Source: Alphaproteobacteria bacterium (lineage in GTDB: Bacteria; Pseudomonadota; Alphaproteobacteria; CAAGCB01; CAG-977). Taken from it: a stretch of DNA of 63,807 nucleotides. The notes under the pieces were generated by a model. The model was not told the origin of the DNA, ran no database searches, and saw only the letters and a program-made list of their open reading frames with translations. Every line of letters begins with the position of its first letter. Position 1 is the stretch's first letter. Shown here piece after piece: positions 1-63,807 of this stretch. The DNA lies in NCBI GenBank assembly GCA_024413465.1, contig JAKSVU010000008.1, positions 1 through 63,807 on the forward strand. The letters run 5' to 3'. The translations under genes and the position numbers were made by a program.

Positions 1-40
1 GGTAATAATAAGGAATTTATATTTTCCTGTTCTTAAAAAG

Positions 41-72
41 AAAAAAGCCCGCGGAGGGAATGGGGCTTTTTT
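41..72. terminator. Bidirectional rho-independent terminator downstream of ftsZ
   Basis: An AAAAAAGCCC arm and a GGGCTTTTTT arm surround a 12-nt loop. The stem has a T-run on either strand. It lies 22 nt past the ftsZ stop codon, so it should end the minus-strand ftsZ transcript and could also stop transcription entering from the left. Confidence 0.85.
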
Positions 73-94
73 CAGGGGAAAATCTTGTATAAAA

Positions 95-1660
95 CTACGA
101 ATGACGCAAGAAATCTGGCAAGTTTGAATCATCTGGTAAGGTTGGTTCAACTGGATCAGAAACCTGTTTACGTTCTGTGATAATACTAAACAAAGATTTA
201 CGAGGCTTTACTTCTTCTTTTTTAGGAGCTGAAGCTTGCATTGGTTGCGGAGCTGGAGCAACAAATAAATCTTGTTGTGGTTGAGCGATAGGTTCAGGAT
301 TTCTTTGTTCAAAAGTTGGAGCTGCAAAAGAAGATTTAAATGTGTCTTCATTTGTCTTTTGTTGAGGCTTTGGTTCTTTATTGAAATAATCCCAAGCATT
401 TGGCATTGCCCAATCTTGTGAAGCTTGAGGAGCTGGACTCGTTGATAAATTAAATGGAATAGGTTCTTCTGCTTTTTGTGCAACAGGTTGTTCCATTGTA
501 GGCATAGTTAAAGATGGAATTTCAACTTTTTCAGGTTCAGGTTTACGCTTCTCTTCAACATATTGTTGTTCAACAGGTTTCACAATAGGTTGAGCTTTTG
601 GAACTTGAATTGAAACGTTTTCTTTTTTAGGTTTAAAGACCGCAGGAGAATTGCCATCAACAAACGTTGGTATCATATCTGGACGATTGGTAATTCCTGT
701 TGCTACAACTGAAACACGGATACTTCCTTCTAAGCTAGCGTCAAATGATGCACCAAAGATAATATTTGCTTCTGGATCAACTTCTTGACGAACACGATTA
801 GCAGCCTCATCAACTTCAAATAAAGTCAAATCTGCACCACCAGCGATGTTAATTAAAATACCTTTTGCACCTTCCATTGAATCATTGTCAAGTAATGGGT
901 TGCTAATTGCAGCTTGGGCAGCTTCAATAGCACGGTGTTCTGGATCAGAAGACATACCTGTTCCCATCATCGCGCGGCCCATTTCGGTCATAACAGTACG
1001 AATATCAGAAAAGTCGAGGTTAATAATACCCTGTGTTGTGATTAAGTCTGTAATGGAACGAACGCCATCTTGCAAAACTTGGTCAGCTTTTTTAAAGGCA
1101 TCTGCAAAGGTGAGTTGCTCTGTTGCAATATTAAATAAGTTTTGGTTTGGAATAACAATTAAAGTATCAACGTATTTACTGAGTTCTTCGATTCCTTCAT
1201 CTGCCAAAGCCATACGATGACGACCTTCAAATGTAAACGGCTTTGTAACAACACCTACAGTCAAGATATCTTTTTCACGAGCAAGTTTTGCAACGTATGG
1301 ACCAGCACCAGTTCCAGTGCCACCACCCATTCCTGCTGTGATAAAGACCATGTGTGATCCTTCTAATGCAGCTGATAATTCAGCTTCAGCTTCTTCTGCT
1401 GATTCTCGACCAACTTCAGGACGGGCTCCAGCACCTTGTCCTTGTGTTGTTTTTAAGCCTAATTGAATCTTTCGAGGTGCAAGAGAGGCCATCAAAGCTT
1501 GAGCATCTGTATTTGCAGCGACGAAATCAACTCCTTCTAGATTCGATTGGATCATGTTATTGACTGCATTCCCACCAGCACCACCAACACCAATAACAGT
1601 AATCTTTGGTTTGAGTAATGCAATAGGTTGTTCTTCTGGAATACTTAGGTCAAGCGTCAT
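95..1660 (-). CDS. ftsZ: Cell division protein FtsZ
   Basis: Tubulin-like GTPase that polymerises into the cytokinetic Z ring at midcell. The N-terminal 310 residues carry the GTP-binding [11 protein letters not shown] segment, the tubulin signature GGGTGTGAG and the T7-loop-like NLDFSDI. A Gln/Pro-rich linker of about 170 residues follows, then a conserved C-terminal peptide ending LPDFLRHS that would bind FtsA-type partners. The frame opens at an ATG at 1672, but GGAGG lies between that ATG and a second one at 1660. The second start (MTLDLS, 521 residues) has the correct Shine-Dalgarno spacing and is preferred. The gene is monocistronic: the upstream minus-strand operon is closed by a terminator at 1754-1788, and no ftsQ or ftsA is adjacent, unlike the usual dcw arrangement. 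Confidence 0.97.
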
Positions 1661-1753
1661 AGTTGCCTCCATAAATAAAATACTTCACCTATGTTAATCA
1701 TGAAAAATTTAAAAAATTCTAAATATTGATAAAAAAAGTGAAAAAAGTCAGAA

Positions 1754-1788
1754 AAATAAAAAGCTCTCAATTCGAGAGCTTTTTATTT
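1754..1788 (-). terminator. Rho-independent terminator of the gat/WYL operon
   Basis: GCTCTC and GAGAGC arms enclose an AATTC loop. A/T runs flank the stem on both sides (AAATAAAAA and TTTTTATTT). It begins directly at the stop codon of the WYL regulator gene and separates that operon from ftsZ. It may work in both directions. Confidence 0.85.
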
Positions 1789-2810
1789 TACATGTTATCA
1801 TCATAATATTTTTGAGCTTCATCAGCACGTTGCCAAAAATCTTCTGGTTGAATAACTTTGACTGTTGAACCCCAAGTAATTATATGCCAAGCCATTTCCA
1901 AAATACCAGAAGCGGTAAATGAAACTGTTAACGTTCCATCTGGATTTTCGCGTTTTTGTTCTGTATTGTGGAAGATAAATTTCTTTGCACGTTCTTTTGC
2001 CCGTTGATCAAATAATAATTCAACGTAAATAGGATCTTGATGAAAACTACCAAACATTTGTTTGCAGTATTTTTTCATATTGAAATTTTCATCTTTTTCA
2101 AAAAGATCCAAAGTATCTACGATGTCGGTCATTTTATCTATGCTATAGTGCTTCATTTTTTTATCATAAGTATCGATAGCAACAAGATAATGATTTCTAT
2201 CTCCGTAAATAATACCGTAAGGTTCTACGATTGGTTCGTATGGAGCAGCATTGTTTCTGTGATAAGTAAATTTGATTCTATGCCAATTTTGTAAGGCAGT
2301 ATTAATCATCAAAAGAGTTTTCTGATCATAAGAAACCTTTGGACCTGGACGACAAGCTAATCCTTCATTTGATAAGAAAAATTCAGCATCATCATTAGCA
2401 TTCTTTTTGGCAGTAAGTGTTTTTATGACAACTGAAACTTTACGCAAACTGTCAGCTTGATTCATTAGTCCTTGTTTTCCTAATATTTCAATCGCAGTTT
2501 CCAAACTTTTCAATTCTTCTGCTGTAATTTTAACCAGGTTTGAAAAACTAGGATTATTATGATCAACTTTTATGCGCCATCTTTTTTTACGTTCATTACA
2601 TTCAACTTCTTCAACGTCAAACAAGCGTTCTAAAGCATTACGGGCGCGTTCTGCTGTTCTACGGCATGCTCCATCTTTCAATCTTTCTTGAATTTCATCA
2701 AGTGTTAGTCCATGAACAGAACTAGCCATATCCATTGCAACGTTATAAAGGTCAAGAGCCTTTCCATACGTTGAATCATTATTTTCGTGTTCTTTTCCGA
2801 TTTTTCTCAT
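1788..2810 (-). CDS. WYL-domain transcriptional regulator
   Basis: Putative DNA-binding, ligand-sensing regulator of 340 residues. A winged-helix-like region occupies roughly residues 15-85. A WYL domain covers about 165-225, with HYLVAID (207-213) at the place of the family's signature and YEPIVEPYGIIY just before it. A C-terminal WCX-like extension follows. WYL proteins usually sense nucleic-acid or nucleotide ligands and control stress or defence genes; that role is inferred here. It is the last gene of the run that begins with gatC, 17 nt downstream of the esterase gene, so it may control its own operon or act elsewhere. Confidence 0.8.
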   Translation of the reverse strand: MRKIGKEHENNDSTYGKALDLYNVAMDMASSVHGLTLDEIQERLKDGACRRTAERARNALERLFDVEEVECNERKKRWRIKVDHNNPSFSNLVKITAEELKSLETAIEILGKQGLMNQADSLRKVSVVIKTLTAKKNANDDAEFFLSNEGLACRPGPKVSYDQKTLLMINTALQNWHRIKFTYHRNNAAPYEPIVEPYGIIYGDRNHYLVAIDTYDKKMKHYSIDKMTDIVDTLDLFEKDENFNMKKYCKQMFGSFHQDPIYVELLFDQRAKERAKKFIFHNTEQKRENPDGTLTVSFTASGILEMAWHIITWGSTVKVIQPEDFWQRADEAQKYYDDNM

Positions 2811-2827
2811 AAGAATACTCCAATTGT

Positions 2828-3580
2828 TTACGCTAATACTTTATCAAGGAAATATGGTAATTGAACGTACCACCAAGGCCAATCATGATTTACGTCTTTA
2901 CCCCAGAAATCTACAAAGGCTGGAATGTGTTTTTGTTCTAAGACTTTTTGTAAAGCTCGAGTGTCTTCAATCATAGGATCTTCCCAGGCACCTTGACCTA
3001 CACAAAAAACAAGACGAGCTTGTCGCATTTGTTCCAAATAATCACTTTCACCTACGTTTGGTAAAAAGTCTAATACGGAGTTCCAGTAGACGACGTCATC
3101 CATATAATCGCCTAAGAAAAATTGAGAACGATATACACCTGATAAAGCAATAACGCTGTCAATTAAATCAGGACGACGGAAGAAAAAGAGAGCTGAATAA
3201 AATGCCCCCATGGAACAACCCGTTGCTAATAAACCAAGATCATTTTCTCCATTAGCATACCAGCTGATTTCTTTAATGCGTGGAATAAATTCTTCAACAA
3301 CGTAGTTAAACCAAGCTTCATGGCGTCTGATTCTGTCATAAGGATGACCGTCCTTGTTTGTCCAAGACTCCCAATCTATTCCATCAACACAAAATAATTG
3401 AATACGACCTTCATCAATATAAGGTTTGCAAATATCAACCATTCCATGAAATTCATAATGCCAAAAACGTCCATCTCCTGGAGGGAAAACGAGAACAGGC
3501 TTTCCTGCATGACCATAGACTTTAAATTCCATGTCGCGTTGAAGACAATGAGAGTATTCTTTATAATATTCAACTTGCAT
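2828..3580 (-). CDS. Esterase-type alpha/beta hydrolase
   Basis: 250-residue cytoplasmic hydrolase without a signal peptide. The nucleophile elbow is ATGCSMGAF, with Ser123 in GxSxG, and His232 in VNHDWPWW is the likely catalytic His. The fold and the many aromatic residues (HEAWFNYV, WPWWYVQLP) match the putative esterase (PF00756-like) family. It starts 2 nt after the ATP-grasp stop codon, so the two genes are almost certainly co-translated. Pairing of an ATP-grasp ligase with an esterase suggests making and trimming of an amide- or ester-linked small molecule; this is inference and the substrate is unknown. Confidence 0.75.
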   Translation of the reverse strand: MQVEYYKEYSHCLQRDMEFKVYGHAGKPVLVFPPGDGRFWHYEFHGMVDICKPYIDEGRIQLFCVDGIDWESWTNKDGHPYDRIRRHEAWFNYVVEEFIPRIKEISWYANGENDLGLLATGCSMGAFYSALFFFRRPDLIDSVIALSGVYRSQFFLGDYMDDVVYWNSVLDFLPNVGESDYLEQMRQARLVFCVGQGAWEDPMIEDTRALQKVLEQKHIPAFVDFWGKDVNHDWPWWYVQLPYFLDKVLA

Positions 3581-3582
3581 AA

Positions 3583-4761
3583 TTAAACTCTTTCATTAAT
3601 TGTGTTCATCATGTCATAGATATCTTGTAATTTGTCAGAGTAGATAATATAGAAGGAATCTCCCATTGCTCTTGCGGTAATTCCTTCGATACGAGCAGAT
3701 TCCATAATATTATCTTTAAACATTTCCATGATTTCATTATGAGAATATTTATAATTAAAACGATCTTTACGACAGCAATATCCAGAAAAACGTTTTGGAG
3801 TTGTATCATCTTGCGGTTTTCCATAGACAATTGTATCTGCCCATAATTTATAGACGTTAATGTCATGAGAAGCTTCGTAAATTTCAGTAATCATTCCACC
3901 TGGTGGACGCATATTGACTTCCAAAGCCATCACCTTTGATTTCCCAGTTTTAGGATCTGTTGTTCTGAAAAATTCAAAATGGAAATATAGGTCTTTGATA
4001 CCATAAGCTTTTACGATAGCTTTTCCAGCTTTTTCAATATCTTTTTCCATTTTTGGTTCGTTATGATATTGGATACATTCATCGTTATTTACAATATCCA
4101 TTAATGAATGATGATAAATTTGACTTGCACAGAATACGATATTTCCATCATGATCTGTCATTCCGTCAAAAGTTTCAACGTGTCCATCAATGAACGTCTC
4201 CATAATAACTGAAACTTCAGCAGGTTTGTGATTAAAGAAAAATTCCATTTCGTTATCATTATGCAACGTATAAGTATCACAAGCACCAACACCATCGTCT
4301 GGTTTTACGACAACAGGGTATCCTAATTTATCTGTAAAAGCCTTTCCTTCTTCAAAATTTTTAGGTAAACAATAATCAGCAAATTCGACTTTTGCTTTTT
4401 TGAAGAATGCTTTCATCTTTGATTTTTGTTTATGATCCATAATTTCAGGATAACGAATTCCTGGAATATTGAAATCGTTGCGTAATTTTGCTTCAGCGAT
4501 TAACCAAAATTCATTATTTGAACGGACCATATCTATTTTGCCATGATGACTAATTAAACATGCCGTAGCACGATATAAATCATCATAATTAACCATATTT
4601 GGGCAATAATAATATTCCGCTAAATCTGCTTTTAATTGGGAATCTAACTGTTCATAAGGTTGATCTCCAATAGCTAAAACATTAACGCCATTTTGTTTTA
4701 AAAAATGACAAAATTTCCATCCATACGTTGGGAAATTTGGAGAAATATAAAGAAAATTCAT
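3583..4761 (-). CDS. ATP-grasp carboxylate-amine ligase-like protein
   Basis: 392-residue enzyme of the ATP-grasp superfamily, which activates a carboxylate as an acyl phosphate and joins it to a nucleophile. Visible features are an N-terminal Rossmann-like preATP-grasp region (residues 1-105), the ATP-binding lysine in YPVVVKPDDGVGA (Lys153), and the metal-binding C-terminal motif ALEVNMRPPGG (Glu281, Asn283). It resembles carbamoyl-phosphate-synthase-like and PurK-like ligases but matches no specific enzyme I can name. It follows the 65-residue gene by 11 nt and precedes the esterase by 2 nt. Confidence 0.75.
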   Translation of the reverse strand: MNFLYISPNFPTYGWKFCHFLKQNGVNVLAIGDQPYEQLDSQLKADLAEYYYCPNMVNYDDLYRATACLISHHGKIDMVRSNNEFWLIAEAKLRNDFNIPGIRYPEIMDHKQKSKMKAFFKKAKVEFADYCLPKNFEEGKAFTDKLGYPVVVKPDDGVGACDTYTLHNDNEMEFFFNHKPAEVSVIMETFIDGHVETFDGMTDHDGNIVFCASQIYHHSLMDIVNNDECIQYHNEPKMEKDIEKAGKAIVKAYGIKDLYFHFEFFRTTDPKTGKSKVMALEVNMRPPGGMITEIYEASHDINVYKLWADTIVYGKPQDDTTPKRFSGYCCRKDRFNYKYSHNEIMEMFKDNIMESARIEGITARAMGDSFYIIYSDKLQDIYDMMNTINERV

Positions 4762-4772
4762 TTTGTCCTCGA

Positions 4773-4970
4773 TTATCTTTGTATTGAAATTGCATCTGAT
4801 AAATGTGTTGAGGTACGAATATCTTCGACTTGTTTATCAGAATCTCGCAAAATTGAAGCACGAAGTTTTTCATTTGCTTTTGCGTTTTCAGGAGTTCCAC
4901 CTAATTCAACGGTGACTTTTGCTCCCTTTGCAAATTGTTTTACAAGAGATTTATCATTTAGTTGTGTCAT
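4773..4970 (-). CDS. Small protein of unknown function (65 aa)
   Basis: Not recognised. A 65-residue hydrophilic protein (MTQLNDKSLVKQFAKGAK...), rich in Lys, Asp, Ala and Glu, without a membrane segment or Cys. Its ATG overlaps the stop codon of the preceding 97-residue gene as ATGA (4967-4970), the classic arrangement for translational coupling. This, and its place inside a tight operon, argue that it is real. Confidence 0.6.
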   Translation of the reverse strand: MTQLNDKSLVKQFAKGAKVTVELGGTPENAKANEKLRASILRDSDKQVEDIRTSTHLSDAISIQR

Positions 4971-5260
4971 ACTGGTAATTTCCTTACTTTACTGACAGGA
5001 GCATAATATTCATGTTCCAATTCGTTATCTAAAATTTCTGCAATCAAAACTTTGTTTTGCTTTTGTAAAGCCATAACGGCCATAGGTGACAAAAATTCTA
5101 GTAAAATAGCACGACGGCTGTCGCGAACAAGCAAAGCCGTTTCGACGCCGTCGTAAAAAAATTGAGGTTGAACAGGAGCGCCGGTACGAGCTCTAATACA
5201 AAAAAGCAATTCGCCATCTTTGTTTTGAACAACGTCATACAAGCCTTCTTTTTCAGCCAT
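4967..5260 (-). CDS. Small protein of unknown function (97 aa)
   Basis: Not recognised. A 97-residue soluble protein whose middle reads as a compact alpha/beta domain (LLFCIRARTGAPVQPQFFYD, then DSRRAILLEFLSPMAVMAL). It begins 1 nt after the gatB stop codon and overlaps the next gene by 4 nt, so it is co-translated with gatB. A role as an accessory to the amidotransferase is possible from position alone. Confidence 0.65.
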   Translation of the reverse strand: MAEKEGLYDVVQNKDGELLFCIRARTGAPVQPQFFYDGVETALLVRDSRRAILLEFLSPMAVMALQKQNKVLIAEILDNELEHEYYAPVSKVRKLPV

Positions 5261-5261
5261 T

Positions 5262-6716
5262 TTAACCTACCAATTTCTTTCTTAAAAGTTCATTCAGCAT
5301 AGCTGGATTTGCTTTTCCTTGAGATGCTTTCATCGTTTGGCCAACAAACCATCCTAATAATTTATCTTTACCAGAACGGAATTCAGCTACCTTATCAGGA
5401 TTGTTTGCAATCACTTCATCAATAATTTTTTCAATTGCAGAAGTATCAGATACTTGCTTTAATCCTTTTTCATTGACGATTTCATCAGGTGTTTTCCCTT
5501 CGTCAATCATGAATTGGAATACATCTTTTGCAATACGTGAAGAAATTGTACCATCATTGATTAAGTCAACCATACGTCCTAAATTTTCAGGACTTACAGG
5601 ACTTTCATTGATAGATTTTCCTAGTTTGTTTAAAGCTCCAAATAAATCGCCCATGATGTAGTTTGCAACTTTTTTCGCATCATGACCTTTTGCTGCTTTT
5701 TCAAAATAGGTAGCAATATCTTTTTCCATAATCAATTGGTCTGCATCATATGCTGTTAAACCATAATTTTCAATGAACCGTTTCTTCATTGCATCTGGTA
5801 ATTCAGGCATTTCTTTATGCAAACGTTCGATTAATTCATCGGTTAAGCGAAGTGGAATAAGATCTGGATCATAGAAATAACGGTAGTCTACAGCTGTTTC
5901 TTTTGAACGCATTGTTTTTGTAACACCAGTCGTGGAATCAAATTTGCGTGTTTCCTGAACAACTTTACCACCTTCTTCAAGCAATTCAACTTGACGTTTT
6001 GCTTCGTATTCAATAGCTTGCATTACAAAACGAATAGAGTTTACATTTTTAATTTCAGCACGTGTACCGAATGGTTCACCAGGATGACGAACAGAAACGT
6101 TTGCGTCACAACGCATTGAACCTTCATCCATATTACCATCACAAGATCCAATGTAGCGAACGATAGAACGTAATTTACGCAAGTAAGCTCCGGCTTCTTC
6201 TGGAGAACGAATATCTGGACGAGAAACAATTTCCATTAAAGCAACACCAGCACGATTTAAATCAACGAAAGATTTACTAGGATGTTGATCGTGCATTAAC
6301 TTTCCAGCATCTTGTTCCAAGTGTAAACGTTCAATTCCAATACGACGTGTTTCTCCATTTTCCAAATCAACGTCGATATAACCATCTGAAACAATTGGAT
6401 GGTCAGATTGAGAAATTTGATAACCGTTTGGCAAATCAGCATAGTAGTAATTTTTGCGAGCAAAAATAGATTTTTTGTTGATTGTTGCATTTAAACCAAA
6501 GCCTGTTTTGATGGCTTGTTCAACACATTCATGGTTGATAACTGGCAACATTCCAGGGAAGCCAGCATCGACAAAACTGACCTGTGTATTAGCTTCGCCA
6601 CCAAAAGTTGCAGATGCGCCAGAGAATAATTTAGCTTTGGAAATAACTTCGCAGTGAACTTCTAACCCAACGACGATTTCCCAATCACCTGTTTCACCCT
6701 TAATAATGTAAGACAT
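5262..6716 (-). CDS. gatB: Asp-tRNA(Asn)/Glu-tRNA(Gln) amidotransferase subunit B
   Basis: GatB binds mischarged Glu-tRNA(Gln) or Asp-tRNA(Asn) and phosphorylates the side-chain carboxylate before amidation with ammonia delivered from GatA. At 484 residues it has the family's normal length. The N-terminal [13 protein letters not shown], the central [14 protein letters not shown] and [10 protein letters not shown], and a C-terminal GatB/YqeY tail domain (about 335-484) are all present. The start at 6716 has AGGAGG eight bases upstream, overlapping the end of gatA. Its presence means this organism charges Gln and/or Asn tRNAs indirectly. Confidence 0.97.
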
Positions 6717-6718
6717 AA

Positions 6719-8212
6719 TTATTTTCCTCCTATGCGCAAAGGTCTGTAAGGCATACCTGAAACGGATTCAATGACACCAGCTACGCGTAAAACTGTTTCT
6801 TCATTAAACGTATTGCCAATTACTTGTAACCCAATAGGCAATCCATTGATGTCAGAGAAACCTGCTGGAACTGATAAAGCAGGTAAGCCAGCTAATGATG
6901 ATGGAACTGTGAAAATATCATATAATTGCATTTTCAAAGGATCCTTTGTGCTGTCATCATCTTTCCCAAAAGCTGTTTCTGGTGCAGCTGGAGCCAAGAT
7001 AACGTCTACTTTTTTGTATGCTTCAGCAAATTCTTGGCAGAGAAGACGACGAACTTTTTGTGCTTTCAAATAGCATGTTTCGTAATATCCCTCTAACAAG
7101 ATACACGTTCCAATCATAATACGACGTTTTACTTCTTTACCAAAGCCGGCGGTTCTTGTGTTTGTATACATTTCATCAAGTGATTTTCCATCAACACGCA
7201 AACCATATTTTACACCGTCATAACGTGCTAAATTTGATGAGGCTTCAGCAGGAGCAATTAAATAATACGTTGGTAAAGCATATTTTGTTGATGGTAAGGA
7301 AATTTCAACAATTTCAGCACCAGCAGCTTTTAATTTTTCTGCTGTTTTTTCCCAAACGTGACGAACGTCAGAATTGAGACCTTTATCAGGATTGTATTCA
7401 CGAGGAATACCGATTTTTAAACCACGAATATCACCTGTTAATGCTTTTTCATAATTTGGAACAGGAATGTTTACAACGGTTGAATCTTTTGGATCATAAC
7501 CAGCCATAGATTCAAGCATAATTGCTGTATCGTGGACTGTTCTCGTCATTGTACCTGCTTGGTCCAAAGAGGAAGCAAAAGCAATCATTCCGTAGCGAGA
7601 ACAACGGCCATAAGTTGGTTTCATACCGACAATGCCACAGAAAGAAGCTGGTGTTCTGATGGAACCACCTGTATCGGAACCAGTAGCACACATACATAAA
7701 CCTGCGGAAACTGCAGCTGCAGAACCACCAGAAGAACCACCAGGAATTAAAAATTTATCTGGATTGTTCTTGTCTTTATGTGGGTTGCGAACTGCACCAA
7801 AGTAACTGGTTAAATTTGCAGTACCCATAGCGAATTCATCCATGTTTGTCTTACCAAGCATGACTGAACCGTTGTTCTGTAAATTTAATGAAACTGTTGA
7901 TTCATAGGGTGGAACGAAGTTGTCTAAAATGTGGGAACAAGCTGTTGTACGAACACCTTTTGTGCAGTACAAATCTTTCATTCCAACAGGAATACCTTCC
8001 ATTTTACCTAATTTTTCACCGCGTTGACGGCGTTCATCAGATGCTTTTGCACGTTCAAGTGCTAATTCAGGAGTTTCAATAACATAAGCGTTTAATTCAC
8101 GAGCTTTTGCCATTTCATCAAGATGAGCCTGTGTCAATTCGACGGAAGTAAATTCTTTTTTATTTAAGCCGTCTAAAGCTTCAGCGACTGTTAATTCAAC
8201 TAAATCTGTCAT
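6719..8212 (-). CDS. gatA: Asp-tRNA(Asn)/Glu-tRNA(Gln) amidotransferase subunit A
   Basis: GatA is the amidase-signature glutaminase that releases ammonia from glutamine for the GatCAB complex. The 497-residue protein has the catalytic Ser-cisSer-Lys elements: Lys in [11 protein letters not shown], the glycine/serine-rich [15 protein letters not shown], and [16 protein letters not shown] with the nucleophilic Ser. Length and motif order are normal. It starts 3 nt after gatC, with GGAG of its ribosome-binding site at the end of gatC, and ends 2 nt before gatB. Confidence 0.97.
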
Positions 8213-8215
8213 TTT

Positions 8216-8506
8216 TTACTCCACAACCTTTGGTACCAAGAAATAACCATCCATTTGATCTGGGGCGTTTTTAATTACGTCGTCACGAATATTTCCATCC
8301 GTAACTTGATCAACACGTTCTGGTAAATTCATATCTTCGACAACGCTATTCATAGGGATAATGTTATCGGTATTGACGTCATTTAATTGATCTACCCATC
8401 CAATGATTTTGGTCAATTCATTGACCATTTCATCCATATTTTCATCTGGAATACGCAATCTGGACAAAATGCCCAAGCGTTTTACCATCTCTTTATCTAT
8501 AGCCAT
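8216..8506 (-). CDS. gatC: Asp-tRNA(Asn)/Glu-tRNA(Gln) amidotransferase subunit C
   Basis: GatC is the small structural subunit that wraps around the GatA-GatB interface. The 96-residue sequence has the family pattern: an N-terminal helix (MVKRLGILSRLRIPDE), an amphipathic segment ELTKIIGWVDQLNDVNT, and a C-terminal VVEDMNLPERVDQVTDGN...GYFLVPKVVE. It is the first gene of an eight-gene minus-strand run (gatC, gatA, gatB, 97 aa, 65 aa, ATP-grasp, esterase, WYL). AAGGAG lies about 10 nt before the ATG. Confidence 0.95.
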   Translation of the reverse strand: MAIDKEMVKRLGILSRLRIPDENMDEMVNELTKIIGWVDQLNDVNTDNIIPMNSVVEDMNLPERVDQVTDGNIRDDVIKNAPDQMDGYFLVPKVVE

Positions 8507-8540
8507 AGAATAAGTACTCCTTCGTTAAAAAATTTATCAA

Positions 8541-8569
8541 AATTTACATTTTTTTATGTAAATTCGCAA
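8541..8569 (-). promoter_or_regulatory. Candidate gatC promoter overlapped by a perfect palindrome
   Basis: On the minus strand, TTGCGA (8564-8569) and TAAATT (8541-8546) are separated by 17 nt and lie 35-63 nt before the gatC ATG. The interval 8541-8564 is also a perfect inverted repeat, AATTTACAT and ATGTAAATT around six T. It could be an operator for a dimeric repressor. Alternatively it could be a weak terminator hairpin for the rpoH transcript, which ends just upstream. Confidence 0.4.
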
Positions 8570-8607
8570 GGATAAAGTGAAGGAAAAAATAACTTTTTAA
8601 GGTAAAT

Positions 8608-8820
8608 TTAAAAATCTAATTTTTGACGTAAAGTTTTCTTGATTTCGTCATCATCTGTCAGACCTGCTTCAACAACCTCATCAACTGCTTTTTCAATTTC
8701 TCGATCAGTTGCATTGTCATAGAGTAATTTTGATTGACGAATCCAATATTCACGATCAACTTTTGGTGCTGAATTTTGTTTTTCAGCCATAAATTTTTGA
8801 GCGTCTTCAAAAAATCCCAT
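8608..8820 (-). CDS. Small protein of unknown function downstream of rpoH (70 aa)
   Basis: Not recognised. A 70-residue acidic, helical protein (MGFFEDAQKFMAEKQ..., ending KKTLRQKLDF) with no Cys or membrane segment. The frame extends upstream to 8856, but that would overlap the rpoH end. The ATG at 8820 has AAGAGG about 8 nt before it and leaves a 10-nt gap to rpoH, so it is chosen. Co-transcription with rpoH is likely, which would put it under the same control. Confidence 0.6.
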   Translation of the reverse strand: MGFFEDAQKFMAEKQNSAPKVDREYWIRQSKLLYDNATDREIEKAVDEVVEAGLTDDDEIKKTLRQKLDF

Positions 8821-8830
8821 GTTGAACCTC

Positions 8831-9691
8831 TTATGCAATCTGTTTTTGTTGAACAAAATTTGTCATTTTTTCAACAGCACGATTTTCGATTTGGCGAACA
8901 CGTTCACGGGAAATGCCATACTTTTCAGACAATTCATCTAAAGTTGCAGGAGTTTCTGTTAAATGCCGTAAACGAATAATGTCTCGTTCGCGATCATTTA
9001 ATTCGCAGAGAGCTTGACGAAGCATTGTTAATCGATAGGCATTTTCTTGATGACAAATTACGTCATTTTCTAAATTGTGTTTATCGCAAATAAAATCTTG
9101 TTTTTCAGCATGTCCATCATCATAAACAGGGGTGTTTAAAGAAATATCCCCCGCAAGGCGTGCATCCATTTCAATAACATCTTTTGCAGATACATTCAGT
9201 TGTTTCGCAATTTGAGATGCTTGCTCTGTATCTAATGAATTTTCATTATACAACCCAAGATGAGCTTTTATTTTGCGTAAGTTGTAAAATAATTTTTTCT
9301 GTGCAGCGACGGTTCCAATTTTAACTAAAGACCAAGATCTTAAAATGTATTCATGTAAACTGGCCTTAATCCACCAAATTGCACAAGTTGCCAAACGTGT
9401 CCCACGTTCAGGTTCATATTTTTTTACAGCTTGCATTAATCCAATATTTGCTTCAGAAATCAAATCTTCAACAGGAAGTCCATAACGACAAAATGAAATA
9501 GCAATTTTTGCAGCAAGTTTAAGATGAGATTTAATTAGCTGCTTTGCAGCATCTAAATCACCAAATTGACGCAAACGAACTACCAAATCATATTCTTCTT
9601 CGGCAGATAACATTGGAATTTTTCGTATGGAATTTAAATAAGATTGTATGCCACTTAACGCATACGGTACTAAAGCATTTGTTTCAATCAT
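8831..9691 (-). CDS. rpoH: RNA polymerase sigma factor RpoH (sigma-32)
   Basis: Alternative sigma factor that directs RNA polymerase to heat-shock promoters. Of about 286 residues, it has region 2 (LPVEDLISEANIGLMQAVKKY, then LATCAIWWIKASLHEYI), the diagnostic RpoH box QKKLFYNLR that distinguishes it from RpoD, and region 4 with its helix-turn-helix (TLDELSEKYGISRERVRQIE). The longest frame begins at 9697, but AAGGA is only one base from that ATG. The ATG two codons later (9691) has an 8-nt spacing and is the better start. It is divergent from xerC and is followed closely by a 70-residue gene. Confidence 0.95.
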   Translation of the reverse strand: MIETNALVPYALSGIQSYLNSIRKIPMLSAEEEYDLVVRLRQFGDLDAAKQLIKSHLKLAAKIAISFCRYGLPVEDLISEANIGLMQAVKKYEPERGTRLATCAIWWIKASLHEYILRSWSLVKIGTVAAQKKLFYNLRKIKAHLGLYNENSLDTEQASQIAKQLNVSAKDVIEMDARLAGDISLNTPVYDDGHAEKQDFICDKHNLENDVICHQENAYRLTMLRQALCELNDRERDIIRLRHLTETPATLDELSEKYGISRERVRQIENRAVEKMTNFVQQKQIA

Positions 9692-9753
9692 GGTCATATC
9701 CTTTCATAAGCAACATGTCCGATCAAAGTCCTCTAAGGCCCCTTGACACTTAA

Positions 9754-9782
9754 ATATATATATTTTTTTGACGCAGATTCAA
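9754..9782 (-). promoter_or_regulatory. Candidate rpoH promoter
   Basis: On the minus strand, TTGAAT (9777-9782) is followed after 16-18 nt by TATATA or TATATT in a run of alternating A and T. It lies about 65 nt upstream of the rpoH start. The alternating sequence makes the exact -10 box uncertain. Confidence 0.35.
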
Positions 9783-9857
9783 GTATTATTTTTAAATTTT
9801 TAACGATTTTTTTTCCAAAAATAATTAAACTGTAAAAAAGGGGAAGGGAGGGGTTTT

Positions 9858-10826
9858 ATGCCTAAGCTAATAAGACGAGAAATGCCAGATATTTTTTATA
9901 CAGCTGATGATAAATTAATGGAGGTTATTTCTGATTGGCAAAAATGGATATTAACAGAACGACGTTGTTCTGTGATGACAGCTTCTAGTTACGGTCGTGA
10001 TTTATCTGCATTTCTTTCTTTTCTAAATACGTATAAAGAGGAAGTTCCTTCTTTGAAAATGCTAGAATCATTAAGTGTAACAGATTTTCGAGCTTTTTTA
10101 GCATCTCGAACAAAAGAAGATATTTCACGGACTTCTCTTGCTAGAAATTTATCGACATTGCGTAATTTTTACAGATTTTGTGAAAAAAACGTTATTTTTA
10201 CTAATCCCGCAATTTCTGTGATTCGCTCTCCTTCCGTTCCAAAAGCATTGCCTCATCCAGTTTCTCAAAATCAGGCATTTGAAATGATAAAGGTTGCAAA
10301 GGAATTAGAAAAATTATCGTGGATGGGAGATCGAGACGTTGCTTTTTTGGTTTTGCTGTATGGATGTGGTTTGCGTATCAGTGAAGCTTTATCATTGGAT
10401 GTTAAAGATAGGCCAAAGTCGGATTCGATGGTTGTTTTTGGTAAAGGAAATAAGGAACGGGTTGTTCCAGTTCTTAAACAAGTTAGACTTACAATTGAAA
10501 AATATCTAGAACATAGGCCTGACGGTGCTCCTGCAAATTCACCGTTGTTTATTGGAAGTCAGGGGGAACGAGTTAATCCTGGTGTTATGCAACGACAAAT
10601 ACGGCGAATTCGTGATGCATTAGGTTTGCCTGATACCGTAACTCCACACGCTTTACGACATAGTTTTGCAACTCATCTGTTGTCAGGAGGGGCAGACTTA
10701 AGATCTATTCAAGAGTTATTAGGTCATGAATCTTTGTCAACGACACAAAGATATACAGCTCTTGATGAAGTTCATTTAATGCAAGTTTATAATGCAGCTC
10801 ATCCTCGGGCAAAAGTAAAAGAATAA
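9858..10826 (+). CDS. xerC: Tyrosine recombinase XerC
   Basis: Site-specific recombinase that, with XerD, resolves chromosome dimers at dif. The N-terminal SAM-like core-binding domain spans residues 20-115 and the catalytic domain 135-315. All six catalytic positions are visible: Arg173 (GCGLRISEAL), Lys196 (FGKGNKER), His264 and Arg267 (HALRHSFATHL), His290 (ELLGHESLST) and Tyr299 (TQRYTALD). The ending LMQVYNAAHPRAK is typical of alphaproteobacterial XerC rather than XerD. A strong AGGGAGGGG lies 5-13 nt before the ATG. It reads away from rpoH; no phage or integron genes adjoin it, which favours the housekeeping role. Confidence 0.9.
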   Translation: MPKLIRREMPDIFYTADDKLMEVISDWQKWILTERRCSVMTASSYGRDLSAFLSFLNTYKEEVPSLKMLESLSVTDFRAFLASRTKEDISRTSLARNLSTLRNFYRFCEKNVIFTNPAISVIRSPSVPKALPHPVSQNQAFEMIKVAKELEKLSWMGDRDVAFLVLLYGCGLRISEALSLDVKDRPKSDSMVVFGKGNKERVVPVLKQVRLTIEKYLEHRPDGAPANSPLFIGSQGERVNPGVMQRQIRRIRDALGLPDTVTPHALRHSFATHLLSGGADLRSIQELLGHESLSTTQRYTALDEVHLMQVYNAAHPRAKVKE

Positions 10827-10866
10827 AGTGGTTTTTAGTTTTTAGCAAAAAAAATAAAAAAAAGTA

Positions 10867-10895
10867 TAGACAAGCTTTTTTTTATTTGTTATAAG
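10867..10895 (+). promoter_or_regulatory. Promoter of tRNA-Phe
   Basis: TAGACA (10867-10872) and TATAAG (10890-10895) are separated by exactly 17 nt. The pair lies 17 nt upstream of the mature tRNA 5' end. This is a good sigma70-type match for a stable RNA gene. Confidence 0.6.
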
Positions 10896-10911
10896 TCGGT
10901 TTGTTCAGGTT

Positions 10912-10987
10912 GGCCAGATAGCTCAGTCGGTAGAGCAGGGGACTGAAAATCCCCGTGTCGACGGTTCGATTCCGCCTCTGGCCACCA
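10912..10987 (+). tRNA. tRNA-Phe (GAA)
   Basis: A 76-nt cloverleaf with acceptor arms GGCCAGA and TCTGGCC, D-arm GCTCAGTCGGTAGAGC, anticodon stem GGGGA/TCCCC around the loop CTGAAAA (anticodon GAA), a TTCGATT T-loop and encoded CCA. The T-stem is GACGG against CCGCC, which leaves an A-C mismatch at its second pair; the rest pairs well. A promoter precedes it and a terminator follows. Confidence 0.95.
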
Positions 10988-10995
10988 TTTCAAAG

Positions 10996-11016
10996 CCACG
11001 GTTATCCGTGGTTTTT
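10996..11016 (+). terminator. Rho-independent terminator of tRNA-Phe
   Basis: CCACGG and CCGTGG arms enclose a TTAT loop and are followed by TTTTT. The hairpin begins 9 nt after the CCA end. Confidence 0.85.
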
Positions 11017-11053
11017 GCGTTACTAAAGTAAATGTTTTGTGGGGCAAAATTTA

Positions 11054-13114
11054 ATGAACTTTAATGTAAAAAAATCTTTAAATGATAAACAACTTTGTTG
11101 GTTGGTGTTTTTAATTTTAAGCATATATATGAGTATAACTCATTTCCCAAAGGTAGAGACGAATTTTAGTTCATTGCTTGGTGATAACTTTGCGATATCA
11201 ACTTTTTTTGGTAAAAATGAAAAAAGTGTTCATGCTCTTGTCGAGGGAGACGATTTTGAACAGGCTCTGCAAAATTCAGAAAAATTTTATGAAACTCTAG
11301 ACTTAGATAAGTTTTCTGTTGTTCGATTTAAATTTGAAAATCAAGAAGAGATTATGGAAAAAATAAAACCACATCGTTATGGTTTATTAAGTCCTGCAGA
11401 CAGAAAAATGTTATTAGACGGTGATTTTGATCAAATTAGAAAAAATGCTGTAAAAAAATTCAAAAATTCAAAAGAAAAGAGTTCAATAGATTTTGAAAAA
11501 GACCCGTTTTATTTGTTTGATAATTATAAGCAAAATTTGGTAAATCCAAATCAAATTTGGCAAATGAAGGAAGGATGTTTAACAACAGAATATGAGGGAA
11601 AAAGTTATATTTTAATTATTCTCAGATTAAAAAACGTTGATATGACAACCATTAATTATTTGAGAGAAAAAGCAAAAATAGGTCATATCTCTTTGTCAGG
11701 GACACCTTTCCAAGATGCTGAAATAACGGAAATTTATAAAAAACAAATCAAAATAATTTCAATTGTTTCAAGTTTAATTCTCATGTTTTTAAGCTTGTAC
11801 CTATTTGGACATATAAAATATTTAATCCTGATTCTTTCTAATGTAGTTTCAGCTTTTTTTGTTGGGGGCTTTTCGTTACTACTCTTTAGTAAACTCCACA
11901 TGGTAACGTTTGTTTTTGCAACATTGTTAATAGTTTTGTCTGCGCTATATCCTTTTTACTACTTAAGTACTTCTGAGAACCAACGTTCACAATTAATAAA
12001 AAATATGTTTAAGACTTTTTGTGGAACAATACTTTGCTTTGTTCCATTGTTATTCATTGGTATGCCTGTTTTGAAACAAATTGCTACTTTTACAATGACA
12101 GCTTTGGCAACAGTCTTTTTAAATACGATTATTTTTTGTTCTGATATAAAAATTCAAAAGCCCGCAAAAGTATTTAGGTTGCCAAAATTTTCAAGATGGG
12201 TCCTCCTTATTCCAATCTTATTTATTTCAAGTTTGTTTGTAAAACCTGCAGTTTTTAGCACTGATACAAATGTATTATACAGGCAAAATAAAGAAGATGT
12301 TCAGGCTGAAGAATTGTTTACGAAAGTAAGTCAAATTCAAGAAAATAAATTCTTGGTTATTACAGCAGATTACGTTGATCAAATATTAAGTGTAGAAGAA
12401 CAAATAAAAGATAAGACGAAAGATTATTATAGTTTATCGACTATAGTTCCGTCTAAAATTCGCCAAAAAGAAAACGTTGAATTGGTAAAAGAATTGTTTG
12501 AAAAGCAGTTGCCTCTTTTGAAAAAGAATTTGAAAATTAAGACGGAAGTCGAAAATCCAATTTCATATCCGTTAATGGCTGGTGAAGTTTGGGAATTTGT
12601 AGATGATTTTATTTATTTAAATGATGGTAAATTCCATTCGGTTACTCAGGTTCCGGATGAAATTCCATATTCTATTTACCCAAATAAATTAATGCAAAAA
12701 ATAATAGATGTATATAAAACAAAAACGTATAAGGTTTTGGCAATATCATTTGTTTGTTTGTTAGGTGTATTGTCATTCCTTTATCGTAAAAAAGTTTTGT
12801 TGTATATTTTCCCTTCAATTTTAAGTTTAGGATGTTTGATTACGATTTTAAGTTGGATGAATATTCAAATTACTTTTTTACATTTATTGAGCTTTTTTAT
12901 AGTGATAGGTGTTGGAATAGATTATTCAATTATGAATTTATCACATGGTTCGACAAAGGCAGAGTTGTGTGCTTTTTTGAGTAATCTCGTTTGTTTGGTT
13001 ATGTTTTCATTTGTGGATTTTCAATTGATTTCGTCTATTGGATTTTCTTTAGGGATCGGACTTCTATTAAGTTTTGTATTTTCTTTGATGCAATACAAAA
13101 AGAAAGTGATATGA
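11054..13114 (+). CDS. RND/MMPL-type membrane exporter
   Basis: Inner-membrane protein of about 686 residues with RND topology. One N-terminal transmembrane helix (residues 15-30) is followed by a large extracytoplasmic domain, a block of five or six helices (about 225-400), a second extracytoplasmic domain, and a final block of five helices (about 560-690). The segment FFIVIGVGIDYSIMN in the second block matches the charged transmembrane helix of MMPL/RND transporters. These use the proton gradient to move lipids or lipid-linked molecules; the substrate here is unknown. The frame opens with GTG at 11039, but the ATG at 11054 with GGGG ten nt upstream is more likely. There is no membrane-fusion partner next to it. 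Confidence 0.75.
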   Translation: MNFNVKKSLNDKQLCWLVFLILSIYMSITHFPKVETNFSSLLGDNFAISTFFGKNEKSVHALVEGDDFEQALQNSEKFYETLDLDKFSVVRFKFENQEEIMEKIKPHRYGLLSPADRKMLLDGDFDQIRKNAVKKFKNSKEKSSIDFEKDPFYLFDNYKQNLVNPNQIWQMKEGCLTTEYEGKSYILIILRLKNVDMTTINYLREKAKIGHISLSGTPFQDAEITEIYKKQIKIISIVSSLILMFLSLYLFGHIKYLILILSNVVSAFFVGGFSLLLFSKLHMVTFVFATLLIVLSALYPFYYLSTSENQRSQLIKNMFKTFCGTILCFVPLLFIGMPVLKQIATFTMTALATVFLNTIIFCSDIKIQKPAKVFRLPKFSRWVLLIPILFISSLFVKPAVFSTDTNVLYRQNKEDVQAEELFTKVSQIQENKFLVITADYVDQILSVEEQIKDKTKDYYSLSTIVPSKIRQKENVELVKELFEKQLPLLKKNLKIKTEVENPISYPLMAGEVWEFVDDFIYLNDGKFHSVTQVPDEIPYSIYPNKLMQKIIDVYKTKTYKVLAISFVCLLGVLSFLYRKKVLLYIFPSILSLGCLITILSWMNIQITFLHLLSFFIVIGVGIDYSIMNLSHGSTKAELCAFLSNLVCLVMFSFVDFQLISSIGFSLGIGLLLSFVFSLMQYKKKVI

Positions 13115-13153
13115 TATTTTTCAGGTTTTTGAAAAAGTAGTGGAGAGTACGAA

Positions 13154-14620
13154 ATGGGATTAAATTACTTTATGGCATTGGATCAAGGAACAACAAGTTC
13201 TAGGGCAATGATTTTTGATGAAGAAATGCGAGAAATAGCTCATTGTTCTTTGACTTATCCACAATATTATCCACAAAATGGATACGTAGAGCATAATCCC
13301 GAAGATTTGATAGATACAATTTTCCATTCTGCTTTAAAAGCAATGACAGAACTGCGCATTACCGCAGAGGATATTAAAGCTATTGGGATAACAAATCAGC
13401 GTGAAACAACTTTAGTTTGGGATAAAAAAACAGGAAAATGTATTCATAATGCTATCGTTTGGCAATGTCGTAGGACAGCGGATATTTGCAAACGTTTAAA
13501 AGAAGAAGATATGGATGAGTACATTCAGGATACAACAGGATTAGTTATTGATCCGTATTTTTCAGGAACTAAGGTAAAATGGCTGTTGGATAATATCCCA
13601 GATGCGAGAAAACGTGCATATAATGGAGAATTATTATTTGGTACAGTAGATACTTATTTGTTGTGGAAACTGACAAATGGAAAAGTTTTTGCTACTGATT
13701 ATACAAATGCTTCTAGAACAATGTTATTTAATATCCATACTTTGGATTGGGATGATACGTTGCTTGAAAAACTTGATATTCCAAGATGTATGTTGCCAAA
13801 AGTTCAAGCCTCAGCTTCAATGTATGGAGAATGTGAATATCCATGGTTGTCAGGTATTCCAATAGCAGGAATTGCAGGAGATCAACAAGGTGCTTTGTTT
13901 GGTCAGGAATGCGACAAATTTGGTGATATGAAAATTACCTATGGAACAGGTGCATTTTTACTGCTTAATACAAAAGAAAAATTCATAAAAAGTAAGCATG
14001 GATTAGTGACAACTTTAGGAGCCGGAACACAACCTGGACATCCAGAATACGTTCTTGAAGGGTCTGTATTTATGGCAGGGGCAATTTTCCAATGGTTGCG
14101 GGATCAATTAGGTATTTTGTCTGACGTTAAACAAGCAAGTCAAATAGCTTCTTCTATTAAATCAACAGGTGGTGTATGTATGGTTCCTGCATTTACGGGA
14201 TTAGGAGCTCCACATTGGAATGCTGATGTTCGAGCAACAATCACAGGAATGACCCGTGCAACGACTGCAAAAGAAATTATACGTGCAGCAGAAGAAGCGG
14301 TTGCTTTTCAATGTTATGATTTGTTTAAGGTTATGGAACAAGATCTTCAACAGGAAATTAATCATATCCGAGTTGATGGTGGAGCAAGTAAAGATGATTT
14401 CCTAATGCAATTTCAATCTGATTTGTTGAATCGTGAAGTTGAACGCCCAACTTATTTTGAAAGTACAGCAAGAGGGGGCGCAAGACTAGCAAGACAAACT
14501 CTAGGATTGACTGAAAAACAACAAAAAGTTGAAAAGTCTTTTAATGCCACCATTTCTGATGATGAAAGAAAAGAACATTTAAAACGTTGGAATAACGCTT
14601 TAAATTTGCTGTTAAAGTAA
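13154..14620 (+). CDS. glpK: Glycerol kinase
   Basis: FGGY-family kinase that phosphorylates glycerol to sn-glycerol 3-phosphate in the cytoplasm. The 488-residue protein has the N-terminal MALDQGTTSSRAMIFD, the substrate segment GITNQRETTLVWD, the ATP-site motif IAGDQQGALFGQ, GDMKITYGTGAFLLLN, and the C-terminal RVDGGASKDDFLMQFQSDLL. Length is close to the usual 495-500. GGAG lies about 9 nt before the ATG. No glpF or glpD is adjacent, so it is probably transcribed alone or with the HAD gene downstream. Confidence 0.95.
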   Translation: MGLNYFMALDQGTTSSRAMIFDEEMREIAHCSLTYPQYYPQNGYVEHNPEDLIDTIFHSALKAMTELRITAEDIKAIGITNQRETTLVWDKKTGKCIHNAIVWQCRRTADICKRLKEEDMDEYIQDTTGLVIDPYFSGTKVKWLLDNIPDARKRAYNGELLFGTVDTYLLWKLTNGKVFATDYTNASRTMLFNIHTLDWDDTLLEKLDIPRCMLPKVQASASMYGECEYPWLSGIPIAGIAGDQQGALFGQECDKFGDMKITYGTGAFLLLNTKEKFIKSKHGLVTTLGAGTQPGHPEYVLEGSVFMAGAIFQWLRDQLGILSDVKQASQIASSIKSTGGVCMVPAFTGLGAPHWNADVRATITGMTRATTAKEIIRAAEEAVAFQCYDLFKVMEQDLQQEINHIRVDGGASKDDFLMQFQSDLLNREVERPTYFESTARGGARLARQTLGLTEKQQKVEKSFNATISDDERKEHLKRWNNALNLLLK

Positions 14621-14688
14621 GTTAATTTTTTTTCTTTCTTTTAATATCAATATGTTATAAGCTATATATAACGTAAGGATATGTTATT

Positions 14689-15366
14689 TTGATAGATAAT
14701 CGATTAAAGAAAATAAATAATTGGGTTTTTGATTTGGATGATACGCTTTATCCAAGTAATCCGGAATTATCTATTCAAATGTCTGAAAAAATTTGTGATT
14801 ATATTCAAGAAGTCGTACACGTAGATGAAGAAACGGCTAGTCTGATGCAAAAATCTTACTATTTGAATTACGGAGCGACTGTGTGTGGGTTGGTTGTTGA
14901 GTATCATATTGATCCCCACGATTTTACAAGAAGAATTCATGATCTTGATTTTAGTTGCTTAACGCCAGATCCAGAATTGCGTGAATATATGCAAAAATTA
15001 AAAGGTTCAAAGTATATTTTAACAAATGGTGATCATAATTATGCTGTTAAAGTGTTGCGACAATTAAATTTAGATGATTTGGTGGATGGTATTTTTGCTA
15101 TTCAACAAATGGGATTTATTCCCAAACCAAGTCCTTTAACTTATCGTAAAATGTTGCGTACTTTCGATATAGATCCAAGATATGCTGCGATGTTTGATGA
15201 TAATCAAAAAAATATTTATGGAGCAAAACAGGCAGGAATGTACGCTGTGTGGGTGGCTTCGAATGATTTTAACAAAAGTCATGGATTGGTGGAAGATCCT
15301 AATTTTTGTGATAGTCAAACACCGGACGTTGTAACATTTTTGAAAAAAATGTTTGATCAAAAATAA
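14689..15366 (+). CDS. HAD-family pyrimidine 5'-nucleotidase
   Basis: Cytoplasmic haloacid dehalogenase-like phosphatase, 225 residues. Motif I is WVFDLDDTLYP (Asp15 and Asp17), motif II is ILTNG, the motif III lysine lies in FIPKPSP, and motif IV is AAMFDDNQKN. The sequence pattern, with a helical cap after motif I, matches the pyrimidine 5'-nucleotidase group found in alphaproteobacteria; the exact substrate is inferred. The start is TTG at 14689 with TAAGGAT about 9 nt upstream. An ATG at 14681 is out of frame and immediately stopped. The stop codon abuts the next gene as TAAATG. Confidence 0.8.
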   Translation: MIDNRLKKINNWVFDLDDTLYPSNPELSIQMSEKICDYIQEVVHVDEETASLMQKSYYLNYGATVCGLVVEYHIDPHDFTRRIHDLDFSCLTPDPELREYMQKLKGSKYILTNGDHNYAVKVLRQLNLDDLVDGIFAIQQMGFIPKPSPLTYRKMLRTFDIDPRYAAMFDDNQKNIYGAKQAGMYAVWVASNDFNKSHGLVEDPNFCDSQTPDVVTFLKKMFDQK

Positions 15367-17169
15367 ATGCGTTTATTTTTCATTTTCTTTTTGTTTTTTT
15401 ATTCAAGCATATTAAAGGCTGATGAAGTTCAAAAAGCACTCGATTTGAATTTAGATCAACATCCTGCGTGGACAAGATTGCTTCATTTTCACAAAAATGA
15501 AAGTACGATAGATAATCCTCAATTTTTTTTATCAGATCAGGGGAAGTTTGATAAAAAAGCTGAATTGATTGCGACGATAAAAGCTTTTTTAAAAAAAGAA
15601 AAAATTTGCGTATTCCCAGCAAGATATGAATTTTTATCTGAAAATTTGGGATGGAAAAAAGAAAAACTAAATTGTCCAGAATTGGATAAAATAAAAAAAG
15701 ACGTAAATCCACAAAAAATATCATTGATTTATGCGTCGTCATACTTAGGAAATCCAGCATCATTTTTTGGCCATACTTTAATCAGAATTGATAATCAGCC
15801 TAATATGCCATTGATTTCTCAAGCCGTAAATTATGGAGCAATTGTTGGAAATGCAGGAATCTTTGATTACGTTGTTCAAGGAATAGGTGGTGGATTTAAT
15901 GGTGTTTTTACCTTGAACTCCTATTACGACACGATTAATGAATATTCCTTTATGGAAAACCGAGATTTATGGGAATATCAGTTAAAATTGACAGATGAAC
16001 AATTAAAAATGTTTATTTATCATTTGTCGGAAGTTCTTCCTTTTTCAGCAAAATACTATTTTTTTACAGAAAATTGTTCATATATGATTTTGGAATTGTT
16101 GAACATTGTTCAGCCAGAAACAGATTGGACAGAAGAATTACCAAGCCTATATACGCTACCGAGTGATACTGTTCGCATAATTGTTCAAAATCATCATTTG
16201 TTGGATGAAGCTGTTTATCGTCCTAGCCGTCAAACAAAAGTATTGTCAGCATACAAGGGAATTCCTGTTCAACAAAGACCTTTTGTTAAAAGAATAGCAG
16301 AACATCCAGAACAAGAATTTGAAAAAATAAAGGATTATAGCAAAAAAGAACAAGCTGTACTGCTTGAAACAGCTTATGAATTGATACAATATAATTCAAT
16401 CATTGAAAAAATAAGCGTAAAAGAACGGCAAGAAAAATCGGAAAAAATCCTTGCCTATTATAATCTATTGAATGAAAAAAATGCGATGGCTTCTCCAATA
16501 CCTCCTAAAATAAGACCGGATGAAGGACATAAAGCCTCATCATTTCGGGTGGAATTTAGTCATAAAGGGCATAAAAATTACACTTTAATTAATTATAGAC
16601 CAGTTTTTCATTCTTTGTTGGATGATTCAAGAGGATACGTTCCTTATACGCAAGTTAATTATCTAGATTCAACTTTTGCAATTGATGAAAAAGGAAAAGT
16701 TAGATTGGATGAATTGAGTGCTGTCAATTTACAGAGTTATACACCTTGGACAGATATTATAAAACCTGTTTCATTTCGTGCAAATATAGGACAAAAGAGA
16801 ATATATGACTCTCATAAAGACAAGGATATTTCTCTGTTTGATTTGTCGGGGGGAATAGGAGCTTCAGGTTACTTTTTTGATGCTTTGAACAGTTATATTT
16901 TAGGTTTGGTTTCTGTAAATTTAGGACAAAAAAATATGGTTGGTGTCGGGGCAGAAGCTGGAGTTATCGTCGATTTTGAATGGTTGCGAAGTAAAATTTT
17001 CGTTCAAAAAATAGGTTATACAAATCCCGATTTCAATCAAACTCAATTTGGGGCGGAAATTCAAACGACAATTGCTCCGAATGTAGATTTAGTATTCGGT
17101 GGAAAACATATAGATGGTCGTGTTAAAAATCGGGATGAAATAAAAGCAGGTATATTATTTCACTTCTAA
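15367..17169 (+). CDS. Envelope protein with Lnb N-terminal periplasmic (DUF4105) domain
   Basis: 600-residue exported protein. A signal peptide (MRLFFIFFLFFYSSILKA) precedes a DUF4105/Lnb-type domain at about 100-270. That domain has the marks SYLGNPASFFGHTLIRID, NYGAIVGNAGIFDYVVQGI and KYYFFTENCSYMILELL, with a conserved His and Cys that are probably catalytic. From about residue 385 the sequence turns into alternating beta strands, and it ends ILFHF with a C-terminal Phe, like an outer-membrane beta barrel. The family includes enzymes that N-acylate lipoproteins; that function here is by analogy. Its ATG directly follows the stop codon of the HAD gene. Confidence 0.75.
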   Translation: MRLFFIFFLFFYSSILKADEVQKALDLNLDQHPAWTRLLHFHKNESTIDNPQFFLSDQGKFDKKAELIATIKAFLKKEKICVFPARYEFLSENLGWKKEKLNCPELDKIKKDVNPQKISLIYASSYLGNPASFFGHTLIRIDNQPNMPLISQAVNYGAIVGNAGIFDYVVQGIGGGFNGVFTLNSYYDTINEYSFMENRDLWEYQLKLTDEQLKMFIYHLSEVLPFSAKYYFFTENCSYMILELLNIVQPETDWTEELPSLYTLPSDTVRIIVQNHHLLDEAVYRPSRQTKVLSAYKGIPVQQRPFVKRIAEHPEQEFEKIKDYSKKEQAVLLETAYELIQYNSIIEKISVKERQEKSEKILAYYNLLNEKNAMASPIPPKIRPDEGHKASSFRVEFSHKGHKNYTLINYRPVFHSLLDDSRGYVPYTQVNYLDSTFAIDEKGKVRLDELSAVNLQSYTPWTDIIKPVSFRANIGQKRIYDSHKDKDISLFDLSGGIGASGYFFDALNSYILGLVSVNLGQKNMVGVGAEAGVIVDFEWLRSKIFVQKIGYTNPDFNQTQFGAEIQTTIAPNVDLVFGGKHIDGRVKNRDEIKAGILFHF

Positions 17170-17230
17170 AATTTGGCTTAGTTTTTGCATATGTAATCAG
17201 TAAAACTAATCAATAATGGGAGTATATACC

Positions 17231-17842
17231 ATGTTAGATACGACTCAAGTTAAGGTGCTTGAAAAACAAAATTTGTATAAAAAGTTTTTTAGTGCTGACG
17301 AATATAAATTGACTTATCCTTTGTATAATGGAGGAATGAGTCCTATAGTTACTCGAGAAATTATATCTCATGAAGGGGCAGCTGCAGTTCTATTATATGA
17401 TCCAGTTGCTGACAAAGTTGCTTTGATAGAACAGTTTCGTTTTGGGATTTTTTTGAATGGAGAATATCCTTGGACGATAGAATGTGTTGCAGGAATGGAT
17501 GATCATGCCGGTGAAAATTTGATTGATTTGGCAAGTCGTGAATGTATGGAAGAAGCTGGGGCAAAAATTACCGAATTGGAAAAAATTACCCGATATTATT
17601 CTTCTCCAGGTGGCAGTAACGAAACGATTACTCTATACTGTGGAAAGACAGATGTTTCTCAATTACCACAGTATGCAGGATTAGAAAGTGAGAATGAAGA
17701 TATAAAAATAAATATATATTCGATTGAACAAGTCGAAAAAATGTTGCAAAATGGACAATTAAATAATGCTATGGTGATTATAGCGATTCAATGGTTGTTG
17801 TTAAATAGAGTTCAATTAAGAAAAAAGTGGGGAGCCGCATGA
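17231..17842 (+). CDS. Nudix hydrolase, ADP-ribose pyrophosphatase-like
   Basis: Cleaves nucleoside diphosphate linkages; the layout is closest to ADP-ribose pyrophosphatase (NudF), which gives AMP and ribose 5-phosphate. The Nudix helix is ASRECMEEAGAKI, preceded by ECVAGMDDHAGENL. One extra residue separates the box Gly from the first Glu compared with NudF. An upstream in-frame ATG at 17216 has no Shine-Dalgarno, while GGGAG sits 8 nt before the ATG at 17231, giving 203 residues. The stop codon overlaps the next gene's ATG (ATGA), so the two are translationally coupled. Confidence 0.85.
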   Translation: MLDTTQVKVLEKQNLYKKFFSADEYKLTYPLYNGGMSPIVTREIISHEGAAAVLLYDPVADKVALIEQFRFGIFLNGEYPWTIECVAGMDDHAGENLIDLASRECMEEAGAKITELEKITRYYSSPGGSNETITLYCGKTDVSQLPQYAGLESENEDIKINIYSIEQVEKMLQNGQLNNAMVIIAIQWLLLNRVQLRKKWGAA

Positions 17843-18999
17843 AAATAAAGAAATTACTTTGTCTCGGATTGTTGGGAACAACTGCTTTAACGGGTTGTGC
17901 AACAGGTATTGGTGATTCTTGGTATAAAACGGATACAGAAAAAGCATTGTTGTACTGGACAGTTGGTGATTTTAATAGTGCAATTCAGTCTGCATATCAC
18001 GCCTTGCAAGACAATCCAAAAGATCCGTATGCTTTGATGGTTTCCGGATATAGTTATGATGCTTTGGGATATCCAAATCAATCTAGACGTTATTATGAAG
18101 ATTTGTTGAGAAGTGAAGCAACAGAAAAAGGCATTTTCTTTGCAGTAAAAAATATGCAACCAGAGCCTTTGAAAAAAGCAGCTGCTATTCGCTTAGAAAT
18201 GCAAGAAATGAAAAATCGTCCATATACAGAGGTTTTACCCGATACGAATTTGAACAAATTTAATGATTACGCTTTGAATCAGCATGTGACTACCCAAAAT
18301 GGAGATCGGGTTACTTTGGCAAAATCTGAAATGAAAGGTGGGCTGGATATGCTTACCGAAGCAGATCGTAACGTTGTTGATCGTTTCTTAATTTTTACAC
18401 GTTTGCGTGATGAAAAATATGTAACAAAAGAAGAATGGGAAAATCGCAGAACGGTAAACTTGGGTGGTTTGTTACCATATTCTCTTACTCCAGCAGGCTT
18501 GGGATTGGATTTACCATCACCAGGTGGTGATGTGATTATCCAAAGATTGAATCAATTGCGTTATGCTTTGGAAATGAGAGCAATTACTCCAAGAGAACAT
18601 GCAACTGAACGTGAAATTATTTTGGAAGCTTTGTTGCCATCAAATCCATCTAAACGGATGATGCCAACACCACCTCCTCAAGATGTGTTAGAAGGGGCAA
18701 CAGCTTTACGTCGTATAGAAACGTTGCAACGCGTTGGTTTAATTACGCCAAAAGAAGCTGAATCAGAAAAGAAAGCTATCGAAAAGTTGATTTATGCTAA
18801 ATTAGGCATGTCAGAAGGTGGCGAAGCAAATCCTTCAGCAGCAAAATGTATTCGCAGTTGCTTAGCTGAACCGGCACCAAAATGTCCTGCAGCTAAACCA
18901 GCCGTTAAGAAGAAAGTAAAGAAGAAAGCGAAAGCTAAACCAGTAGTCAATGCTTGCTCATGTCCAGCAGCGACAACTGAAACAAATGATAAAAAATAA
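17839..18999 (+). CDS. TPR-like lipoprotein
   Basis: Predicted lipoprotein of 386 residues: signal sequence MKIKKLLCLGLLGTTALTGC with lipobox LTGC, so the mature protein starts at Cys20. Residues 35-110 look like one or two TPR helices (ALLYWTVGDFNSAIQSAYHA, then DPYALMVSGYSYDALGYPN). The C-terminal 60 residues combine paired Cys (CIRSC, CSC) with a Lys/Ala/Pro-rich stretch (KKKVKKKAKAK). The start is the ATG at 17839 behind GGGGAG, not the GTG at 17827. A terminator follows directly. Function unknown; a cell-envelope scaffold is plausible. Confidence 0.7.
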   Translation: MKIKKLLCLGLLGTTALTGCATGIGDSWYKTDTEKALLYWTVGDFNSAIQSAYHALQDNPKDPYALMVSGYSYDALGYPNQSRRYYEDLLRSEATEKGIFFAVKNMQPEPLKKAAAIRLEMQEMKNRPYTEVLPDTNLNKFNDYALNQHVTTQNGDRVTLAKSEMKGGLDMLTEADRNVVDRFLIFTRLRDEKYVTKEEWENRRTVNLGGLLPYSLTPAGLGLDLPSPGGDVIIQRLNQLRYALEMRAITPREHATEREIILEALLPSNPSKRMMPTPPPQDVLEGATALRRIETLQRVGLITPKEAESEKKAIEKLIYAKLGMSEGGEANPSAAKCIRSCLAEPAPKCPAAKPAVKKKVKKKAKAKPVVNACSCPAATTETNDKK

Positions 19000-19001
19000 A
19001 G

Positions 19002-19025
19002 AAAAGCCCGAAAGGGCTTTTTTTT
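19002..19025 (+). terminator. Rho-independent terminator after the lipoprotein gene
   Basis: AAAAGCCC and GGGCTTTT arms with a GAAA tetraloop are followed by a run of eight or more T. It starts 3 nt after the stop codon. Confidence 0.92.
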
Positions 19026-19090
19026 ATTGCCTTTGTCAAAAAATAATGATATTTTTGTCTAAAATTGTCTAATATTTTAGGAAATAAATA

Positions 19091-19966
19091 ATGTCTGATT
19101 TGGAATTAAAGCAAAATTTGGATACACCATTCGTAATCAAAGGCGATGATAAAACAGTTGCTAGAATTACGGATATGATTAATCAAATTGCCGTTTCTGA
19201 AACGGGAAAACAGACATTGGAAATTGCAAGTAAAGCAGGTTATTCTTTGGGAATGGAATTTGCTTTTGGGTGCAATGGAGGATGCAGTAAAGATAATAAA
19301 GTTATTATTTTAAATCCAGTTAGCCAAGATGACGTATTAGTTGGTGTGTTGGCTCATGAATGTCGTCACGCTGGTCAATTTGAACGTGGTGAATATGATG
19401 CTAGTGATGATAAGCGTCCTCGTCAAGAAACATTGATGACGAATATTATGAGAACACGTGCTGTTGAAGCTGATGCTCAGGCGACTGCCGCCCAAATTTT
19501 AGGAGAAATGATGGAAGCTGGGAATCCACAACCTTTAATGGCTTTTTGTCGTCAGCCAGATAACCAATATATTGGATCAGCATTTAACAGAGCTTTGTAT
19601 AATGAAAATTCTTTAAATGATGGCTCCGCAAGAACAGCAGCTTTTTTGGCTTGGTATGAAAATAAACCGGTATTAAAAGCTTATGACGAAGCTTATCAAG
19701 TTGAAATGATGGAACGCCGTGAAAAAAGTGGTGAAAATAAAAAAGATACTTATCAGAAAATTCAATCTCCAGAAAAAATAGTTTCTGATTTGTGTGTGAA
19801 TAATGATGGTAGTTGCTATTTTAAAGAAGATCCACAAATTTTAGCAACTGAAAAATATACAGCTGTTGATTATGGAACACAGTTGAAATTGAATCAGTTG
19901 ATGGATAACGTTCCAAATAAAACAAAAAATATTGCTTTAATGAAGAAAATGAGCAAAACGAGATAA
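19091..19966 (+). CDS. Putative zinc metallopeptidase (DUF6782-like)
   Basis: 291-residue soluble protein without a signal peptide. A zincin-type motif HECRH (His89, Glu90, His93) is followed by a likely third ligand region RAVEADAQATAAQI (Glu126). A short CNGGC pair (61-65) precedes it. The motif layout fits a family that I recall only as a domain of unknown function, DUF6782; the family name is tentative. It stands alone between terminators. The large VWA protein at 53547 also has an HExxH motif, and both genes have ATTTTTGTCTAAAA upstream. Confidence 0.6.
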   Translation: MSDLELKQNLDTPFVIKGDDKTVARITDMINQIAVSETGKQTLEIASKAGYSLGMEFAFGCNGGCSKDNKVIILNPVSQDDVLVGVLAHECRHAGQFERGEYDASDDKRPRQETLMTNIMRTRAVEADAQATAAQILGEMMEAGNPQPLMAFCRQPDNQYIGSAFNRALYNENSLNDGSARTAAFLAWYENKPVLKAYDEAYQVEMMERREKSGENKKDTYQKIQSPEKIVSDLCVNNDGSCYFKEDPQILATEKYTAVDYGTQLKLNQLMDNVPNKTKNIALMKKMSKTR

Positions 19967-19973
19967 AAAAAAT

Positions 19974-19998
19974 CGCCTTGATATCCAAGGCGTTTTTT
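19974..19998. terminator. Bidirectional terminator between convergent genes
   Basis: CGCCTTG and CAAGGCG arms have A-rich sequence on the left and T8 on the right. It lies between the metallopeptidase (plus) and cupin (minus) stop codons and can serve both. Confidence 0.9.
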
Positions 19999-20001
19999 TT
20001 A

Positions 20002-20391
20002 TTATTTTTTCAGTTTGTCGGCGAATTCTGCACGAGGTGTATAATCTTCGTTGTAGCGAATAATGTCTGTTTCGTCTAACAAATCACCGGCTTGAACTTC
20101 GATGATGATTAAATCGTTTTGGCCGATATTTTCTATTCTGTGAAATTCACCTTTTGGAATAAAGATAGCATCATTTGCATTTTTAATCAGATAGTTATGA
20201 GCCAGTGTTACTTTTGCAGTCCCTTGGACGATTACCCAATGTTCACTGCGGTGGTCATGAGTTTGTAAAGAAATTCTTTGTCCTGGTGTGACGCAAAAAC
20301 GCTTAACAACGTAGGTGTCTGTTGTTGTTAAAACTTGCCACCATCCCCAATCGCGTTCGGCAGTTTCATTGTTTTGATACATTGTAGTCAT
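20002..20391 (-). CDS. Stand-alone phosphomannose isomerase-type cupin
   Basis: 129-residue cupin matching the C-terminal mannose-6-phosphate isomerase domain of type II ManC/AlgA proteins: DWGWWQVLTT, VKRFCVTPGQRISLQTHDHRSEHW with metal-binding His and Glu, then FHRIENIGQNDLIIIEVQAG and LLDETDIIRYNEDY. The guanylyltransferase domain normally fused to it is absent. A close paralogue lies at 32208 inside the glycan island. It begins 13 nt after the DUF2125 gene, with AAAGGA before the ATG. Likely role: fructose 6-phosphate/mannose 6-phosphate interconversion for GDP-mannose supply. Confidence 0.8.
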   Translation of the reverse strand: MTTMYQNNETAERDWGWWQVLTTTDTYVVKRFCVTPGQRISLQTHDHRSEHWVIVQGTAKVTLAHNYLIKNANDAIFIPKGEFHRIENIGQNDLIIIEVQAGDLLDETDIIRYNEDYTPRAEFADKLKK

Positions 20392-20404
20392 AAAAAAATC
20401 CTTT

Positions 20405-21460
20405 CTAATCTAAACGAACAGGACCAATTGAGAAGGCCTTGTTTTGGTAATTTATCGGGGCTGAGATAGAATCTTGGCTTTCTCCTTTTTTACGGGTAAG
20501 CTGATTGCCAAGAACAATTTTTGCCATAGATGATGATGATTGTTTAATATAAGATGCTTTTTCATACGCATCAATTAAAGTGAATAAATTATAGAACGTT
20601 CCCATGCCGGATCCAGAAACGTCAAAATGATTATCAAATGAAAAAGTCCCATTAAACTTTGACATAAATGGAGACCAAATTATTTCGCCGGCTGAGACAT
20701 TAACAATACCATTGTTTTCCCACCAATCGACTAACAGAGGTTTTTTACGACTTTCTGAAAAACCTTTTACGTCCCCAACCAAAGATAAATATTCCATCTT
20801 TTTTGGTAAATGTTGTTTCATATAGGCAGGTAAAGTTGTTTCGTACAATTTAAAATCATAGGTATATTTTAATTCATTTGGAACGAATTTGAAGTTCAAG
20901 AAATTAATTCCAAAACCAATCATGCTAGCTGGCGAAGCTGCAGTCAATCCACGCAAATTGAAAGTCATTTCTGGATAATCACGATGATCCATATCTGTTA
21001 CAACTAATCTTGCATCATTGACGACAAGTAAAATTTTTTTGATTGTTTTAGCATCAAGACTGTGTGTTCCAGATAAATTGAAAGTGACTTTACGAATAAG
21101 AGGATAGCATTGAACAGGAATTCTGCTGCTTTTAAATTCCCATCCGCCCATGTTGGCAGGAGCTGTTAACGATAAATCATCAATATATAATCCACCGATG
21201 GAAGAATTAAATGAACGGGAAATTTTGTATGATACTCCAAAACCATTAGAATTTAATTCCACTAAAACGTCATCAATTTGTTTTTTTACTTTTTCTTCTG
21301 TGAAGTAGATGACAATAGCATAGAGAATAATTAAAACTACGCCAAAGGCAATAAGGGTATATCCGCTGTTTAAAGCGTTAAATAATTTGTCTGTAAAAGA
21401 CGCTTTTGGCTTAATTTCTTTTGGGTCTTTTAATCTAGGAAAATCCGTTGATTTTTTCAT
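20405..21460 (-). CDS. DUF2125-family membrane-anchored protein
   Basis: 351 residues. A short cytoplasmic N-terminus is followed by one transmembrane helix (about 34-53, IAFGVVLIILYAIVIYF) and a large, presumably periplasmic beta-rich domain. The pattern YKISRSFNSSIGGLYIDDLSL...GWEFKSSRIPVQCYPL is characteristic of DUF2125, a family confined, as far as I know, to Alphaproteobacteria. Function unknown. It shares an operon with the downstream cupin. Confidence 0.75.
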   Translation of the reverse strand: MKKSTDFPRLKDPKEIKPKASFTDKLFNALNSGYTLIAFGVVLIILYAIVIYFTEEKVKKQIDDVLVELNSNGFGVSYKISRSFNSSIGGLYIDDLSLTAPANMGGWEFKSSRIPVQCYPLIRKVTFNLSGTHSLDAKTIKKILLVVNDARLVVTDMDHRDYPEMTFNLRGLTAASPASMIGFGINFLNFKFVPNELKYTYDFKLYETTLPAYMKQHLPKKMEYLSLVGDVKGFSESRKKPLLVDWWENNGIVNVSAGEIIWSPFMSKFNGTFSFDNHFDVSGSGMGTFYNLFTLIDAYEKASYIKQSSSSMAKIVLGNQLTRKKGESQDSISAPINYQNKAFSIGPVRLD

Positions 21461-21589
21461 TTACACTCATCCAAACATTTTCATTTGAACCGTATATTAA
21501 AATAAAAAGGATGTATTGTAAAAGATTTTTATTGTTTTTGAGAGCAATTGTTCTTTTTGTAAATAAAAATGATTTCAATTAAATTTTTC

Positions 21590-21618
21590 TTGCATAAAAA
21601 AAACATTTTGGATATAAC
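21590..21618 (+). promoter_or_regulatory. Promoter of the tRNA-Thr/tRNA-Gln unit
   Basis: TTGCAT (21590-21595) and TATAAC (21613-21618) have a 17-nt spacer. They end 19 nt before tRNA-Thr. No promoter is evident between the two tRNAs, so both are probably read from here. Confidence 0.6.
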
Positions 21619-21637
21619 CATTATCGTAAAAGGTATC

Positions 21638-21712
21638 GCCGCTGTAGCACAGTGGTAGTGCACTTCCTTGGTAAGGAAGGGGTCGTGCGTCCGATTCGCA
21701 CCAGCGGCACCA
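21638..21712 (+). tRNA. tRNA-Thr (GGT)
   Basis: A 75-nt cloverleaf with acceptor GCCGCTG/CAGCGGC, anticodon stem CTTCC/GGAAG around TTGGTAA (anticodon GGT), T-stem GTGCG/CGCAC and encoded ACCA end. The T-loop reads TCCGATT, with C in place of the usual second T. Confidence 0.95.
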
Positions 21713-21729
21713 TTTTACGAAGATATTCT

Positions 21730-21803
21730 TGGAAAATAGTTTAATGGTAGAACAGCGGACTCTGACTCCGTTAGTCTTGGTTCGAATCCAGGTTTTCCAG
21801 CCA
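21730..21803 (+). tRNA. tRNA-Gln (CTG)
   Basis: A 74-nt cloverleaf with acceptor TGGAAAA/TTTTCCA, anticodon stem GCGGA/TCCGT around CTCTGAC (anticodon CTG), TTCGAAT T-loop, discriminator G and CCA. The U1-A72 pair is typical of tRNA-Gln. Given gatCAB upstream, it is a probable target of indirect charging. Confidence 0.93.
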
Positions 21804-21808
21804 TGTAT

Positions 21809-21837
21809 AATCCGGCAGAAATGCTGGATTTTTTTTA
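21809..21837 (+). terminator. Terminator of the tRNA-Thr/tRNA-Gln unit
   Basis: AATCCGGCA and TGCTGGATT arms (one G-T pair) with a GAAA loop are followed by a run of T. It starts 5 nt after the tRNA-Gln CCA. Confidence 0.88.
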
Positions 21838-21840
21838 TTT

Positions 21841-21920
21841 GATTTTTACCTCGCCCTGTAGGGAAAGGATATTTTTCTATTTTAAAAAAGTCGCAAAATT
21901 GCATAAAATTTAAAATAGAG
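21841..21920 (+). repeat. Direct repeat, left copy, flanking the DUF4143-type ATPase gene
   Basis: About 80 bp containing the interspersed core CTCGCCCTGTAGGG (21850-21863) and, at its right end, GCAAAATTGCATAAAATTTA (21893-21912). It matches 23257-23337 with only a handful of differences. A third, partial copy of the right part is at 21966-21991, just before the ATPase start codon. Confidence 0.8.
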
Positions 21921-21965
21921 TGTTCACTTTTGTATTTCTTTAGTATACTATATTTAAAAAAATAT

Positions 21966-21991
21966 GCAAAATTGCATAAAATTTAAAATAG
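21966..21991 (+). repeat. Third copy of the 26-bp repeat, at the ATPase start
   Basis: The 26-bp word beginning GCAAAATTGCATAAAATTTA recurs here, ending 5-10 nt before the first ATGs of the ATPase gene. Other copies are at 21893-21918 and 23310-23335. TGCAA/TTGCA arms inside it form a small palindrome, so binding by a dimeric protein is possible. Confidence 0.7.
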
Positions 21992-21995
21992 GAAT

Positions 21996-23258
21996 ATGCA
22001 AATGAATGTAATTAAAAGAAACTTATATCTAAATCAATTAATTAACCGCAAACATAATGGTTTGATTAAAATTATAAGTGGAATTAGAAGATGTGGTAAA
22101 TCATACTTGTTGTTTGAGCTTTTTAAGCAACACCTTTTGGATAATGGTGTTAAGGAAGATCATATACTTGAGAAAGCTTTGGATGGTTATGGACAAGAAA
22201 AATACAGAAATCCTGATGTTTATTACAACTATGTAATTTCTCAGATTAAAGATAGTGATATGTATTACGTTTTACTAGATGAAGTTCAATTTATGGAAGA
22301 TTTTGTTAGTGTTCTTAACGGATTTTTGCATATTAAAAATCTAGACGTTTATGTAACGGAGAGTAATTCAAAGTTTTTATCTTCTGACGTTGTTACGGAA
22401 TTTCGTGGACGAGGAGACGAAGTAAGGGTGTATCCATTAAGTTTCGCTGAATATTTTTCAGTAGCTAATACTGATTTTCAAACAGCATGGAAAGAATATG
22501 TAACATTTGGTGGAATGCCTCTTGTACTTGGATATAATGATGCAACTGATAAAATTAAATATTTACAAAGTCTTTTTAAGGAAACATATTTAAAAGATAT
22601 AATCGATCGTAATAACGTAAAAAATAAAGAAGAATTAGATGAACTTGTTAATATTGTCGCGTCTAACATTGGTTGTTTAACCAATCCAAAAAGATTAGCT
22701 GATACTTTTGTTAGTACTAAGCATGTTGATATTTCAGGACCAACTATAACCCAATATCTTGATTATTTACAAGATGCATACGTTATAAATAAAGTTATGA
22801 GATATGATATTAAAGGAAAAAAATATATTAATACACCTTATAAGTATTATTTTGCTGATACAGGATTAAGAAACGCACGCTTAAATTTTAGGCAATCAGA
22901 AGAAACTCATTTAATGGAAAATGTTATCTATAATGAATTAAACATTCGAGGATTTAATGTTGATGTTGGTAATGTGGAAATTCTTGAAAAGAAAGATAGC
23001 AATATATACCAAAGAAAAAATGCAGAAGTAGATTTTGTAGCAAATCTTGGTAGTAAAAGGTATTATATACAATCTGCCTTAGAAATGCCAATGACTGAAA
23101 AAAGAGTTCAAGAAGAACGCTCATTACTTGGAATTAAAGATTTTTTTAAGAAGATTATAATTGTTAAAAATGATATTATTCCTTACCAAGATGAAAATGG
23201 CGTGACAATAATTGGATTGAAAGATTTTTTGTTAAATTTCAATAGCTTAGAATTTTGA
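21996..23258 (+). CDS. ATPase with AAA_14 and DUF4143 domains
   Basis: 420-residue protein of the large AAA_14/DUF4143 family common in gut bacteria and archaea. Walker A is GIRRCGKSYL (residues 29-38) and Walker B is YVLLDEVQF. The usual sensor segment TGSNS reads VTESNSKFLSS, with Glu for Gly. RGRGDEVRVYPLSFAEYF and FGGMPLVLG follow, and DUF4143 fills the C-terminal half, ending in a nuclease-like EVDFVANLGSKRYYIQSA. Proteins of this family have no settled function; links to mobile elements have been suggested. It lies just past a tRNA terminator and between ~80-bp direct repeats. The start could be either ATG (21996 or 22002). Confidence 0.8.
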   Translation: MQMNVIKRNLYLNQLINRKHNGLIKIISGIRRCGKSYLLFELFKQHLLDNGVKEDHILEKALDGYGQEKYRNPDVYYNYVISQIKDSDMYYVLLDEVQFMEDFVSVLNGFLHIKNLDVYVTESNSKFLSSDVVTEFRGRGDEVRVYPLSFAEYFSVANTDFQTAWKEYVTFGGMPLVLGYNDATDKIKYLQSLFKETYLKDIIDRNNVKNKEELDELVNIVASNIGCLTNPKRLADTFVSTKHVDISGPTITQYLDYLQDAYVINKVMRYDIKGKKYINTPYKYYFADTGLRNARLNFRQSEETHLMENVIYNELNIRGFNVDVGNVEILEKKDSNIYQRKNAEVDFVANLGSKRYYIQSALEMPMTEKRVQEERSLLGIKDFFKKIIIVKNDIIPYQDENGVTIIGLKDFLLNFNSLEF

Positions 23259-23337
23259 TTTTTTATCTTACTCTGTAGGGAAAGGATATCTTCCTATTTT
23301 AAAAAAGTTGCAAAATTGCATAAAATTTAAAATAGAG
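23257..23337 (+). repeat. Direct repeat, right copy, flanking the DUF4143-type ATPase gene
   Basis: Matches 21841-21920 over about 80 bp. It contains CTCTGTAGGGAAAGGATAT and the 26-bp word at 23310-23335. It begins at the stop codon of the ATPase gene. Confidence 0.8.
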
Positions 23338-23809
23338 ATATTGTGAACATAAATAGTTTGGATTTTTGATTTTTTTTGAATTTTGACCAAATTATAATTA
23401 AATTTATGTTTTGGTCGGATTAGGTGAATATGTCAATACAAAAGTTTCTCGTTTTTCACCTCGCTCTGTAGGGAAAGGACATGGTTTTTATTGCCCCATG
23501 ATAGGGGATGAACGAAGTTCATGACGCCGATAGGCGGTCCCGAAGGGACGAGCGAAGCGAGCAAACAATCATTGCTGAGCTTAGAAATTCGAAAGGGGTA
23601 GAAAACTTGTATGCGACTATAAAAACTGCAAAAGGGATGATGTGCTTGATTATTTTTATTTTCGACTACCCCTAAAGAATTTCTAGGATCATTCTTCGCT
23701 AAGAAATTCTGTTCCCCCTAGCATGTGGGAATAATAATAGCCTGTCGGCGTCGTAAACTTTGTTTACCTCCCTAAATGGAGAAGAGTTCCTTTGGTAACA
23801 AATTATGTT
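23338..23809. repeat. Gene-free repeat region at the left edge of the glycan island (composite repeat, copy A)
   Basis: No gene is seen. The composite repeat runs 23458-23566 and reads CTCGCTCTGTAGGG, then GCCCCATGATAGGGGATG, AACGAAGTTCATGACGCC, CGGTCCCGAAGGGACG and AGCGAAGCGAGC, each a small palindrome. The same series occurs in inverted orientation at 42797-42908. A second module, TGCGACTATAAAAACTGCAA onward (23612-23641), is identical over 30 nt to 42747-42776 but in the same orientation. Imperfect inverted arms at 23583-23604 and 23659-23684 (AGGGGTAG/CTACCCCT) enclose that module. Further degenerate copies run on to about 23775. Confidence 0.8.
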
Positions 23810-24502
23810 TTACACACCAGTGTATTTTGTTTTGTATCCATGGTTTTCTTCAGGTCTTAAATCATTTGGATACATTGTGTCAGAATAAACGTCAGTTTGA
23901 AGTCTTTTTATTAATTCAAATACTTTTTGATAATCAGGAATATCAGCAATCGTTAAATTGCCAAATTGAGCTAAACTAGATCTATGTCTGCTGTAGTCAG
24001 GAGCTATTCCATTTGTTGATAAAACAACGTCTCCAACTTTTAATTTTTGATCAAATATACCTCGATGAATATTGATACGGGAAACTTCAGTATAAGGTTT
24101 CATTTGACAAGTGTAAGCAAATAATCCCCCAGATACGTAAACACCTTTATCCGTTACAATGTATTCAGTATGTTTGTATTTTCGAAAAACAAACAGAGTT
24201 CCCGCCAAATAAATCCAAACAGGCATCAAATGGATCAGAAAAAATGCAAGGAATGGGATAATAGCATAAGGTGTATCTAATGGATTTTTGTCAGCAGAAG
24301 GAATGGCTAAAAAAGCAAAAACAAAAACGGAATCAAATAAAAACCAGACCAAAGCAAAAGGAAGCATTGGATTAAAAATGCCTTCTAAAATATAGCATTT
24401 TTTATTTGGACGACCTTTCCACAGGATGCGTTCCCCAGCATCAATCATTAATTCTAAATCTGATTTTTCCGTTTCAATATCCATATCGTCATCAATTCTC
24501 AT
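23810..24502 (-). CDS. Membrane protein with bacterial PH-like domain
   Basis: 230-residue inner-membrane protein. GERILWKGRPNKKCY near the N-terminus is the typical lead-in of bPH_2/YdbS-like proteins. Two transmembrane helices follow (about 48-68 and 82-105), then a PH-like beta domain (FRKYKHTEYIVTDKGVYVSGG, EVSRINIHRGIFDQKLKVGDVVL). Function unknown. It is convergent with the repeat region and divergent from the glycan genes. Confidence 0.7.
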   Translation of the reverse strand: MRIDDDMDIETEKSDLELMIDAGERILWKGRPNKKCYILEGIFNPMLPFALVWFLFDSVFVFAFLAIPSADKNPLDTPYAIIPFLAFFLIHLMPVWIYLAGTLFVFRKYKHTEYIVTDKGVYVSGGLFAYTCQMKPYTEVSRINIHRGIFDQKLKVGDVVLSTNGIAPDYSRHRSSLAQFGNLTIADIPDYQKVFELIKRLQTDVYSDTMYPNDLRPEENHGYKTKYTGV

Positions 24503-24684
24503 TTTTTCACCCCATTCATTTAATAGTTTTTAGTTAAAAATATCAAAAATTTAAAATGATGGCAAGATAAACGGATAAGTGCAAAGAAACAGATTGTTTG
24601 CTAAGTAAAAGTATATTGACTATATTGAAAAAATTATTATTGATTATAAAAAACTTGATATTTGTTATATATAATGTATTTTCA

Positions 24685-24837
24685 ATGAAAATTTTATATT
24701 ATAGATTTGGATACAATATGGTTGACTTTTTGAATTTAGGCAAGATTAATAAAAATTTTTGTTTAAAATTTGATGAACGGTATTGTGTATCCGTTGTGAC
24801 AGTTCGTAATGCAATGAAAAGGTGGGGATATCAATGA
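24685..24837 (+). CDS. Possible small ORF coupled to the next glycosyltransferase (50 aa)
   Basis: Not recognised. A 50-residue frame (MKILYYRFGYNMVDF..., ending RNAMKRWGYQ). Its TGA overlaps the downstream glycosyltransferase ATG (ATGA at 24834-24837), which suggests translation through it. The frame extends upstream to a TTG at 24598 with a hydrophobic stretch, but no ribosome site supports that. It could be a leader or the remnant of a longer glycan gene. Confidence 0.3.
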   Translation: MKILYYRFGYNMVDFLNLGKINKNFCLKFDERYCVSVVTVRNAMKRWGYQ

Positions 24838-25646
24838 GTGAAGTAGTCATGATATCCGTTGTTCGCAATTTTGAAATGTACGAACGATTAGTCAAGAGTA
24901 ATTCTTTTAATCAAAAAGCAGAGTTTGTTGTTTTTGATAACAATAAAGAGAATATTGGAATTAGTGCAAGATATAATAGCTTTTTAGAGAACAATGATTA
25001 CAGCAAAGATGCTTGGTTTATATTTTGCCATGAAGATTGGGAATTAAAAGAAGATATATCATCCAAATTATCAAACTTGGATAAAAATGCTTTATATGGT
25101 CCGATAGGAGTAACCTTTGGTAAATTTTGGAAGTTGGCAACAACAAAAGGTGAAATTACTCAATCTGATAAAGATGGGAATGATATTTCTAAACAAGGTC
25201 ATTTTGTTCATACAAATGAGGTTGTGGGAACGTTTGATTGTCAATGTTTAATTGTTCATTCTTCATTGATTAAAAAATACAATTTGAGATTTGATGAAAA
25301 TTTATTGTTTGATCTATATGTTGAAGATTTTTGTATTAATGCGAGAGAAAAATATGACATTTGTTCAAAAGTTTTACAAATGGAATGTCAGCATTATTCA
25401 GAAGGGAATATAACAGACAGATTTTATAAACAATTAAAATACTTACGAAATAAATATAAAAACGTAAAAGCAATCTATTGTACCATAGCGAATGCGAGTG
25501 CAATTTCCAGACCGTTACTTTTTTCAAGTTATGTTTTTATAAGAAAAGTTTGTCGATTTTTTTATCAATCAAAGATTACACGCAAGGGAAATAAACTAAT
25601 AAAAATATTCAAATTGCCAATGTTCCAAGTGCGTGTTGGAAAGTAA
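24834..25646 (+). CDS. GT2-like glycosyltransferase
   Basis: 270-residue cytoplasmic transferase. The N-terminal MISVVRNFEMYERLVKS, the mid-chain WFIFCHEDWELKED and the later FDLYVEDFCINARE fit the GT-A group resembling the streptococcal-type family PF13712, in which HxD and the late acidic pair are catalytic. The C-terminus ends KIFKLPMFQVRVGK, a short hydrophobic/basic tail that recurs in other transferases of this island. The frame begins at a GTG at 24822, but the ATG at 24834 behind AGGTGGGG is preferred. Confidence 0.7.
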   Translation: MSEVVMISVVRNFEMYERLVKSNSFNQKAEFVVFDNNKENIGISARYNSFLENNDYSKDAWFIFCHEDWELKEDISSKLSNLDKNALYGPIGVTFGKFWKLATTKGEITQSDKDGNDISKQGHFVHTNEVVGTFDCQCLIVHSSLIKKYNLRFDENLLFDLYVEDFCINAREKYDICSKVLQMECQHYSEGNITDRFYKQLKYLRNKYKNVKAIYCTIANASAISRPLLFSSYVFIRKVCRFFYQSKITRKGNKLIKIFKLPMFQVRVGK

Positions 25647-25778
25647 GGATATTTTTTTTTGAAATATGCTATAAAAGTTTTTACTGTCACTGCAAAAAAA
25701 AAGAAAAATTAAATTGATTATAATGTATTTATTTAATATATACTATATAAGTATGTTTTTTTATAATAGAGCACAGTA

Positions 25779-28142
25779 ATGTTTTTTCGTAAAAAGATAA
25801 AAATAAAAGGAGAAAATATAAATACGTATTTCTTTTTTTGTTGGGTACCTTTCTTGAAAGTTGTTTATACTGAGAGGGTGAAAAAATACTTTTTTTTAGG
25901 GATAAAACTTAGAAGGAAAATAATTTATAAAACTACAAAATTTGTAAAGATTTTTGAAAAAGGTATCTTCTCATCCTCCGAGGGTTGTGAAACATTATAT
26001 GACAGAATAGTGTGTTGGAAAAAGAAAAAAAATCCGAGGATAAGTGTTATTGTAGCTAGTTATAATTATCAAGATTTAATAAGTGACACCTTGAACAGTT
26101 TGTTAAATCAGACATATAAAAATTTTGAAATTATTGTTGTAGATGATGGATCTACAGATAATTCTGTTAAAATTATACAGAAATATGTAAAAGAGAATTC
26201 AAACATTTTCTTTTACCAACATGAAAATAGTGAAAATAAAGGTCTACCTGCTACAGTGCTTTTAGGGGTAAAAAAATCAACAGGGGAATATATTGCCTTT
26301 TGTGAAAGTGATGATTTGTGGATGCCAAATCACTTGTCAGAAAAGATTAATTTAATTAATAGATATGCAAATCCTGTTATTATTGCAAATGATGTAGAAT
26401 TGTTTGGCCCAAATAAAGAGGATAGAAGGGAATATATCGAGAGTAATTTACGTTCAATTCCATCTGAGAAAGTTTTAGTCAATGTTAATTTAAAAGAGTT
26501 TGGAAGTAATATTGTTCCAACTTTTTCATGTGTTATGATAAAAAAAGATGTTTTAAAATATTGTAACTTTGAATCTGTTGTTCCTGCTTGGATAGATTTT
26601 TGGCTATATAGGCAAATATTTATAAAATATCCACTGTTTTATATAGATAAGAGTTTAACAAAATGGCGTATTCATAACAGTTATAATTCTAATGATAAGA
26701 CATTGGAGTATTTAAAAAAAAGTTATGAATTTTTAATTTATAATAATGCTATTTTATCAAAAAATAACTATGTTCGAAAAAAAATAGAAAGAGATATTAG
26801 AGTAAAATGTATCGCAGAATCTGATCTTTTCGATGCAACGTGGTATAGAAAAAAATATACTGAAGTAGCTGTCAATAATATAAACCCTGCATATCATTAT
26901 GCAATGTTAGGATGGATTAAAAATTATGATCCTTCAGAAAAATTTAGTACGATATGGTATAAAAATTATTATCCAGATATTAAAGTAAATCCTTTGTTAC
27001 ATTTTGTTTTAGAAGGAAAAAGATATCAATATAACTATCTTCCTTCTGAGTGTAAAAAGGAATATGCGTGTGAAAAAAATACGGCATTTGGGAATATATT
27101 ATTAGTCTCTCATGAGTTAAGTATCTCAGGAGCTCCAATGCTACTGTTGAGTGTAGCAAAATTTTTGAAAAGTAAAAATTTTAATGTAAGTGTCTTTTCT
27201 ATTAAAGATGGTGAACTGAGAAATAAGTTTTTGGATATTGGTGTGGGGGTTACAGTTAATCCGATACTTTTTTGGGATAAGACATGTGAAAATTTGAGAG
27301 ATAAATATGATTTTTGTATATGTAACACTATTTGTACTGCTCATTTCTATCAAAACATAAAGGATATTATTCCTTCTATTTGTTGGATTCATGAAAATTT
27401 AACTGATATTGATACTCTTTTTTTTAATAAATTTGAGAAAGAGATTATGATTAATGTTTTGAAAACATCAACGGATTTGTATGTTCCTACAAGATTTACA
27501 AAAAAATATTTGAAAAATTATACAAGTATGGAAGTTTTACAATTGGGGTATCCTTGTCAGGATTTTTGTTCAAGTTTTCAAAATAAAAAAGAAAAGGGTA
27601 AAATAACATTTGCAGTTGTTGGAGTGATTGAAAAAAGGAAGGGACAAGATGTTTTTATTGAAGCTGTTAATAAATTGTCAAAAGATGTAAAAGAAAAATC
27701 AGATTTTATTATACTTGGAAAACAATCACCAAAAGATAGTTTTTTTTTTAAAATTAAAAAAAAATGTTCTGGAATAGATTTTAGAATGCCGATAGAAAAT
27801 ATAGAAAAATATCATGCATTTCTGGATCAAATAGATGTTCTTGTTTGTCCATCTAGAGAAGATCCATATCCTCTTGTGGTAATAGATGCTTTTATGCATG
27901 GGAAAGTTGTGATTGTTTCAAATCATGTTGGTCAAGTTGATTTGATAGAAAATGGAAAAAATGGATATGTTTTTGAATCAGAAAATTCAGAACAACTATC
28001 AAAAATAGTGTCAAGTATTGTGAATACAGGGATTAGTCATTTTATTCAAGAGGCTTCCAGAAAAACATTTGTTGAAAATTATGATTCAGAAATATGGTTT
28101 AATAATTTTAGATTAATAATGGAAAAAAAATGCAAAAAATAG
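25779..28142 (+). CDS. Two-domain glycosyltransferase (GT2 + GT4) with central repeats
   Basis: 787-residue fusion. Residues 1-60 contain two hydrophobic/basic turns, including KYFFLGIKLRRK. A GT2 domain spans about 87-310 (ISVIVASYNYQ, IIVVDDGSTDNSV with Asp122/Asp123, AFCESDDLWMPNHL). The middle (about 345-425) has two copies of a repeat of the pattern F-x-x-x-W-Y-x-x-x-Y...NPxxHYxxxGw, as FDATWYRKKYTE and FSTIWYKNYYPD. A GT4 domain fills about 440-787 (LLVSHELSISGAPMLLLS, VVGVIEKRKGQDVFIEAV, VLVCPSREDPYPLVVIDAF). Two transfers by one protein fit consecutive sugar additions. It overlaps the next gene by 13 nt. GC content is visibly low. Confidence 0.85.
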   Translation: MFFRKKIKIKGENINTYFFFCWVPFLKVVYTERVKKYFFLGIKLRRKIIYKTTKFVKIFEKGIFSSSEGCETLYDRIVCWKKKKNPRISVIVASYNYQDLISDTLNSLLNQTYKNFEIIVVDDGSTDNSVKIIQKYVKENSNIFFYQHENSENKGLPATVLLGVKKSTGEYIAFCESDDLWMPNHLSEKINLINRYANPVIIANDVELFGPNKEDRREYIESNLRSIPSEKVLVNVNLKEFGSNIVPTFSCVMIKKDVLKYCNFESVVPAWIDFWLYRQIFIKYPLFYIDKSLTKWRIHNSYNSNDKTLEYLKKSYEFLIYNNAILSKNNYVRKKIERDIRVKCIAESDLFDATWYRKKYTEVAVNNINPAYHYAMLGWIKNYDPSEKFSTIWYKNYYPDIKVNPLLHFVLEGKRYQYNYLPSECKKEYACEKNTAFGNILLVSHELSISGAPMLLLSVAKFLKSKNFNVSVFSIKDGELRNKFLDIGVGVTVNPILFWDKTCENLRDKYDFCICNTICTAHFYQNIKDIIPSICWIHENLTDIDTLFFNKFEKEIMINVLKTSTDLYVPTRFTKKYLKNYTSMEVLQLGYPCQDFCSSFQNKKEKGKITFAVVGVIEKRKGQDVFIEAVNKLSKDVKEKSDFIILGKQSPKDSFFFKIKKKCSGIDFRMPIENIEKYHAFLDQIDVLVCPSREDPYPLVVIDAFMHGKVVIVSNHVGQVDLIENGKNGYVFESENSEQLSKIVSSIVNTGISHFIQEASRKTFVENYDSEIWFNNFRLIMEKKCKK

Positions 28143-28888
28143 TTTTGATAGGACCTGATAGTTATTTGGCTACAGGGGCGGATGAATATTTTTTTGGTTT
28201 TACGGTTGTAAAACTCTATCATTATAATTGGCGTGAGAATATTGAGGTCTTAAAATCAGCAGATTGGATAATCAATTTTTCTATTCATCCTGATTTTGCT
28301 AACAGAGACATGGGAGTTCAAGAGATAATTGATGTCCAAATTGCTGAAGAAATTAAAGATTTTTGTGCAAAATTTATTTTTATATCTTCAAGAAAGGTTT
28401 ATGGGACCCATAATGAATTAATTGTTCACAAGGAAACAGATGATTTAAAAGGTTTTGATTTTTACTCTAAAAATAAAATAAAAACAGAGAAAATGTTATT
28501 GAAGTTGTTGGGGGATAAATTGTTAATATTAAGATGTTCTAATGTAATAGGCCCTCTTATTAAAAAAAATGGATATAAGACTTTTGTTGGTTGGTTGAGT
28601 GAACGTCTTGAAAAAAATGAAATTTTAGATATTGATTTAAATGAAAATACAATTAAAGATTTTATTTCTGTAAATTTTTTACATAAATCTATAGTGGGAT
28701 TGGTTCGAAGTAATGCCAATGGTATATATAATGTATCATCTGGAAAGGGGATGACAATTAAAGAGTTTTTATTAAATTATGTTAATGAAGATAGGTTGAA
28801 TTTTATTGGAAATAAAAAGGAGAAAATAGACCAATTCATTTTGGAGAATCAAAAATTAAAAAGGCAATTGGGGGATAGATTGTTATAA
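28130..28888 (+). CDS. NAD-dependent epimerase/dehydratase (short SDR)
   Basis: 252-residue extended-type SDR-like protein. FIFISSRKVYGTHNE supplies the Ser and family signature, and FYSKNKIKTEKML takes the place of the YxxxK catalytic pair (Tyr-Ser-Lys-Asn-Lys). ILRCSNVIGP and GIYNVSSGKGMTIKEF follow in the usual order. The N-terminal nucleotide loop is poor: GPDSYLAT replaces GxxGxxG, and the protein is 50-80 residues shorter than most family members, so cofactor binding is uncertain. The start overlaps the end of the GT2-GT4 gene. It probably acts on the nucleotide sugar used by that gene product. Confidence 0.65.
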   Translation: MQKIVLIGPDSYLATGADEYFFGFTVVKLYHYNWRENIEVLKSADWIINFSIHPDFANRDMGVQEIIDVQIAEEIKDFCAKFIFISSRKVYGTHNELIVHKETDDLKGFDFYSKNKIKTEKMLLKLLGDKLLILRCSNVIGPLIKKNGYKTFVGWLSERLEKNEILDIDLNENTIKDFISVNFLHKSIVGLVRSNANGIYNVSSGKGMTIKEFLLNYVNEDRLNFIGNKKEKIDQFILENQKLKRQLGDRLL

Positions 28889-29071
28889 TGTTATTTTGAG
28901 TGAATTAATAAAAAGATGTTTAATTAGTGAAATAGTTACTACATTTTATTTAAAAATAAAAACCTTATTAAGGGTATGTTTTTTTAGCATTGTTATAAAA
29001 TTTTTATTGAGATTTATCTAAAAATATGATCTCTAGTTACTTTAAATTAAGAATAGAATTTAGAAAATGAG

Positions 29072-30475
29072 TTATTTCTTAATGAAATTAATAATTTCGT
29101 TGAAGGCAACTTGAGGGTCAATTTTTGAAATAATCAGTCCTCTTTCATAATTTTTTATACGTTCCGCTGGAGCTCCAATATTAAAACATGCTACAGGGAT
29201 TCCCATGGACATTGCTTCTGCAGTTGTATAAGAAAAGGTCTCTGGAATTATTGAGGCAATAAAAATAATATCAATCTTGTTTACACTCAAAAGATTTGGT
29301 AAATCATTAATATCATATTTCCCATGAAATATTGATTTTTTAAATTCTTGTAGTTGATTTGTTCCAAAAAAATGGAGATTAATATTTTGTTCATCAGGAA
29401 TTAGTTTTGAAAATTCCTGGATAAGTTTTTTTCCTTTTATAGGGGTTAAAGCTCCAATAAAACCAATATTTATTTCGGGGTGTTTTTCTATTAAAATAGT
29501 TGGTAATTTTTTTGTTTTATGGGGAATAACAACAATTTTTTCTTTTGTTTGTGGATAAAATTTTAAACAAATTTTTTTTGTTGAATTGGAAAATACAATT
29601 ATTTGATTACATATCTTTACAAGAAAATTCTCATAGAGAGTTTGCCAATCTTCAATGTTATTGCACTTTAATAGACATTTACATTCTTCGTTTTGAAAAC
29701 ATTCTTTGCAAAATTTTTTTCCTTGAGATGCACAATATTTTAGGTTGTTTTTTATCATATTAATTGATGGACAGATAAATTGATAATCGTGAGCTTTGAA
29801 TATAATTTTTGCACCAGTAGCCTGTTTTAATTTTTTTAAACGATTAAAGGTTTGCAAATAATCAATATATCCAGCAATGTTGTTTAGATGAATTTCTTTA
29901 ATTTGAATGTGTTTTAGTATCATTTCGATATCATCATAACATTCATAAATAATTTTTTTTTCAATATTTTTGAAATAGTAAGACATTATGTATGAATTGT
30001 TACTACAGTTTTGGATGCGAATACATACGGTATTGTTTTTTAGAATGGCAAATTGATCGAAGGTGTAAATTTCAGTTCCCCCATGCCAACAGTGGTCAAA
30101 ATAAACAATTGTAGTTGAATTTATTGATAATTTGAATAACTCTTTTATAAAATTGAGGGCGATGAAATTTTTACTATTTAGGCGACAGTTTATTTTGTTT
30201 GATAAAATATATTCAATATTTTTTTGTTTATTTTCTGATAAAAATAATAAGGGAATAGGAGCATTATTAATTGTTATTAAATTATCTTCTTCATATTTTT
30301 TTTGAAAATTAGTGTCAGAATGATTTTTCCGAATTTTGCATAATTTTATACCTAAAAAATATATTTTTTGGAAATTACATGATGTGATACATTTGCATAT
30401 GGTTATTCCAAATAATTTATATTTTATGATTTGGGAGTTTGAATTTTTCTTTATTTTTTTATGGATTAAAATCAT
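29072..30475 (-). CDS. GT4-family glycosyltransferase
   Basis: 467-residue transferase. The N-terminus has two tandem short motifs, KYKLFGITICK and IYFLGIKLCKIRK. The catalytic half shows IGFIGALTPIKGKKLIQEF, IIFIASIIPETFSYTTAEAMSMGIPVACFNIGAPAERI, the classical GT4 EX7E region. A Cys-rich loop of six Cys (YCASQGKKFCKECF, then ECKCLLKC) near residue 245 is unusual and could bind metal or be a marker of a subfamily. It is transcribed against its neighbours and lies between a weak hairpin (28962-28975) and a truncated GT2 gene. Confidence 0.8.
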   Translation of the reverse strand: MILIHKKIKKNSNSQIIKYKLFGITICKCITSCNFQKIYFLGIKLCKIRKNHSDTNFQKKYEEDNLITINNAPIPLLFLSENKQKNIEYILSNKINCRLNSKNFIALNFIKELFKLSINSTTIVYFDHCWHGGTEIYTFDQFAILKNNTVCIRIQNCSNNSYIMSYYFKNIEKKIIYECYDDIEMILKHIQIKEIHLNNIAGYIDYLQTFNRLKKLKQATGAKIIFKAHDYQFICPSINMIKNNLKYCASQGKKFCKECFQNEECKCLLKCNNIEDWQTLYENFLVKICNQIIVFSNSTKKICLKFYPQTKEKIVVIPHKTKKLPTILIEKHPEINIGFIGALTPIKGKKLIQEFSKLIPDEQNINLHFFGTNQLQEFKKSIFHGKYDINDLPNLLSVNKIDIIFIASIIPETFSYTTAEAMSMGIPVACFNIGAPAERIKNYERGLIISKIDPQVAFNEIINFIKK

Positions 30476-30568
30476 GGTTTTGGTCTCGAAATTTTAGATT
30501 TAATTTGTAATTTGAAAACTAATTATTAAGTAATAATTACATTGATTTTTTATATATTACAATAAAAT

Positions 30569-31051
30569 TTGGGAGTAATTTTTGCAAGAAATAATGGAAT
30601 AAACTTTGCTCGAGGTCGGTATATTTATACGTTAGATAGTGATGATGTAATTGAAAAGACAACTTTGGAAAAATGCTATAATGCTATTTGTTGGGGAAAG
30701 GGTGATATTATAACAACTCGAGTTATGATGTTTGGTCTCCGCGATGGAGAGTATGTATTACCAAAGCCTAATAAAAAAATTTATAGAGTTCCAGAAATTT
30801 TGTTTTATTACAGATTAAAAAATCATGAAGAATCTAGAAATTATCAAAAAAGAGAGAAACATGAATATCTTTTAAAGGCGTTGGAAAATAAGTATCCAAA
30901 ATTAGCAAAAGAAAAACAAAAAAGAGATGCCAAAACCTTTTCTGATAAAGTGGTTCATTTTATCAGAAAAATTCGACGTTTTTTTTATAAGAAGAAAAAA
31001 GGAGATCTCTATGTTTGTAGGCTTCGTTTTAAAATTGGAAAGAGTAAATGA
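30569..31051 (+). pseudogene. Truncated GT2 glycosyltransferase remnant
   Basis: 160 codons that begin in the middle of a GT2 domain: GVIFARNNGINFARGRYIYT followed by LDSDDVIE corresponds to the segment that normally sits about 80 residues into the fold, so the SVIIPVYN and first Asp-Asp part is gone. A second gap is evident after MMFGLRDGEYVLPKPNK, where the acceptor-domain residues are missing and the text jumps to IYRVPEILFYYRLKN. The only start is a TTG without a ribosome site. The tail ends CRLRFKIGKSK, the island's usual C-terminal motif. Non-functional by this reading. Confidence 0.75.
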
Positions 31052-31068
31052 TAAAAAGATTAAATTGA

Positions 31069-31962
31069 TTAAGCTTTTTGAAATATATTCCTTTTAATTT
31101 TTATCCAAGATTTAGGTACAATATTTGTTTTTACTCCATTGGCCATCCACTTTTGGGGAGCGATTATGATTTTTTTAGGATTTTCATTTAAATAAGCCCC
31201 CCACCACGAGAATGAACTATTTGCAATAATGTTGTTTTTACAATGTTTCATTAACCAAATATCAAAAAAACCTTCTTCTCTAGAATTATGGTTAACGTAA
31301 ATTGTTTGAGCTGGTATCTTTAGATTAGATTTGCACCAATCTATGTCATTTGAAAAAACAAAAAAAACAGGTTCTTTTGTTTTTTTTAAAATAAAGTTGG
31401 TAGCTTGTCTATAGTAATCAATAGAGAGTAATCCATGTATTTTTTGTAAATCAATATAATCACCTCTTCTAATGTGAATTGAGCAAGAGTTACATTTTTG
31501 AATTTTGTCTAACACTTGTAGATTTTCTTTACTTAAAGGTTTTTTAGGGGTAAATTCTTCTAAGAGTTTATTTCGAATATTATCGAAGTATCGAGGAGAT
31601 TGAAAGTATCCACGTATATACATTGAGTTTTTTTTCTTTAAAAATTTAGAAGAGTATGTGATTTTCTTTTCTTGCCATACATTGTCTTTTTTATAATATT
31701 TAGGAAGGTTTAATACTTTTCTCAAAAAACCACATAGGCGGCTCTTTACAATTTTTTTTTCAAGAAAAGTATTATTTTCAGAAAGTGAAGTGTAATTTTC
31801 GGTAATATTTAGTTGATTTAATTGAAAAGAGTGAGTTTTATATTCATTGAAAGATAAAATATTCATTTTTACTTCAATATTATTTTTTTTCTCATATGCA
31901 CATTTAAAAGCATATTGAAACATTTGATTGCCTAACCCACCGACTATCTCTATAATATTCAT
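31069..31962 (-). CDS. Alpha-1,2-fucosyltransferase family protein (GT11)
   Basis: 297-residue transferase with the GT11 motifs in order: GGLGNQMFQYAFK at the N-terminus (GDP-sugar site), CSIHIRRGDYID (motif I, with the essential HxRRxD), and IIANSSFSWWGAYLN near the C-terminus. Family members transfer L-fucose from GDP-L-fucose to galactose in LPS or histo-blood-group-like glycans. The donor could be made by the gmd and fcl-type genes just downstream on the other strand. If the donor is colitose, the same fold can be used; donor choice is not visible here. Confidence 0.88.
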   Translation of the reverse strand: MNIIEIVGGLGNQMFQYAFKCAYEKKNNIEVKMNILSFNEYKTHSFQLNQLNITENYTSLSENNTFLEKKIVKSRLCGFLRKVLNLPKYYKKDNVWQEKKITYSSKFLKKKNSMYIRGYFQSPRYFDNIRNKLLEEFTPKKPLSKENLQVLDKIQKCNSCSIHIRRGDYIDLQKIHGLLSIDYYRQATNFILKKTKEPVFFVFSNDIDWCKSNLKIPAQTIYVNHNSREEGFFDIWLMKHCKNNIIANSSFSWWGAYLNENPKKIIIAPQKWMANGVKTNIVPKSWIKIKRNIFQKA

Positions 31963-32207
31963 GGTATTCTCTTGCTAATATAAATGAAATATCGCACATA
32001 TTACCTAATTATATATAATTATACAATATAATTTTTTTTCTTTTTTTATAATTTAAAAGAAAATTTTGGGATATAGGTCTTTGTGTGGGAGGTATCTTTA
32101 CTATTAATAAATCGCTTTAGGTGTATATAATTTATCTTGATTTAATATAGTTCTATACTATAGTGATGATGCATTTTTGTGATGTTTTTTTTGTTTTAGG
32201 AATATAA

Positions 32208-32591
32208 ATGATGACAACAAAATACGCTTTAAATGAAAAAGCAGAACGTCCTTGGGGATGGTGGGAAGTTTTGAATACCCAAGATACTTATGTTGTAAAA
32301 AGATTTTGTTTGAAACCAGGTAAAAGGATTTCTTTGCAAACGCATACTCATCGCAGTGAACATTGGGTTGTTGTAGAAGGAACGGCAAAGGTAACATTAT
32401 CTCATTCTCAGATTATTAAAAATGTAAATGATGCTGTTTTTATTCCAGTTGGAGAGTTTCACAGAATTGAAAATATTGGCTTGAACGATTTGGTGATTAT
32501 AGAAATTCAAGCTGGTGATTTATTAGATGAGACGGATATCGTTCGTTATAACGAAGATTATACCCCATGTAATGGAGATTATTATGGCTAA
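32208..32591 (+). CDS. Stand-alone phosphomannose isomerase-type cupin (second copy)
   Basis: 127 residues, closely similar along its length to the cupin at 20002 (same RISLQTHxHRSEHW, EFHRIENIG and AGDLLDETDI segments). It is the first gene of the nucleotide-sugar operon. The expected job is to feed mannose 6-phosphate toward GDP-mannose, the GMD substrate. As in the other copy, the guanylyltransferase part of ManC is missing and must be elsewhere. AGGA lies 7 nt before the ATG; the last 8 nt overlap the next gene. Confidence 0.8.
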   Translation: MMTTKYALNEKAERPWGWWEVLNTQDTYVVKRFCLKPGKRISLQTHTHRSEHWVVVEGTAKVTLSHSQIIKNVNDAVFIPVGEFHRIENIGLNDLVIIEIQAGDLLDETDIVRYNEDYTPCNGDYYG

Positions 32592-33018
32592 ATATTATAT
32601 TGTTTCTGGTGGATTTGATCCGATTCACGAAGGACATATTGAAATGATTAAAGCCTCTGCGAAAAAATCAGATGGTGTCATTTTATTATTAAATTCAGAT
32701 GAATGGCTCTGTCGTAAAAAAGGCAAAAACTTTATGTCTTTTAAAACACGTTTGGCTATTTGTGAAAATATCAAGAATGTTATAGACGCTTTTGGATTTG
32801 ATGATAGTGATAATTCTGCCTGTGATGGTATAAGAAAAGCTAGAGCAAAATATCCGAATGATGAATTGGTGTTTGCAAATGGTGGAGATCGCACAAAAGA
32901 TAATATTCCAGAAACAGAAACTGCAAAAGACTGTAATGTAAAATTAGAATTTGGCGTTGGTGGAGAAAATAAAGCAAATTCTTCTTCTTGGATTTTAAAA
33001 GATTGGGCTAACAAATAG
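32584..33018 (+). CDS. Cytidylyltransferase-like nucleotidyltransferase
   Basis: 144-residue protein of the HxGH nucleotidyltransferase family: [20 protein letters not shown] holds the HxGH (HEGH), and [15 protein letters not shown] takes the place of the ISSTxI/second substrate motif. It is close to the adenylyl- or cytidylyltransferases used on sugar phosphates or glycerol phosphate (RfaE-domain-II-like, TagD-like); which one cannot be told. The frame opens earlier, at 32527, but the ATG at 32584 has GGAG 6 nt upstream and is correct for the family. Overlaps the cupin by 8 nt. Confidence 0.7.
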
Positions 33019-33028
33019 GAATAAAAAA

Positions 33029-34117
33029 ATGAAAAAAGCATTAATAACAGGTATTACAGGTCAAGACGGCTCATATTTAGCAGAGTTGTTATTAGAAAAA
33101 GGTTATGAAGTTCATGGATTAAAAAGACGTTCTTCATCTTATAATACTCAAAGAATAGATGATTTATTTCAAGATATTCATGATAAAAATGCTAGATTGT
33201 TTTTGCATTATGGCGATTTGACAGATAGTTCGAATTTAATTCGTTTGGTTCAAGAAATTCAACCAGATGAAATTTATAATTTAGGTGCTCAAAGTCATGT
33301 GAAAGTTTCCTGGGATTGTCCAGAATTTACAGCAGAAACAGATGCAATTGGGACGTTGCGTTTATTGGAAGCAATTCGTGTTAATGGTTTAGAAAAGAAA
33401 ACTAAATTCTATCAAGCATCAACATCAGAGCTGTTTGGTTTAATTCAAGAACCTATTCAGTCAGAAAAAACACCGTTTTATCCAAGATCTCCATATGGAG
33501 TAGCAAAATTATATGCTTATTGGATTGTTGTAAATTATCGTGAAAGTTTTGGGATGTTTGCTTGTAATGGTATTTTATTCAATCATGAATCTCCTCGTCG
33601 TGGAGAAACATTTGTAACACGTAAAATTACGATGGCGGCAACAAGAATTAAGCTGGGTATGCAAGATAAATTATATCTTGGAAATTTAAATTCAAAACGT
33701 GATTGGGGGCATGCAAAAGATTATGTTGAAGGTATGTGGCGTATTTTACAAAACGATAAACCTGAAGATTTTGTATTGGCAACAGGTACAACAACATCAA
33801 TTCGTGATTTTGTAACAATGACATTCAAAGAATTGGACATTGATATTGAATGGCAAGGTGAAGGTGTCAATGAAAAGGGAATAGATAAAACAACGGGTAA
33901 AGTATTGGTTGAAGTAGATCCAAGGTATTTCCGTCCTGCAGAGGTTGACTTATTGTTAGGGGATTCAACAAAAGCTAGAACACAATTAGGATGGAAACCA
34001 AATTATGATTTGAAAGATCTTTGTCATGAAATGGTAAAAAGTGATTTTGAGTTGGCAAAAAAGGAAAAATTGCTAAAAGATAATGGGTTTAAGGTTGTTG
34101 CACCAGAGGATTTTTAA
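33029..34117 (+). CDS. gmd: GDP-mannose 4,6-dehydratase
   Basis: Converts GDP-D-mannose to GDP-4-keto-6-deoxy-D-mannose with bound NADP. The 362-residue protein has the cofactor loop [19 protein letters not shown], the [12 protein letters not shown] segment specific for GMD, the catalytic ASTSELFG, and YxxxK in [14 protein letters not shown]. It is followed 2 nt later by the GDP-fucose-synthase-type gene, so the pathway to GDP-L-fucose (or colitose) is encoded as a unit. Confidence 0.96.
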
Positions 34118-34119
34118 AA

Positions 34120-35040
34120 ATGAAAATTTATATTTCTGGCTCAACTGGAATGGTTGGTCGTAATATTATAGAAAATATCGATCAATCAAAATATGAAATT
34201 ATAACATCTCAGTCAAAGGATGTTGATTTGACCGATTTTTATCAAGTTAAATGTTTTTTAGAAAAGACAAAACCTGATATGATTTTACATACAGCTGGCA
34301 AAGTGGGGGGAATTCAAGCTAACATTAAAGATTCTTTTGGATTTTATGTTGAAAATATTTTAATGGGAGTAAATCTAATAAAGGCTTCTGTTGAATTAGG
34401 AATAAAAAAATTTTTTAATTTATCTTCATCATGTTCATATCCATTTAATGCCCCTAATCCTTTAACTGAAGATTTATGCTTTGCCGGGAAATTAGAGCCA
34501 ACAAATGAAGGATACGCAATAGCAAAAGCATCGATTTTACGTTTATGTGAGTTTGTATCAAGACAGTATAATGGTTTTTTATATAAAACAGCAGTTCCTT
34601 GTAATTTATATGGAAGATTTGATAAATTTGGCGAACAAAATTCACACATGATTCCAGCTGTGATTAAAAAATTACATTATGCAAAAGAAAATAATATAGA
34701 TAAAGTTGAAATTTGGGGTGATGGTTTGGCTAGACGTGAATTTATGTTTGCTACGGATTTTGCACAAATTATATGTAGTTTAATTGATAAGTTTGATAAA
34801 ACGCCAAATACAATTAATGTTGGATTGGGATATGATTATACTGTAAATGAATATTATGAAACTGTAGCGAATGTTGTCGGCTATACAGGGACTTTTACTC
34901 ATGACTTATCAAAGCCAGCAGGTATGAAACAAAAGTTATTAGATGTATCAAAACAAACAGCATTAGGTCTAAAAGCAAAACATTCTTTAAAAGAAGGTGT
35001 TGAAAAAACATATCAATATTATTTAAACGAGGTTTTATAA
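34120..35040 (+). CDS. fcl: GDP-L-fucose synthase-type epimerase/reductase (GDP-fucose or GDP-colitose synthase)
   Basis: 306-residue SDR that performs C3/C5 (or C5) epimerisation and C4 reduction. GSTGMVGRNI binds NADP(H). SSSCSYP contains Ser103-Ser104 and the epimerase Cys105, YAIAK is the Tyr132/Lys136 pair, and NSHMIPA carries the epimerase base His176. ColC, the GDP-colitose synthase, belongs to the same family. Because the next gene is ColD-like, this protein could serve either GDP-L-fucose or GDP-L-colitose, and the sequence alone does not decide. Its stop codon overlaps the next start (TAATG). Confidence 0.88.
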   Translation: MKIYISGSTGMVGRNIIENIDQSKYEIITSQSKDVDLTDFYQVKCFLEKTKPDMILHTAGKVGGIQANIKDSFGFYVENILMGVNLIKASVELGIKKFFNLSSSCSYPFNAPNPLTEDLCFAGKLEPTNEGYAIAKASILRLCEFVSRQYNGFLYKTAVPCNLYGRFDKFGEQNSHMIPAVIKKLHYAKENNIDKVEIWGDGLARREFMFATDFAQIICSLIDKFDKTPNTINVGLGYDYTVNEYYETVANVVGYTGTFTHDLSKPAGMKQKLLDVSKQTALGLKAKHSLKEGVEKTYQYYLNEVL

Positions 35041-36203
35041 TGAAATATGAATTAGCAAGTTCATCTTGGGACAATAAAGAAATAGAAGCAATTCAAGAAG
35101 TTATTAATCGTGATATGTATACGATGGGAAAATCTGTTCAACAATTTGAAATTGATTTTGCTAAATATACAAATCATAAATATTGTGTGATGGTTAATTC
35201 TGGATCAAGTGCAAATTTGTTAGCTATTGCAGCAATGTTTTATAAAAAAGAAAATCCATTAAAACGTGGAGATGAAGTAATTGTTCCTGCTGTATCTTGG
35301 GCAACAACTTATTATCCACTATATCAATATGGATTACATTTAAAATTTGTTGATGTTAATTTAGAAACGTTAAATATGGATACTGATGAATTAGCAAAAG
35401 CAATAACGGATAAAACCAGATTGATTTTTGCGGTTAATTTGTTAGGTAATCCAAATGAATTTAATAAAATTCAAGAATTAATAAAAAATAAAAATATTAC
35501 GCTTTTAGAAGATAATTGTGAATCTTTAGGCGGTGTTTATGAAAATAAACCGCTTGGTTCTATAGGGTTAATGGGAACTTATTCGACATTTTTTTCACAC
35601 CACATGGCAACGATGGAAGGTGGCTTAGTTGGAACAGATGATGAAGAATTGTATAATATTTTACTTTGTTTACGTTCTCATGGTTGGACACGTCATTTGC
35701 CAAAGGAAAATAAACTTTGTGTAAAGTCAGATAACAATTTTGAAGAAAGTTGGCGTTTTATTTTACCAGGTTACAATGTTCGTCCTGTTGAGATGATGGG
35801 TGCTATTGGTGTAGAACAATTGAAAAAGTTGCCTGATTTTATCAAACATCGTCGTGAAAATGCAGAGTATTTTAAAAAATTATTTGGAAATGATGAACGT
35901 TTTATTATTCAAAAAGAAATTGGCCAATCAAGTTGGTTTGGTTTTTCTTTCTTAATTAATAAAAGTTGTAAATTAGAGAGAAAAAAAGTCATTGAGATTT
36001 TAACAAAAGCAAATATTGAAAATAGACCTATTGTTGCAGGCAATTTTGCACGTAAGGAAGTTGTTCATTATTTTGACTATGAAATATATGGCGATTTGAA
36101 AAATGCTGATTATATAGATCAGTATGGATTTTTTGTTGGTAATCATCAATTTGATATAAAAGATAAAATAGATTATTTATTCAATATAATGAAGATGTTG
36201 TAG
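35040..36203 (+). CDS. colD: GDP-4-keto-6-deoxymannose 3-dehydratase-like (ColD-type DegT-fold enzyme)
   Basis: 387-residue PLP enzyme of the DegT/DnrJ/EryC1 fold. The PLP-binding parts are normal (MVNSGSSANLLA, PAVSWATTYYP, LLEDNCESLG), but the residue that should be the Schiff-base Lys is His: STFFSHHMATMEGG, His188. In this fold His instead of Lys marks a 3-dehydratase rather than an aminotransferase. In E. coli ColD the base is, to my recollection, also His188. Together with GMD and the fcl/ColC-type gene this predicts GDP-4-keto-3,6-dideoxymannose and then GDP-L-colitose. A perosamine-type aminotransferase is excluded by the missing Lys. Confidence 0.78.
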   Translation: MKYELASSSWDNKEIEAIQEVINRDMYTMGKSVQQFEIDFAKYTNHKYCVMVNSGSSANLLAIAAMFYKKENPLKRGDEVIVPAVSWATTYYPLYQYGLHLKFVDVNLETLNMDTDELAKAITDKTRLIFAVNLLGNPNEFNKIQELIKNKNITLLEDNCESLGGVYENKPLGSIGLMGTYSTFFSHHMATMEGGLVGTDDEELYNILLCLRSHGWTRHLPKENKLCVKSDNNFEESWRFILPGYNVRPVEMMGAIGVEQLKKLPDFIKHRRENAEYFKKLFGNDERFIIQKEIGQSSWFGFSFLINKSCKLERKKVIEILTKANIENRPIVAGNFARKEVVHYFDYEIYGDLKNADYIDQYGFFVGNHQFDIKDKIDYLFNIMKML

Positions 36204-36365
36204 TAATAAATATTAAATCGCTAATTATAGTGAATACGGATAATAAAGTTAATTTTTAATGAACAGAGAATAATTGACAAAAGTTGGATAAAAAATTCAA
36301 TTTTTGGATTTTATTTGAAAATGAATATGAATTTGGTTGTTGACATATTCAAAAGGGTACAATTT

Positions 36366-37433
36366 ATGAATAAATATATAAAAAATTTTTTTATTTCTTT
36401 GATTTCTATCAAGCGTTGGCGTAGATTATTGTGTGAAGAAAAAAAATCTGAACATAAGAATATAATCGTAGATGCTTATTATGGTAATATCTATACTCCT
36501 CCATATCCTGGTATAAAAATATCTAATTCATTTCCAGAAATTTATAATAAGAGTGGAGGAAAAATGGAATTTTTCTTCTTACGTGATAGAATTACATCAC
36601 ATCTTCCGTATGTTTGTGAATCAAAATATTTTATATGGGATAGATATAATGTTGGGCTTGACACACATTTTTATGGTCATAAATCTATTTTGGAAAAAAT
36701 GGGACAACCTGTTAAGGCTTATGGTTTGTTTACTGAGACAGAATCAATTATTCCTAATGAATATGCAATTTTTAAAACACATAAGGGTATTGAAAATGAT
36801 TTTACAGGTATTTTGACTTATTCAGAAGAATTACTTGATAACTTAAATAATGCCATTTTCTTTAATGGGTTAGCTCAAGTGTGGTATGGCCAAGAAATTT
36901 GTAATGGCAAAAAAGATCCTGTTAGTCTATCCAATAATAATTACAAAAATAAAACTAACAATATTTCTATGATTTGTTCTGATAAATTGATGACAAAAAT
37001 GCATTATATTCGTCATGCTATTGCACAAGAAGCTCTTATTTCAAATAAAGTGGATGTTTACGGAAAATTTAGTAACAAACCAATTGCTTTTAAATCAGAA
37101 GCATTAAAAAACTATCGTTTTCATATTGTTGTTGAAAATGATATTAAACCCTATAATTGGACAGAAAAAATTATGGATTGTTTTGCCTCAATGACAATAC
37201 CTATTTATGTTGGGGCTTCCAAAATTGGACAATTTTTTAATGAAGATGGCATTATCAATGCTTCCAATTTAGTTGAATGTCCAGAAAACTTATCAAAGAT
37301 AATTAAAAATTGCACTGTTGAAGAGTATGAAAGTAGATTAAATGCGGTTAAGGATAATTATCAGCGTTCTTTACAATATTTAAATCCTGATGACGCTTTA
37401 TATGAATTATTATTTAAAGGAAATAAAAAATGA
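36366..37433 (+). CDS. GT10-type (alpha-1,3/4-fucosyltransferase family) glycosyltransferase
   Basis: 355-residue transferase. The C-terminal catalytic half carries the GT10 signature: YRFHIVVENDIKPYNWTEKI then MDCFASMTIPIYVGASKIG, matching the FxxxxENxxxxxYxTEK...PVVxGxP pattern. The family moves L-fucose from GDP-fucose to GlcNAc or related acceptors. The N-terminal half, with no membrane helix, is divergent. The reading frame opens at 36315, but AAGGG lies 8 nt before the ATG at 36366, so that is preferred. The 3' end overlaps the acetyltransferase start as ATGA. Confidence 0.8.
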   Translation: MNKYIKNFFISLISIKRWRRLLCEEKKSEHKNIIVDAYYGNIYTPPYPGIKISNSFPEIYNKSGGKMEFFFLRDRITSHLPYVCESKYFIWDRYNVGLDTHFYGHKSILEKMGQPVKAYGLFTETESIIPNEYAIFKTHKGIENDFTGILTYSEELLDNLNNAIFFNGLAQVWYGQEICNGKKDPVSLSNNNYKNKTNNISMICSDKLMTKMHYIRHAIAQEALISNKVDVYGKFSNKPIAFKSEALKNYRFHIVVENDIKPYNWTEKIMDCFASMTIPIYVGASKIGQFFNEDGIINASNLVECPENLSKIIKNCTVEEYESRLNAVKDNYQRSLQYLNPDDALYELLFKGNKK

Positions 37434-37972
37434 AGATGTTCAAAAAATTAGTATTTACCCCCCCCCGTATGAATTCAGACCATCTTAAAAATTTAACAAA
37501 AGATATAGATCCAACAGCTTCTATTGATGAAAATTGTGAAATAGGTGAATATACTTTCATAGGAAAAGACGTGGATGTCACAAAAGCGCATATTGGTAGG
37601 TATTGTTCTATTGCTCCTCATGTTCGGATTGGTATGGGAGAACATGATATAAATTTGATATCTACGTCGGCATATTTGTATGATGGTAATTGGTATGATT
37701 TACTGACTCAAAAAGAAGTTGTTATAAAAAATGATGTGTGGATTGGAACAGAAACAATTATTCGCAGAGGATGTACTATTGGAAATTGTGCTGTAGTGGC
37801 TGCTAATTCATTTGTTAACAAGGATGTTCCAGATTTTGCTGTTGTTGCAGGAAGTCCAGCTCATATTATTAAATATCGTTTTACAGCGGATATTAGAGAT
37901 AAAATTTTAAAGAGTGAATATTGGAATTATAGACCCGAGGAAGCAAAAAAAATAATAGCTAATATCATTTAA
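37430..37972 (+). CDS. Hexapeptide-repeat sugar O-acetyltransferase with C9 tract
   Basis: 180-residue left-handed beta-helix acetyltransferase of the CatB/NodL type: ASIDENCEIGEYTFIGKDVD, GRYCSIAPHVRIGMGEHDIN (catalytic His in GEHDI), VWIGTETIIRRGCTIGNCAV, then VVAGSPAHIIKYRF. It should add an acetyl group to a glycan or nucleotide sugar. Codons 10-13 (ACC CCC CCC CGT) contain nine consecutive C, at 37458-37466, in a very AT-rich gene. A change of one C shifts the frame. The present length keeps it open. AAAGGA precedes the ATG; the start overlaps the GT10 stop codon. Confidence 0.85.
   Translation: MKMFKKLVFTPPRMNSDHLKNLTKDIDPTASIDENCEIGEYTFIGKDVDVTKAHIGRYCSIAPHVRIGMGEHDINLISTSAYLYDGNWYDLLTQKEVVIKNDVWIGTETIIRRGCTIGNCAVVAANSFVNKDVPDFAVVAGSPAHIIKYRFTADIRDKILKSEYWNYRPEEAKKIIANII
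37458..37466 (+). repeat. Poly-C tract (C9) inside the acetyltransferase gene
   Basis: Nine C in a row, 28 nt after the start codon. No other C or G run of this length was noticed in the window. It is placed as in known slipped-strand contingency loci. Confidence 0.85.
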
Positions 37973-37994
37973 TTAAAAAATAGGAAAATATATA

Positions 37995-38595
37995 ATGAAT
38001 ATTTTTTCACGTTTGTATCATCGGTATTTGAAATTTAGATTTAAAAGAGTAGCTATTATTTCAAATAATTGTTGTGGTGCTGATATTATTACATAATTTG
38101 GGGGTGAAATTTAATTCTCCAACAGTTTATTTGCAAGTTTTGTTAAGTGATTATGTTAAATTTTGTGAAAACTATGAGTATTATATGAAACAAAATTTAA
38201 TCGAAATAACCTCAGATTCAATGATAAGTGAAAAACAGAAGATTTCTATAGGGAAAAATTCTTGTGTGAAGCCATATTCCGTATTGTATGGTAGAGATGT
38301 TTTTATCGGTGATAATGTGATGATTGCTTCACATGTAGTAATAACTAATAAAAAGCATAATCATAAACAAGTTGAGAAACCAATGTGTTTTGCAGGGTGT
38401 ATAGATGAACAAGAGATTGTTGTTGAAGATGATGTTTTGATTGGTGCAAATTCAACACTTGTTCCGGGAGCTTACATTTCTAGAGGGGTTGTAATAGGTG
38501 CTAATTCTGTTGTAAATACGACTATTCCATCTTATGCTGTTGCAGTAGGATGTCCAACTAAAGTTATAAATATAGATATGATAAGGAAAAATTAA
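37995..38595 (+). pseudogene. Frameshifted DUF1919 / hexapeptide acetyltransferase chimera
   Basis: An ATG behind AGGA at 37995 opens a frame reading KRVAIISNNCCGADIIT and then a stop at 38094. In the +1 frame the text continues as HNLGVKFNSPTVYLQVLLSD, YVKFCENYEYYMKQNL. Together these match the beginning of DUF1919 proteins (polysaccharide-associated), so a frameshift occurred around 38088-38092. After about 65 residues the DUF1919 part gives way to the C-terminal half of a hexapeptide acetyltransferase (ISIGKNSCVKPYSVLYGRDV ... SYAVAVGCPTKVI). The joint looks like a deletion fusion. Translation of the acetyltransferase part alone would need a GTG at 38074. Confidence 0.65.
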
Positions 38596-38601
38596 ATTAT
38601 T

Positions 38602-38835
38602 AGGAAGATATTTTTTAAGAGAGATATTTATAAAAAATATAAGTTAGATGAAGAATGTAAGTACGCAATGGATTACGAATTATATTTAAGAGTTCTGTCT
38701 AATGAAAATATAAATTATGTACATATCCCTATATTTCTTACGATGAATATTCTTGATGGAAATATTTCATCAAAATTTTCAGGAAAAGGATTTGTTGAGA
38801 GCTGTTTAATTAAAGAAAAAGGGTGTGTAATCTGA
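38602..38835 (+). pseudogene. 3' fragment of a GT2 glycosyltransferase cut by the IS element
   Basis: A 77-codon open frame without a start reads IFFKRDIYKKYKLDEECKYA, MDYELYLRVLSNENINYVHI, PIFLTMNILDGNISSKFSGK. This is the C-terminal third of a GT2 domain (YAMDYxLxLR is the usual catalytic-base segment). Its TGA (38833-38835) is formed exactly where the IS-end sequence GAATTGTGGA begins, so the IS end supplies the stop codon. Confidence 0.7.
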
Positions 38836-38904
38836 ATTGTGGACTTTTTTTCATCCAACATAGTTTTTGTTAAAAATAAGATGACAGATTTGTCATCCAA
38901 TTAA

Positions 38905-38979
38905 AAACATAGCAGGAAGCTTAAACGAAGTCAGGGGGCGTTAGCCCTGCAGACGTAGTGAGGGCTTCCCGCTATGTTT
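38905..38979. repeat. Hairpin element near the IS left end
   Basis: AAACATAGCAGGAAGC (38905-38920) pairs with GCTTCCCGCTATGTTT (38964-38979) with one mismatch. The 43-nt interior holds a smaller AGGG/CCCT hairpin. A T7 run follows at about 38987. A second small hairpin, GATGACA/TGTCATC, precedes it. It could be the transposase terminator region or an independent palindromic repeat. Confidence 0.6.
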
Positions 38980-38991
38980 ATCGGCCTTTTT

Positions 38992-39955
38992 TTACAGGTA
39001 GTATTTACTTATCCTTTCCCCATAAAAAATATCCAATTGCATTATGATTTTATTCCAATCTGGGCGGATTCCCGTCCATTTCTTAGTTATATCTTTCGTG
39101 GCTAAATACAACAATTTTAATAAACTTTCATCTGTTGGGAAGACACTTCTTGTTTTGGATACTTTTCTCAATTGTCGATTAAAACCTTCTATTAAATTCG
39201 TTGTATATATTATTTTTCGTATATTCTCTGGATATTTAAAATAGGTTGATAATTCTGCCCAATTACTTCTCCAGGATTTGCCTATATATGAATATTCTTT
39301 GCCCCACTTTTCCTCAAATGCGTCCAATTCATTGATTGCTGTATTTTCATCAACTGCTCGATAGATTTTCTTTAGATCGCCTACCAATTCTTTCATATAT
39401 TTATATGATACATATTTCGTTGAATTATGTTGAACATCTGTTTCTTGATATATTGCATTTATTGCCTCTGTTATTATCTTGTCTGTGATATCGCTTAATA
39501 AACTTTCTGATATTGGTATACCGTATATATCTTCTATATGACTACTGATATCCCTTACTGTCATTCCTTTTGCATACATCGACAGTATTTTTGTTTCTAT
39601 TTCCGGTGTAATATAGGTTTGTCGTTTCCTCAATATTTGTGGTTCAAAATCACTTTTCCTATCTCTTGGTACTGATATTTCAAAACTTCCATCGTCTGTT
39701 TTTAAATGTTTTTTACTATGCCTATTTCGGCTATTTTCTCCACTTTTCCCTGAATGTTCATAGTTCTCATATCCTAAATGATCATCCATTTCTGATTCTA
39801 AGGCATTTTCAAAAAAGCTGCTAATAATTCCTTATTTAAGCTTCTTACTCCACTGTAATCTGATATGTTTAGTTCTTTTAATTATTTCTGCTAAATGTTT
39901 CCGTCTTGCTCGACGTTCTTTTGCGCTTTCTTCTTGGACCATTTTTTTTCTCCTT
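38992..39955 (-). pseudogene. Inactivated IS256-family transposase
   Basis: The longest surviving frame (38992-39789, 265 residues) matches the Mutator-type transposase in MYAKGMTVRDISSHIEDIYG, SKYVSYK-like STKYVSYKYMKELVGDLKKI, SWRSNWAELSTYFKYP, and IRKIIYTTNLIEGFNRQLRK. A full protein has about 400 residues. The stretch between AINAIYQ and NSTKYVS is missing, and with it the first two catalytic Asp. The true start appears to be an ATG near 39942-39944 behind GGAG, but that frame ends early at KKLK, and the next segment (NKELLAAFFENALESEMDDH) is in another frame. It cannot be functional. Confidence 0.8.
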
Positions 39956-40078
39956 TATTTATGGTCCTATGTTACATGATTTTATGAATCTCCACAATTC
40001 TATTCACAGTCTCAAGAAAAATACAGAAAATAGATATTTAGGTTAATAAATTGATATTACTGAAGATGAGTATCTCTT

Positions 40079-40960
40079 TTATTTTATTTTAATTTTTAAA
40101 ATAGGAATTAATTTGAACAAATATATTCTAACGGAGTTACTTTCTTTCCTAATTTTTAAGATAGGAATTTTGAAAATTGTAGATATTTTTAAAGTTATTT
40201 TTTTCTGTTTTTCTTCTTTTTGTGAAGGATATATTATTTTGTTTAATTTTTCTTGAATAATATCTGATTTTGTTAAAAAATCTAGCATGTTTTGTTTTAC
40301 TCTTTTTACAGATAATTCAAAAGATTCTGAAGGAGTGCTTAAATTTTTTCCATGCCATCTGTATCTTAATAAAACGTCCTGTAAATTTGCGAAATTTAAA
40401 TATCTTATAGCTCTAGACCATAGTTCATAGTCTTCACATTTAAATTCAGGATTATATTGAAGATTATATTTTTCTAAGTCATTTTTTCTAAACATTACAG
40501 AAGGGTGGGCGATAACACAGTTTTTTAAAAAATCGAAATATGTAGGAAAATTTGGATGTTGTATAATTTTTTTTTCTGGAAATATTTCAAAGCTAGAACC
40601 TAGAATAGAAATCTCTGGATGTTTATAAAAAAAATCTATTTGTTTTTCAAAACGGTCTGGTAGAGAAATATCATCATCATCCATTCTTGCTATAAATTCT
40701 CCTCGTGCTAGAGTTAATCCTTTGTTTAATGTTTTTGCTAAGCCTTGGTTTGCCTGTTTTTCATAGCGAATTCTTGGATCTGTATATGATTGAATAACAA
40801 TATCTTCATTTCCATTTGAGCCATCATTGATTATAATAAGTTCGAAATCTGAAAAAGTCTGATTTAAAATGCTTTCTATAGATTGCCGCAACCATTCTTC
40901 AGGGACATTATACACTGGAAGAACAACGGATATTTTAGGATTTTTTATAGGATTAATCAT
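40079..40960 (-). CDS. GT2-family glycosyltransferase
   Basis: 293-residue GT-A transferase. ISVVLPVYNVPEEWLRQSIE starts the nucleotide-binding fold. FELIIINDGSNGNEDI has the first Asp, FIARMDDDDISLPDRF the DxD metal site, and FKCEDYELWSRAI the catalytic-base segment. After the domain (about residue 240) a basic tail contains two copies of the island's short motif, FKIPILKIRK and FKLIPILKIKIK. This suggests membrane or partner attachment. It is on the minus strand, adjacent to the IS remnant, with its promoter presumably in the gene-free stretch to its right. Confidence 0.85.
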   Translation of the reverse strand: MINPIKNPKISVVLPVYNVPEEWLRQSIESILNQTFSDFELIIINDGSNGNEDIVIQSYTDPRIRYEKQANQGLAKTLNKGLTLARGEFIARMDDDDISLPDRFEKQIDFFYKHPEISILGSSFEIFPEKKIIQHPNFPTYFDFLKNCVIAHPSVMFRKNDLEKYNLQYNPEFKCEDYELWSRAIRYLNFANLQDVLLRYRWHGKNLSTPSESFELSVKRVKQNMLDFLTKSDIIQEKLNKIIYPSQKEEKQKKITLKISTIFKIPILKIRKESNSVRIYLFKLIPILKIKIK

Positions 40961-41584
40961 GATGAAACAACTCTTTCTTAATTTATAGTATATTTATTGA
41001 TTTTATTATGATATGTATTACTCTTAATATTAATAAGTTTATATATTGTTTTGTCAATATATTTAAGTAAGTAAATTAAGAGAAAAACTGAGTATCCTTG
41101 ATTCAATAATTTAATTTTGTACATTGTATCTTAATTAAATATTTTTGAAAATAAATATGACAGGCTTTGATGAAATTATAATGATAAAGATCATCAAAAC
41201 AACTTTATCAGATGCCGAAATTGTTAGAATAGATATTTCGCAAAATCATATTAAAATTATTTTCTGACACAAAGGTATAATATCTGTTGTTATATATTTC
41301 CATATAATCACCATATTTGAACGAGTTATAAAAACTTCTGTATTTTTTTTACAGTTTCTTAGTTTTAAAAATATAGGAGAAAGTTCATCATTTTTGAATC
41401 TTTCAAAGAGAATTTATTGTAAGATTTTGTATAAATAAGACTGTTATGGGGAAGACGGAAATGGATAGAGATTGTTCTCTTTTTTTCAAAACTGAGGAAT
41501 TGTCGTTGAGACTGAATTTTTCTATTGTTTAATTTTTTTTGTGTAATTATGATGAATAAGAATATTTTATAAGAGGATTTTTGT
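40961..41584. other. Gene-free AT-rich intergenic region
   Basis: 624 nt between the GT2 gene and galE. Only very short frames occur; the best, 41157-41267 (36 codons), has no ribosome site or recognisable product. The region should hold the divergent promoters of the two flanking genes, but no box is clear enough to call. AT content is very high, and it may be decayed coding sequence. Confidence 0.6.
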
Positions 41585-42598
41585 ATGAAAATTTTAGCAA
41601 CAGGTGGAGCAGGGTATATTGGATCACACACAGTTGTTGAATTGCAACAAGCTGGACATGATGTTGTGGTGATTGATAATTTATCAAATTCAAATGAAAA
41701 ATCTTTGAAACGTGTTGCTGAAATTACAGAAAAGGAAGTTCCTTTTTATAAAATTGATATTCGGGACAAAGATAAATTATTGCAATTATGTTCTGAACAT
41801 CATTTTGATTGCTGTATTCATTTCGCAGGGTTGAAAGCCGTTGGTGAATCTGTTGCTAAACCTGTTGAATATTATGAAAATAACATTTCTGGAACGTTGA
41901 TTTTAGTTGATGTTCTGCGTCAATGCGGATGCAAAAATATTATTTTTTCATCATCTGCAACTGTATATGGTGATCCTGTTGAAATTCCAATTACGGAAAA
42001 ATGTCCAAAAGGTCAATGTACCAATCCTTATGGTTGGACTAAATCAATGATTGAACAAATGTTGATAGATATGCAAAAAGCAGATCCTGAATGGAATGTT
42101 GTTTTGTTGCGTTATTTTAATCCAATCGGAGCTCATAAATCTGGAAAAATTGGGGAAAATCCAAACGGAATACCAAATAATTTAATGCCGTATATTACTC
42201 AAGTTGCCGTTGGTAAACGCCCAGAGTTAAACGTGTTTGGAAATGATTATGATACACCTGATGGAACGGGAGTTCGTGATTATATTCACGTTGTTGATTT
42301 GGCGCAGGGGCACGTAAAAGCTTTGAAGGCTGTTCAAAATAAATGTGGCGTTGCTATTTATAATTTAGCAACTGGGCATGGATATTCCGTATTAGACGTG
42401 GTTCAAGCTTTTGAAAAAGTAAACGGGGTGAAAATTCCTTATTCAATCAAGCCTCGTCGTGCCGGGGATATTGCCAAATGTTATGCTGATGCCACAAAAG
42501 CCAAAATGGAAATCGATTGGGAAGCTCAATACGATTTAGAAGATATGTGCCGAGATGCTTGGAATTGGCAAAAAAATAATCCAAATGGATATGAATAA
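41585..42598 (+). CDS. galE: UDP-glucose 4-epimerase
   Basis: Interconverts UDP-glucose and UDP-galactose (or the N-acetyl forms) with tightly bound NAD. The 337-residue extended SDR has GGAGYIGSHTVVELQQAG at the N-terminus, SSSATVYGDP with the catalytic Ser, NPYGWTKSMIEQML with YxxxK, LRYFNPIGAHKSG, and RDYIHVVDLAQGH. Length and order are standard. It is the last gene of the glycan island and is followed at once by the right-hand repeat region. It would supply galactose, the common acceptor of GT11 enzymes. Confidence 0.95.
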   Translation: MKILATGGAGYIGSHTVVELQQAGHDVVVIDNLSNSNEKSLKRVAEITEKEVPFYKIDIRDKDKLLQLCSEHHFDCCIHFAGLKAVGESVAKPVEYYENNISGTLILVDVLRQCGCKNIIFSSSATVYGDPVEIPITEKCPKGQCTNPYGWTKSMIEQMLIDMQKADPEWNVVLLRYFNPIGAHKSGKIGENPNGIPNNLMPYITQVAVGKRPELNVFGNDYDTPDGTGVRDYIHVVDLAQGHVKALKAVQNKCGVAIYNLATGHGYSVLDVVQAFEKVNGVKIPYSIKPRRAGDIAKCYADATKAKMEIDWEAQYDLEDMCRDAWNWQKNNPNGYE

Positions 42599-42922
42599 TA
42601 TTATTACTTGCAGCCCCCTCACCAATCTTTTGTAAAGTTCATTTTTAAGAAAAATTCACTAACAAAAAATGTCCTCTCCCTACAGGGCGAGGTAAAAATT
42701 ATTGCCACTTTGAAGGGGAAAACAGTTTTTAACAAGCAAACTTGTTTGCGACTATAAAAACTGCAAAAGGGATGATTGGGGTATAATGGATAGAAATTTG
42801 TTGCTCGCTTCGCTCGTCCCTTCGGGACCGCCTGTCGGCGTCATGAACTTCGTTCATCCCCCTAGCATGGGGCAATAAAAAACATGTATTCTCCCTGCAG
42901 GGCGAGGTAAAAAAAAGGCGTT
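42599..42922. repeat. Repeat region at the right edge of the glycan island (composite repeat, copy B)
   Basis: Two direct copies of the CTCCCTRCAGGGCGAGG core (42672-42693 and 42887-42908) bracket about 215 bp. Inside, 42747-42776 is identical to 23612-23641. The stretch 42797-42908 is the inverted counterpart of copy A at 23458-23566 (AGCGAAGCGAGC, CGGTCCCGAAGGGACG, AACGAAGTTCATGACGCC and GCCCCATG, read on the minus strand). A short frame across it is repeat-derived, not a gene. Confidence 0.85.
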
Positions 42923-43525
42923 TTAAAGAAATGACGGTTGTTCTTCTGTGTCTTTTTCCAAAATGTTGGCAGAGATGAAATCTGCAACGTGGAGTAGGAC
43001 TGCTGGAGCACATTGATCAAAAACTGTATTGAAATCTCGGTTTTCTACACGAGAATCAAAAGCCCCCATGTGGGAATTAATAGCCAAAATTTCATCTTTG
43101 GTTAATTTGATGAATTGCATAATTCTGAAAATAGATTTTTCACTGTGGCCTGCTGGAAAACTGTCGCTGTAATCCCAAGTGTCAACGTTAATCCATTTCC
43201 CATCAACTTTTTTAGGTTTTTGAACAGCTATGTATAAATCTACTTTACATAAATCGTGTAATAATCCACAAAGGATGACACTTTCTCGAGGAAAGGAAAC
43301 TCCGTATTGTTTTAATAAAATTTCAAATTGACGATAAACGTTCAAAGAATGTTGGCACAAGCCCCCGTAACAATTCAAATGATGTTTTATAGATGATGGA
43401 GCATTGAAAAAATCGCTGTTAGAAATGTAGGCAATCAGCTTGTCCATACCTTCGCGCTTGACTTCACCTAATAATGCAAGAACTTCTGCTTTATTTTTAT
43501 CAATTTGTTCTGATGAGTAATTCAT
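42923..43525 (-). CDS. HD-domain phosphohydrolase-like protein
   Basis: 200-residue cytoplasmic protein of the HD superfamily, metal-dependent phosphohydrolases. YGGLCQHSLNVYRQF supplies the first His, LCGLLHDLCKVD the HD pair, SHMGAF a later His, and VLLHVADFISANI the C-terminal Asp. It is not fused to another domain, and its substrate (nucleotide or cyclic nucleotide) is unknown. The last codons run into the repeat region, so the C-terminus (EEQPSFL) may have been altered by the repeat. Confidence 0.8.
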   Translation of the reverse strand: MNYSSEQIDKNKAEVLALLGEVKREGMDKLIAYISNSDFFNAPSSIKHHLNCYGGLCQHSLNVYRQFEILLKQYGVSFPRESVILCGLLHDLCKVDLYIAVQKPKKVDGKWINVDTWDYSDSFPAGHSEKSIFRIMQFIKLTKDEILAINSHMGAFDSRVENRDFNTVFDQCAPAVLLHVADFISANILEKDTEEQPSFL

Positions 43526-43671
43526 AACGTAAACTCCCGTTTATTTTTTTTATGTTGTAGTTTCAAATTGAGGGGGAGTCAATGAAAAAGAGATGTTTTC
43601 AACAATATGTTGATTTATTTTGAATATTATTTTAAATAGGTGATAAAATTCATAAAAATAGGTGAAGTATA

Positions 43672-44982
43672 ATGGAAAATAATCGTGGTTCATGGAATTC
43701 TAAATTAGGGTTGGTGATTGCTTCTGCCGCGTCTGCTGTTGGTTTAGGAAATTTGTGGCGTTTCCCATATTTAACTGCCAAAGATGGTGGTGGTGCTTTT
43801 TTGTTGGCATATTTGCTTATCACGGTTTTTGTAGGAGCAACTTTAGTTATTACCGAAGTTGCTTTGGGAATTAAAACGCGTAAAAATCCTGTGGGGGCTT
43901 ATGGTTCGATTAATCCTAAATTTAAATTTTTGGGTGTGATGAACGTTATTACGACTTCGATTATTTTACCTTATTACAGTGTTGTTGGAGGATGGATTTT
44001 AGCTTATTTAGCAAAAGCTCATTTATTCAACAATATGAAGGATTACAAAGCAGGATTTCTGAATTTAATTACGGCCGATTATGAACCATTGGTTTATTTT
44101 TTGATTTTTATTGTTTTAACAGCAGTCATTGTATTTTTTGGTGTGCAAAAAGGAATTGAACGGTTTTGTAAATTTATTTTGCCGGCATTGTTGTTTTTAT
44201 TAATTGTGATGATGTGTAGAGCTTTGACTTTGGACAAGGCAATTGAAGGTGTGAAATTTTTCTTTGTTCCTGATTTTTCAAAGTTTGATGCTAGAACTTG
44301 TTTAGATGCAATGGGACAAGTATTCTTTTCTATTTCAGTTGGTATGGGAATTTACATTACGTACGGTTCTTATTTGCAAGATGATGGGCAAAAGTGTATT
44401 GGTAAGGTGATTTGGCCTGTTGTTACTGCAGATACGGTTGTATCTTTGTTAACAGGATTGACAATTTTTCCAGCTGTTTTTGCTTTGGGAATTGAAATGA
44501 CTTCTGGAACGGGATTAGTATTCATTACGTTTCCTAAAATTTTTGGAACAATTTATTTGGGAACCATATTCAGTTATGTGTTCTTTGCAATTTTCTTTTT
44601 TGCAGCAATTACGTCAGCTGTTTCCTTGATGGAAGTGGCAATTTCATTTTTGATAGATAATTTAAAAATGAGTAGAAAAAAAGCAGTTTGGATTGATTTT
44701 ATTTATTGTGTCGTTATTGGATCAATATCTTCTTTGTCTTTTGGAAAGTTAGGTGGCTTTACAATTGCTGGAAAAAATTTCTTTGATCAATTAGATTTCT
44801 TAGCTTCAAATATTTTGTTGCCGTTAAGCGGATTTTTAACAAGTATTTTTGTTGGTTGGGTGCTTGGTCCTGAAAAATTGCAGGTATTTACTAATCTAAA
44901 ACAACAAAAAATGTTTGAATTTTGTATCAAATGGGTAGCACCAATTGCTACGCTGATTTTATTTGTCGATTGTGTTAAGTAG
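43672..44982 (+). CDS. Sodium-dependent transporter of the NSS/SNF family (copy 1)
   Basis: 436-residue inner-membrane Na+-coupled symporter. The N-terminal WNSKLGLVIASAASAVGLGN then LWRFPYLTAKDGGGAFLLAY is the NSS signature (unwound helix 1 and sodium site). About 11 hydrophobic helices follow, with helix 6 region DAMGQVFFSISVGMGIYITY lining the substrate pocket. Bacterial members carry amino acids such as Trp, Leu, Tyr or Met. It stands 5 nt before a close paralogue. Confidence 0.92.
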   Translation: MENNRGSWNSKLGLVIASAASAVGLGNLWRFPYLTAKDGGGAFLLAYLLITVFVGATLVITEVALGIKTRKNPVGAYGSINPKFKFLGVMNVITTSIILPYYSVVGGWILAYLAKAHLFNNMKDYKAGFLNLITADYEPLVYFLIFIVLTAVIVFFGVQKGIERFCKFILPALLFLLIVMMCRALTLDKAIEGVKFFFVPDFSKFDARTCLDAMGQVFFSISVGMGIYITYGSYLQDDGQKCIGKVIWPVVTADTVVSLLTGLTIFPAVFALGIEMTSGTGLVFITFPKIFGTIYLGTIFSYVFFAIFFFAAITSAVSLMEVAISFLIDNLKMSRKKAVWIDFIYCVVIGSISSLSFGKLGGFTIAGKNFFDQLDFLASNILLPLSGFLTSIFVGWVLGPEKLQVFTNLKQQKMFEFCIKWVAPIATLILFVDCVK

Positions 44983-44987
44983 AAAAG

Positions 44988-46301
44988 ATGTCAGAAAATA
45001 GTCGTGGTTCTTGGAATTCTAAATTAGGTATGGTGATTGCTTCCGCAGCATCTGCAATCGGATTGGGCAATTTATGGAGATTCCCATATTTGACTGCAAA
45101 AGATGGTGGTGGAGCTTTTTTGCTAGCATATTTGTTCATTACTATTGTTGTTGGAACCGTTATGGTTATTACAGAAGTTGCTTTGGGATTTAAAACACGA
45201 AAAAATCCAGTAGGAGCTTTTGGTTGGATTCATCCTAAATGTAAATTTGTGGGTGTATTAAACGTGATTGCTTGTATGACTATCTTGCCGTTTTATAATG
45301 TAGTTGGTGGTTGGATCTTAGCTTATTTAGTGAAAATACATACTTTTAATCAAGTATCAGATTATAAAGTAGAATTTACAAATTTAATTACTGCAGATTA
45401 TGAACCACTTGTCTATTTCGGAATTTTTATGGTTTTTTCCGCAATAATTGTATTTAGGGGTATACAAAAAGGAATTGAACGATTTTGTAAAATTTTGTTG
45501 CCTCTTTTGTTGTTTTTATTGATCTTGATGATGTGTAGATCATTGACGCTAAATAAAGCTTTAGATGGGGTAAAATTTTTCTTTATTCCAGATTTTTCAA
45601 AATTTGATGTCAGGTTGTGTTTAGATGCAATGGGACAGGTGTTCTTTTCGACTTCTGTAGGATCTGGTGTTTACATTACATATAGTTCTTATTTGAAAAC
45701 AACAGAAGAAAAAGGTATAGGAAAGATAATTTTGCCTGTTGTTATTGCTGATACCGTTGTTTCGTTATTAACAGGTTTGACAATTTTCCCAGCTGTTTTT
45801 GCATTTGGAGTAGAAATGACTTCTGGAACAGGATTGGTATTTATCACGTTTCCTCAAATTTTTGAAACAATGTATTTGGGAACAATCTTTTGTTATGTAT
45901 TTTTCTTAATTTTCTTTTTGGCTGCAATTACTTCTGCGATTTCCTTGATGGAAGTTCCTATTTCATTTTTGATAGATAATTTGAAATTAAGCAGAAAAAA
46001 AGCAGTTGTTGTGTATTCTATTTATTGTTTGATTTTCGGGACAATTTGTTCTTTGTCTTTTGGAAGATTGGGTGGTTTTACAATCGGCGGAAAAATTTTC
46101 TTTGATCAATTAGATTTCTTGTCTTCAAATATTTTATTGCCATTAGGGGGATTCTTAGGCAGTATTTTTGTTGGTTGGATACTTGGTCCTGAAAAATTAC
46201 ATGTATTTGTTAATCAAAAACAACAAAAAATGTATGAATTTTGTGTTAAATGGGTAATACCAATGGCTACGCTGATTTTATTTATCGATTGTATTAAATA
46301 A
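44988..46301 (+). CDS. Sodium-dependent transporter of the NSS/SNF family (copy 2)
   Basis: 437 residues, very similar to the preceding gene along the whole length (WNSKLGMVIASAASAIGLGN, DAMGQVFFSTSVGSGVYITY). Differences fall in pocket-lining helix 6 (SISVGMGIYIT against STSVGSGVYIT) and in helices 3 and 10, so the two may differ in substrate. Tandem duplication followed by divergence is the simplest history. It is convergent with the Mrr-type gene. Confidence 0.92.
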   Translation: MSENSRGSWNSKLGMVIASAASAIGLGNLWRFPYLTAKDGGGAFLLAYLFITIVVGTVMVITEVALGFKTRKNPVGAFGWIHPKCKFVGVLNVIACMTILPFYNVVGGWILAYLVKIHTFNQVSDYKVEFTNLITADYEPLVYFGIFMVFSAIIVFRGIQKGIERFCKILLPLLLFLLILMMCRSLTLNKALDGVKFFFIPDFSKFDVRLCLDAMGQVFFSTSVGSGVYITYSSYLKTTEEKGIGKIILPVVIADTVVSLLTGLTIFPAVFAFGVEMTSGTGLVFITFPQIFETMYLGTIFCYVFFLIFFLAAITSAISLMEVPISFLIDNLKLSRKKAVVVYSIYCLIFGTICSLSFGRLGGFTIGGKIFFDQLDFLSSNILLPLGGFLGSIFVGWILGPEKLHVFVNQKQQKMYEFCVKWVIPMATLILFIDCIK

Positions 46302-46333
46302 ACAACAAATACTTTTATGTTCCGTTAAAAAAT

Positions 46334-47119
46334 TTAACCTAAAACTTCTTCTAACCAATCTACAATATATTCTTCACTTAATAGCTTAATATCAAGTTTA
46401 TTTGCTAATGAAGTTGCTGCAGGTGTATATGTATTATTCGAACAAACACCCCCATATTTACAATCATAAAATTCCATACCTGCTTTTACTTCTTGAACAG
46501 CTTTATTTCCTACAGGTTTAGAATAAAATTTACATTGAATAGCAACTTTAATATCTGCGTTGTATTTTTCATATACTATTAAATCAACACCTTGATCTCC
46601 AGTTGTTTTAGTCGTTTCTACTTCATAGCCAGCTTCTTTGATTATCCGTTCAACAAAATTTTCATAATCCTCACCTGTAATAACTTCGTCTAAATCTAAT
46701 TTAGGTAAAGGATCTGTACTAGCTAATAGATCTAATTCGTTTTCTACAAAATCTCCAAATTCTATTTCGTCCTTAAAATGATTATATTCTTCTGAAATAA
46801 CCATTTTATAAAATCTATCCATTTCATTATACCACCTATCTTTTATTATTATTCCGTATTCATTTGGGGTGAGTAATATTTTTCTTTTTGATTCTAAAAC
46901 TTTTCTATGTTGTAGGATAAGATTTTTATATTTTGATAGAAAATCTTCTAATTTTTTTATCCTCTTTTTTTTGTTTACACAGTCTATAATATGAAATACA
47001 AGAATAACTATTATAAGTACCCCTGTAAGAATTATTAATGTTTCTATAGGATATGGAGAAGTGGCAGCTATAGAAACTACACCAAAAATTATGAGAACTA
47101 AAAAGAACAATGTACACAT
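46334..47119 (-). CDS. Membrane-anchored Mrr-type restriction endonuclease-like protein
   Basis: 261 residues. Two transmembrane helices near the N-terminus (LFFLVLIIFGVVSIAA and TLIILTGVLIIVILVF) precede a coiled-coil-like basic stretch and a C-terminal Mrr catalytic domain. The domain holds YENFVERIIKEAGYEVETTK, the GDQGVDLIV Asp and AIQCKFYSKPVGNKAVQEV with the QxK motif of PD-(D/E)xK nucleases. The frame begins at a TTG (47161) next to a terminator; the ATG at 47119 seems likelier, although its ribosome site is weak. Type IV restriction of modified DNA is the family role, but membrane-bound versions are poorly understood. Confidence 0.8.
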   Translation of the reverse strand: MCTLFFLVLIIFGVVSIAATSPYPIETLIILTGVLIIVILVFHIIDCVNKKKRIKKLEDFLSKYKNLILQHRKVLESKRKILLTPNEYGIIIKDRWYNEMDRFYKMVISEEYNHFKDEIEFGDFVENELDLLASTDPLPKLDLDEVITGEDYENFVERIIKEAGYEVETTKTTGDQGVDLIVYEKYNADIKVAIQCKFYSKPVGNKAVQEVKAGMEFYDCKYGGVCSNNTYTPAATSLANKLDIKLLSEEYIVDWLEEVLG

Positions 47120-47166
47120 TTTATTATAGGAACTCCGATAAATTGAATTCGAATTAATCAAAAATA

Positions 47167-47191
47167 AACCCCGACTGAATCGGGGTTTTAT
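47167..47191 (-). terminator. Terminator of tRNA-Met
   Basis: AAACCCCGA and TCGGGGTTT arms around CTGAA. It lies about 85 nt past the tRNA 3' end on the minus strand. T-runs on both sides allow either direction. Confidence 0.8.
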
Positions 47192-47276
47192 TATTTCTTC
47201 TTACAAAGTCTTTTTACACAAGCGTGACACAAACGTGACACAAAGTTTTAAAATCTCTATAAGCTTTTGATTTTAT

Positions 47277-47352
47277 TGGTAGCGGGTGGGGGATTTGAAC
47301 CCTCGACACAAGGATTATGATTCCTCTGCTCTACCGACTGAGCTAACCCGCC
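47277..47352 (-). tRNA. tRNA-Met (CAT)
   Basis: Read on the minus strand, acceptor GGCGGGT/ACCCGCT (first pair G-U), D-arm GCTCAGTCGGTAGAGC, anticodon stem GAGGA/TCCTT around ATCATAA (anticodon CAT), TTCAAAT T-loop and encoded ACCA. The body matches elongator tRNA-Met of alphaproteobacteria. A lysidine-modified tRNA-Ile cannot be fully excluded from the anticodon. Confidence 0.9.
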
Positions 47353-47365
47353 ATCGACAAGGACG

Positions 47366-47394
47366 CTTTTATCTGTTTTTTTATTCTTTGTCAA
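47366..47394 (-). promoter_or_regulatory. Candidate tRNA-Met promoter inside the cysE 3' end
   Basis: On the minus strand, a perfect TTGACA (47389-47394) lies in the last codons of cysE (GTT GAC AAA). After 17 nt comes TAAAAG (47366-47371). The predicted start of transcription is about 7 nt before the tRNA. Confidence 0.5.
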
Positions 47395-48064
47395 CAGGAT
47401 TTTTTTCATTTAGTTGTTTTTCTAAATTTTTTACCTGTACCTTTAATTTTTCAATTGCATCCAAAATAGGATCTGTTTTTTCTGCAGCATAAGCTTCAAA
47501 TTGTTTTGTTTCTTCATTTTTACGGCGATGTTTTACAATTTGTGCAGGGACGCCAACTGCAGTAGCTCCAGCAGGAACTGGCTTTAAAATAACAGCATTT
47601 GAACCAATACGAGCATCGTCGCCAATAACAATAGGACCAAGAATTTTTGCTCCTGCCCCAACAATAACTCGGTTCCCTAGAGTAGGGTGGCGTTTTTCTC
47701 CCTTTGTCGTTGAAAGACCACCTAGCGTTACACCATGGTACAAAGTTACGTCGTCTCCAATTTCAGACGTTTCACCTATGACAAGGCCGGTTGCATGATC
47801 TATAAATAAGCGATTTCCGATTCGTGCACCAGGATGGATATCAACTCCAGTAATTGTTCGTGCAATAGATGAAACAAAACGGGCAAACAATTTCCATTTT
47901 TTTTCCCATAAAAAGTGGGAAATACGATATAAAATTACAGCATGTAATCCTGGGTAGCACAGTAAAACTTCAAGTTTTGAACGGGCTGCAGGGTCGCGAG
48001 TGACAACTGATTCGATATCGTCTGACCATTTTTGAAATAAATCTTGTCTGATATGTTTAAACAT
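47381..48064 (-). CDS. cysE: Serine O-acetyltransferase
   Basis: Makes O-acetylserine from serine and acetyl-CoA, the first step of cysteine synthesis. The 227-residue protein has the N-terminal helical domain ([20 protein letters not shown]) and a left-handed beta helix ([60 protein letters not shown]). A charged C-terminal coiled coil of about 45 residues follows ([15 protein letters not shown]), not typical of the short EpsC form. It is divergent from the alpha/beta hydrolase gene. Confidence 0.93.
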
Positions 48065-48093
48065 TTGATTTTTTATCTTTTAAAATTTTTATC

Positions 48094-48123
48094 TTGCGAT
48101 TCTTAAACAGAAAAATGTATTAT
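48094..48123 (+). promoter_or_regulatory. Candidate promoter of the hydrolase-kamA operon
   Basis: TTGCGA (48094-48099) and TATTAT (48118-48123) are 18 nt apart. An overlapping TATACT follows at 48121. Distance to the start codon at 48155 is about 30 nt. Confidence 0.4.
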
Positions 48124-48154
48124 ACTATTACTTTATTTTTTACAAGGTTTCAAT

Positions 48155-48859
48155 ATGCCCGAAATTTTTTTTAATGGTCCTGCAGGCCGTATCGAAGGAA
48201 TTTATCAGCAAGGAAAAACAGCAGATGCTCCTTTGGTTTTGATTTTACATTCTATTCCAAATGAAAATATGAATCATCGTATTCCACAAGCTATGTTTAA
48301 AACATTTACAGCTTTGGGATTTTCAACCTTGGTTTTTAATTTCCGTGGTGTTGGCCGTTCTCAAGGATGTTATGATCCAGAAGGCATTGGTCAATTGTCC
48401 GATGCTGCAACCGCATTGGATTGGTTGCAAAATTTGAATAAAGAAGCAAAAACCTGTTGGTTGGTAGGATATTCCTATGGGGCTTGGATTGGAATGCAAT
48501 TGTTGATGCGTCGTCCTGAAATTTCAGGTTTTGTTTCCATTTGTCCTCCTGCAAATAAGTTGGATTTTGGATTTTTGTCTCCATGTCCTGCTTCAGGCTT
48601 GATTATTAATGGTGGATTGGATGAAACTTTACCAGCTGGAGCTGTTGATAGTTTAGTTGCAAAATTCCAACAACAAAAATGTACCGACGTTGTGCATAAA
48701 TTTTTCCCAAATGCAAATCATGTATTCGATAATTGTTTGAAAGATTTGTGTTATACAGTTGCTGCTTTTGTGCGTGAAGCTTTGCAAAAGAAAGTACGTA
48801 AAGTCAAAATTAAGTTTGTAAAAAAACACGTAGCAGAAGACACTCCTCCAAATGAATGA
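48155..48859 (+). CDS. Alpha/beta hydrolase (COG2945-like)
   Basis: 234-residue cytoplasmic hydrolase conserved in alphaproteobacteria. VLILHSIPNENMNHRIPQAM forms the oxyanion region, VFNFRGVGRSQG follows, and the nucleophile elbow is LVGYSYGAWIG (GxSxG). A late Asp lies in IINGGLDETLPAGAVDSL and the His in FFPNANHVFDN. A basic tail KKVRKVKIKFVKKH is an addition. Substrate unknown. It overlaps the kamA-type gene by 8 nt. Confidence 0.8.
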   Translation: MPEIFFNGPAGRIEGIYQQGKTADAPLVLILHSIPNENMNHRIPQAMFKTFTALGFSTLVFNFRGVGRSQGCYDPEGIGQLSDAATALDWLQNLNKEAKTCWLVGYSYGAWIGMQLLMRRPEISGFVSICPPANKLDFGFLSPCPASGLIINGGLDETLPAGAVDSLVAKFQQQKCTDVVHKFFPNANHVFDNCLKDLCYTVAAFVREALQKKVRKVKIKFVKKHVAEDTPPNE

Positions 48860-49967
48860 TTTTTTAGAAAAGTATTATCCTTCTGTTTCGGAAACGGAAT
48901 GGAATGATTGGCGGTGGCAGATAGCTCATCGCATTACAACAGTTGATGAACTTGAAAAATTCATTAAACTGACAGATGAAGAATTAAAAGCGTTGACAGT
49001 TGAGAATGCGTTTCCTTTCGCAGTAACTCCTCACTATATGTCTGTTGTTCAAAAATCAGAAGCTATCCGCAGAACAGTTTTACCTAATTTGTTAGAACAT
49101 AGAATTATGGCTGGAGAAACAAATGATCCTTTGGGAGAAGAACCTTGTATGGTGGCTCCAGGATTGGTTCATCGTTATCCAGATCGTGTTTTGTTTTTAA
49201 CAACAGAATATTGTTCTACCTATTGTCGGTATTGTACGCGTTCAAGATTGGTCGGCAGAAATAAAGTTTCTCCGCTAGTTTCAACAGAACGCAAAAAGCA
49301 TTGGGAGCAAGCTTTTGCTTACATAGAAAAACATTCAGAAGTAAGAGATGTTTTGGTTTCTGGGGGGGACGTTTTAACTTTACCTGATGAAGACGTTGAA
49401 TATATTTTAAGCCGATTGCGTGCAATAAAACATGTTGAAATGATCAGAATTGGTTCAAAAACGCCTGTCGTTTTACCAATGAGATTTACACCAAATTTGC
49501 TAGCAATTATCAAAAAGTATAATCCGGTTTATTTAAGTTTACATTTTACTCATCCTGATGAAATGACAGATGAAACGAATAAAGCTTGCAATGATATTGC
49601 TGATTATGGGATTATTTCAGGCTCTCAGACTGTTTTGTTGAAAAACGTTAATGATGATGCAAACGTTTTAAAATCATTGATGCACAAATTATTAAAAGTT
49701 CGTGTCAGACCATATTATCTATTTCAGTGTGATCCAATAGAGGGTTCAATGCACTTTAGAGTGCCTGTCGAACGTGGTTTGAAAATTATGGATGAATTAC
49801 GTGGATATACTTCCGGATATGCAGTTCCAACTTATGCTATTGATATTCCTGGTGGTGGCGGAAAAATAATTTTAACACCAAATCACGTTGTTGGTCGTGA
49901 CGGAGATTTCCTAATTTTGAAAAATTTTGAAGGAAAAGAGTATAAATATCCTGATTATGAGATATAA
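48852..49967 (+). CDS. kamA: KamA-family lysine 2,3-aminomutase-like radical SAM enzyme
   Basis: 371 residues. EYCSTYCRYCTR provides the radical-SAM Cys121, Cys125 and Cys128. LVSGGDVLTLPDEDVEYILS, LRYLSLHFTHPDE-like YLSLHFTHPDEMTDETNKAC, RPYYLFQCDPIEGSMHFR and TYAIDIPGGGGKI (with the lysine-binding Asp and PLP-site Lys) match lysine 2,3-aminomutase. The enzyme forms beta-lysine, either free (osmolyte) or on elongation factor P (EpmB). No epmA or efp gene is next to it, so this is undecided. A strong terminator follows. Confidence 0.88.
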   Translation: MNDFLEKYYPSVSETEWNDWRWQIAHRITTVDELEKFIKLTDEELKALTVENAFPFAVTPHYMSVVQKSEAIRRTVLPNLLEHRIMAGETNDPLGEEPCMVAPGLVHRYPDRVLFLTTEYCSTYCRYCTRSRLVGRNKVSPLVSTERKKHWEQAFAYIEKHSEVRDVLVSGGDVLTLPDEDVEYILSRLRAIKHVEMIRIGSKTPVVLPMRFTPNLLAIIKKYNPVYLSLHFTHPDEMTDETNKACNDIADYGIISGSQTVLLKNVNDDANVLKSLMHKLLKVRVRPYYLFQCDPIEGSMHFRVPVERGLKIMDELRGYTSGYAVPTYAIDIPGGGGKIILTPNHVVGRDGDFLILKNFEGKEYKYPDYEI

Positions 49968-49969
49968 AA

Positions 49970-49990
49970 AAAGGAGCTTTAAGCTCCTTT
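49970..49990. terminator. Bidirectional terminator between kamA and the DUF805 gene
   Basis: AAAGGAGC and GCTCCTTT arms with a TTTAA loop and A/T runs on both sides. It lies between convergent stop codons. Confidence 0.88.
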
Positions 49991-49992
49991 CT

Positions 49993-50616
49993 TTATTTTA
50001 ATTTGATAGTTTTACATGAAACTGGTTCTGAACCATATTTGTTATCGCCTTTTGTTCCTTTTGCAAAACACAAGTAAAAAGCAAAAGCAAAGAATAATAA
50101 GAATAATCCACCGACAACTGTAATGCCTGTTTGAGAAATAAAGTTAACTAAATTCAATGCAGACAAAGCAAGTAATGCGCCGAAGATTACCAATAAGAAA
50201 ATCCAAAAAGCAGAACTGTTTGAATCGTGAAAGCGTTTTACCATAACACAATAGGTTGTATAACAAACAGCAAATGCTGGTAAACCTGGAATTCTGTCAA
50301 TTGTAATAAAATAAGCTGTTAACAAAACAAGCGCAGATAGACCCGCCATATAAACTAGAAATAAATCACGAGATATACGACCGCGGGATGAAAATAAAAA
50401 CCAAAAAGTCTCATCTAATTTTGTAAGAAGAGTTGTTTTTTTTGTGTAAATTTCAGAAGCTTCATTGTCATCATTGATTTCAAAATCAACAACTGAACCA
50501 GCAAAAGCTTTTCCGGTCAAAACGTTTTTAAATTGGAATTTATATTTTTTCCCATCTTCAGCGCGTAAAACGCCGGTATCATTGTTCATATCTACGGATA
50601 AAACTGTTCCTTGCAT
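49993..50616 (-). CDS. DUF805 membrane protein with N-terminal OB-like domain
   Basis: 207 residues. The first 60 (MQGTVLSVDMNNDTGVLRAE, DGKKYKFQFKNV) resemble a cold-shock or OB-fold strand pattern. The rest is DUF805: FLFSSRGRISRDLFLVYMAG, VMVKRFHDSNSSAFWIFLLV and AKGTKGDNKYGSEP, with three or four transmembrane helices. Function unknown; the family is widespread in bacterial inner membranes. A ribosome site (AGGAGAAA) precedes the ATG. Confidence 0.8.
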   Translation of the reverse strand: MQGTVLSVDMNNDTGVLRAEDGKKYKFQFKNVLTGKAFAGSVVDFEINDDNEASEIYTKKTTLLTKLDETFWFLFSSRGRISRDLFLVYMAGLSALVLLTAYFITIDRIPGLPAFAVCYTTYCVMVKRFHDSNSSAFWIFLLVIFGALLALSALNLVNFISQTGITVVGGLFLLFFAFAFYLCFAKGTKGDNKYGSEPVSCKTIKLK

Positions 50617-50766
50617 ACTTTTTCTCCTATTAAAGTTTTCACGATTATAACATAAAAAAGATTAAAAAGATATTATTTTAAGAATTCAAATTGCTTGAAA
50701 ATAAAAAAGAAACAGTATATCTATGTGGATAACATGTTGAAAAATTTAAAAATAAAAGAGGAAAAA

Positions 50767-53409
50767 ATGGCTGAAAAACGAATGAAATATTTAAAAGATT
50801 ACCAAAAACCAGATTATAAAATCAGAACAATTGATTTAACTTTTGATTTGGATGAGGAAAATACACTAGTTCGTTCAAAAATGCATTTGATTGCTGATTA
50901 TGATGTGACAAAAGGTGGTCGCGTTTTGCGTTTAGATGGCTGTGATTTAGAATTAAAGTCTGTCAAAATTTTTGGTGAACTCGTTGATGAAAAGGCTTAT
51001 GCAGTAGATGATGAGGGATTGACAATTTTTAATCCTCCAGCTGATTTTGATTTGGAAATTGAAACGCTCATTCATCCAATTAAGAATACAGAATTAGAAG
51101 GTTTGTATTATTCTAATGGAACTTTGTGTACTCAAAACGAACCTGAAGGTTTTCGCAGAATAACGTACTATTTAGACCATCCAGATGTGATGGCTAGTTT
51201 TTCCACGACTTTAATTGCAGATAAGACAAAATATCCAATTTTGTTATCAAACGGAAATCCTGTTGAAAAAGCAGATTTGGATAATAATCGTCATATGGTA
51301 AAGTGGGTGGATCCATTTAAGAAACCTTGTTATTTATTTGCTGTCGTTGCTGGTGATTTAGCTCAATTACATGATAAATTTACAACAATGTCTGGACGTG
51401 AAGTTCAATTGGGAATTTACGTTGAACATGGATTTGAAAGTCAAGCTTCTTTTGCCTTGGAATCACTGAAAAAAGCAATGAAGTGGGATGAAGAGGTTTT
51501 TGGATGTGAGTATGATCTAGACTTATTTAATATCGTTGCTGTCTCCTATTTCAATATGGGGGCAATGGAAAATAAAGGATTGAATATTTTCAATACTTCT
51601 TGTGCTTTGGTTAATCCAAAGGCTGGAACAGATGCTGATTTTGCTCACGTTGAAAGTGTTATTGCTCATGAGTATTTCCATAATTGGTCAGGAGATAGAG
51701 TAACTGCTCGTGACTGGTTTAATTTGTCCTTGAAAGAAGGCTTTACAGTTTATCGTGATCAAGAATTTTCTCGTGATATGCAAGACCGCTCGTTGAACAG
51801 AATTAAGGACGTCTTTGATTTAAGAACTTTCCAATTCCCAGAAGATGCTGGTCCTTTGGCTCATTCTGTCCGTCCGGAATCTTATTTGGAAATCAATAAC
51901 TATTATACAGCTACCGTTTATGATAAGGGAGCTGAGGTTATTCGTATGTATGATAAAATTTTTGGTAAAGATAATTTTATCAAAGGATGTAGATTGTATT
52001 TTGATCGTCATGATGGACAAGCTGTTACAATTGATGATTTTGCAAAATGTCAAGAAGATACAAATCATGCAGATTTAACTCAATTTAAACGCTGGTATAG
52101 TCAAGCCGGTACGCCTGTTGTGACAGGAAGTGCAGTTTATAATGCTGATGAAAAATCATATACGCTGACGTTAAAACAAGAAACAAAACCGACGCCAAAT
52201 CAACCTGAAAAGTTACCATTTGTCATTCCTTTGACTGTTGGATTGATTGATAAAAAAGGGACAGATATGCCTTTGCAATTAGAGGGTGAAGACAAGGCAG
52301 TTGGAACGTGCAGAACTTTGATTTTGAAAGAAGCTGAACAAGTCTTTAAATTTGTAAATGTTAATGAAGAGCCTGTTTTGTCAGCAAATAGAGATTTTAC
52401 TTCTCCAATTCATTTCAATTTTGATTATACAAAAGCTCAACGGGTTTTGCAGTCAAAATATGATAGTGATTTATTTAACAGATGGGATGCTTCTCAACAA
52501 TTTTGCGTTAAAATGATGCTTGATATGATTAAGCAGTATCAAAATGGAAACAAAGAACCTGCAGTTGATGAAGATTTTATTGATTTATGGGGAAGTTATT
52601 TAACTAATAAATCAGATAGTCCAGCTTATATTGCAAGATTAATTACTTTGCCTCAAGAAAATTATATTGCAGATAAAATGGATGTTGTTGATGTCGATGC
52701 TATTCACGTTGTAAGAGCTTTGATTAAAAAAGTTTTGGCAACAAGATACAAGCAAGAACTACTCGCAACATACAAAGAAAATGATATCAGTGCGTTACCA
52801 TATAAATTTCATAAAGATGATATGGGAAAACGTTCTTTGAAAAATATGGCTTTATCATTTTTAGGAAACTTAGAAATTGAAGAAATAGATCATATCGTTC
52901 AAGGTCAATACTATGATGCGAACAATATGACGGATAAATTAGCAGCATTGTACGTTTGTTCAAATTCAAAAGATCCAAAACGTGAAGAAATTTTGGAAGA
53001 TTTTTATCAACAATATAAGGATGATGCTGGAATTGTCAATAAATGGTTGTTTGCTTGTGCTTGTGCGGACAGACCAGATGCAGTAGAAGTTGTTCGTAAA
53101 TTGATGGAACATCCTGCTTTTAATATGAAAAATCCAAATAAATTGCGTGCATTGATGGGTGGTTTTGCTTGTAATTTGCCAGAATATCATAAAATTGATG
53201 GATCTGGATATGAGTTAGCTGCAGAAATGGCTAAAAAAGTGGATGAATTTAATCCACAAATGGCTTGTCATATGGTAAAACCAATGATGCGTTGGAAACG
53301 CTATGATGAACAACGTCAAAAATTAATGAAAGCAGCGTTACAATCTGTTTTGGACAAACCAGGATTGTCAGAAAATGTTTTTGAACTTGTATCAAAAGCA
53401 TTAGCGTAA
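50767..53409 (+). CDS. pepN: Aminopeptidase N (M1 family)
   Basis: Zinc aminopeptidase that removes N-terminal residues from peptides. Signature parts are VSYFNMGAMENKGLNIFN (exopeptidase GAMEN), ESVIAHEYFHNWSGDRVTAR (HExxH), SLKEGFTVYRDQEFSRD (third ligand Glu), and NYYTATVYDKGAEVIRMYDK (substrate Tyr). The reading frame goes back to a TTG at 50695. The ATG at 50767 (MAEKRMKYLKDY) has GAGG 6-9 nt upstream and gives 880 residues, the size of E. coli PepN. Confidence 0.95.
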   Translation: MAEKRMKYLKDYQKPDYKIRTIDLTFDLDEENTLVRSKMHLIADYDVTKGGRVLRLDGCDLELKSVKIFGELVDEKAYAVDDEGLTIFNPPADFDLEIETLIHPIKNTELEGLYYSNGTLCTQNEPEGFRRITYYLDHPDVMASFSTTLIADKTKYPILLSNGNPVEKADLDNNRHMVKWVDPFKKPCYLFAVVAGDLAQLHDKFTTMSGREVQLGIYVEHGFESQASFALESLKKAMKWDEEVFGCEYDLDLFNIVAVSYFNMGAMENKGLNIFNTSCALVNPKAGTDADFAHVESVIAHEYFHNWSGDRVTARDWFNLSLKEGFTVYRDQEFSRDMQDRSLNRIKDVFDLRTFQFPEDAGPLAHSVRPESYLEINNYYTATVYDKGAEVIRMYDKIFGKDNFIKGCRLYFDRHDGQAVTIDDFAKCQEDTNHADLTQFKRWYSQAGTPVVTGSAVYNADEKSYTLTLKQETKPTPNQPEKLPFVIPLTVGLIDKKGTDMPLQLEGEDKAVGTCRTLILKEAEQVFKFVNVNEEPVLSANRDFTSPIHFNFDYTKAQRVLQSKYDSDLFNRWDASQQFCVKMMLDMIKQYQNGNKEPAVDEDFIDLWGSYLTNKSDSPAYIARLITLPQENYIADKMDVVDVDAIHVVRALIKKVLATRYKQELLATYKENDISALPYKFHKDDMGKRSLKNMALSFLGNLEIEEIDHIVQGQYYDANNMTDKLAALYVCSNSKDPKREEILEDFYQQYKDDAGIVNKWLFACACADRPDAVEVVRKLMEHPAFNMKNPNKLRALMGGFACNLPEYHKIDGSGYELAAEMAKKVDEFNPQMACHMVKPMMRWKRYDEQRQKLMKAALQSVLDKPGLSENVFELVSKALA

Positions 53410-53427
53410 TTTTTTTATTTTTTTAGA

Positions 53428-53461
53428 ATCCCTTTCGATTTGTCGAAAGGGATTTTTTTTT
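53428..53461 (+). terminator. Terminator of pepN
   Basis: A perfect 11-bp stem, ATCCCTTTCGA and TCGAAAGGGAT, with a TTTG loop and T8-9. It separates pepN from the AAA/VWA operon. Confidence 0.95.
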
Positions 53462-53492
53462 GAAAAAATTGTGGAAATTTTTGTCTAAAAAC

Positions 53493-53521
53493 TTGACGCA
53501 AGGTTTGAATTTTGGTAATAT
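53493..53521 (+). promoter_or_regulatory. Promoter of the AAA+/VWA/LRR operon
   Basis: TTGACG (53493-53498) and TAATAT (53516-53521) have a 17-nt spacer. It lies 25 nt before the first start codon, with AAAGG as ribosome site 6 nt before the ATG. The sequence ATTTTTGTCTAAAA just upstream also occurs before the metallopeptidase gene at 19091. Confidence 0.6.
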
Positions 53522-53546
53522 TCACTAAGTTATATAAAGGCGTATT

Positions 53547-56543
53547 ATGATGGATATGAATCAAGGCAAAAGTGTTGACGAAATTCTAGATAACCCACTG
53601 AATCAAATCAGATATTGGGCTGCTGGGAAGTTTGGTAAACGCGAATTTACACCGGAATTATTTGATGAAGTGGTCGAAAAAATTCGTCCATTAGCAACCG
53701 ATTCGAAAGTTTTTGACGAAGAATTGGAAAAAGTCCGTGAAGCAATGGAAACGGGCAGAACATCTAAAACGCCAGCTTTAAAATCACCTTTAAACCAAAT
53801 GTTATGGGGAGCCTGTTTGGCAACAATTGATAATACGCCAAATCTACGCCAAAAATGGGCTGACGAATACGTTGGTAAATATATTGATGAACCTTTAACC
53901 AAGTTACCTTTATGGAGCCAAGTGGCACATTGTCCGGATGCTAGAACGGAGTTGCGTGAAAACGCCTTTATTATCGCAACTGCTATCAAAAATCCTGGTA
54001 CAAAAATCCGTTGGGGGATGCCAGATCAAGGATATCCAGACGTTTCTTACTATTATAATTCCGAAGAAAAATTGATTAATTTGGATATGGTATGGAGTTT
54101 GATGATTGGTGTTGAAAATGCTCGTGCTGCAAATATGCATGAAATAGGGCATTCTCAAGGAACAATTTATCAACCAAAAGGTTCTGAGGAAGCTTATAAA
54201 AAAGTTCAGGAATGCCGTGAAAAAATGAAAGTTTTGGATACATTTCCTGAACAAGAACGTCCTGCAATCGAACATGATATGTTGATGGCAATGACGGATT
54301 ATAAAATGCGTTATTACATTTTCGATGAAGCTGAAAATAACTATGCAAACCGTTATGCTGTTAATCAATCTCAGCGTTCTGCGCAAGATTTTGGAACGGC
54401 TGTTAATACGCTTGAAACAACTTTATGTCTTGGATTAAGTGGAGATGCAAAAGGAACAACGGAAAATCCTCAAGTAATGGATTTATTCCAAAATATGAAA
54501 TCCCTTATGCGTTATTCTTTCTACATAAACAACGGTTTAATGCCGGATGAACCAAAAGGTTGGGAACGGTTGGGTGTTCATAAAGAATGGTTGTCAGGAA
54601 AAGATGCTGATGGAAAGCCAATGACAGCAGATCAGTGTTTTGCTGAAATGCGTCGTATGTGTACCGAATTGGAAGCAGCTCAACCTCAAGCTCGTGATAG
54701 ACTGATGGGTGCATCTTTTTATGCAAAGAAAATGGAAGATTGTTCTCATAAGCGTTGTGAGATCATTGATGAAATGTATGATCGTTTTGTTTCACCTTTA
54801 ATTCCTGAAATTGTTCGTCAACGCGAAGAACAAATGAAGCGCCAAAAAGAAGAGGCTGAACGTCAACAACAGCAACAACAGAAAGATCAAAAAGATCAAC
54901 AAGGGCAACAGCAACAACAACAGCAAGCTCAAAGTGGTCAGCAAGGTCAACAATCTCAGCAATCCCAACAATCAGCAGGTCAACAGTCTCAACAACAAAG
55001 CCAGCAAGATAACGAAAATGGACAAGGACAACAGCAACAACAGAGCCAGTCTTTATCCATGGGGAATGGTGGTGCTGGTGAAGAGTCAAATGATCAGCAA
55101 AATCAACAACAGCAGTCTTCTGAACAAAATGGAAATTCAAGTTCTAAGCCTTCCCGTAATGGACAAAGAACAGGTCAGCAATCTGATTCAGAAAATCAAT
55201 CTCAAGATATAGAACAACAAATGCAACAAATGGATAAGCAGATGAGTAATTCTGTAAAACAGTTGCGTGAAAAATCTGAGAATAAAGCTGATGGTAAAGA
55301 TGAACAATCTGCTGAAAATCAACAACAAGGAAAAGATGAAAAGCAGGGGAAATCTGGAAAACAGGATAAAAATAAAGATAGTAACCCAGATAAAGGTGAA
55401 AGTTTAGAAGATTTAGTCAATAAAGAAAATAATGACGAAAATACAGAATCTGCTGAAAAATCTAAATCCGATGATGCAAATCAACAAGGTTCGTCTCAAG
55501 CAAGAAAAGGTGATCAAGAATGGAATCCACCTGGAAATGCAGGTAAAGAAGGAAAAGAACATTCAATTACGGATTTCTTACCATCTGAATTGCGTTCTTT
55601 AAATGAATATAATCAAATTATAAAAGATCATCAACAGACGGCAAAAAAACTCAAACAACAATTGCAACAAATGCAAAATATGTATATGGGTGAACCTACT
55701 GATTCTAAAAAACGTCAATTAGTTCCTGAAGATAGTGATTTAAGTAAATTTGATTTGGATTCATATATTGAAAGAAAAGTTAAATTAGCAACAGGTCAGC
55801 AGGTTGATGAACGTGATTTTGAACATTTCAAAGTTAAAGGTGAACCTGAAAAGAAAGCTGCACCAATTGATATCGCAATCTTAATTGATCATTCTGGTTC
55901 AATGGGACAGGGAGAAGGTAGTCCATTTGAAACAGCTTTGGCTACAGCTTGTGTTATGTATGAAGCTGCAAAAGATAATCCATGTTTCAACGTTTATGTC
56001 GTCGGAGCAGGAGATCCATACTGTTACCCTATTGCAGAACCTGGTCAATCATCAAAAGATATTGCAAAGCGTATTGCAAGTTTGCGAGATCATTGTGGTG
56101 GTTCTGCAGATATGATGTCTGACGGTATTGAAAAAACTATGGAAAAAATAGGGAAGAATAAAAATACAGAATATTCTGGTGCTACACATTTCTTCATTAT
56201 TTCTGATGGCGATTTTAATGATCAAAACAAATCAGTTCCAATGATTGATACTTTGTGTGAACAATCTAAAGGTGAAATAACCTTTAATATGATTTTGACG
56301 AAAAAAGGTCGCAATAAAATAGAGGATTTAGCAGATAAACGTTCAACAGGAAAAGGTTCTGCTCGTATTGATCGTGTTCATATTTCTGGACCGAAAGATA
56401 TTGATACAGCTTTGAATTTGATGTTGAAACGTCGTATGTCTGAAATGGGCAAAATTGATGCTCAAAAAACAGATAAGAAGTCGAAAGATTTTGGAAAATT
56501 ATTAACAACCATCCAAGCCCAACGCGGTAATGGTTGGTTTTAA
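53547..56543 (+). CDS. Large VWA-domain protein with HExxH N-terminal domain and Gln-rich linker
   Basis: 998 residues in three parts. Residues 1-430 hold a metallopeptidase-like motif HEIGH (198-202) with a possible third ligand in FDEAENNYANRY (Glu262). Residues 435-600 are extremely Gln-rich, then charged to about 670. Residues 735-998 form a VWA domain with MIDAS DHSGS (781-785), preceded by LDSYIERKVKLATGQQVDER, which recalls the NorD/CbbO and CobT proteins. Such VWA proteins act with MoxR-class AAA+ partners to remodel or metallate target proteins; the AAA+ gene follows 23 nt later. The fusion of an HExxH domain to this VWA type is not one I know. Confidence 0.8.
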   Translation: MMDMNQGKSVDEILDNPLNQIRYWAAGKFGKREFTPELFDEVVEKIRPLATDSKVFDEELEKVREAMETGRTSKTPALKSPLNQMLWGACLATIDNTPNLRQKWADEYVGKYIDEPLTKLPLWSQVAHCPDARTELRENAFIIATAIKNPGTKIRWGMPDQGYPDVSYYYNSEEKLINLDMVWSLMIGVENARAANMHEIGHSQGTIYQPKGSEEAYKKVQECREKMKVLDTFPEQERPAIEHDMLMAMTDYKMRYYIFDEAENNYANRYAVNQSQRSAQDFGTAVNTLETTLCLGLSGDAKGTTENPQVMDLFQNMKSLMRYSFYINNGLMPDEPKGWERLGVHKEWLSGKDADGKPMTADQCFAEMRRMCTELEAAQPQARDRLMGASFYAKKMEDCSHKRCEIIDEMYDRFVSPLIPEIVRQREEQMKRQKEEAERQQQQQQKDQKDQQGQQQQQQQAQSGQQGQQSQQSQQSAGQQSQQQSQQDNENGQGQQQQQSQSLSMGNGGAGEESNDQQNQQQQSSEQNGNSSSKPSRNGQRTGQQSDSENQSQDIEQQMQQMDKQMSNSVKQLREKSENKADGKDEQSAENQQQGKDEKQGKSGKQDKNKDSNPDKGESLEDLVNKENNDENTESAEKSKSDDANQQGSSQARKGDQEWNPPGNAGKEGKEHSITDFLPSELRSLNEYNQIIKDHQQTAKKLKQQLQQMQNMYMGEPTDSKKRQLVPEDSDLSKFDLDSYIERKVKLATGQQVDERDFEHFKVKGEPEKKAAPIDIAILIDHSGSMGQGEGSPFETALATACVMYEAAKDNPCFNVYVVGAGDPYCYPIAEPGQSSKDIAKRIASLRDHCGGSADMMSDGIEKTMEKIGKNKNTEYSGATHFFIISDGDFNDQNKSVPMIDTLCEQSKGEITFNMILTKKGRNKIEDLADKRSTGKGSARIDRVHISGPKDIDTALNLMLKRRMSEMGKIDAQKTDKKSKDFGKLLTTIQAQRGNGWF

Positions 56544-56566
56544 GTACCATTTTAGGAGAGAAAAAA

Positions 56567-59311
56567 ATGGCTGAATTAAAAGAAGTATATTTTGGATTAG
56601 AAGAAACACCGTTGCCAGTGGGGCATAATAATCGTGGCGAATTCGAAACATTAGCCAGTGATGAAGGTTGTTTAACGTTCCAAACGTTACGCGAAGGTAA
56701 GGAAGATATTTCCGTTGATGAACGCTTATATTTTGAATTGATGCGTAAATTACCATCAAGAAGTATGTTGCCGTACTTGAAGCAAGAATTAACCTTACGC
56801 GATCCGAACAGAACAGATGCAGCTAAGAAAAGCTATATTTCTGGGTATATTGGTGCTCCATCTATTGGTAAATCATTTGCTTTTAAAACTTTGGGTAAGT
56901 TAACACATCCAAAGGGAGCTTTGATGGTCAACTGTAAAGACGTTGATATGGGAACGTTGTTTTGTGAAACTGTTTTCGATACGTCTGCAGCAGATGCTGA
57001 AAAAGCAGCAATTGATGCTAAATTGATGTTGGGAAATAAAGATGCTTCTCAAGGTTTAAATGATAAAAGTATCGCTTTGTTGCGTAATGCTTTAGGAAAA
57101 GCTTTTTCTGAAGAAGAACGTAATGGTAAAAAAGTTTATTCTATTGATTGGAATGGAATTCAAGTTAAAGGTGAAACTTTTGAACAACAAAACTATCAAA
57201 AACAAGTTCTCTCCTCTTGTTTGAAACAAGTTTGTCAGCTTGAAGGTATTGCCGATAATGGTGGTGCTCAAAGTATTGGCATTACAACTCGTGATGGTGC
57301 TGCAGTTCGTGTATTAGATCCAAATTCTGCTGATTATGGTCGTCCATTGTTATTGGATGAAATTAATCGTTGTAAACCTGGTACGTTACAAAAGTTGTAT
57401 GAATATACAGCTATGTTAGCAGATCCAAAGGTAGATACGTGTGAAGTATTAGCTGGTGGAAATCGTCCTGTTACATTATCTCGAAACGCTTTTCCTCCAA
57501 CGTTCCGTGTAAACTTTACAGGAAACCCTGCAACAGAAGGAATGGGATCCGAAGATATGGATAAACCATTCGTATCTCGTTTGGGTGTAGAATTGGATTT
57601 GATGAATTTGCCAGATCCTACGGAGGCAGATATTGCAGATCGTATTTCAAATTCCTTGTCTGGTGTACCATTGACGCAGTTGTATTATTCTAATGAAGAA
57701 TTATACAAAAATGATCCAAATGCTTTTGTAGAAGATTTGATGGTTTACAGAACAGGTGGTTTAACTGAAAAAGAAAAAGCAGCTATTCCACAGGAAGAAA
57801 TTTTAAATATTCAAAATGCTCCAAAAACATTACAAGTTGCTGAACAAATGGCTGGATTTTTTGCAGATATGCGTCAATTAACAAATCCAAATTCTGCTTT
57901 GTATAAAAATTCAGAATTGACTTTAAGTAGCGAATATGAAGCTTATTTAAAATCATTAGAAATTGATTTGCGTTTGGCAACAAAATATATGGAAAATGCT
58001 GCTGTTGAAAATCCAACAACAACAACGGCTCCAAAACGTATTGGAACTGGTCGTATCGGTGGCAAAATTGGAAAACCTCGTGAAGGATTCAAGCCACAGA
58101 AAAGTGATATGACAGAACGTTTGGCTACCCGTGGTGATCGTTTGGAAGCAAGTTTAGAAGCATGGATGGAACGTATATTTAAACCAGGTCATGCAGAAAC
58201 TTTAGGTATTGAACGTGAAGAAATGGAACAAATGTATGCCATTGCAAAAAGAATTGCTGCTCATCATGGAATTGGCGAAGCAGAATTGCAAGAAGGTAAA
58301 TTGTCTAGCTCTACCCGTTTGAAAGATATTTATAACGTTGATCGTTCTCAATTACCATCAGCTCAAAATGCTGTTATTCGTGAACAAGTTGTAGATGTTA
58401 TTGAAAAATCAACAGGAATAAAGATTGAAGATCCAAAAGAAGCCATTTCTGATTTTGCAATTAATACAAGTTTGAAACGTGCTCAAGAACGTGCTGCCGT
58501 TGAACCTGAATATAAACAAGTTCGTGAAATGTCAGTATTGAATGACAACGTAGATACGGTTGTTGATCAACCTATTATTCCAGCTGTTTTATCTGATGTT
58601 ACAGTGATGGAAGCTCCAGCTCCACAAGATTTGATTCCACATAATACGTTTGTTGGCGCTTTGGCAATTCCAGCTTTGTCTGCAACAAATATGAAGTCTT
58701 TATGGAATCAATCATTGTCAACGCTAAGTGATGTTGATCATGAAGATGAAACCGTCAAGATTGCTGAAAATCGTTCTGAAACAGGATTAGGCTTGACAAC
58801 TTTATTAACAAATGACAAGGGCGAAGCTGTTATTACGCATGTTATGACAGATGAAAAAGCTCACAGAACAGTTATTGTTAGTGAAGACGTCGATGAAAAA
58901 GTTCAAGATATGTTTGCACGTAATTCAATTACTTATATTGACAGAAAAGCACCAGATGCTGCTGAAAAAATCAATAAAGAAGTTGAATTTATGACAAAAG
59001 GTCGTGAAAATCCAGATGAAGTTGCTGCTTATTTACAAGGAGCAATGATGTTGCGTGATAGCTCTGTTGCAGAAACTTTAGGTGATGCAATGGTCGCAAG
59101 TTCAACTGAAACAGTTTATAATCCAATTTTTGTAACAAAGGTTGAAAAGCGTGGCACAATTGATAAAGAAAAATTGGTTGCAAATGAAAAGGCTGGAAAA
59201 GTTTCTGCTGATGTCCAAGCTAGATTGGATGCTGTTAAAGCTCCAGCTAAACAGGTAGCTGCACCAACAATGTCTTATGCCGCAGAAATGCGTCGTCGTG
59301 GCTCACGTTAA
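56567..59311 (+). CDS. MoxR/CbbQ-like AAA+ ATPase with long C-terminal extension
   Basis: 914 residues. The AAA+ module is at about 90-380: Walker A GAPSIGKS (96-103), Walker B LLLDEIN (261-267), sensor 1 FTGNP (317-321), and an Arg-finger-like FVSRLGVELDL. The distance between Walker A and B is about 160 residues, roughly three times normal, so a large insertion lies in between. The 530-residue C-terminal part is predicted helical and then beta-rich, and matches nothing I recognise. The upstream frame starts at 56534, but AGGAGA sits before the ATG at 56567. It is the natural partner of the VWA protein. Confidence 0.82.
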   Translation: MAELKEVYFGLEETPLPVGHNNRGEFETLASDEGCLTFQTLREGKEDISVDERLYFELMRKLPSRSMLPYLKQELTLRDPNRTDAAKKSYISGYIGAPSIGKSFAFKTLGKLTHPKGALMVNCKDVDMGTLFCETVFDTSAADAEKAAIDAKLMLGNKDASQGLNDKSIALLRNALGKAFSEEERNGKKVYSIDWNGIQVKGETFEQQNYQKQVLSSCLKQVCQLEGIADNGGAQSIGITTRDGAAVRVLDPNSADYGRPLLLDEINRCKPGTLQKLYEYTAMLADPKVDTCEVLAGGNRPVTLSRNAFPPTFRVNFTGNPATEGMGSEDMDKPFVSRLGVELDLMNLPDPTEADIADRISNSLSGVPLTQLYYSNEELYKNDPNAFVEDLMVYRTGGLTEKEKAAIPQEEILNIQNAPKTLQVAEQMAGFFADMRQLTNPNSALYKNSELTLSSEYEAYLKSLEIDLRLATKYMENAAVENPTTTTAPKRIGTGRIGGKIGKPREGFKPQKSDMTERLATRGDRLEASLEAWMERIFKPGHAETLGIEREEMEQMYAIAKRIAAHHGIGEAELQEGKLSSSTRLKDIYNVDRSQLPSAQNAVIREQVVDVIEKSTGIKIEDPKEAISDFAINTSLKRAQERAAVEPEYKQVREMSVLNDNVDTVVDQPIIPAVLSDVTVMEAPAPQDLIPHNTFVGALAIPALSATNMKSLWNQSLSTLSDVDHEDETVKIAENRSETGLGLTTLLTNDKGEAVITHVMTDEKAHRTVIVSEDVDEKVQDMFARNSITYIDRKAPDAAEKINKEVEFMTKGRENPDEVAAYLQGAMMLRDSSVAETLGDAMVASSTETVYNPIFVTKVEKRGTIDKEKLVANEKAGKVSADVQARLDAVKAPAKQVAAPTMSYAAEMRRRGSR

Positions 59312-59323
59312 TAGGGGATGAAA

Positions 59324-59644
59324 ATGACCACAACAACACTTGATATGGATAAAATGGTTCCTGAAATAGCATTGCAAATGGCAATGGAACATAAAATGTA
59401 TTCTGTTGCAGATTGTTCTGTGTATCAATTAACAGAACAATGGCAAGAACAAATTTTAGTTCAATCCAAATATGCAAGTATTGCACATACTTTGGCTGAA
59501 TTAGAAAAGGTTTTGGGGGACGAAGATCCAGCATGTGTTGTTTTACCTGATGATTGTGCAATCACAAATGAAACTTTAAAAGCTGTTTTATCTAGAAATA
59601 GTGCAGATAAAACTATTTTATGGGGTGTGCCAGCTCATGTCTGA
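59324..59644 (+). CDS. Small protein of unknown function in the AAA+/VWA operon (106 aa)
   Basis: Not recognised. 106 residues (MTTTTLDMDKMVPEIALQMA...), acidic, with a helix-rich N-terminal half and an ending LSRNSADKTILWGVPAHV. Two ATGs are possible; AGGGG lies 7 nt before the second (59324), which is chosen over 59318. Its last 8 nt overlap the next gene's start. The tight packing suggests it is an integral part of the system. Confidence 0.65.
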   Translation: MTTTTLDMDKMVPEIALQMAMEHKMYSVADCSVYQLTEQWQEQILVQSKYASIAHTLAELEKVLGDEDPACVVLPDDCAITNETLKAVLSRNSADKTILWGVPAHV

Positions 59645-61076
59645 AAATAAATTAAAAGCAACAAATTTATTATATAAAGCAGGATATTCTCCGGAAGATG
59701 CTGCAAAAGTTGCTGACGATATTTTGTCTCCTGCAGATGGTGTTGTAAACTTGGATTACAATTTTTTTATGAATTCACCAAAAGAAATTGGCAAAACATT
59801 AGCCGAAATATTGCCAATGAGTGAAGCAAAATCATTGAAAATAGATGAACATAATCCAGTTTTTGGTTTTACAAAAACACCTTTGACGGTGATGAGATCA
59901 AATTGTGGAAAAGATTTTGGAAAATACAAAGCTTTAGGTGATTTGTTGGAAGCTTTGCCAAAAACTAAAATAGAAAGTGTCTATTTGAACGAATTGGCTT
60001 TGGGAGATGAAGTTTATACTCAATTTTCAAAAGGCATAGCAGAAAGTTCTCAATTAAAATCAGTTAAAATTGTTCATTGTGATGTTGAACCATCAATTGT
60101 TAATGGTAGTTTTTTACCAAATTTAGCAAAAAGTGGTGTTGAAGATTTTGGACTAGTCGATTGTGGAGTTCGTGGAAATTATACTTCTAGTTTGATGGAA
60201 AATCTAGCAAAGTCAAAAGTGTTAAAATCTGTTGATTTTTCTGAAAATAAAGGTTTGTTTAGAGATTCTAGTGGCGAATTTATATCAGCTCTTCCATCCA
60301 CAGTTGAAAATTTAAACGTGTCAAATTGTGAAATTTCAGATTGGCATACAGCAACACAGGTGGCAGCACATATTCGTCAAAATAAAAATTTGACAGATTT
60401 GAAAATGGCATCTTGCAAAATGGAAGAAGCTGTTGCCCGTGATATTATTAACGTTTTGGGTGATACAAATTTATGGCGTGTTGATTTATCAGGAAATCAA
60501 TTAGATGATCGTGCTGCTCAAGAATTGACGGAATCAATCAGCCGAGAAGATTGCCGAATTTATGAAACTCGTTTTATGGAAAAACCTGCTGTTCCTGCAG
60601 TAGACATGTTGCGCCAAGAAATGAAAAATACAGCTGAAGAAGGTAGCTTGACTGAATTGAAAAAAGCTGAAGAAAGAAATGCTATAAAATATCAGGTGTA
60701 TTTAGACCAGGAACAAGCAAAAGTTGATTATGAAAAACAGAGCAAGGAAGAACGTAAAGCTGATTTGTACACGGCTGCAAAAGCAGGAAAAATTGGTGAA
60801 GTGTTAGCAATGGTTCCTTTAAAACCAAATGATTTGTTGAAAACTGATGAAAAAGGAAAAACATTACTACAACACGTTTGGGAATCAGGTTCCTTAAATC
60901 AGGTCTTTACACCTAAAAATTGGTCAAATGCAAAAGAAATGCAACGAATTTGGAATGAAGTGCCTAAAAAATTCCAAAAACAAATGGATGGTAAAGACGG
61001 GCATGATAGTTTTATTAAGAATAAAAGTATCGTAACGGCAAATGCTTTGAGAAAATCATTAGCACAGGGACGATAA
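59637..61076 (+). CDS. LRR protein 1 with C-terminal conserved module
   Basis: 479 residues, no signal peptide. Residues about 95-310 form irregular leucine-rich repeats of the ribonuclease-inhibitor type (LKSVDFSENKGLFRDSSGEF, VENLNVSNCEISDWHTATQV, LTDLKMASCKMEEAVARDII, LWRVDLSGNQLDDRAAQEL). A helical linker follows. The last 105 residues contain DLYTAAKAGKIGEVLAMV, which resembles an ankyrin helix pair, then FTPKNWSNAKEMQRIWNEVP. The same module ends the next protein. The frame extends upstream to 59601, but the ATG at 59637 (MSENKLKATN) is the sensible start. Confidence 0.72.
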   Translation: MSENKLKATNLLYKAGYSPEDAAKVADDILSPADGVVNLDYNFFMNSPKEIGKTLAEILPMSEAKSLKIDEHNPVFGFTKTPLTVMRSNCGKDFGKYKALGDLLEALPKTKIESVYLNELALGDEVYTQFSKGIAESSQLKSVKIVHCDVEPSIVNGSFLPNLAKSGVEDFGLVDCGVRGNYTSSLMENLAKSKVLKSVDFSENKGLFRDSSGEFISALPSTVENLNVSNCEISDWHTATQVAAHIRQNKNLTDLKMASCKMEEAVARDIINVLGDTNLWRVDLSGNQLDDRAAQELTESISREDCRIYETRFMEKPAVPAVDMLRQEMKNTAEEGSLTELKKAEERNAIKYQVYLDQEQAKVDYEKQSKEERKADLYTAAKAGKIGEVLAMVPLKPNDLLKTDEKGKTLLQHVWESGSLNQVFTPKNWSNAKEMQRIWNEVPKKFQKQMDGKDGHDSFIKNKSIVTANALRKSLAQGR

Positions 61077-61088
61077 GGAGATAAAGAA

Positions 61089-62417
61089 ATGGCTGAATTA
61101 ACAGAAGATCAAATTTATTCAAAATGCACAGATGCTGGGTATACGCTCGGTTTCAAATATGGCCGTGGTAGTGACGTTGATCAGGTAATCAGAGAAAGTA
61201 AAAGAATGGGATCAGAATTTGTTGATCCTAATAAAGCTGTTTGTATCGATTTTAATACCTTTGATTCTGAAAAAATGATGGATTTAATTAAAGATACAAA
61301 AAAAGAAACTGTTTCTTTAATCGGTGTTAATGATGATAACCGTTTTCAAAAAGAAGTTGATAAAAAGTTTCGTGATCCAGATTGTCCTGTTAAAGATTTG
61401 ACTCTTTCCAATGGATGTTTGAAAATGTATGGATTTTCAGATAAATATCCTTCAGTTGAAAAAATGACGTTTTCCGATATGGAATTTTGCGGTAATTTAG
61501 GAAATGACTTAGCATGTAAAAATTTAGAGTCATTAAAAATTGAACGTTGTAAAGCAATTTATTTCGATCAACAAGAAAAAGGTGTTGTTGTTTCTGCATT
61601 AAAAATTGCTGAAAAACATAATTTGAAAAAATTTACCCTTCGTGAAATGTCTTTAAAAGAAGGTTCTAAATATTTTATGAACATCAATATCGATTGGAAT
61701 AAACTTCCAACGACATTGGAATATTTGAACTTGTCAAAAACAGATATTATGTATGGTGATTTTGACGGATTAATGAAAGTTTTGCCCAATTTACCTAATT
61801 TAAAAGTTGTTGAAATGGCTTCTTGTGGATTAACAGCAGAACATGCTGATAAATTGGCAAAGGCTTTGAGTGAATCTTCAGTTCGTCATGTCAATTTATC
61901 TGGGAACTGCTTTGATGATGAATCAAAGAAAAAATTGAGAGTTGACAACAAAGAAGTTTGTTTGGACGGATATTTTGAATGGCATGGTGCTGAAGTCGCT
62001 AAAATGTTAAATCAAACTCGTCCTATTGAAGAAGCTGCCCAAAAAGCATCAACCAAAGAAGAAATGGTTAAAACTGGTGTTTTAAGAAATGCTGCTAAAG
62101 CAGGTTCTTTTGAAGATATTTTAAAAATGTTAAAGCAACAAAACGTTTATTTAACAGCAGAAGATTATACAACTCCTGGAAAGGATGGCAGAACAATTGC
62201 TGAAGATTTGGCAAAAACAAATCAGGTCAATAGTGCATTTAAACCTGAATATTGGGTAAATCCAAAGGATATGCAGGCTGCTTGGAATGCTGTTCCTGAT
62301 GAAGGTAAGGAACAACTAGGACCAAATGGTGGAAAAGCTGCTTTCCAAGTTCGTAAAAATCAGGTGATGATGGCTGCAGTTCGTAGAAATACTTTGTTAG
62401 CTGGAAAATCAAGATAG
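61089..62417 (+). CDS. LRR protein 2 with C-terminal conserved module
   Basis: 442 residues. Leucine-rich repeats of the ribonuclease-inhibitor kind run from about 95 to 305 (VKDLTLSNGCLKMYGFSDKY, LEYLNLSKTDIMYGDFDGLM, LKVVEMASCGLTAEHADKLA, VRHVNLSGNCFDDESKKKL). The C-terminal 110 residues (LRNAAKAGSFEDILKMLKQQ, FKPEYWVNPKDMQAAWNAVP) are homologous to the end of LRR protein 1. AAGGAGAT lies 7 nt before the ATG. The two proteins look like diverged paralogues, and recognition of protein targets is the usual role of such repeats. Confidence 0.75.
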   Translation: MAELTEDQIYSKCTDAGYTLGFKYGRGSDVDQVIRESKRMGSEFVDPNKAVCIDFNTFDSEKMMDLIKDTKKETVSLIGVNDDNRFQKEVDKKFRDPDCPVKDLTLSNGCLKMYGFSDKYPSVEKMTFSDMEFCGNLGNDLACKNLESLKIERCKAIYFDQQEKGVVVSALKIAEKHNLKKFTLREMSLKEGSKYFMNINIDWNKLPTTLEYLNLSKTDIMYGDFDGLMKVLPNLPNLKVVEMASCGLTAEHADKLAKALSESSVRHVNLSGNCFDDESKKKLRVDNKEVCLDGYFEWHGAEVAKMLNQTRPIEEAAQKASTKEEMVKTGVLRNAAKAGSFEDILKMLKQQNVYLTAEDYTTPGKDGRTIAEDLAKTNQVNSAFKPEYWVNPKDMQAAWNAVPDEGKEQLGPNGGKAAFQVRKNQVMMAAVRRNTLLAGKSR

Positions 62418-63188
62418 TTGAAAAAATACTTTTTAGTAATTGTTATTCTGTTCTTCGCAGGAATGCCTTTTTTATATCCTGCACAGGGTAGAGTTTATTT
62501 CGAAAATGAGGCTGATTATACTGCAGATTTTGCTGATGGTTTAAACAGAATGTATCATGAGCTACAATCAATGCATTTGTATGATGGATTAAAAGAAAAT
62601 ACAAATAAAACGTTTAAAGACCAATTTAATTTAAAAGATACTCAGTTGGATGAGGACTTGAAAGAGGCTGTTTTTGTTTCGTATATTTATCCTAATGGAA
62701 ATAAAAATTTAAAAATAATTGATACAATTTCTTTTGAAAATGGCTTTTGGGGAATAGCTTTTCAACAACGAGATCAAAATATTATAATTGCTTTTCGAGG
62801 GACTGATGAAATCGGAGATATAAAATCAGATTTACAGTTACTTCGTCAAAAAGAACTACCAGAACAATATGCTAAAGCAATTCAATTTTATAGTAAAATT
62901 AAGGAACAAAATCCGGGAAAAAGAATCATTGTTACAGGCCATTCTTTAGGAGCCTCATTGGCTCAACTTGTTGGAGCTACATATAAAGAAAGCTATGTAT
63001 TTGCTTGTTTCCCAATTGGAACAAAAAAGATTATTAAAAATAATAAATTAAAAGATTATAAAAATATCTACTCTTTTGTTGCAGAGGGGGATTTTTTTTC
63101 AGCACCATTTGCTCATCCAGGTTTTGTAAAACAAGTAAAAACAGATGTGATGAAATGGGCACATTCATTGGAAAATTGTTTTGAGTAG
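62418..63188 (+). CDS. Secreted class-3 lipase-like protein
   Basis: 256 residues. The hydrophobic N-terminus MKKYFLVIVILFFAGMPFLY, cleaved perhaps after PAQG, points to export. NIIIAFRGTDEIGDIKSDLQ and IIVTGHSLGASLAQLVGATY (nucleophile Ser in GHSLG) are hallmarks of the class-3 lipase fold, with a later Asp in VAEGDFFS and a C-terminal His (PGFVKQ or WAHSLEN). The start is a TTG directly after the stop codon of LRR protein 2. No ribosome site is clear, so translation may depend on coupling. It is the last gene that is plainly part of the operon. Confidence 0.75.
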   Translation: MKKYFLVIVILFFAGMPFLYPAQGRVYFENEADYTADFADGLNRMYHELQSMHLYDGLKENTNKTFKDQFNLKDTQLDEDLKEAVFVSYIYPNGNKNLKIIDTISFENGFWGIAFQQRDQNIIIAFRGTDEIGDIKSDLQLLRQKELPEQYAKAIQFYSKIKEQNPGKRIIVTGHSLGASLAQLVGATYKESYVFACFPIGTKKIIKNNKLKDYKNIYSFVAEGDFFSAPFAHPGFVKQVKTDVMKWAHSLENCFE

Positions 63189-63192
63189 TGAA

Positions 63193-63807
63193 ATGAAATA
63201 TCAATACGTTATTTGGGATGTGGATGGAACTCTTCTTGATACTCGAGAAGGATTAATTTCTGCATATAAATGGTTTTTCGAACAATGGAATATGTCACCT
63301 TTGTCTGATGATGATATTTTAAAATTGATTGGTCCGACACCTGTTACGATTTTTACAGAGCATTTTGGATTTAGCTTGGATGATGCAAGAAAGGCTAGCG
63401 ATTTATTCCGAACAAGATATAAAGAACATGATTTGTTCAAAGGTAAGTTTTATGATGGCATTGTAAGTGTTCTTGAAACTTTTCAAAAAATGGGAATGAA
63501 GCAAGCTGTTGCCACAAATAAAAGAAGTGATTATGCAGTTTTAATTTGCCAACATTTTGGAATAGACAAATTTTGTTCGCCTATTCATGGGGCAGATAAC
63601 GAAAATAAATTAACAAAGGCAGATTTAATCCAAAAATGCTTAACTGATTTAAAATGCAATGATTTATCCAAGGCCATTATGATTGGTGATACTGTTGGGG
63701 ATAAAGTTGCAGCAGAAAAAACAGGTATTGATTTTATTGGAGTAAATTACGGCTTTGGTTTTAAAGGTATTGATAAATACGCCAATATCCCGACAGATTT
63801 GATTGAT
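63193..63807 (+). CDS. HAD-family phosphatase, Gph-like (cut by the window end)
   Basis: A reading frame of 205 codons that runs off the right end. Motif I VIWDVDGTLLDTREG, motif II AVATNKRS, the motif III Lys in NENKLTKADLI, and motif IV IMIGDTVGDKVAAEKTG mark a phosphoglycolate-phosphatase-like HAD enzyme with a small helical cap. Only a few residues can be missing at the C-terminus by comparison with the family. It begins 4 nt after the lipase stop codon, so co-transcription with the AAA+/VWA operon is possible but may be coincidental. Confidence 0.85.
   Translation, partial: MKYQYVIWDVDGTLLDTREGLISAYKWFFEQWNMSPLSDDDILKLIGPTPVTIFTEHFGFSLDDARKASDLFRTRYKEHDLFKGKFYDGIVSVLETFQKMGMKQAVATNKRSDYAVLICQHFGIDKFCSPIHGADNENKLTKADLIQKCLTDLKCNDLSKAIMIGDTVGDKVAAEKTGIDFIGVNYGFGFKGIDKYANIPTDLID

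Follow-up and report, generated by a model that had tools for sequence, protein, structure and literature searches.

The window (63,807 nt of DNA) corresponds to contig C109 in an alphaproteobacterial MAG of 2.03 Mb. It carried six co-directional genes encoding, in order, a VWA protein, an AAA+ ATPase, a small conserved protein, two LRR proteins (LRR1 and LRR2), and a lipase (Table 1). As claimed in an initial annotation, which had proposed the six genes as one operon and a candidate functional system, successive genes were separated by 23 nt or less or overlapped, with a gap of 23 nt between the VWA and AAA+ genes and an overlap of 8 nt between the 108-aa gene and LRR1. The terminator noted ahead of the operon was verified as a base-paired stem with a T-run. 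By contrast, the "strong promoter" was not substantiated, as the site exists but similar sites were no more frequent in the window than in shuffled sequence (32 observed, 37.5 expected). A seventh gene, for a HAD phosphatase (63181 on), overlapped the 3' end of the lipase gene, and the directon thus extends past 63188 and runs off the window.

Table 1. Coordinates of genes and features at the window locus
Feature	Position	Strand	Description
Intrinsic terminator of upstream pepN	53425..53456	+	14-pair stem, 4-nt loop, T-run; 5' boundary mark
Promoter-like site TTGACG-17-TAATAT	53493..53521	+	TG before second hexamer; consensus match only
VWA protein gene	53547..56543	+	998 aa; N-terminal gluzincin-like helical domain, acidic Q-rich linker, C-terminal VWA
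HEIGH motif (H198-E199-xx-H202)	54138..54152	+	HExxH in VWA protein, residues 198-202; conserved E263 downstream
MIDAS motif DHSGSM	55887..55904	+	VWA protein
AAA+ ATPase gene, AAA_5/MoxR-like	56567..59311	+	914 aa; ATG start; long conserved C-terminal extension
Walker A GAPSIGKS	56852..56875	+	AAA+ protein; G96, G101, K102 invariant in 25 homologues
Walker B LLLDEIN	57347..57367	+	AAA+ protein; D264, E265 invariant in 25 homologues
Small conserved protein gene	59318..59644	+	108 aa
LRR1 gene	59637..61076	+	479 aa; RI-type LRRs and C-terminal module
LRR1 shared C-terminal module with basic tail	60732..61073	+	
LRR2 gene	61089..62417	+	442 aa; RI-type LRRs and C-terminal module
LRR2 shared C-terminal module	62016..62414	+	Invariant Trp, basic tail
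Lipase gene, class-3-type	62418..63188	+	Signal-peptide-like N-terminus; Mbeg1-like/Lipase_3; judged outside unit

Elsewhere in the window, two tandem transporter genes (43672-46301; 436 and 437 aa) were closely similar, with near-identical N-termini. Two short genes of 129 and 127 aa (20002-20391 and 32208-32591), closely similar to each other and judged by eye to be cupin-like, flanked a region that is rich in glycosyltransferases and contains a transposase fragment (38992-39789). A DUF6782 putative metallopeptidase (E 4.8e-49) was encoded at 19091-19966, 34 kb from the cassette.

Conservation of the gene order

Multiple observations support a conserved unit at this locus. We scanned one genome per species across 84,980 species with two peptide patterns and found 26 loci, a lower bound given the dependence on these patterns, every one in alphaproteobacterial MAGs; together with the window and genome G001, these made a set of 28 loci. 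First, the VWA gene lay directly upstream of the AAA+ gene in all 27 loci with both ends visible. Second, in 23 of 24 loci, all but L065, the AAA+ gene was directly followed by a gene for a protein of ~108 aa, and a gene encoding the C-terminal module came next in 20 of 24; the four loci that had none (L067, L068, L080, and L083) formed one clade in the AAA+ tree. Third, overlaps of 4 nt recurred among relatives between the VWA and AAA+ genes and between the 108-aa and module genes. Fourth, the window AAA+ protein was only 24-30% identical to AAA+ proteins outside its family, showing that the gene order has been kept across deep divergence. Finally, congeners G011 and G010 had the block VWA-AAA-108-LRR-LRR in two other chromosomal contexts, where it stopped before unrelated convergent genes and, in G010, included a third LRR gene; in the three congeners, the block was thus intact at three different chromosomal places. 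A four-component cassette (VWA protein, AAA+ ATPase, ~108-aa protein, and module-bearing repeat protein) therefore exists in scattered Alphaproteobacteria. The LRR form of the repeat protein was confined to the window's family, and in other families this slot encoded an ankyrin-like protein that carries the module too.

These data also bear on whether the genes are simply unrelated neighbors in a coincidental directon. Coincidence does describe the lipase and downstream HAD genes, but it is refuted for the first five genes by their retained order in congeners and by the four components kept together in distant families, and as an account of the locus it is extremely improbable. Given this conservation in relatives, clustering of the first five genes exceeds chance; that of the lipase gene does not. 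The lipase gene adjoined the cassette in one of 24 loci, namely the window, and distant homologues (34-38% identity) were located elsewhere in G002, G004, and G011. We reject the lipase as a cassette member, since no relative has an adjacent copy, and consider it a chance neighbor. Adjacency in relatives, the check that had been suggested for the original proposal, thus upheld the AAA+/VWA pair, small protein, and module-bearing repeat proteins as a conserved functional unit but removed the secreted lipase from it and limited the LRR form to one family.

Occurrence of the cassette was patchy (one of 398 genomes of the phylum). In seven loci of one clade, it adjoined dksA, and ymdB, zapA, and a gene of the inositol-monophosphatase family were close by; this synteny indicates vertical inheritance in that clade. 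No cassette copies were found in plasmid records, phage records, or viral contigs by tblastn and viral scans, and a phage or plasmid origin was rejected on these grounds. Two further candidates were set aside. The pepN and HAD flanks did not define an empty site, as their homologues lay apart and in other contexts in the congeners, leaving no clean site; and a DUF6782 metallopeptidase, related to the window protein at 19091-19966 and considered as a fifth member, lay directly after the cassette in two lineages only (L066/L027 and L075, the latter with two copies).

The AAA+ and VWA proteins

None of the window VWA, AAA+, and 108-aa proteins passed a Pfam or NCBIfam cut-off. The AAA+ protein by itself barely matched Pfam AAA_5 (E 0.11), and 10 of 25 relatives matched this family (best E 5.6e-7); these matches, together with the motifs, are the basis of the AAA+ assignment. 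Walker A, Walker B, sensor-1 (TGN in the window protein), and arginine residues were invariant or nearly so among 25 AAA+ homologues. VWA_2 scored above its Pfam cut-off in relatives of the window VWA protein, the MIDAS sequence DxSGSM was kept in every VWA homologue checked, and the linker was acidic in all 23 homologues (median charge -44; -13 in the window protein). A weak Pfam match of the 108-aa protein to NTP_transferase (8e-4, below cut-off) lacked support in most homologues, and this identity was rejected.

The HExxH motif highlighted in the initial annotation is present in the window VWA protein as HEIGH, but it does not define the family. The motif was intact in seven of 21 homologues (those of the window genus, L027, L028, L030, and L065), and in the remaining 14 the first histidine was replaced by arginine (R-E/Q-x-G-x); E263 was invariant. 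With an intact HExxH and a third-ligand glutamate, the N-terminal domain of the window protein resembles minigluzincins and gluzincins (selecase, abylysin, neprilysin, and M1 aminopeptidases). It gave no sequence match to these enzymes, and two thirds of the cassette homologues have lost a zinc ligand. A model of the domain (pLDDT 86) had no Foldseek match (best E 0.54), and its VIA-align scores for gluzincins (Z 3.8-5.3) were all below 8 and mixed with those for unrelated helical folds; they included neprilysin (Z 5.3, 210 residues), selecase (Z 4.5, 105/109 residues), and further weak matches to DPP III, aminopeptidase N, and abylysin. PDB sequence searches with this domain and the AAA+ core gave no useful match. 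The modeled domain is best read as a degenerating gluzincin. Because the ATPase motifs and MIDAS are kept and the first histidine is lost in 14 of 21 homologues, the conserved activity is probably AAA+ remodeling and not proteolysis. A protease as the core activity was rejected for the same loss, and proteolysis would be at most a lineage-specific addition.

Repeat proteins and their C-terminal module

The RI-type LRR assignment that the initial annotation had given LRR1 and LRR2 was confirmed by a profile match to ribonuclease inhibitor (E 8e-52). Iterative profile searches established that the module common to both is a homologue of a unit repeated three to six times in the ~500-aa cassette protein found outside the window's family. 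The ~500-aa protein is predicted to be ankyrin-like, as its model was a helical solenoid resembling ankyrins (pLDDT 89.6), with matches to DARPin PDB sequences (E 7e-5), VIA-align Z scores of 5.9 or less, and Pfam Ank below cut-off, modest values that do not prove an ankyrin fold. Because the module is homologous between the LRR and ankyrin-like proteins, the LRR repeats appear to be a lineage-specific replacement on the same docking-like end.

The module spans ~115 aa plus a basic tail, has no Pfam name, and contained a single invariant residue, a tryptophan, in an alignment of 29 sequences. Known ankyrin and RI-type LRR proteins differ from the cassette repeat proteins in lacking this C-terminal addition. 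Mean net charge over the last 12 residues was +3.70, +3.21, and +3.40 for 33 dispersed, 14 cassette, and 20 window-family module proteins, compared with +0.93 and +0.72 for neighboring proteins (p 9e-17 and 4e-9 for a trait that was noticed in the data before its test), and 17 of the 20 window-family proteins ended in lysine or arginine. Judged from charge, the tail may contact the acidic VWA linker. Between the window and G011, dN/dS was 0.07 for the AAA+ gene, 0.12 for the VWA gene, 0.32 for the 108-aa gene, 0.30 for LRR1, and 0.40 for LRR2; the partners thus evolve faster than the AAA+/VWA pair, and positive selection was not seen over whole genes.

Module genes were not confined to the cassette. 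When ten cassette genomes were searched with the cassette protein profile, matches beyond the cassette gene numbered 6 to 10 in G751, G752, and G753, three in G756, and two in G758; nearly all spanned only the last ~115 profile columns, and some lay in tandem clusters. G754, G755, and G757 had the cassette copy alone, and the profile search of G759 and G760, from the clade that has no cassette module gene, gave zero matches. Within the window's family, LRR2 had 12 matches on five contigs of G001 (11 beyond the best), and G011 had one extra module copy. Orphan module genes, with the cassette undetected, occurred in G002 and G004 of this family (one copy each) and in G181. Across a sample of 385 genomes of the class, the module was found in three of five cassette genomes versus two of 380 others (G004 and G181; Fisher p 1e-5, a value inflated because the module gene is itself part of the cassette). 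Four of six dispersed module proteins scanned were clear ankyrins by Pfam (Ank_2), a fifth was sub-threshold, and L154 had no Pfam match.

Several individual loci deserve mention. The L154 protein (L154:1204-2436, G752) had LRR-like repeats and the module by eye, and the LRR-module combination may thus extend beyond the window's family. At L140, L143, and L145, four to six ankyrin-module genes were clustered in tandem at a distance from the cassette, and their order looked alike in G751, G752, and G753. In the pond MAG G110, two more module genes (G110:C34:223474-224554) lay ~15 kb upstream of the cassette. A 1205-aa frame with at least five module copies was present in G181 (L159, L163, and L166; G181:C2:71483-73543), a MAG that is 69% complete and in which the cassette was undetected.

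Such repertoires could be explained in other ways. MoxR-VWA pairs like CbbQ-CbbO and NorQ-NorD serve specific clients, and the repeat proteins might likewise be clients with unrelated jobs, which the AAA+/VWA pair would fold, assemble, or disassemble using the module as a handle. The many module proteins per genome, some distant from the cassette, fit this explanation, but the orphans in G002, G004, and G181 imply that module proteins do not strictly need the machine, and we consider the explanation unlikely, if a serious one. Alternatively, since ankyrin and LRR repertoires with basic C-termini are typical of effectors exported by host-associated Alphaproteobacteria, the module proteins might be secreted by means of a basic C-terminal export signal, with the cassette as a chaperone or loading machine. 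VirB4 was present in most of the window's family, as such export might predict, but it was not found in the window's genome or in G110, G751, G752, G753, G754, G756, and G758; the genomes with the largest module repertoires outside that family are among these. A link to a VirB4 type of T4SS was rejected for this reason, and secretion of the module proteins seems quite improbable.

Known MoxR-VWA systems and a tentative model

The MoxR-vWA ternary conflict systems combine the AAA+/VWA pair with a third component that is a VMAP, iSTAND, FtsH pair, beta-propeller, or TERNS3 (PMC7159879, PMC8195603; see also PMC10907252); the text of the first of these sources mentions ankyrins zero times and LRRs once. 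Like those systems, the cassette encodes an AAA_5/MoxR-like ATPase, an adjacent VWA protein, and a dedicated further component, and its shared module may recruit additional proteins in the manner of their EAD adaptors. Unlike them, its further component is an LRR or ankyrin protein with a new module, and its VWA protein, in place of C-terminal effectors, carries a zincin-like domain at the N-terminus together with an acidic linker. No VMAP, iSTAND, FtsH, beta-propeller, or TERNS3 domain was found when the VWA, 108-aa, LRR, and module proteins were scanned against Pfam, nor was there an effector domain on the third component or C-terminal to the VWA domain, which is itself C-terminal. The cassette would work like the ternary systems, but we do not count it among them because the scans revealed neither the third components nor the effector domains that define those systems.

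A role of the cassette itself in biological conflict, with the LRR and ankyrin proteins as sensors of invaders, would agree with the same core pair, the patchy distribution, and the fast-evolving, expanding repertoire. It fits poorly with the vertical inheritance of one clade's cassette beside the housekeeping genes dksA, ymdB, and zapA, with a PADLOC search that gave no match above noise, and with the lack of VMAP, iSTAND, or effector domains and of viral or plasmid copies. An anti-invader system is therefore improbable.

Other MoxR-VWA pairs resemble the cassette in part. As in CobS-CobT, the AAA+ gene lies beside a gene for a VWA protein with an acidic linker ahead of the VWA domain, but Pfam scans revealed no CobT domain (PF06213 and PF11775 had no match at E 1) and there is no CobN. 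Because the hhalign profile alignment with CobT was limited to ~40 columns surrounding the MIDAS (probability 24.5%, E 8e-4), CobST membership was rejected. RavA-ViaA, NorQ-NorD, and CbbQ-CbbO share the proposed principle that a client held by the VWA protein is remodeled by its AAA+ partner, but the sequences are too divergent to place the cassette among them and no accessory protein is shared; none of the three is known to have a repeat-protein partner. Pfam scans with E thresholds of 0.5 to 1 also gave no match to DUF2201_N or the VWA-like DUF2201, the domains of the DUF2201 metallopeptidase-VWA proteins. None of the papers searched was found to describe the combination of VWA, AAA+, 108-aa, and repeat-module proteins.

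We tentatively favor a model in which the AAA+/VWA machine serves a family of LRR and ankyrin adaptors that would dock via the module and tail. The AAA+ and VWA proteins would form a MoxR-type remodeling machine, and the 108-aa protein is a putative assembly factor for it. If the machine operates as MoxR-VWA pairs do, a ligand bound by the VWA protein would be remodeled by the AAA+ ring. The C-terminal module and basic tail would dock on this machine, perhaps at the MIDAS and acidic linker of the VWA protein. Target choice would fall to the LRR or ankyrin solenoids, which would bind particular proteins, and ATP hydrolysis would remodel or release the bound complex. In the window's lineage and the few others that retain an intact zincin site, cleavage of the target could occur as well; most relatives would lack this capacity. 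The original suggestion that LRR proteins recognize a target and deliver it to the AAA+/VWA machine thus fits the data with respect to recognition and delivery, but the LRR proteins are only the lineage-specific version. The orphan module genes in G002, G004, and G181 count against this adaptor model, as does the missing 108-aa gene of L065, and the four loci of one clade that keep VWA-AAA-108 and have no module gene indicate that the machine has some module-independent role. A broader form of the model, in which one machine is served genome-wide by an expandable ankyrin/LRR recognition set with an exchangeable repeat type and a constant docking end, is more doubtful.

MoxR-VWA pairs are widespread, and few have known clients. 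The four-gene set described here was previously unnamed, and its LRR and ankyrin partners carry one C-terminal docking-like module. Because this shared, tag-like module allows the partners to be read from the genome, recognition of clients or adaptors becomes directly testable, and our analysis distinguishes conserved ATP-driven remodeling from a zincin site no longer intact in most relatives. If correct, the adaptor model would provide a bacterial example of LRR and ankyrin solenoids serving as interchangeable recognition parts on one docking module, a logic akin to that of eukaryotic substrate-receptor families.
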